Program-made: the position numbers and the translations under genes | From: a virus | IMG/VR virus record: IMGVR_UViG_3300031578_002305 | Coordinates: 1 to 23,600 of that record | Strand: one strand, 5' to 3' | Length of the DNA: 23,600 nt | Notes under the pieces: generated by a model | What the model saw: the letters and a program-made list of their open reading frames with translations, nothing else | The model's database searches: none | Told to the model about the DNA's origin: nothing | Part shown: positions 1 through 23,600 of the stretch, piece by piece | Numbering within the stretch: position 1 is the stretch's first letter | Layout of the letters: each line of letters opens with the position of its first letter

Positions 1-228
1 GATAACAAACTCATCGAACTGCCCCTGGAAAACAAACTGGGCTACTGAGAAATCATCGTCCGATACAACAGTGAAATTTGTAATCGGAAGCTTTGCTGGT
101 ATCGTAGGTGGCGAACCTTGTATAGACTGCCCACGTGAGTCATTTGGATTCGGCTTACTGATGGGCGCAGCATCGCCACCCGGCCCACCACGACCATCGT
201 TTCCATAGCCTAGATTACGAACGACCAT
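1..228 (-). CDS. Gly/Pro-rich tail protein, N-terminal fragment (partial)
   Basis: The reading frame opens at an ATG that overlaps the TAA of the tail-tip gene (TAATG) and stays open for 76 codons to the window edge, so the gene continues outside. The first 45 or so residues are rich in Gly, Pro, Asn and Asp (MVVRNLGYGNDGRGGPGGDA at the start), resembling a flexible linker. They are followed by what looks like the start of a beta-rich domain (LPITNFTVVSDDDFSVAQF). I do not recognise the family. The position directly behind the tail-tip protein, with the same coupled overlap as its neighbours, suggests another tail-tip or adsorption component. The coding call rests on the overlap and the open frame. 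Confidence 0.7.
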   Translation of the reverse strand, partial: MVVRNLGYGNDGRGGPGGDAAPISKPNPNDSRGQSIQGSPPTIPAKLPITNFTVVSDDDFSVAQFVFQGQFDEFVI

Positions 229-3095
229 TAGCTACCTGCCCAGATGTCTTCAGGTGTTGGGTATTCGATGCTCACATCAACATTCGCAGGCCAGAAGAAA
301 ACATACGGTGTGAGTAAGCCACTACGAACTGGTGTCTTGACTGTGAACTCTAGTTCATAATTTTCAGAGTTATAGACAACTTCTTCGACGAGTCCGTTTA
401 CTGGTGCCGAGGCAATGAAGTCTTGACCCAGGTCTAACTCAACTGTATCGTAAGTCTCAAGACGGAGCATGTTGATGGGTGTCTTGAATTTAGCAATCTT
501 CCAAGTGTTCGACATTCTGATTAGCCAGAAAGTTGCCGACTTAACTACAAGCGACTGTATGTTATAGATGAAGAAATCAAACTCTTCGAGATTTGTCCCA
601 TAGATCTGAATGTTGTTACGCAGCACAATCTTATTGCGTCTTTCCTCTTGACTGCGTGCGTAATCAGAATCCCAAGTTGCACAGAACTCTGTGACCAGAT
701 CCTCAGTTGGAGTCATCGTAAGCTCAAGAGTGCGACGATCAATGATGCTCTCATCAATGGTTTCGATTGCTGTCTCGTCAACAGCCAGATACTTAAGAAA
801 GAGAACCTGGTCCTTGACATAGGCAACACAGCGTGCCTGCCAGGCAATATCCTCTATCGCTCCCAATGTTCCTCGCCTATCAAGGAAAGCAAAATTCGAG
901 GGGAAAGGATCAACGCTGGCTTGCACAGCAGTGAACGATGTCGCATCCTTGGAGAGATCAGTATAGGTATCCATGAGATGTTCAATAATGTCAACAGTGT
1001 TAGGACCGACACTCGACGTCAAAGAAACAAACACGTCCTCTTCCCAAGCTTCACCGAAGTATTCCGTAAGCGGTCGGTTAAAGCGCAGAGTCGTAGCGTT
1101 CTGTCCAGCGATTAACTCATTGAGATTGATCGTGTAGTAGCTCGTTGGAATCGGGAGGAGCTTACGCTCTCCATCGATGATTCGGAATGCCATAACCTCA
1201 TGGATAGCTGTTGAGGGGATTAGGTTCGCGATATAGATTTCCTTGTAGTCACTAGCAATGTAGACAGTATCTCCAACTTCGATACCGTAATCAAGCTGGC
1301 GCATATTGCTGAGGCCCACAACATAGTCGGGAAGATTGAGGCCCCTAACCAAATCTAGCCAAGCTTTCGAGAGGTAGACACTCGTCTGTTGGATGCTCCC
1401 ACTTAAGAAACGGAACGTGTATTTTGGCACTCCGGCAATGAGTCCAACAGCTGGAGGCGGTGGTGGTCCTGTGACACTCCCATTTTGGATGTATAGAATT
1501 GGAGAGATAGAGCAGACACCGTCCGTTTGGTTTTCGCAAAAGGTAATGCCCCCACCGACCAAAAGATACTTCCCTTTGAGTAGGATGGTTGGATCGGAAA
1601 GAATGAACTCATTAGGATTCAAGGATGGGAGAATATCGATGCCCACATCGGCAGGTGTATTCGCTTGAGAGATCGTAAATGTCCGTCCAACAAATTGCCC
1701 TATGAAGTGCATTCCATTAACGATGATCTCAACGTCCACACCCTGAGGAAATTCTTCACCATTCTCTACAATGATTTCAGTCAGCACAAAGACTGTTAAC
1801 GCATCCTCAAGAATCTTCTTCTCAGCATTCTTAATAGCGATGTTATTGTTGCCAACAGTAATGTTAATCTCGGATGTGTTTTGGAGAGCTAGAGCAATGT
1901 TTAGGTCCTGGCTCGCATTCGAGAGGATTTGATTCAGTAGCGCATCCTGGTCCCACTGGGCTTGTGTAGTGTAGACCCAATTGTCAGCGATGTATTCGTC
2001 GAGAGCAAGTTGTGCCTGGTCCACTAGTCCAATAGTCTCGGGAACGGCCCCTCGGATGACAACATCGAAACCAGGAATGTCCTTACCGATTCGGTAAGCG
2101 TCTAGAACTTCCGGTGTGAAGCTGATAGTTGTGACTGGCCGGAGGTTACGAATGAATGTTGGCTCAAAGAACTTAAAGATACTTTTGGCAACTTTGCCGG
2201 GTGTTGATTGTAGTTGGGTTAGATCCTCTTCGGCTTCTGCCAGGAAGGAGACATGCTCTTCAACGAAGACCCTCCAACGCTCAAGCTCTTTACAGACATC
2301 GACGTAGGATCTAAGATTCGCTTCTTGAGTCGGACTGTCAAAAATCAAAGCTGAGAGAAACTCGTTAAGACTAATCGTCGCGCTTGTTAGATTGTCTATC
2401 ACGACACCGTAACTAATGACTGTAGTCTCAAGAGGTAACTTATCGGCGATCTTTTGAGCAGTCTCCGCAGCCTGTGCCGTAATGGCGAGGCTACAAAGTT
2501 GGTCCAGTTCAGGAAGCGTAATCTGCCCATAGTGAGTTAAGCTAGTTCCGCGCACAGCCTCAGTGATACGTGTAGCTGGAACACGAACAACATCTCCAAA
2601 GGCTAGCGGCCAAGGCACACCGATAGCGCGCTCTGCTACGAAATCAAATTCTCCGTCCTCGGGTGCAAAGCCAAGCTCGCGATCTTCAATGATATTGACA
2701 ACCGTGAAGCTAACCTGTCTTGTTCCTTCGTTCCAAATAATTGGGCTGGAGACTTGTCCACTAAAGAGCAGGAACTTATCCCCATCAACAAGCCCCTCAT
2801 AGCTTTGGTAGATCCTAGCTGGACGCTTATGGATATCGTTCACGTTAAGAATTGCTTTGATGGTCCCATCAGTATCGTCTAGTGTGAGACTAATACTTCC
2901 CGAGGCTCCACTAGAGCCTATCTTGACAATGGTATCGAGACCACTTACCGTAAGGATCTTACCTTGGGCTCCAAGGAAATCCTTATCGGCGTAAGTGATT
3001 ACAGCACCAGCCCAATCGACTTCAACTACTGTAACTGGTTCAGTGCCAAGACGAGTTTGGACTTTAGTGAGTGCGTTTGCGTTAGGAGTTCTCAT
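228..3095 (-). CDS. Large tail-tip (baseplate hub-like) protein
   Basis: This 955-residue protein probably forms the distal tail tip or hub; this is inferred from size, position and a recognisable N-terminal part. Residues 1-110 look like beta-structure. Around residues 110-180 comes a segment (FSGQVSSPIIW, then VPWPLAFGDVVRVPA) of a kind I associate with tail-tip proteins of marine siphophages. The middle (about 195-520) is helical and Gln/Asn/Leu-rich. It is followed near residue 541 by a proline run (GPPPPPAVG), probably a hinge. The C-terminal 400 residues are beta-rich and end in PTPEDIWAGS. I see no peptidase or lysozyme catalytic motif. The ATG overlaps the TGA of the upstream gene by four bases (ATGA) and its TAA overlaps the next ATG, so it is translationally coupled on both sides. 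The exact role is not settled by sequence alone. Confidence 0.7.
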   Translation of the reverse strand: MRTPNANALTKVQTRLGTEPVTVVEVDWAGAVITYADKDFLGAQGKILTVSGLDTIVKIGSSGASGSISLTLDDTDGTIKAILNVNDIHKRPARIYQSYEGLVDGDKFLLFSGQVSSPIIWNEGTRQVSFTVVNIIEDRELGFAPEDGEFDFVAERAIGVPWPLAFGDVVRVPATRITEAVRGTSLTHYGQITLPELDQLCSLAITAQAAETAQKIADKLPLETTVISYGVVIDNLTSATISLNEFLSALIFDSPTQEANLRSYVDVCKELERWRVFVEEHVSFLAEAEEDLTQLQSTPGKVAKSIFKFFEPTFIRNLRPVTTISFTPEVLDAYRIGKDIPGFDVVIRGAVPETIGLVDQAQLALDEYIADNWVYTTQAQWDQDALLNQILSNASQDLNIALALQNTSEINITVGNNNIAIKNAEKKILEDALTVFVLTEIIVENGEEFPQGVDVEIIVNGMHFIGQFVGRTFTISQANTPADVGIDILPSLNPNEFILSDPTILLKGKYLLVGGGITFCENQTDGVCSISPILYIQNGSVTGPPPPPAVGLIAGVPKYTFRFLSGSIQQTSVYLSKAWLDLVRGLNLPDYVVGLSNMRQLDYGIEVGDTVYIASDYKEIYIANLIPSTAIHEVMAFRIIDGERKLLPIPTSYYTINLNELIAGQNATTLRFNRPLTEYFGEAWEEDVFVSLTSSVGPNTVDIIEHLMDTYTDLSKDATSFTAVQASVDPFPSNFAFLDRRGTLGAIEDIAWQARCVAYVKDQVLFLKYLAVDETAIETIDESIIDRRTLELTMTPTEDLVTEFCATWDSDYARSQEERRNKIVLRNNIQIYGTNLEEFDFFIYNIQSLVVKSATFWLIRMSNTWKIAKFKTPINMLRLETYDTVELDLGQDFIASAPVNGLVEEVVYNSENYELEFTVKTPVRSGLLTPYVFFWPANVDVSIEYPTPEDIWAGS

Positions 3096-3487
3096 AGCTG
3101 CGCTCCTAGGAGTTGTAGAGTTATCGAGCCACTTTCCTTACGACCACCACCAGAATTGGAGGATCTGGTGTCGATGCTGATATCAATGGGGTTCTCGCCA
3201 AAGATAGCATTCCACTGGTCGCCACGGAAGTCTGTTAGCTTAATTGAATCTCCTGTATACAGCTTGTAGAACTCTTCGATTTCTACCAGCTTCCCGCGTC
3301 CCAGATTCTCCCACGTAAAGATAAGAGTCTTCCGATTACTCGACTTAACATACGTTGATCGTGTCCCATCAATTGAAAGCTTGAAGTCCACACTAAGATC
3401 CCATCCCTCAGTATTTTCCAACTTGGGATTAGGGAGAATCAGTGTCGTAACTGGTGCGCTGAATGGCGCTTCAATGATCATGGTCAT
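3092..3487 (-). CDS. Small distal tail / minor tail protein
   Basis: A 131-residue, probably all-beta protein. LILPNPKLENTEGW is followed by alternating strands, then TWENLGRGKLVEIEEFYKLYTGDSIKLTDFRGDQW, here described as motif fragments: ENLGRGK, EEFYKLYTG and LTDFRGDQW. Proteins of this size and layout sit between tape measure and tip genes in siphophages and act as distal tail or tip-adaptor proteins (lambda gpM/gpL or Dit-like roles). The assignment here is by position and general appearance. The ATG overlaps the LamG-protein stop by four bases (ATGA) and its own stop overlaps the tip-protein ATG the same way. A Ser/Gly-rich loop (SSNSGGGRKESGS) lies near the C-terminus. No catalytic residues are apparent. 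Confidence 0.55.
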   Translation of the reverse strand: MTMIIEAPFSAPVTTLILPNPKLENTEGWDLSVDFKLSIDGTRSTYVKSSNRKTLIFTWENLGRGKLVEIEEFYKLYTGDSIKLTDFRGDQWNAIFGENPIDISIDTRSSNSGGGRKESGSITLQLLGAQL

Positions 3488-5790
3488 GGGACGAGCGTGC
3501 TCTGAATGTTAAGCTTTGCGCTATATTTACAGTCTCCTTCGTCAGAGACAGCAGAGTCAGGATTGATAATGATCCCCTCCCAAATCCGGGCCTCGTGGTC
3601 CGTGTATGTCACAAGCAGCCCAAGGCAATCTTTCAAAAAATCCAGAAGCTCTTGTGCTTTAGCTCTAGTCATCACTGAGATTCCAATAGAGTGCGTTGTC
3701 TGCTTCGGCCACTGTGAGTCTCGAACCAGCCTCGGAGTGCCACCGCGACTAATGTTTAGAGCACGGTCTACGTCTACTGATTCGCTGTTTCCAAAATCCG
3801 GATTGCGAAGAGTGATAGAGCTAGCACTGCAAACGAGAGTGATATTACTAGCCACACCAATCGTGATGACTGGCATCCCTGCTCCGAAAGGACTGTATTC
3901 GTGCCTGTCGCATGGGACATCAATGTATGCCACGACAGCCTGTCCGAAGAGGATATCGTTCTGGGCGACTGGGTTGATATCTAATTCAACGGCTACCGCA
4001 TGGTTGAAAAGGATATCGTTCTCGGTCCCCTTACTTGCTTCGGCAACAACGCTCTGGTCAAAGAGGATATTACTGATTAGGTGATCGCCACGTGAAGCCT
4101 CAGAGGTGAAGGCAATATCACTACTGAGACTCTCCTCAGTAGTCGGACCCATGTTCTGTGAGAAATTAACATTGGTTGTAACAGAGACGTTGATGGTTGC
4201 AGTCTTACCAACCGTCTGACTGAAGTTGATGTTTGTAGCTACGTTAATGACGATGACGTTATGCTGGACTTGTTGTTGGAACTCAATACTATTCGATACG
4301 GCTTTATCTAGTTCCCAGGCAGCGTTATGTGTAAAGAGTAGATCGCTGAACGGCGGTGTGCCATCTTCACCGAGAATGAACTCAATCGGTCCAGAGCGGA
4401 AGCGTTGGAATGTCTCAGGCTCAAACTGTTGGACTGGAGGATGATCGGCAGTCGTCGGTGCATTAAAGAGCGTGGCATTCTGATGGAGCATGATATCAAT
4501 GATGGGATCATCATTGTTATATATCGGAGCAAAGTAAAGAAGCTCGTCAGTCCTGACCAACAACGACGAGAACTCGTCAACACCAAGACTTGCAATCTCT
4601 GCTGCGTTGAAAACTGTTGAAAGGTTCCAAGTCGTTAGCTCTGCGATACGGCCTGACATATACTCATCAGGGGTGAGCTTGCTACTCCGTCCAATCGAAA
4701 GTGTATCCACGCCTGTGGGGGCAACCGCTGAACCACCAGGTGAAAGACCCTCATTCGCACCATCGAGGTAGACACGGATGTCGGTGGCTGTATTGAAGAT
4801 AGCGAGAACATGATGCCATGTATTAAGTAAGACGGCCCCACCGCTATCAGCAATCTCACTAACTGAAACATTGTCAACGATCTCGCCACGGAAGACAGCA
4901 GTATCTGTTCCCTGGACGGTCACGCTAATAGTGAAGCCAGTATTGAAATCGGCTGCGTCTGTCGTGATCCCGAAGACAGCATTAGTTACTGTGACTACAT
5001 TTGTAATTACCGAAGCACCGAAATCGATGTGGGCATCAAGGGCAATCTGTAGAGCGATCGCTACGGCATTCGCTGTATCGTCAGCAGCAATCCCAACTTG
5101 GATAGCAGTTAAGCCGCCAGGAGCGGGATCAACACTTCCACTATCAATTGAGAACCAAACATAGTAATCAGTCGTTGGTGACGAGAGTGTGAAGTATCCA
5201 TTCTCAAGAACGCCAGCAGCACCTTGGGTAGTTACTAAAACTGTGAATGTCGTATTGACATCTACAGCATCAACAACACTTCCAACAGCGGCGTTCGTAA
5301 CCGTGACTACATTTGTAATTACCGAGGCACCGAAGTCGATGTGGGCATCGAGAACAATTTGGAGAGCAATCGCTACAGCATTCGCTGTATCGTTAAGGGC
5401 AATCCCGACTTGGATAGCCGTTAAGCCACCAGGAGCGGGATCAACACTTGAACTATCAATCGAAAACCAAACATAGTAATCGGTTGTCGGAGATGAGAGG
5501 GTGAAGTATTTATTCTCTAAGCTACCAGCAACATCAGCAACAGTTGTAAAGTCAGTGACTTCCGGGAAGGCATTAGCCCCAGTTGTTACACTAGTGACCT
5601 CTCGCTTACGGCCATACAGACCTAACCTGTGGTAGTTATCCTCCGACGACGCATCTTGGAATGCAGCGAATGTTTGATCTATGTCGATGTCATCGAGATA
5701 GATCCAGCATCCAGTAGCAAATGGAAATGCTATTGCCGGGTTAGTGGCAAGTGCATACTGTAAAGATGCGTCGTCGAAGAGGATACTCAT
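3484..5790 (-). CDS. LamG/concanavalin-like tail protein with inserted duplicated domain
   Basis: This 768-residue tail protein probably binds glycan or the cell surface. Residues 1-62 and about 298-405 together look like one LamG (concanavalin A-like) fold. The second part holds the hallmark W-H-H (325-327), RVYLDG (339-344) and LSIGRSS, GRIAELTTWN (380-389). Between them lies an insertion made of two 104-residue copies of one domain (from 91 and from 195). Residues 482-625 contain eight short beta repeats of the kind NDILFNHAVAVE spaced 17 or 20 residues apart. The C-terminal domain (about 626-768, with YSPFGAG, ITLRNPDFGN, SRGG, RDSQWP and ARIWEGIIINP) looks like a tail-attachment domain. 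The start overlaps the sulfotransferase stop by four bases (ATGA). An adsorption role is inference from the lectin-like fold and position. Confidence 0.75.
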   Translation of the reverse strand: MSILFDDASLQYALATNPAIAFPFATGCWIYLDDIDIDQTFAAFQDASSEDNYHRLGLYGRKREVTSVTTGANAFPEVTDFTTVADVAGSLENKYFTLSSPTTDYYVWFSIDSSSVDPAPGGLTAIQVGIALNDTANAVAIALQIVLDAHIDFGASVITNVVTVTNAAVGSVVDAVDVNTTFTVLVTTQGAAGVLENGYFTLSSPTTDYYVWFSIDSGSVDPAPGGLTAIQVGIAADDTANAVAIALQIALDAHIDFGASVITNVVTVTNAVFGITTDAADFNTGFTISVTVQGTDTAVFRGEIVDNVSVSEIADSGGAVLLNTWHHVLAIFNTATDIRVYLDGANEGLSPGGSAVAPTGVDTLSIGRSSKLTPDEYMSGRIAELTTWNLSTVFNAAEIASLGVDEFSSLLVRTDELLYFAPIYNNDDPIIDIMLHQNATLFNAPTTADHPPVQQFEPETFQRFRSGPIEFILGEDGTPPFSDLLFTHNAAWELDKAVSNSIEFQQQVQHNVIVINVATNINFSQTVGKTATINVSVTTNVNFSQNMGPTTEESLSSDIAFTSEASRGDHLISNILFDQSVVAEASKGTENDILFNHAVAVELDINPVAQNDILFGQAVVAYIDVPCDRHEYSPFGAGMPVITIGVASNITLVCSASSITLRNPDFGNSESVDVDRALNISRGGTPRLVRDSQWPKQTTHSIGISVMTRAKAQELLDFLKDCLGLLVTYTDHEARIWEGIIINPDSAVSDEGDCKYSAKLNIQSTLVP
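3916..4347 (-). repeat. Eight short beta-strand repeats in the LamG protein
   Basis: The motif (S/T/N)(N/D)-I-x-F-x-(Q/H)-x-(V/A) recurs at residues near 482, 499, 519, 539, 556, 573, 590 and 610 (for example TNINFSQTV, TNVNFSQNM, SNILFDQSV, NDILFNHAV, NDILFGQAV). Spacing is 17 or 20 residues. Such periodic strands suggest a beta-solenoid or fibrous stalk; the fold itself is inferred. Confidence 0.75.
4897..5520 (-). repeat. Tandem duplication of a 104-residue domain (312-bp period)
   Basis: Two adjacent copies (about 5209-5520 and 4897-5208) encode almost the same domain: each starts LEN(K/G)YFTLSSPTTDYY, continues VWFSIDS(S/G)SVDPAPGG and runs through DAHIDFGASVITNVVTVTNA. The DNA copies differ at scattered, mostly third, codon positions, so the duplication is not brand new. 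The C-terminal 25 residues of the copies have diverged most. Confidence 0.9.
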
Positions 5791-6668
5791 TTAGCTGCCG
5801 CTGCCTCTTTCAATGCTGCAAGTTCCGCTAGACCCGGACCTTTGCGCTTGGAAGCCCGTGGCATCTCTGGCTCCGGGCGTGGAAGCTGGTAGTTAAAGTG
5901 CTGGTTGAACCAAGGGAAGCCTGCCATGATACTACTAGCCAGACCATCGCTGATGGTCTTAGGCCAGACTGGTGGACTGGCTTGAACCTTTCCACTCCCG
6001 GTATGTGGGAACTTATTGTTATAGAGGTGGTCAGGATCTGTTGCTGTGTTGACAACATTCTCGAAATCGTGCTCGAAACTTGGCTGCTCAATGTAGCAAT
6101 AGAGTCTCTCCATCATCTCCATGGGATGGCGAGCTAGATCTTCATACTTGACAAAGAACACCTCTTGCTTCCGATTGAGAATATCCTCAATACCTATCAA
6201 GCAAGACCCAATCATACCCTCGTCTGAGAACATGTTGATTGCTTTCTGGACAATACCAACCCCAGGGGTATCGTCGAGGAGTGGGAACTTACGATGTTGA
6301 TTCTCGAAGCTGCAAAAGACTTCACGCAGGTCTCGAACGGTCACAATGACTTTGGCGTCCGGGTAGACCTGCCTTAGTGCGAGGATGTTCATCGCCCAAC
6401 CACGTGACTTGCAGAAAGGCACCTTGTCGGTATTGTTCCATGCGTCACAAAAAGCTTTTGCTGATCTGTATAGCTTGTCCTCTGTTTCTTCGCGGCGCTC
6501 TGGAACTAGGCCACCTTTGACATCTGGGCTGGTGCTCCAGATGTTGACCATCGCTCGTAAGATACCGGGCAAGGGGTTTGTATGCTCGACCTGAAAGTCA
6601 GGATTTTGAGCAAGGATATTACATAGCAGCGTTGAGCCGCTGCGAGGAAGTCCCATAATAATGTTCAT
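5787..6668 (-). CDS. PAPS-dependent sulfotransferase family protein
   Basis: A 293-residue member of the PAPS-dependent sulfotransferase superfamily, which moves sulfate from 3'-phosphoadenylyl sulfate to a hydroxyl or amine of a glycan, protein or small molecule. The 5'-phosphosulfate loop is at residues 6-15 (GLPRSGSTLL). The 3'-phosphate site is at about 109-121 (VTVRDLREVFCSF), with Arg112 and Ser120 in the expected places. A KYEDLARHP motif follows at 174-182. No signal peptide or membrane span is seen, so it acts in the host cytoplasm or is carried in the virion. Residues 264-293 form a Pro/basic then Ala-rich tail (RASKRKGPG, AALKEAAAAK) beyond the usual core. It overlaps both neighbours by four bases (ATGA), tying its translation to tail genes. 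Its substrate is unknown. A capsular or fibre glycan is inference. Confidence 0.88.
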   Translation of the reverse strand: MNIIMGLPRSGSTLLCNILAQNPDFQVEHTNPLPGILRAMVNIWSTSPDVKGGLVPERREETEDKLYRSAKAFCDAWNNTDKVPFCKSRGWAMNILALRQVYPDAKVIVTVRDLREVFCSFENQHRKFPLLDDTPGVGIVQKAINMFSDEGMIGSCLIGIEDILNRKQEVFFVKYEDLARHPMEMMERLYCYIEQPSFEHDFENVVNTATDPDHLYNNKFPHTGSGKVQASPPVWPKTISDGLASSIMAGFPWFNQHFNYQLPRPEPEMPRASKRKGPGLAELAALKEAAAAK

Positions 6669-7027
6669 GCTAGATAAGCCGTCACATCTGCATCGGTGAA
6701 AGGAATAGTTAAAGCGTCCTCACCTGGTTGTCGGTTGTCGTTTGCGATCACGAGCATCGCATCAAGCATGATGCCGAAGTCGTGAAGAATCAGAGCTCCG
6801 TCTGGCTCTGCTGCGATACAGTCGAAGAAGGTAGTTTGCTTTGCTGCTGCGTCTGCACCGCTGATAGCCTCAAAGCGTCTGTCGAAGCGCATGAGAGAAT
6901 TGCGTATACCCCTCACCATTGGTGGGAACATCCGAGCGACGCCATTGCATTGCGTCGAATTCGTGTGCGCTGGCGTCGAATTGAGACCTCTGATGTGCTC
7001 CGCTCTCTGCGAGTTGTCCATTGGCAT
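6665..7027 (-). CDS. Hypothetical protein between fibre and sulfotransferase
   Basis: A 120-residue soluble protein that I do not recognise. It has a polar, Asn/Thr-rich N-terminus (MPMDNSQRAEHIRGLNSTPA), a central basic helix-like segment (FPPMVRGIRNSLMRFDRRFEAI) and a hydrophobic helix-like segment near residues 80-95 (HDFGIMLDAMLVIAND). It contains two cysteines (CNG near 28, DCIA near 70). No signal peptide or clear membrane span is seen. The start at 7027 is supported by AGAGG eight bases upstream. Its stop overlaps the sulfotransferase ATG (ATGA), so the two are translated together. A partner or adaptor role for the sulfotransferase or fibre is possible but unsupported. Coding status is well supported by overlap and position; function is unknown. 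Confidence 0.75.
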   Translation of the reverse strand: MPMDNSQRAEHIRGLNSTPAHTNSTQCNGVARMFPPMVRGIRNSLMRFDRRFEAISGADAAAKQTTFFDCIAAEPDGALILHDFGIMLDAMLVIANDNRQPGEDALTIPFTDADVTAYLA

Positions 7028-7031
7028 GTGA

Positions 7032-9200
7032 TTATCCTCTTACTTCAAGAATGTGGATTTCGGAAAGCCATTCCACAGTCTGCGCTGCAGTTCCAGTGAC
7101 ACGGGCCACGATGTCATTCCCAACAATAGTGATGTCCATAGTCCAGGCTGGAGCACCCTGACTAGAATCCAACGTCCACGCCTTCGGAGCACCTACGAGC
7201 ACCGGAGCACCAGCTGCGTTTCGATAGACCAGGGTGTTGGTGAGTCCGAACACTGCGTTGAACCCGTCAACGTCCGTGCGCCTCGCCACAGCAAAGCCCC
7301 AAACGGAATATGCCTTGTCCGCTTCTGTCGGAAAGGTGAGGACCGTCGTCTGCGTTGCGTCGGTCGTCTCGATATGTGTTGTGACCCACCCACTCTGGTT
7401 TGGCTTCGTGGACGCTATGTTGTCGTCAGCGGAAAACGCACGATGCCCACCAACCCAAGCTCGAGCGCGAATACCCTGAGCCATCGTGGAACGCCACGGG
7501 ACGTTGCTCAGTGGGTAGGACTTGCAGAAATCCCCTACCGCAAAGTTCCCACGGAACGTGTTGTAGGCTTGCGTCGTGACCTTGTAGAGGTAGTTATTGA
7601 AGCCGAGTCCTACGTTCGCTCTGTTGCTTACTCGGTTGCCAGTGCCAATAGCGACCGTGCCTCCGTAAACAAAGTTTACTCCGCTGTAGCAGTAGTTCTC
7701 ATTTCCGATGGCAGTCTGACCGTAGTTGTAGGTGTTCCCCTGGATGCGGTTCTCGAATCCGACTGCTGTGTTCCTCAGGGAGTCTCCTGTGGAGAAGGAT
7801 GCTACCGAGTTGTAGTGTCCGACGATGACGTTGTGACGCTGGTATTGTGTAGCATTTCCGATATCCCCAAGCACATTGCCTTTGCCTCCGATGAGAATAT
7901 TCTCATGGCTCGTGCCATAGATGTAGGAGTCTCCCTGCCCCAAGAAGGTGTTGTAGTTAGCACTAAGACCACTATACCCACGGATGCCAGCGCGTGAGCC
8001 ACCACTAACCATGACCAGGTTACCGTAGTGGTTACCTCCTCCTTGGTTGTCGAGCCCAGCCCGTCCATCTCTCTGCGCCTTGATGACGACGTTGTAAAAG
8101 CCTAGGTCTGTGGGATCTTGACCGTGCGCTGCGTGCATGAAGTAGTTACCGATAACGATGTTGTATCTACCTCCCATGCGGTTTTTGTTGCCGATACTGG
8201 TGTTGTATTTCCCGGCAGCCTGGCTCTCCTTACCAATGAGAATCCCGCCGACGGACACCAGTGAATTTGAGTTCCCCCTCCCGATGGTGATGAGGTCGTT
8301 GCTCGTATGAATAGCAGAAGAAACAAACCCGCGACCGATGCAGATGTGGTCTGGGGACTCTGACCTGGCTCCATAGCCAATCGCGATGCCGTTGGTCGAG
8401 AGCACCGTGTGCGTGAATGCGCCTCGTCCAATAGCGATGTCGTTCGCTGCACCAGCGTCCGCGCCGCGTCCGATAGCAATGCCGTCCGTGGCACGCGCTA
8501 TCGCATTCCGCCCGTGAGCAAGGGTGTCGGCGAATCCAGCATTCGCCGCGTCACCGAAAGCCCAGGAGTTCGCACCGGCTGCAGATGCGTTGCTGCCATG
8601 AGCTAGAGACTCAAGACCAGCGGCCTCTGGTGCCGGACTGCCCTTACCGATGCCAGCACGGGTGCCAACACCGTCGGTCCAGAATCCTCCGCCACCACCG
8701 CCACCGGGTGCAGCATCCTGCTCAATGACGACTGTCATTAGCTGGGCAACACCAACCATATCGTCCGAGGTGTCGTTACCATGACGCCTAACTGCTAAGC
8801 GAAACTGGTCACCCTGAACAACACCATCTATCTGGGCAGATGTGAGAATGATAGCTGTCTCGGTCGTAACACCAGTTACAGCATCGGTGGCGTCTACTGC
8901 AAAAACTCCAGCAGCAAAGCTATCAACATCGAGATCATCAACACCTGGTGCGTGCTTCTCGAAGGCAACCTCCCAAACAACACTCCCGCTTGTGGCGACT
9001 CCAGCCATCCAAGTTAGGAGGATGGTAACATCCCCACTAGCATAGACGGTAGGCATGTTGAAGGTATAGAACGTCTCAGTTACTACACCCGCTGGAAAGA
9101 CTGCTACGCGGTGTCCATTACGGACAGCGAAAGTTGGCCTATTGGTTCCACTAACAAAGTCAGCTGCAAGTGGACCGGCTCTGAGTAGTGAGGTAGGCAT
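7032..9200 (-). CDS. Tail fibre with YadA-like beta-roll repeats
   Basis: A 722-residue fibre-type protein. Residues 1-163 form a beta-sandwich-like N-terminal domain (GDQFRLAVRRHGND near 130-143) likely used for tail attachment. A run of glycines (166-172) is a hinge. From about 195 to 590 come repeats of about 14-16 residues of the type DGIAIGRGADAGAANDIAIGRGAF, here seen as GIAIGRGA, DIAIGRGA and GIAIGYGA. This resembles the left-handed parallel beta-roll head of trimeric YadA-type adhesins, so a trimer is expected. The C-terminal domain (604-722) is another beta domain (FAVARRTDVDGFNAVFG, DITIVGNDIVARVTG) that could cap the fibre or bind receptor. I see no S74-type self-cleaving chaperone. 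The ATG overlaps the upstream TAA (TAATG). Receptor binding is inferred from the fold and location. Confidence 0.8.
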   Translation of the reverse strand: MPTSLLRAGPLAADFVSGTNRPTFAVRNGHRVAVFPAGVVTETFYTFNMPTVYASGDVTILLTWMAGVATSGSVVWEVAFEKHAPGVDDLDVDSFAAGVFAVDATDAVTGVTTETAIILTSAQIDGVVQGDQFRLAVRRHGNDTSDDMVGVAQLMTVVIEQDAAPGGGGGGGFWTDGVGTRAGIGKGSPAPEAAGLESLAHGSNASAAGANSWAFGDAANAGFADTLAHGRNAIARATDGIAIGRGADAGAANDIAIGRGAFTHTVLSTNGIAIGYGARSESPDHICIGRGFVSSAIHTSNDLITIGRGNSNSLVSVGGILIGKESQAAGKYNTSIGNKNRMGGRYNIVIGNYFMHAAHGQDPTDLGFYNVVIKAQRDGRAGLDNQGGGNHYGNLVMVSGGSRAGIRGYSGLSANYNTFLGQGDSYIYGTSHENILIGGKGNVLGDIGNATQYQRHNVIVGHYNSVASFSTGDSLRNTAVGFENRIQGNTYNYGQTAIGNENYCYSGVNFVYGGTVAIGTGNRVSNRANVGLGFNNYLYKVTTQAYNTFRGNFAVGDFCKSYPLSNVPWRSTMAQGIRARAWVGGHRAFSADDNIASTKPNQSGWVTTHIETTDATQTTVLTFPTEADKAYSVWGFAVARRTDVDGFNAVFGLTNTLVYRNAAGAPVLVGAPKAWTLDSSQGAPAWTMDITIVGNDIVARVTGTAAQTVEWLSEIHILEVRG

Positions 9201-9754
9201 TAGGTCGCGTTAACGCTGTAGGTGATTTTGAGGATGTCCAGGTTAGCAACCGGGATATCTCCAGCGAACAGGGCCGTGGCCCAGAGCACACCAGATGATC
9301 CGGACTTCGTGCCATCAGTAATCGCAAAGATCCCCTTGAGGGTTTGCGTAGCACTAATAGTGAACGTAGCAGGAGTCGGGTTAGTAATACTCTGTGATGC
9401 TGCGGCAGACGTAACCCAAGTGGGGCGCGTGCCTTCAGTGTAGCCAGTAGCTTCAGCCCATCCTGCGTGCGATGCAGCGGTATCCGTAGCCGCGAGTGCA
9501 GAGAAGGCAGCGTTGTCGATGAGCCCGAGATACCATAACGCAGGCGGTGCAGTGTTGAAGAAGTAGGAAGTAAGAATTGCATTCTTACCCTGATTCACAA
9601 CACCGTTCTTGAGCTTGTAAGTTTTGAAGAGTTCACCACCTCTCCATTGCTCAAGATTGAAATGGCCCTCAAAGCCAATCTTACTCTTAGGCAAACGGTG
9701 CCGCTCCAGTTGAGCACTAACACTCTGCCCGAACTCAAAATTCGATGCCGCCAT
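9200..9754 (-). CDS. Minor tail protein behind the tape measure
   Basis: About 184 residues, from the second of two adjacent ATGs; this start lies six bases from an AGGAG, while the first ATG (9757) lies only three bases away. The sequence contains WYLGLIDNAAFSALAATDTAASHAGW, seen as WYLGLID and DTAASHAGW. It continues with Thr/Ala-rich strands (NPTPATFTISATQTLKGIFA) and ends LDILKITYSVNAT. I recall similar proteins among tail-region genes of many phages, without a settled function. A polar, charged N-terminus (about 1-50, with KTYKLKNGVVNQGKNAILTS) precedes the beta-rich remainder. The TAA overlaps the fibre ATG (TAATG), so it is coupled to the fibre and may form its base or a collar. No enzyme motif is apparent. 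Confidence 0.65.
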   Translation of the reverse strand: MAASNFEFGQSVSAQLERHRLPKSKIGFEGHFNLEQWRGGELFKTYKLKNGVVNQGKNAILTSYFFNTAPPALWYLGLIDNAAFSALAATDTAASHAGWAEATGYTEGTRPTWVTSAAASQSITNPTPATFTISATQTLKGIFAITDGTKSGSSGVLWATALFAGDIPVANLDILKITYSVNAT

Positions 9755-9775
9755 CATGGACTCCTGTTATCGGCC

Positions 9776-12700
9776 CTAACGTCGCGGGCCACTGTTTGGT
9801 CTTAATTGAACTGTCCCTGTTCGGATACCGCGATTTATTTCCGCTACGACTTCTCGCGCTGTTACTTTTGGATCCGTAGATTCCTCAATGGTAATCGTGA
9901 CGGGGCCTACGTTTAGTGCCTGTTGCACTCCAGGAAGCGAGCCACGAGCGGAGAACGCTCCAAAGGGATTGACTTGTGTTGTCTGGATTGTAGAGCGCGT
10001 TCTCTGTTCGCCTGCTGGACGTTCAAGTTTCGTCTGTGACAGCGCTCGGACAAGAGCATCACGTGAGTTTCGGTCGTCGCGAAACGGTTGGATAGGTTTT
10101 GAGGGACTGAGTTGGTTACTGATCTCGCGCTGTTGTTTAATAATGTCTAGCGCCTTCTGGCGTTCCTCGACATCCTCAAAGCTAATCCGTGCACGTCGGA
10201 ATTGAAGTGTCCGAATCTCTTCGTCAATCAATTCTTGAGCCTTTGCATCTGCAACTCGTCGCTCGAGCACTTCCTTTAGCTCGCGCTCAGCGTCTGCCTG
10301 GCCTCGCCCAATTTGCTTAAGAAGTTCAGGGGAGACACGTGACTCAGGAGTTCCAGATTGGGTTGGCGATTTAATACCTAGTCCAAATGGGCTTTGGGCA
10401 GCATCCGCAAGAACTTTAGTATTGGCAGCAATTTGCTCAGAAACTGTTAACTGCTTCTGCTGTGTCGGACCCTCTCCACCTTGTTGCGAGGTTTCGGGCC
10501 GTGGACCATCCTTGAAGGTTCCGGACTTTGGACCATCCTTGAGGGTTCCGGGCCGTGGACCAGCTAGGCGCTGTCCTGGGCGTAGTCCTTGCCGTGCAAG
10601 AGCTTTCTCTTGCTTCTCAGCCTCTCGCCTTGCTTTCTGGAAAGCCACCTGCCGTTCGTTTTCTTGCTTAAATTGTTCAGCGATTGCATTTTGCTGAAGC
10701 TGGATTGATGGAGCACCTCGCCCGAGGCGGATGGTAGTATCAATCTCACGTCGGGGAAGTGTCTTCGGCAGCTCCTCCCTTTGAGGCGTTACATTTACTG
10801 GAGTCTTAGTCTCCGCTTGTGCACGAATACCCGCGAGACGTGCTTCGAGTGTTGGGGCAGCTTTTAGGCGCTCAGCATTTTCTGCTGCAATCCGCACGGC
10901 TGCAACCGAACGGGCTGCCCCTGCGGCACGACGCGTTCTCTCACGTTCTTCGGCCTCGACAGTCGCTTTCGCCTGCTCTACAGCAATGCCAGGGACTTCT
11001 TCCTTAAATGCCTTTGCGAAGTTCTTGGCAGCTTCTGTCCCAGTCTTCTTCGAACCTTTAGCGATGGTAGCATCAATCTCACGAGTTAGACCCACGACCG
11101 GCGGTGGCGTAACTTCACCAGGAACGGTTCCGATATTAGCAGGAGCATCGAAGATCCCTTGACGTTTGATGATCGCAGCAGATGCCTTCTTGATGTTCTC
11201 AGCAAAATCGAGAGTCTTAGTCGCTGCGTTCTCAACCTCTTGAGTCTCACCGGCCTTTGCCGCAATGGCAATATCAATAAGTTTATTCTGTAGTTGAAGG
11301 GCAGCGATCTGAGCCTGGCGTGCCTGATCCTCTTTTGTGACTCCCTGGATATCCCCTAGTCGGGTTGTGTCATTTTGATTAGCAAGGAGGCGACCGAATG
11401 CTGCCTCAAGCTCCACAACATCAGGAGCGCTACGAGCATCGACCTGTCCGAAATTTCCTCCTCCTGCGAGAAGAACCTTTTTCAGCTCGTTAAAGCGGAT
11501 GTTGAACTCTTGAAGCAGCGAAGGATCTTGAACACCTGTCTGTAGTTGCTCAGTCAGCTCGCGGAGGCGAGTAACATTCTCCTGAACGCTCACGACAACA
11601 GCGTTTTGAGCCTTGATCTGCCTCTGGAGAAATTTCTCCAGGGACTCGGTGGGTCCCCTGGTCGGGAGAGCACCCGGTGATCCAGGAGTGCTCGTCTGTG
11701 GTGCCCCAAAGATCTGTTGTTGCTGGCGCGATTGGGCGATCCCCGCATTAGTCTCGCCCACCCCGGATGTCTGGAATCCCTGAAGTGCGTTCTCGAAGTT
11801 CTGGAGATTTCCTGCGAACTCTGTGAGAGCCGAACTACCACCAATGCGGATCCCTTCAGCGGCCGAGAGCGCTTCCTTGAGATCCTTCTGTTGGAGCTTA
11901 AGATTCGCGACCCGATCATCCTCTGCACGCTTCGTAAGTTCGGCGCGTGTAGCAGCCTCTAGATTGAGAGCACGCTCTCGCTGGATGCCTTCGGCTTCTG
12001 CGCCGCCACCGATGAGAGTCTGGAGCGAACGGATACGTGCCAGACGCTTCTGCTGTTCACCAACTTGCTCAACGAGCTTGTCCCGTTCCTTAGTTGCCAG
12101 AACTTGCTTCTGGTTGAAGGCATCAGCTTCCTTACTGATGGTCCTGAATAGAAACTGTGCGATCTCTAGGCGGCGTTGACGTAGCCCCTCTTCCTTTGCC
12201 CGCTCCTCGTTGAGGCTTCTAATTGTTTCGAGACGTTGACGCTCCTCGGCAAAAGCCTGGAGACCCGCCAAGCGAATCTGCTGCTCACGCGCGGCAGACT
12301 TCTCAATCGCCTCCTGCTCTCTACGAACCTTTGCAATTTCCTTGAAAATCTTATCGAAGTCTTCTCCAGTGTTTGCTTCTCCGAGAGACTCTTGAAGATC
12401 TGAAAGTTTCTTAGCAGCTTGGAGTTGAGCCTCGGACCCATTCTTAACAAGCTTCTGCTCTCTTTGAATTGCAGCAATGCGCTGCTCAAGAACTTCACGC
12501 GCTCCACGCCCACTTACACGGGTGAGCTTGGCACGGAGATCAGCAAGTTCAACCTCATTCTGCACCTCAGCGTTGCTGACCTTGATGCTCGCAGCAATAC
12601 GCTTCTCAGTAAGTTCTTTCAAGAGATCGTTCTGGAGTTTGAAGGCTGCGAGGCTCCCTTCCTCCGCCGCCGCTTGCGTCTTAGCTTGTGCCTGTTCGAT

Positions 12701-15700
12701 GGCAGCATCGAGAACACGTGCTGACTGCCCTGCTCCAGCCCCGATTAGGTCGATTCCAAGACGCTTCTTGTTTAGCGCCTGGAAAGTCTTCTCAATATCG
12801 TCCGTGGCTGCCTTGGCGTCCTTGGTCGCCGCTTGAACAGCTTTCTTGGTGTTGGCAATCCGAGCAGTTAGGCCCGCGTTGAAGGAACTAGTTGCAACGG
12901 TAAGTGAACGTTCAAGCTCTTTAGACTGTGTTCCGACCTCGCTGATCAGATCCGTTGCAGCACGACGTTGGAGAGCGATGGCTCCCAGCTGCTTCTTAGT
13001 CGTCTCTTCGATCGAGTCAACAACAAATGCAGTTTGCTTCGAGAGGATCGCTCGCGTTTTCTTGGCCGCGTCCTCACGACGCTGCAAGACTGCGAGGTTA
13101 GCATCCTCAACCGCCTTAAGTTCCTCCTCTGATATACTCAGAATGAGTGCAGAGAGTGCTTCACCAGCAATAACGGCAGCAGTTGCAATTGCAAGGATCG
13201 GGATTTTACCTAGGGCCGCTCCAAAGCTAAGGCCAGCAACTCGGGCTGCCTTGAAAGCAAGAGCAAGGTTTGTAAGACCGAGGGCGGCGCCAGCAAGAGC
13301 TGCACCGGCAAGCACCCGTCCAATAGTCCGTCCAAGAGCATTGAGAACACTAATCGTCTTAGTGACGATACTATCGATGCCGCCCATCTCTTTAATGAAC
13401 CTAACGATGGCTTCAATTGCAGGAGTTCCTAGCTCCTTCTCAAAGAGGTTCCTGGCTGTGGCTCCCATGATCGCCAGCTGCTGACCCGTGCTCTGGATGA
13501 CAAGCTGAGTCTTCTCACCAAATGCTTCAGTAGTTTGTTCTCTAAGTGCCTTAATAGCTTCTTCGGCATCTTGCGCGCCCTTACCACTAAGAGCAAGAGC
13601 ACCAACGATAGCGCGAATACGTCCGAAGCCTTCAGCGGTGCCTTCAACAGTATTGCCAAGTTCGTTGATGAAAGATGTAAGAGCCGGAATAAATCCACGG
13701 GCATCAATGAGTGCTCTACCAGTAGCGACACCAAGCTTGGTGAGAGCCTCTTCACCAGCCGCTGTGGGCTTGAGAAGTTTAAGAATGACGTTGCGGATAG
13801 CTGTGATGGCCTCATCAGCCTTGAAGCCTTGCCGCGTGATCGCGTCAATAGATCCAGCAACCTCTTCGAGACTAACACCAAGCTGGTTCGCAGGGACAGC
13901 AACACGACCAAGGATACCGGAGAGATCCTCAACCCGCAGAGCACCAAGTTCAACAGCCTTGAAGAGTTTTGCTGCGACTAGTTCAGCCTGTTCAGATGGG
14001 ATTCTGAATGAATTGATAGCAGACGTTAGGAGGTCGGTAGCTGTTGCGGCATCCGTAGCACCGGTAACGGCAAGTTGATTCGCAGCGGTAAGGAACCGGA
14101 GTGCCTCTGCACCCTTAATAGCTTGGTCGCTAGAGTTCTTAATCTGGCGCGAAATAATCTGGTAAAGACCATCGGCTTGGGAGAGAGTATCAATACCGAA
14201 CGCACTACTTAAGGCTCGTAAGGAATCGGCCCATTCTTCGGTTGTTCTTGTGCTCGTCCCCGCAATGGTATTGACCTGGGCAATCTTGATTGAAAGTGTA
14301 GCAGCCTGGTCAGCGGCTGCTGTTATTGCAGTGACTAATCGGAAGGCCCCACCGATGAGTAAACTAATACCGATAAGATTAGCAAGACCCTTAATTGAGG
14401 AACCAAGACCTTTGGTCGCTACGTTAGCCTGATCCGCTCCAATCGCGACTTGCTTTTCAGCCGCAGCTAGCTCGAGTGCAGCCAACTCGGCTTGAGTAAG
14501 GTTCCCGGTGAACTTGAGTGTGCCAGCTCGCGCCTGAGCGATGGCGACCTCTACCTGCTTAAAGGCTCCAACGCTAGTTGCGGCAAACTTCCTAACTGCC
14601 ACCTCAGCCTGGAGGAAGTTGTTGATTTCCTGCTTACCAGCGGTGCCTGTAGCTAGGCGCTGCGCGACAACAGGTGTGCGGGTCTGTATTGTATTCGCAC
14701 GTCGCAGGTTTTCAAGTCTGATGAACTCAGCAGCAACACGCTTCTCATCCGCAATCCGTTGTGCTGTTTGCTTCTTGAGTCCTGCGAGATTGAGTGTCCG
14801 TGCTTCAAGCTCTCCTGATATTCTAGTAGCAATGATTCTTTCTTCGTCTGTAATTTTCTGAATAGTCAGTCGTCTGAACTCGGCGGCGACACGTTGCTCG
14901 TCCGCAATTCGTTGGATCGTTTGCTTCTTGAGGCTAGCGCGGTTAAGCTTCTCAGCTGTTCGCTCGGCAGCGATGCGAGCATCAATAACTTTCTGCTGGT
15001 CAGCAATTTGCTGTGCCGTTTGTTTGGTGAACTCAGCGGCGACACGCTTCTCATCCGCAATTCGTTGGATCGTTTGCGCCTTGAGACTAGCGCGGTTGAG
15101 ATTTCCTGCTTTTAGCTCCGCAGCGATGCGAGTGTCAATAACTTTCTGCTGGTCAGCAATTTGCTGTGCCGTTTGTTTGGTGAACTCAGCGGCGACACGC
15201 TTCTCATCCGCAATTCGTTGGATCGTTTGCTTCTGGATGGCAGCATCACGTCCGGCAGTCTGTGCAATGAACTCAGCAGCAACACGTTTCTCATCCGCAA
15301 TCCGGATGTTCCCCTCTCGCTTGATCGCCGCGATGCGGGCGGCTTCTCGCTGCTTATCAAGAGCTTGTAGCTTGCCCTGAGTAGTGTCCTCGTCCTTGAA
15401 TCTTTGACCCTTGGCCTTCTCAACCCCTGGCGCACGAGCAGCTACACCTGCGATGCTAGCTCTAAGTGCCACAGCACGGGCGCGAAGGGCAGCGACTTCA
15501 GCATTGATGACTGGGACGGCTGAGGCACGAGCAGCTTTTGAAGCTTCAATTGCTTTTGTTGCAAGAGCCTCAGCCTCAGTATTGAGACGCGTTCCCTTAA
15601 CACGCGCTGCTGCTGCCGCACCGGCATTCTTTTGAGCAACGGCAAGAGCCTCTTGGGCTGCTGCCGCTTCGAAGGCGGCAGCCGCTTCAATTCGGAGGGC

Positions 15701-16090
15701 CTCAGCCGTCGCGACTAGTTGAGTATCTTGTTTGATACCGGATGCAGCCGCAAGCGCGTCCGCCCTAGCAAGGAGAGCAGTTGCTTCAGCGGCGAGTGCG
15801 GCTTGGGATGCCAGCACCTTCAAGTTATCAGATTGGGCTCGGACAACTGTCGAAGTCTGGGTGATCTCATCTCCCAGGTTGCGCCAAGTTGTGGTAACCC
15901 TATTACCGGCTGCGTCTATTTGAGTAAGCGTGCGGACGAGGACATCCCCACTTCTGTTGAGCGTAGACTGGTCTTTGACAACTTTTGCGGTGACTTTTTC
16001 GAAATTTACAAACGCGGTAACCGCCTGGTCAATAGCACTGATCAGGCTAGTAGCATCACCTCTTAAATTAACTTGTGGGTCAGTAGCCAT
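9776..16090 (-). CDS. Tail tape measure protein (TP901 type)
   Basis: At 2104 residues this is by far the largest protein. It sets tail length and leads DNA ejection in siphophages. Residues about 622-777 carry the TP901-type core: a helical segment with ALSSAFGIDTLSQADGLYQI, ISSAI-type repeats, VEDLSGILGRVAVPANQLGV and a trailing AAGEEALTKLGV. Hydrophobic stretches at about 560-603 and 918-983 are candidates for membrane insertion during ejection. The rest is Ala/Gln/Arg/Glu-rich helix, including a 51-residue tandem repeat at about 270-460 and a low-complexity PRPGTLKDG-type repeat near 1840-1865. The C-terminus (VGPVTITIEESTDPKVTAREV) is typical of these proteins. At 0.15 nm per residue it predicts a tail near 315 nm. 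The start codon overlaps the upstream stop (TGATG) and has GGGAG upstream. Confidence 0.95.
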   Translation of the reverse strand: MATDPQVNLRGDATSLISAIDQAVTAFVNFEKVTAKVVKDQSTLNRSGDVLVRTLTQIDAAGNRVTTTWRNLGDEITQTSTVVRAQSDNLKVLASQAALAAEATALLARADALAAASGIKQDTQLVATAEALRIEAAAAFEAAAAQEALAVAQKNAGAAAAARVKGTRLNTEAEALATKAIEASKAARASAVPVINAEVAALRARAVALRASIAGVAARAPGVEKAKGQRFKDEDTTQGKLQALDKQREAARIAAIKREGNIRIADEKRVAAEFIAQTAGRDAAIQKQTIQRIADEKRVAAEFTKQTAQQIADQQKVIDTRIAAELKAGNLNRASLKAQTIQRIADEKRVAAEFTKQTAQQIADQQKVIDARIAAERTAEKLNRASLKKQTIQRIADEQRVAAEFRRLTIQKITDEERIIATRISGELEARTLNLAGLKKQTAQRIADEKRVAAEFIRLENLRRANTIQTRTPVVAQRLATGTAGKQEINNFLQAEVAVRKFAATSVGAFKQVEVAIAQARAGTLKFTGNLTQAELAALELAAAEKQVAIGADQANVATKGLGSSIKGLANLIGISLLIGGAFRLVTAITAAADQAATLSIKIAQVNTIAGTSTRTTEEWADSLRALSSAFGIDTLSQADGLYQIISRQIKNSSDQAIKGAEALRFLTAANQLAVTGATDAATATDLLTSAINSFRIPSEQAELVAAKLFKAVELGALRVEDLSGILGRVAVPANQLGVSLEEVAGSIDAITRQGFKADEAITAIRNVILKLLKPTAAGEEALTKLGVATGRALIDARGFIPALTSFINELGNTVEGTAEGFGRIRAIVGALALSGKGAQDAEEAIKALREQTTEAFGEKTQLVIQSTGQQLAIMGATARNLFEKELGTPAIEAIVRFIKEMGGIDSIVTKTISVLNALGRTIGRVLAGAALAGAALGLTNLALAFKAARVAGLSFGAALGKIPILAIATAAVIAGEALSALILSISEEELKAVEDANLAVLQRREDAAKKTRAILSKQTAFVVDSIEETTKKQLGAIALQRRAATDLISEVGTQSKELERSLTVATSSFNAGLTARIANTKKAVQAATKDAKAATDDIEKTFQALNKKRLGIDLIGAGAGQSARVLDAAIEQAQAKTQAAAEEGSLAAFKLQNDLLKELTEKRIAASIKVSNAEVQNEVELADLRAKLTRVSGRGAREVLEQRIAAIQREQKLVKNGSEAQLQAAKKLSDLQESLGEANTGEDFDKIFKEIAKVRREQEAIEKSAAREQQIRLAGLQAFAEERQRLETIRSLNEERAKEEGLRQRRLEIAQFLFRTISKEADAFNQKQVLATKERDKLVEQVGEQQKRLARIRSLQTLIGGGAEAEGIQRERALNLEAATRAELTKRAEDDRVANLKLQQKDLKEALSAAEGIRIGGSSALTEFAGNLQNFENALQGFQTSGVGETNAGIAQSRQQQQIFGAPQTSTPGSPGALPTRGPTESLEKFLQRQIKAQNAVVVSVQENVTRLRELTEQLQTGVQDPSLLQEFNIRFNELKKVLLAGGGNFGQVDARSAPDVVELEAAFGRLLANQNDTTRLGDIQGVTKEDQARQAQIAALQLQNKLIDIAIAAKAGETQEVENAATKTLDFAENIKKASAAIIKRQGIFDAPANIGTVPGEVTPPPVVGLTREIDATIAKGSKKTGTEAAKNFAKAFKEEVPGIAVEQAKATVEAEERERTRRAAGAARSVAAVRIAAENAERLKAAPTLEARLAGIRAQAETKTPVNVTPQREELPKTLPRREIDTTIRLGRGAPSIQLQQNAIAEQFKQENERQVAFQKARREAEKQEKALARQGLRPGQRLAGPRPGTLKDGPKSGTFKDGPRPETSQQGGEGPTQQKQLTVSEQIAANTKVLADAAQSPFGLGIKSPTQSGTPESRVSPELLKQIGRGQADAERELKEVLERRVADAKAQELIDEEIRTLQFRRARISFEDVEERQKALDIIKQQREISNQLSPSKPIQPFRDDRNSRDALVRALSQTKLERPAGEQRTRSTIQTTQVNPFGAFSARGSLPGVQQALNVGPVTITIEESTDPKVTAREVVAEINRGIRTGTVQLRPNSGPRR
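10496..10562 (-). repeat. 27-bp low-complexity repeat in the tape measure
   Basis: Two full units and one half unit of a 27-base repeat encode the 9-residue series PRPGTLKDG, PKSGTFKDG, PRPETSQQG. It is in frame and probably forms a flexible Pro/Gly linker near the C-terminal part of the tape measure. Confidence 0.85.
14780..15238 (-). repeat. 51-residue tandem repeat in the tape measure (153-bp period)
   Basis: Two near-identical units (about 15086-15238 and 14933-15085) and a third degenerate one (about 14780-14932) encode QTIQRIADEKRVAAEF followed by QQIADQQKVID, RIAAE and LNRASLK. The DNA string ctcagcggcgacacgc begins at 15185 and again at 15032, exactly 153 bases apart. Further partial copies of IADEKRVAAEF flank the block on both sides. 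The composition predicts a long helix or coiled coil. Confidence 0.9.
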
Positions 16091-16677
16091 CAGTCTCCCT
16101 CAAAGAATACTGTCTTGCCCTTAAAGAACTCAGTAAGCACGAAGCGTGCTTCGTCTTCGAACTCTCTAGCAACATGAGCTTCGAATGCGTCAATGCCGTC
16201 AGTCAGGGCTTCAACCCCTTGGTCGTGGAAAGCCATTTGCCAAGAGACAGTTTGGAAAGAAAACTTGAAAACAAACTGCCCGTTAGTGCTTGCAGGATAT
16301 GAGAAAACGTAGGCACGCTCACCCAGTTTCTTTCCTTCTTTAGTATCCTGAATCCCTGGTCGGCGACGACCACCTGGAAACTCAGGAACACCTTTACGCT
16401 GTCCGACCGGCGGTGAGGCAATCTTGGCCTCTACTGAGTTAAGTGCGCGTTTTGTTTTGAGTGCTTTGGAGAGGGCATAGAAAGTAGCAGCCGACATTCC
16501 AGTATCGACTGCCACTTTCCTGAGTGCCGTTCTAACAAAGAGGTCACCACCCTGTGTCCAGACTCTGACAAGCCGCCTCCGCAAAGCCTCAGTTGGACTC
16601 TCAGAAGCACCCTTTCCCTGGAGGCGATTCCTCATGGCCTTGATGCCAGCGATGTCGACATCTATATTAAAGGCCAT
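16090..16677 (-). CDS. Virion structural protein of unknown role, before the tape measure
   Basis: About 195 residues from the ATG at 16677, chosen because AGGAAG lies eight bases upstream. A GTG at 16686 that overlaps the frameshift-product stop (GTGA) is the alternative. The protein has a basic helical N-terminal half (RNRLQGKG, EALRRRLVRVWTQGGDLFV), a DTGMSAATFYALS motif of a kind seen in tail-completion or HK97 gp10-like proteins, a basic Pro/Gly loop (EFPGGRRRPGIQ) and a C-terminal part with FSFQTVSWQMAFHDQG and FEAHVAREFEDEARF. Its position between the tail chaperone and the tape measure suggests tail assembly or a minor tail component. I cannot name the family with confidence. Its stop overlaps the tape-measure ATG (TGATG). 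Confidence 0.7.
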   Translation of the reverse strand: MAFNIDVDIAGIKAMRNRLQGKGASESPTEALRRRLVRVWTQGGDLFVRTALRKVAVDTGMSAATFYALSKALKTKRALNSVEAKIASPPVGQRKGVPEFPGGRRRPGIQDTKEGKKLGERAYVFSYPASTNGQFVFKFSFQTVSWQMAFHDQGVEALTDGIDAFEAHVAREFEDEARFVLTEFFKGKTVFFEGD

Positions 16678-16682
16678 GAGGA

Positions 16683-17362
16683 TCACTTCCTGACTGCCCC
16701 AAGCATCTTGTATAGCTCCATGCGTTCTTGGCTTTTTTCATAGCCTCGAAGCTGGTCATACGCGATGAGTTGTGCTTGGACCCAAGGGACATTATCTTGC
16801 CAGCTTTCCTTGACCTCTGGAGGTTTTATGCCCCAACGTTCGCAGGCACGCCAGACAGTGTAGGCTGCGGTGCGATACTTGGGGAAGACCCGTTGGCGGG
16901 ATCCTGCGCCTGACCAGCTAAAAAACGATTTGTTGCCTCATCGATTTTCGTCTGGTTCAGGCCACAGGCATCCGTCACACACATCTCGACTCGTGCGATC
17001 TCTCCTGGAGAGAACCCACAGCTCTGCATCTCCGACTTATACAATTCCCACGTCTCGGGGTTATCAAGCTTCACCGTATCCCACTCAAGACCCTCAGTGG
17101 CCTCAAGCGATTTGATGAGCATCCAGTAGAACTTACGAGTTGCCCACTGGTCGATAGCCTTAATATAACGTGGATCTTCGACATTCTCCTGAACCTCGCC
17201 GCCCCTAAGAAGTTTCTTAGGTGCTTGAGGCATTGGATTGAGTTTGTCACAATCCTTATAGTCCAAGACTGCTTGCGCCCTGAACACAATGTCCCCGCTT
17301 TGTCGTGGAATAACCACAACCTCGATATTGGGGCCGTCGAGTTTCTTACCTTTGATCTTCAT
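16683..17362 (-). CDS. Tail assembly chaperone, -1 frameshift product (lambda gpGT-like)
   Basis: Reading slips back one base at T TTT TTA (16925-16919) after codon 148 and continues without a stop for 78 more codons to the TGA at 16685-16683, giving about 226 residues. The extension begins SWSGAGSRQRVFPKYRTA and contains VWRACERWGIKPPEV, ESWQDNVPWVQAQLIAYDQL and a charged helical end (YEKSQERMELYKMLGAVRK). Its Trp-rich helical style matches the T-part of known gpGT proteins. This frame fills what would otherwise be a 140-base gap and ends exactly at the next gene, which supports it being real. By analogy, the T part contacts tail tube subunits while the G part binds the tape measure. Confidence 0.85.
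16826..17362 (-). CDS. Tail assembly chaperone, unshifted product (lambda gpG-like)
   Basis: This 178-residue protein sits between the tail tube and the tape measure, where siphophages encode the chaperone that coats the tape measure during assembly. It starts MKIKGKKLDGPNIEVVVIPR and has a helical middle (AIDQWATRKFYWMLIKSLEA, ETWELYKSEMQSCGFSPGEIARVEM). It ends in a low-complexity tail (GSSPSIAPQPTLSGVPANVGA, about 160-178), which is what normal, unshifted reading yields. The ATG follows an AAGGA four bases upstream. A slippery heptamer at codons 147-148 lets part of the ribosomes make a longer form (see the next entry). Function is inferred from position and the frameshift, which together are characteristic. 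Confidence 0.85.
   Translation of the reverse strand: MKIKGKKLDGPNIEVVVIPRQSGDIVFRAQAVLDYKDCDKLNPMPQAPKKLLRGGEVQENVEDPRYIKAIDQWATRKFYWMLIKSLEATEGLEWDTVKLDNPETWELYKSEMQSCGFSPGEIARVEMCVTDACGLNQTKIDEATNRFLAGQAQDPANGSSPSIAPQPTLSGVPANVGA
16919..16925 (-). other. -1 programmed frameshift slippery heptamer T TTT TTA
   Basis: On the coding strand the codons CGT TTT TTA GCT contain T TTT TTA in the correct phase (X XXY YYZ), allowing both tRNAs to re-pair after a one-base slip. A short GC hairpin (CCCG CCAA CGGG, 16900-16889) lies about 18 bases downstream. It is weak and rather distant, so its stimulatory role is doubtful. Confidence 0.88.
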
Positions 17363-17376
17363 ATTTTCCTTCTTGG

Positions 17377-17390
17377 AGATGCTAGCATCT
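17377..17390 (-). promoter_or_regulatory. 14-bp perfect palindrome between tail tube and chaperone genes
   Basis: AGATGCTAGCATCT is perfectly self-complementary and fills half of the 29-base gap. It begins directly behind the tail tube stop codon and ends a few bases before the chaperone ribosome site (AAGAAGGA). As RNA it could form a 5-bp stem with a CTAG loop; as DNA it could be a protein site. Its function is unknown. Confidence 0.55.
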
Positions 17391-17391
17391 A

Positions 17392-17949
17392 CTAGACGCT
17401 AGGCTGGAGTGACCTTACGATGGAGGCCGTCTTGGAGTTACACTTGCCGGTAACCGCGATGGTTCCAGCAGACAGATCATGGTCCAACGACTCATACCGG
17501 AAGTCCGGCAAAGTGATGAACTCTTGCTCCTGAGTAGCGGCACCGCTGCCGCAGACAGGAACGTTTTCGAGAACGATGTCGAGTGCGAACGGACGACAGG
17601 CATCCGGATCGCTAGAAATCCAGGTCGACGCGTTGTTGAGATTCTTCAGAGCGTCTTCGACCGTAGGCGGAACACCCGCCGAGTCAAGATTGCCAGTGAT
17701 GAACTCCCACAGGAGATCAAAGCTGACGTCCATCGGAACTTCGTCACCCTCACGAACCTCATCAATACGGCCACGATCGAGAGTATACTCCACCGTGCGG
17801 GTCTCACTGTAAGTGAGGTTACCTTCACCGATCTTGATGAGAATGAAGTTCGGCGTTGGTGACGTGCCGTCTTGAAGCTTCAGCTCGACCCGCTTAAGGT
17901 CGATCTGAGCGAAAACCGGAACCCGGATGGGTGCCATCAAAAATTGCAT
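17392..17949 (-). CDS. Major tail tube protein
   Basis: About 185 residues. The start at 17949 (MQFLMAPIRVPVFAQ) is preferred over an upstream in-frame Met at 18003 because GGAGAGG lies seven to ten bases before it and the upstream gene only ends at 17966. The segment NFILIKIGEGNLTYSETRTV, then YTLDRGRIDEVREGDEVPMDVSFDL, is a pattern I know from siphophage tail tube proteins. The remainder (ALDIVLENVPVCGSG, LPDFRYESLDHDLSAGTIAVTGKCNSKTA) is consistent with tube-fold strands. It lies between the putative tail terminator and the chaperone, the canonical tube position. Its first 15 residues match those of the major capsid protein, an unusual feature discussed in the findings. The stop is followed by a perfect palindrome. 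Confidence 0.85.
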   Translation of the reverse strand: MQFLMAPIRVPVFAQIDLKRVELKLQDGTSPTPNFILIKIGEGNLTYSETRTVEYTLDRGRIDEVREGDEVPMDVSFDLLWEFITGNLDSAGVPPTVEDALKNLNNASTWISSDPDACRPFALDIVLENVPVCGSGAATQEQEFITLPDFRYESLDHDLSAGTIAVTGKCNSKTASIVRSLQPSV

Positions 17950-17965
17950 TGGATGTCCTCTCCTT

Positions 17966-18451
17966 TTAAGAGGTTTGTAGAACCATTTTGTAATGACCTT
18001 CAACGGATGCTTGCATCAGCTTGGTCTGAACGTCGATCTGTCCAAAGTGGTTAATCTCCACGTAGTCACGACTTTCGCGATTCTGTAGAAGTTGTAAACA
18101 ACCCACAAAGGACTGATCATCCTCTATACCATTTCCAAATTTGAATACGCTAATGGCTGGCTCGAAAGCCGCCGCTGCAATACCCACCGATTGATGGATT
18201 CTGTGATAGTTAGAGTCGCTCATAGTGGACTGGACAAGTATATTGAACTCGATATCTAATATCCAACAGTCCTTGCTTACCTCTCGCAAGTTAGGGCCAT
18301 CCATGCGTAGCTCAAAGAGATCTTTCTCTAGGCGCGTTGCTCGATGTTGACCTTCAATAAACAACGGAATGCCCGCTGCTGTTGCAGCAGCAAGAAAATG
18401 CTTGCTTGCTGTTGCAAAAATCCACCTAGGCCAATTTGGATTTGAACTCAT
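17966..18451 (-). CDS. Putative tail terminator / tail completion protein
   Basis: About 161 residues from the ATG at 18451, which follows the upstream TAA directly (TAACATG). An in-frame Met at 18478 would overlap the preceding gene and is less likely. The sequence begins MSSNPNWPRWIFATASKHF and contains LFIEGQHRATR, FELRMDGPNLREVSKDCWILDIEFNILVQS, seen as ELRMDGP and WILDIEFNILVQ. It ends with YVEINHFGQIDVQTKL and EGHYKMVLQTS. An alpha/beta protein of this size next to the stopper and upstream of the tail tube is the usual layout for the terminator that caps the tail tube before head joining. The family name is inferred from position and strand/helix pattern, not from a decisive motif. Confidence 0.6.
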   Translation of the reverse strand: MSSNPNWPRWIFATASKHFLAAATAAGIPLFIEGQHRATRLEKDLFELRMDGPNLREVSKDCWILDIEFNILVQSTMSDSNYHRIHQSVGIAAAAFEPAISVFKFGNGIEDDQSFVGCLQLLQNRESRDYVEINHFGQIDVQTKLMQASVEGHYKMVLQTS

Positions 18452-18452
18452 G

Positions 18453-18890
18453 TTATCCGACGGTGTCACTGGAAGCAATTCCCTGGACTCTTACCAGGAA
18501 ACCCTTCCTTTGTTCTAGGAAGTCAATGGTCTTGACTTCATAGCGTTGGTTGTCAAACTCGATGTGGTCATCATTATTAAAGACAAAGTCTTTAGGTAGG
18601 TCTTTAGCGTCGAACAACACTACCCGTGTCTTACGGTCGAAAAAACCGCCACTCACAAAGTTGTTATTCGCTGCAATAAAGGTGAGGTCATAGACAAAGC
18701 TTCGGTCAATACTGTCTGGTAGAACAGGTGCTCTCCGAACATTGAGGACGTTATAGTTTCGTAAAATTTCTCCCGTTTCAACATTATTCGTTTGACTTAC
18801 ATATTGATAGATCGTCACCGGGAGGCCAAACTGCCGCTTCAACCTGTAAAGGATAACAGTGATCTGTCTTAACACATTCTGAAACGCCAT
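18453..18890 (-). CDS. Putative head closure (stopper) / head-tail connector protein
   Basis: This 145-residue protein is the first gene behind the major capsid gene. It has a helical N-terminus (MAFQNVLRQITVILYRLKRQFG) and then mostly strands: VTIYQYV, GEILRNYNVLNVRRAPVLPD, FVYDLTFIAANNNFVSGGFFDRKTRVVLFD, DLPKDFVFNNDDHIEFDNQRYEV, with a C-terminal strand pair. A beta-barrel of this kind with a loop near NNNF is consistent with stopper proteins that plug the portal channel. The strongest Shine-Dalgarno in the window, AAAGGAGG, lies four bases before its ATG. This may restore initiation behind the stem-loop that follows the coat gene. Assignment is by position and fold pattern. Confidence 0.6.
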   Translation of the reverse strand: MAFQNVLRQITVILYRLKRQFGLPVTIYQYVSQTNNVETGEILRNYNVLNVRRAPVLPDSIDRSFVYDLTFIAANNNFVSGGFFDRKTRVVLFDAKDLPKDFVFNNDDHIEFDNQRYEVKTIDFLEQRKGFLVRVQGIASSDTVG

Positions 18891-18912
18891 TCGACCTCCT
18901 TTCTGAAGGCTC

Positions 18913-18938
18913 GCCGAGGGATGTTGCCATCCCTCGGC
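18913..18938 (-). terminator. Stem-loop behind the major capsid gene (possible attenuator)
   Basis: GCCGAGGGAT and ATCCCTCGGC form a perfect 10-bp stem with a 6-base loop, 16 bases behind the coat gene stop codon. No T-run follows, so it is not a classical intrinsic terminator. Attenuation, RNA processing or protection of the coat message from 3' exonucleases are all possible. It lies in the 64-base gap before the next gene, the largest gap in the window. Confidence 0.5.
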
Positions 18939-18954
18939 TTACCCTTCACCGTTA

Positions 18955-20361
18955 CTACGCGAGCATCACCGCGCCAAGATTGATGTCGAGAACCTTCACG
19001 CCGCAGAGCAGATCGGCGGTCACCAGGTGACCCTGCTTGTTGCCGTCATAGGTCATGACGATGCGCATCGACAGGCCGTTATACGACGCGACGAAGCTAA
19101 GAGCACCAGTCCCGGCAGCCGGAGCAGCCAGAGGACGAGTGACCAGAGCCAACGCCTGCCGGTGGAAGGCAAAGTTGTATTGCCCAGCCGGACCAGGCGA
19201 GATAACGGCGTTGTCAGCAGCGGCTGCAGCCAACGGACGCCCGAGAAGCATCGAGATGGCCGTCGGAGTGCTAAGCACGCCCTGCGTCTCACCAGTCGAA
19301 TCACCGAGGCCGATGAGACCACCAGTGTTCAGCGCACCACCACCGAAGCCGTCGATCACCAGCTCCTTAGCGTAGCCAGCCGCGTAGCCAGCCACGAAGT
19401 TCACCGCACCCTGAGTATACTCAGTGATGACGGCATTGTCGAGAACAGCACTCGCCAGGGGCGGAGTGATGGTGAGCGACGTCGGAGTGCCAGCACCAAC
19501 CGCCGAAACGATACGGTGAGGAATTTCGTCACCAGCGATGGTGATGAACGTCCCAGGAACAACCGTTGCACCAGCGATGCGACCATCCACAGTCAGGACC
19601 GTAGCGCCCTTAGCGTAGCCACCCACGTTGTCAATCAAGATGTCAACGGCAGTCGCCGTGCCAGCCGCCTCAACGTGCGGAGTGTTCTGGCTCATCCAGT
19701 GAAGGATGCCATACTTCAGTCCGAGCGAACCCTCACGCAGAGCCGTGCCCTCGTCGCCAACCTTATCGGCGGTAACCCAGGAGTCGATACCCAGAAGATC
19801 AGCCTCGGTCTGAGGCGTCACAATCAGGTTACGACCACCCATCGGCACCTTCAACTCATTCATCTTACGACGAATGTCGATGACGGTTGACTTCGTCGGC
19901 GTGACACCCAGCTGACCAACCGCGTTCGGAAGGAACTGGTAAGCCTGCGACAGAACAACCTCGTCGACCATCTGAGCCATAGAGAGCATGGCCGGGGCGA
20001 GCAGGTTATCCCGCAAGCTCTGGAAGCCCTTCGACTCTTCGCCATCCTTGACGAGGAACGAAACGTGAAGATGCTGGTTCAGAGGAACCGGCACATTCGT
20101 GACGATGGCATCTTGAACCGTGACGCTATCAGCATCCGTCTTACGCTTACCAACAAAGTTGGCGGGCAGACGAGTGTTGACGATATCGCCAAAGTTCGCG
20201 ATCTGGTTCTCGAAGTCACGATGGACGAGGTTAGCCGCCACCATGTTGTTCTCCAGAAGCATGAGCCCTTCCTGGGCCCAAATCTCTGGAGTGAACGCGT
20301 TCTCAAGATCGTTCGCGAACACCGGCACCCGAATGAGTGCCATCAAAAGATTGAATTGCAT
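18955..20361 (-). CDS. Major capsid protein, P22 coat-like
   Basis: About 468 residues of an HK97-fold coat protein related to phage P22 gp5. The start is taken at 20361 (MQFNLLMALIRVPVFAN), because GGAG lies exactly six bases upstream. The ATG at 20373 overlaps the scaffold stop (TAATG) but has no ribosome site. Family-like features are the helical N-arm and early region (TPEIWAQEGLMLLENNMVA, LVHRDFENQIANFGD), the central helix (MAQMVDEVVLSQAY), an inserted beta domain at about 246-316 (ATVLTVDG, TFITIAGDEIPHRIVSA) and the C-terminal signature NFAFHRQALALVTRPL with LLCGVKVLDINLGAVML. Between the inserted domain and NFAFHRQAL lies an extra Gly/Ala-rich stretch of about 75 residues flanked by the repeated motif PLAxAxxDNAVI. 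The gene follows its scaffold and is trailed by a stem-loop. Confidence 0.92.
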   Translation of the reverse strand: MQFNLLMALIRVPVFANDLENAFTPEIWAQEGLMLLENNMVAANLVHRDFENQIANFGDIVNTRLPANFVGKRKTDADSVTVQDAIVTNVPVPLNQHLHVSFLVKDGEESKGFQSLRDNLLAPAMLSMAQMVDEVVLSQAYQFLPNAVGQLGVTPTKSTVIDIRRKMNELKVPMGGRNLIVTPQTEADLLGIDSWVTADKVGDEGTALREGSLGLKYGILHWMSQNTPHVEAAGTATAVDILIDNVGGYAKGATVLTVDGRIAGATVVPGTFITIAGDEIPHRIVSAVGAGTPTSLTITPPLASAVLDNAVITEYTQGAVNFVAGYAAGYAKELVIDGFGGGALNTGGLIGLGDSTGETQGVLSTPTAISMLLGRPLAAAAADNAVISPGPAGQYNFAFHRQALALVTRPLAAPAAGTGALSFVASYNGLSMRIVMTYDGNKQGHLVTADLLCGVKVLDINLGAVMLA

Positions 20362-20367
20362 TGTTTT

Positions 20368-20371
20368 CTCC
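20368..20371 (-). promoter_or_regulatory. Ribosome binding site deciding the coat protein start
   Basis: GGAG stands six bases before the ATG at 20361. It overlaps the junction TAATGGAG, so the alternative ATG at 20373 would itself lie inside this site. This favours the MQF start. Confidence 0.75.
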
Positions 20372-20372
20372 A

Positions 20373-21215
20373 TTAGAAGTTGATTTCGCCTGCCTTGCGA
20401 GCCTTACGATAGGCCACAGGGTCTGCGGCAAGGTTTTTGAGGTCCGGCTTCTTGCCCCCAGGTTGAGAGCGCAAACCCGCACCACCAGATCCCTCACCTC
20501 GAAAGAGGTTTAGGTATTCGTCTTCGTCTTTCATCCTCTTGACCGCATCCTCTGGGGAGAGATCAAGAGTAACCGGCTTCCCTTCCTTATCCTTAGCCTG
20601 ATATTTCACCTTCGGGCTAAGTTGTCCAGTCGGTTGACCTTCATCATCCAAAACCTCAACGAGTTGAGTAGTCCGGCCGAGAATAGCGACAATTTGCTTG
20701 GGAGAAAACGCATTGCTCGCAGCAGCCGCGTCCGTTAAAGAACGCTCAATAGTTGATTCGGTGTAACGCTGTGACCAAGTATCTCTCTCGGCGGTCAGCG
20801 AGTCAATAGCCAGTTGATGAGCTTCCTTTTGCTTCTTAGCAGCACGCTTGGCTTGCTCATCTTTCGTTCGCATCTCATTGGAAATCATCTCAAGACGACT
20901 GTCCAATTCCTGACGCTCGGTTGCAGTCAGCTGGGCCTTGGACCGCAAAGCGTTCGCTTCGTCCACAGCCTTCTGAACCGTGCGCTGATGCTTCTTCTTC
21001 TCGGTAGCCAGGATCCGATTGATCTCTGCCTGTTGCTCGTCCGAGAACTTCTTGGTTCCGGCTGCAGGAGGTGAAGTGTCAGTGTCAGTGTCAGTGACGA
21101 TGTCACCATCAACCACACCATCAGTCCCGCCGTCAGCGTCACCGTCTTCACCTTCGAAGACAGGACACCTTACCGGATTCATATAGAGCATACTGTTATA
21201 GTCACTGAATCGCAT
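20373..21215 (-). CDS. Head scaffolding protein
   Basis: About 280 residues from the ATG at 21215, preferred to an in-frame Met at 21260 because GGTGGAG precedes it by six bases. The protein is highly charged and largely helical, as scaffolds are. An acidic Asp/Gly/Thr-rich stretch (about 21-47, with DGDADGGTDG and TDTDTDT) follows the N-terminal MLYMNPVRCPVF. A long coiled coil (about 57-150, with ILATEKKKHQRTVQKAVDEAN and RAAKKQKEAHQLAIDSLTAER) comes next. A segment with KQIVAILGRTTQLVEVLDDEG and a C-terminal basic part (KARKAGEINF) complete it. By analogy it fills the procapsid, directs coat assembly and leaves or is degraded on maturation. It lies immediately upstream of the coat gene. 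Its N-terminus resembles those of the coat and tube proteins. Confidence 0.85.
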   Translation of the reverse strand: MRFSDYNSMLYMNPVRCPVFEGEDGDADGGTDGVVDGDIVTDTDTDTSPPAAGTKKFSDEQQAEINRILATEKKKHQRTVQKAVDEANALRSKAQLTATERQELDSRLEMISNEMRTKDEQAKRAAKKQKEAHQLAIDSLTAERDTWSQRYTESTIERSLTDAAAASNAFSPKQIVAILGRTTQLVEVLDDEGQPTGQLSPKVKYQAKDKEGKPVTLDLSPEDAVKRMKDEDEYLNLFRGEGSGGAGLRSQPGGKKPDLKNLAADPVAYRKARKAGEINF

Positions 21216-21221
21216 TTCAAT

Positions 21222-21228
21222 CTCCACC
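21222..21228 (-). promoter_or_regulatory. Ribosome binding site deciding the scaffold start
   Basis: GGTGGAG stands six bases before the ATG at 21215, the same spacing as at the coat gene. The upstream ATG at 21260 has no such site and lies inside an inverted repeat. Confidence 0.7.
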
Positions 21229-21249
21229 CGGTATCTCACCGGTATTGTT

Positions 21250-21265
21250 GCATCATACATGATGC
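21250..21265 (-). repeat. Small inverted repeat between membrane protein and scaffold genes
   Basis: GCATCAT and ATGATGC flank two bases, a few bases behind the stop codon of the upstream gene. As RNA a 6-bp stem with a 4-base loop is possible. It would hide the ATG at 21260. It may be chance. Confidence 0.4.
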
Positions 21266-21268
21266 GGG

Positions 21269-21655
21269 TTAGGTATTGGACTCCTCGTCCAGTTTCTTCT
21301 TCAATTCAGCAGGGCTGTAAAACTCAGTCCCGGCCTTTTTCGTAATCTTGTCGACATGTGCACTGAGGAAATCCTCAGCACTCTCCTCGATGGCAGCATC
21401 CTGAATAGATTTCGACAGAGCCAGTTGGCTTTCTGGAGTCATTGTTTTCTTGTGACGCTCAATCCCTACAACAGACGCGCGGAGTGCAGCCTCCGCCTTC
21501 GTCTTGATAAGGTTCAGTTCGTGTGCACGAACCTCCGCCATATCGGCGCGGTCGAGCGCATTCTGGTTGCGCTTGTAATCCACATAGATCTTGATGGCGG
21601 AGCCGATGGCACCGATGACAGCGATCACAATTGTGTAGAGAGTAGCGTCTTCCAT
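21269..21655 (-). CDS. Small single-span membrane protein A (unknown)
   Basis: 128 residues with one N-terminal membrane segment (about 6-24, LYTIVIAVIGAIGSAIKIYV) followed by a charged helical body (DYKRNQNALDRADMAEVRAH, LIKTKAEAALRASVVGIERH) and a C-terminal charged end (SPAELKKKLDEESNT). No lipobox or cleavable signal is evident, so an N-out or N-in anchored protein with a soluble coiled-coil-like domain is likely. It begins two bases behind the preceding stop (TAACATG), so the two membrane proteins are coupled. I do not recognise the family. Lysis (holin- or spanin-like) and membrane roles during head assembly or superinfection are possible; none is shown by sequence. Confidence 0.7.
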   Translation of the reverse strand: MEDATLYTIVIAVIGAIGSAIKIYVDYKRNQNALDRADMAEVRAHELNLIKTKAEAALRASVVGIERHKKTMTPESQLALSKSIQDAAIEESAEDFLSAHVDKITKKAGTEFYSPAELKKKLDEESNT

Positions 21656-21656
21656 G

Positions 21657-21983
21657 TTAGTTCCGCCTTGTTTCAGGGATTGACATCGCCGGATTCATAC
21701 GCCGGAACTCACTGACCCAGAGGGTTTCATCTACTATGGTCCAGGAGTTCGCTGCTTTGGTCTCGACACGTTCCATGCGGCGCTCGTAAGTAGCGAACCG
21801 TTCATCCGTTACCTTGATGCTTGCATCAATCGAGGTCTTGAGTCCAGCGAACTGGCTATTTAACCATCCCCACGCGGCTAGGAAACTGACGATAATGCTG
21901 AAGGCAATCGAGATTGGGACCAATGTTCCCTTATCGAGTTTCACAGGCACGGCGATCGGTCCCTCGGCTGATGAGTCAGACAT
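21657..21983 (-). CDS. Small single-span membrane protein B (holin/spanin-like candidate)
   Basis: 108 residues with one clear membrane span at about 21-43 (LVPISIAFSIIVSFLAAWGWL) and a following amphipathic, coiled-coil-like region (IDASIKVTDERFATYERRMERVE). The C-terminus reads TLWVSEFRRMNPAMSIPETR, which contains a W-x-x-E-F-R-x-x-N-P-x-x-x-x-P pattern that I think I have seen in lysis-type phage membrane proteins. Its ATG overlaps the stop of the connector gene (TAATG). Position in the head cluster rather than next to an endolysin makes the lysis assignment tentative. No endolysin gene is present in the window. Confidence 0.65.
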   Translation of the reverse strand: MSDSSAEGPIAVPVKLDKGTLVPISIAFSIIVSFLAAWGWLNSQFAGLKTSIDASIKVTDERFATYERRMERVETKAANSWTIVDETLWVSEFRRMNPAMSIPETRRN

Positions 21984-22441
21984 TAACTCGTCCTATGTAG
22001 TTCAATGTTAAGGGGATCGTAAAGGTATGGCTGGAGGTAGGTCCAAGCTGTAAAGCTCGGAACCCCTGCTAAAAGGTATGCAGGCTTGACTGAGCGATCA
22101 AACGATGACCGCACACCGCCATAGCCTTGGGAGGTCATAAAAACATTCTCGAATTCAAGCTGAGGATCGACACCATCGAGTAATGCCAATGCAATTTCTG
22201 CCGTGGCATTCTGAATATCCATGGGGATGACAACATCCACTCCACGTGGGAACTGAAGTTCTTGGGTTGCAACGGCTTTACAGCCAGAGAAGTTCAGACG
22301 ATCAACGACTCTCGTCGCCATAATAAGCGACTTATCTTTTGTTGTATCGTCGGTGGTGTCGTCCCACGGATCAGTGTTTAGTCGTCCGTCGAAGTATGCT
22401 TGCGCTTCAACACGATCGATGTAGCTACCGACTAGTGGCAT
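21983..22441 (-). CDS. Head-tail connector, DnaT-like family
   Basis: This 152-residue protein belongs to the family often labelled putative DnaT-like ssDNA-binding protein, whose members sit behind phage portal genes and are believed to act as head-tail adaptors. Family-like features are a conserved helix ending VVDRLNFSGCKAVATQELQFPRG, seen as RVVDRLNFSG and QELQFPRG, then VVIPMDIQNATAEIALALLDGVDP. Such Arg/Asp/Leu and FPR signatures and the IP..I..A..E.A..LLDG.DP line are the parts I recognise. The C-terminal tail (VPSFTAWTYLQPYLYDPLNI) is typical for joining strands. Its ATG overlaps the portal TAA (TAATG). The DnaT name is historical; a DNA-replication role is not suggested by this location. 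Confidence 0.75.
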   Translation of the reverse strand: MPLVGSYIDRVEAQAYFDGRLNTDPWDDTTDDTTKDKSLIMATRVVDRLNFSGCKAVATQELQFPRGVDVVIPMDIQNATAEIALALLDGVDPQLEFENVFMTSQGYGGVRSSFDRSVKPAYLLAGVPSFTAWTYLQPYLYDPLNIELHRTS

Positions 22442-23600
22442 TACTGCCCCTCCCCTCTTGTGCGATCGGTCTCGGAGAGCTGGGTTGTCGTGTCATTCGC
22501 TTCATTGCGCTCGTCCACACCTGAACTAGTATTGGCATCGAGGTCAGGAGCACCACGCGCCTGTGCGCGCTTCATATCTGCTTCCTTCATCTGAGCAGTC
22601 ACAATACGTGCTGCGCGCCTAGCATGATCCTCAGCGGCACGCTCCGATTCACCCTCCGGGTAGCCACGCAATTCACTGGCAAGTTTGTCACCAACGAAAC
22701 CTGACTCGTGGTCTGAGCGAATGATGAGCGGATCAGTGACGATGACGATAGCACTCTCAATCTCGGAGTGCATCTTCTGAAGCTCTTCCAGAGAGACCTT
22801 GTGGCCTTGCATGATGCTGATAATGTCTTTAGTCGTCTGCTTCTGGAAGGTTTTACTGGGGACAGTAGGGAGGATATCCCGAAGCTCAGAGGCTTCCTTC
22901 CGGCGGTCCTCATCAGTCCGCATGTCATAGTTGTCAGGATACTTGACAGTGACTTCACCGCCTTTAGCATTCTCATACCAAGACCAGATACGTCCGACGT
23001 TGCGCTCACCGAACTCACATTCGAGTCCGATGTTAGCCAACCCGCCTTCGACACTGAGGCCGGGGGCACTTTGAGACTTGGTGTTAGCCAGGTTCAAGCT
23101 GACAAGTTCACGGATGTCTTTCTTCATCTTCTCTTGAAGCTGCATACTCGCGATCAGTGGCTCAGACGAGGGGTGAATGAATTGAGGACGATCAACGCCC
23201 ATTGGGTAGCGACGGCCTTGGCTGACACCAGTCTTCTGCTGGCGAGCATTAGCCGAGGTTGCCTCTTGCGCCGTTCCATCACCATTGATTACATCGGCTT
23301 GCCGAAGGTTCGGTAGCTCTGAACCAGGACTAAATTGCTCAGTGTAGAAGGGAAAGTTACTCTTCAGAGCGTAGTTCACATCGCTACTGGCTAGATTAAG
23401 CAGCGAGATCTGGTAGTCAGCGATGTCCGTCATCAACGAAGTGTCTAGCTCCATGAGCACGAACGGGATCTCCGGGATGTCAATGAGCATTGGCTCCTCG
23501 AGCATCGTCAGGGGAGAGTTCGCACTTCTGTTGACCACGAGATTAGCAGAACCAAGCCCTGGTCCACGCTGGCTAAGGCCGAAGCGACTCAGCTCCACCT
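22441..23600 (-). CDS. Portal protein, C-terminal part (partial)
   Basis: The frame is open through the right window edge, so this is the last 386 or so codons of a longer gene; a GTG at 23598 is probably internal. Visible portal-like features are the helical stretch LMTDIADYQISLLNLASSDVNYAL and a crown/stem region with GGLANIGLECEFGERNVGRIWSWYEN. They continue with TVKYPDNYDMRTDEDRRKEASELRDILPTVPSKTFQKQTTKDI, noted as KYPDNYD, DEDRRKEA and LPTVPSKT, and with VTDPLIIRSDHESGFVGDKLASELRGYPEGE. A charged, disordered tail (about the last 50 residues) ends TDRTRGEGQ. The portal forms the dodecameric DNA gate at one capsid vertex and is placed first in the head cluster, next to the connector, as in most siphophages. 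Confidence 0.9.
   Translation of the reverse strand, partial: VELSRFGLSQRGPGLGSANLVVNRSANSPLTMLEEPMLIDIPEIPFVLMELDTSLMTDIADYQISLLNLASSDVNYALKSNFPFYTEQFSPGSELPNLRQADVINGDGTAQEATSANARQQKTGVSQGRRYPMGVDRPQFIHPSSEPLIASMQLQEKMKKDIRELVSLNLANTKSQSAPGLSVEGGLANIGLECEFGERNVGRIWSWYENAKGGEVTVKYPDNYDMRTDEDRRKEASELRDILPTVPSKTFQKQTTKDIISIMQGHKVSLEELQKMHSEIESAIVIVTDPLIIRSDHESGFVGDKLASELRGYPEGESERAAEDHARRAARIVTAQMKEADMKRAQARGAPDLDANTSSGVDERNEANDTTTQLSETDRTRGEGQ

Follow-up and report, generated by a model that had tools for sequence, protein, structure and literature searches.

A genome-specific N-terminal tag common to head and tail proteins of uncultured phages, and a papain-fold peptidase as its possible reader

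Why should the coat and tail tube proteins of a virus, which are otherwise unrelated, begin with the same peptide? The question was raised by the window, the whole stretch of DNA analyzed here, which is a 23.6 kb virus fragment in IMG/VR. Its minus strand encodes, in this order, portal (cut by the contig end), adaptor, two small ORFs, scaffold, coat, stopper, terminator, tube, tail chaperone, and tape measure; the tube and some of its neighbors were named from gene order. The body of the coat (18955..20316, on the minus strand as are all features described below) is of the P22 type, matching the P22 coat family (PF11651, 8.5e-33, above the cut-off; PHROG 283, 1.5e-66). The body of the scaffold (20373..21155), comprising an acidic low-complexity stretch and then a coiled region, matched the head scaffolding family PHROG 206 (9.1e-14). 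No family match was found in Pfam or PHROG for the tube (body, 17392..17910), and its name rests on gene order alone. The N-terminal tags in front of these bodies are MQFNLLMALIRVPVF in the coat (20317..20361; junction before ANDLE), MQFLMAPIRVPVF in the tube (17911..17949; junction before AQIDLK), and MRFSDYNSMLYMNPVRCPVF in the scaffold (21156..21215; junction before EGED). Wrong start codons as the source of the tags were ruled out by the continuous reading frames of the tags and by Shine-Dalgarno-like sequences, namely GGAG at 20368..20371 for the coat start (20361), AAGGAG at 17960..17965 for the tube start (17949), and GGAG at 21222..21225 for the scaffold start (21215). When the N-termini of all ORFs in the window were scanned, the coat, tube, and scaffold scored 43-53 while the next best scored 23. 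Thus, the peptide reported in the earlier note to be shared by the coat and tube is real and lies far above chance. The same note had treated the scaffold as the weaker match; a match is present, but it is no lesser case, since across the family the tag is borne most constantly by the coat and scaffold together (see below).

Relatives of the coat and tube were retrieved by scans of IMG/VR (15 and 53 loci, respectively) and by alignment scans, in which 529 coat and 479 tube relatives were confirmed and the best 80 of each were kept. The tag was found to replace Met1 of an otherwise ordinary protein. Untagged coats start with M-A-N-[DSLN], as do cultured P22-type coats, untagged tubes with M-A-[QRK]-[IV], and untagged scaffolds with M-A-D or M-S-T. 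The untagged tube of L005, MAQIDIK, starts at the very junction of the window tube. Counted back from the junction, the profile of the tag comprises K/R at -7, I/V at -6, W at -5, P/T/A at -3, V/A at -2, and Y/F at -1, and the residue after the junction is A in the coat and tube and E/D in the scaffold. In composition, the tag is beta-prone and aromatic, with hardly any acidic residues. In the AF2 model of the coat, residues 1-19 had pLDDT below 50 and are predicted to be disordered, implying that the tag is accessible.

More than 100 related uncultured phages bear an N-terminal tag of ~8-20 residues, which is alike among the proteins of a single genome and changed beyond recognition between genomes. 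For instance, L134 has RHRGWYG/SADD in the scaffold, RARRWFG/ANDND in the coat, RTREWFG/AQID in the tube, and RSRYWYG/EES in the portal (the slash marks the junction), and L145 has YQIKWVG/ED, YQIKWIG/AND, and YEIKWVG/AQI in the scaffold, coat, and tube, respectively. Likewise, the scaffold and coat of L161 begin with FVIADARPIAH/DD and FIVADARPIAH/DND, the coat and tube of L153 with RFVPSLFTPAH/ANS and RFVPSLFTPAH/ARID, and the tube and portal of L131 with KLRAYNVFDPAY/GQID and KLRAHKIFDPAY/FPH. The pattern M[QR]F..LM..IR.PVF put forward in the earlier note fits the nearest relatives of the window and no others, yet each genome shares a sequence of its own internally. The scaffold and coat are tagged almost always, the tube in about half of the phages (50 of the 96 in which a tube was in reach, among 105 distinct tagged coats), the portal in at least 11 genomes (L134, L131, L111, L112, L125, L136, L155, L162, L212, L038, and G005), and the tape measure in two phages (L148 and L175). 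In L005, the tube is untagged while the coat and scaffold stay tagged, and the tube tag is thus dispensable. A strict all-or-none rule of tagging is contradicted by L256 and L299, in which the scaffold alone is tagged and both the coat and tube are untagged. Neither the coat nor the scaffold is tagged in L129, L015/L283, L254, G049, and L253. No isolate of the family was found among the phage records. As a separate observation, the scaffolds of L109, L126, L133, L137, and others carry acidic low-complexity repeats (DPPAG, DGGDGG, GEGG) right after the tag, which differ between phages.

In the coat tree, tagged and untagged members alternate; six changes must be assumed for the untagged state, and well-supported branches force three or more of them. 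The tube of L074 begins with MNPLYLAPAMLICF/ARIEL and the coat of the same phage with MNPLYLATAMLICF/AND, while the other tubes of that tube lineage are untagged. Judging from these sequences, the tube of L074 gained the tag of its own genome, which is a second gain.

We compared the tags in pairs within and between genomes. The coat-scaffold similarity, calculated for 44 representatives with coat identity below 60%, was 24.4 within a genome and 9.4 between genomes, and a value as high as the observed one arose in 0 of 20,000 permutations. The corresponding values were 28.8 and 11.8 for the coat and tube and 24.0 and 11.6 for the scaffold and tube, and again none of 20,000 permutations reached them. 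In some genomes, e.g., L014 and L050, the automatic procedure placed the scaffold junction ahead of its proper position, which lowers rather than raises the similarity. The N-termini of the adaptor, stopper, and terminator, used as controls in the same test, gave no excess (p = 0.73-1.0), ruling out a generic N-terminal composition as the cause. Independent evolution after an old duplication would have made the values within and between genomes equal, and the excess within genomes speaks against it.

In the window, the codons of the IRVPVFA block are att cgg gtg ccg gtg ttc gcg in the coat and atc cgg gtt ccg gtt ttc gct in the tube, that is, four of the seven differ and all four are synonymous. 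The conclusion drawn from this block in the earlier note, selection on the peptide rather than copying of DNA, was borne out across the family. At identical residues of the coat and scaffold, 170 of 400 codons were identical and 173 were expected from codon usage; for the scaffold and tube, 62 were identical and 60 expected. Synonymous sites are thus saturated while the peptide is held, so the selection is on the peptide and not on the DNA or RNA. A few pairs look recently copied (6 of 7 codons in L025/L026, 7 of 8 in L107), and copying may therefore seed new tags. We are highly confident that the tag serves for recognition and co-evolves as such, whether read in trans or like with like.

What could read such a tag? 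Comparison of the core genes yielded a protein of ~150 aa with a Cys-His-Asp pattern. Its AF2 model had a pLDDT of 95.9, and Foldseek with this protein returned staphopain (3.9e-4), the C39 domain of PCAT1 (TM 0.58), and a phage C39 protein (6.7e-6). In the alignment, His and Asp are invariant, Cys is present in all trimmed rows but one, and most rows contain Q-x(4-6)-C, i.e., the oxyanion Gln before Cys. The protein is thus predicted to have a papain-like fold with Cys-His-Asp and, in most rows, the oxyanion Gln, as in clan CA / C39 peptidases; the peptidase activity is inferred. None of 19 members of the peptidase matched a described family in Pfam or PHROG by sequence, no sequence match was found in PDB, and searches with two of the peptidases gave no match to an isolate. 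The gene sits in the early region, outside the head genes, in the conserved order polymerase, VRR-NUC, NYN, peptidase, sigma-like, and ligase. No protease was noticed in the head module among the listed genes of G005, which were checked by inspection only. Another early protein of ~900 aa, containing a DUF5906 domain (1.1e-12), is conserved in nine tagged genomes (899 aa in G024; also G022, G009, G005, G006, G004, G001, G002, and G023).

With a cut-off of E ≤ 0.01, 24 of the 41 records searched contained the peptidase; G004 was the only larger tagged contig to lack a match, and the five untagged isolate genomes had none. A six-frame HMM search detected it in all tagged genomes, G022 included, in which the contig extends over the site; the contigs ending before the site are the window, G001, G002, and G004, among others. 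As the window is one of them, the enzyme is only inferred for the window phage. In the three untagged genomes covering the site, G045, G017 (of which the scaffold start is ambiguous and the scaffold hence not clearly untagged), and G049, the peptidase was missing, and these three provide one independent comparison on well-supported branches. G049 (72.9 kb) is sister to the tagged L013 and keeps full synteny with the sigma-like, NYN, VRR-NUC, and polymerase genes, but the peptidase is gone. L299/G055, with the tag on the scaffold alone, has a diverged copy of the peptidase in which C, H, and D are kept. The sigma-like and NYN genes are likewise absent from some untagged genomes. The divergence of the peptidase was correlated with that of the tag (partial Mantel r = 0.48, significant), but the DNA polymerase gave an equal value (0.50). 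The co-divergence is thus not specific to the peptidase, and we dropped it as proof of contact between the peptidase and tag.

We propose that the tag is a genome-specific recognition sequence added before residue 2 of several virion-assembly proteins, and that its uniformity inside a genome would follow from the need for all copies to be read by a single trans-acting factor. The likeliest reader would be the phage's own small papain/C39-like cysteine peptidase, which may bind the tag core [KR]-[IV]-W-x-[PTA]-[VA]-[YF]-/-[AED] and remove the tag. Such a cut would leave the N-terminus of the Met-processed untagged relatives (A-N-D in the coat and A-Q-I-D in the tube), and the removal would license the proteins for assembly. 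The identity of the reader, the cutting, the cut site, and the purpose of cutting are all inferred. We see the chances as evenly balanced for the tag being a cleavable leader that the peptidase reads and removes; cleavage has not been shown. Conservation in the tag spans far more residues than a protease subsite would, which leaves room for a reader that binds without cutting. A handle for a chaperone or protease, a removable leader, and a contact site had been listed in the earlier note; the choice has narrowed, with the co-occurrence of the peptidase favoring a leader read by a protease, but remains undecided. It is a distinctly more speculative proposal, and on the present evidence a doubtful one, that each lineage marks its scaffold, coat, portal, tube, and tape measure with an N-terminal tag of its own, a co-diversifying password, and that a fast-changing cognate papain-like peptidase reads it, so that no parts but the phage's own are licensed for assembly.

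The tag could instead be retained and work by contact of like with like, with identical hydrophobic aromatic strands pairing with each other or docking in one site of an assembly partner. Identity within a genome would then require no third party, the beta-prone and aromatic, nearly acid-free composition would suit such strands, and the constant pair, coat and scaffold, must meet. We regard this as unlikely, because the tube and tape measure are tagged though they do not meet the scaffold, the scaffold alone is tagged in L256 and L299, the tag is predicted to be disordered in the lone coat, and the co-occurrence of the peptidase is left unexplained. Somewhat less likely still is that the tag is bound by something of the host, be it a chaperone, a protease, or a compartment, and that its sequence tracks the form which this factor takes in each host. 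Uniformity in each phage with variation between phages is what such a ligand would display, and several relatives reside in Planctomycetota contigs, one of them beside bacterial genes. Nevertheless, this explanation would need the factor to diverge strongly between related hosts, untagged relatives sit within tagged clades, and the phage peptidase is not accounted for.

Another phage protein (an assembly chaperone, a quality-control or an anti-interference factor) might read the tag, the peptidase being a linked bystander. The absence of the sigma-like and NYN early genes from some untagged genomes and the equal co-divergence of the DNA polymerase are in line with a bystander; nevertheless, no small enzyme with suitable biochemistry was found other than the peptidase, and G049 lacks it while keeping the sigma-like, NYN, VRR-NUC, and polymerase genes. 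We give this possibility less weight than either contact of like with like or a host factor. Finally, the peptide could be a by-product of an RNA or DNA element (for translation initiation or regulation) or of fresh duplication, for which only the recently copied look of the L025/L026 and L107 pairs can be cited. Codon identity at the chance level contradicts it, the upstream regions are not common to the tagged genes, and we can hardly credit it. For the preferred reading, a leader read by the peptidase, the comparison with known systems is as follows.

The nearest kind is the maturation of phage heads. In T4-type and giant phages, one phage protease removes N-terminal propeptides of unrelated structural proteins, including the coat and portal; gp245 of SPN3US, which cuts after AXE, has eight head proteins as substrates and takes off propeptides of 20-254 residues (PMC10052503). 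Some propeptides in phage maturation are short (20-24 residues), and those of T4 guide proteins to the prohead core and bring in chaperonins (PMC10052503). As in the prohead-protease systems of the T4, HK97, and SPN3US kind (e.g., T4 gp21 and SPN3US gp245), several structural proteins share an N-terminal recognition sequence in the phages studied here. In contrast, prohead proteases have a known protease fold and are encoded in the head module, while our candidate is of the papain/C39 type and encoded in the early region; their substrates are head proteins only, while the tube and tape measure are tagged here as well. Furthermore, cleavage in T4 and SPN3US occurs at a three-residue motif (AXE), whereas the whole tag is common and phage-specific here and its cleavage is not shown. 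The tag system may thus work like proteolytic head maturation, albeit failing two of its defining features, one being the protease, which differs in fold and in genome location, and the other the restriction to head substrates. In adenovirus maturation, several precursors of the capsid and core are processed by AVP (PMC4246237). AVP is alike in being a viral cysteine protease with several precursors and differs in belonging to a eukaryotic virus, in its short cleavage motif, and in the absence of a shared N-terminal tag; there is no evidence for kinship between the two systems. C39 peptidase domains, such as that of PCAT1, remove the N-terminal leader peptides of bacteriocins. The candidate resembles the PCAT1 domain in the fold match given above but is free-standing with no ABC transporter, and most tags end with F or Y in contrast to the double glycine of C39 leaders. 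The capsid targeting sequence of T4 internal proteins is a short N-terminal peptide common to unrelated proteins, directing them into the head. It is similar to the tag as a short N-terminal peptide on unrelated proteins of one phage, unlike the tag, which is borne by tail proteins too and diverges in concert between phages. In the open-licence literature, to which the search was confined, no N-terminal tag was found that head and tail proteins share and that co-diversifies. To our knowledge, no phage has been described in which unrelated head and tail proteins are under one concertedly renewed N-terminal tag.

The tag system looks like a new way to mark or license virus parts for assembly. 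The tag pattern predicts one trans-acting reader, for which the unannotated papain-fold peptidase is a testable candidate. If this candidate is correct, it would represent a new class of maturation enzyme in tailed phages, extend processing to tail proteins, and offer natural matched pairs of tag and enzyme for orthogonal protein processing; why the password changes so fast would then be in question. If each lineage indeed licenses its own parts only, the phage would be shielded from mixed assembly with co-infecting phages or from satellites borrowing its parts.

Relatives were found in contigs of Planctomycetota MAGs (444 and 290 kb) and in a contig of an Anaerolinea MAG; L074 also lies in a Planctomycetota contig. 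In the 444 kb contig (L072 / G022:C1), the phage genes are followed by genes for a heavy-metal P-type ATPase and a DUF2397 protein. As bacterial genes adjoin phage genes there, it is probable that Planctomycetota carry at least some members as prophages.

Four genes of the window, all on the minus strand, are also worth recording. The tape measure (9776-16090) is 2104 aa long and contains several copies of a coiled repeat (QTIQRIADEKRVAAEFTKQTAQQIADQQKVIDARIAAE). A tail-region protein of 722 aa (7032-9200) has AIGRGADAGAANDIAIGRGA-type repeats resembling the head repeats of trimeric autotransporters. An ORF in the tail gene module (5787-6668) starts with MNIIMGLPRSGSTLLCNILAQNPDF and is sulfotransferase-like by reading, and the protein encoded at 3484-5790 has a near-perfect internal duplication (the ENGYFTLSSPTTDYYVWFSIDSGSVDPAPGGLTAIQVGIA region).
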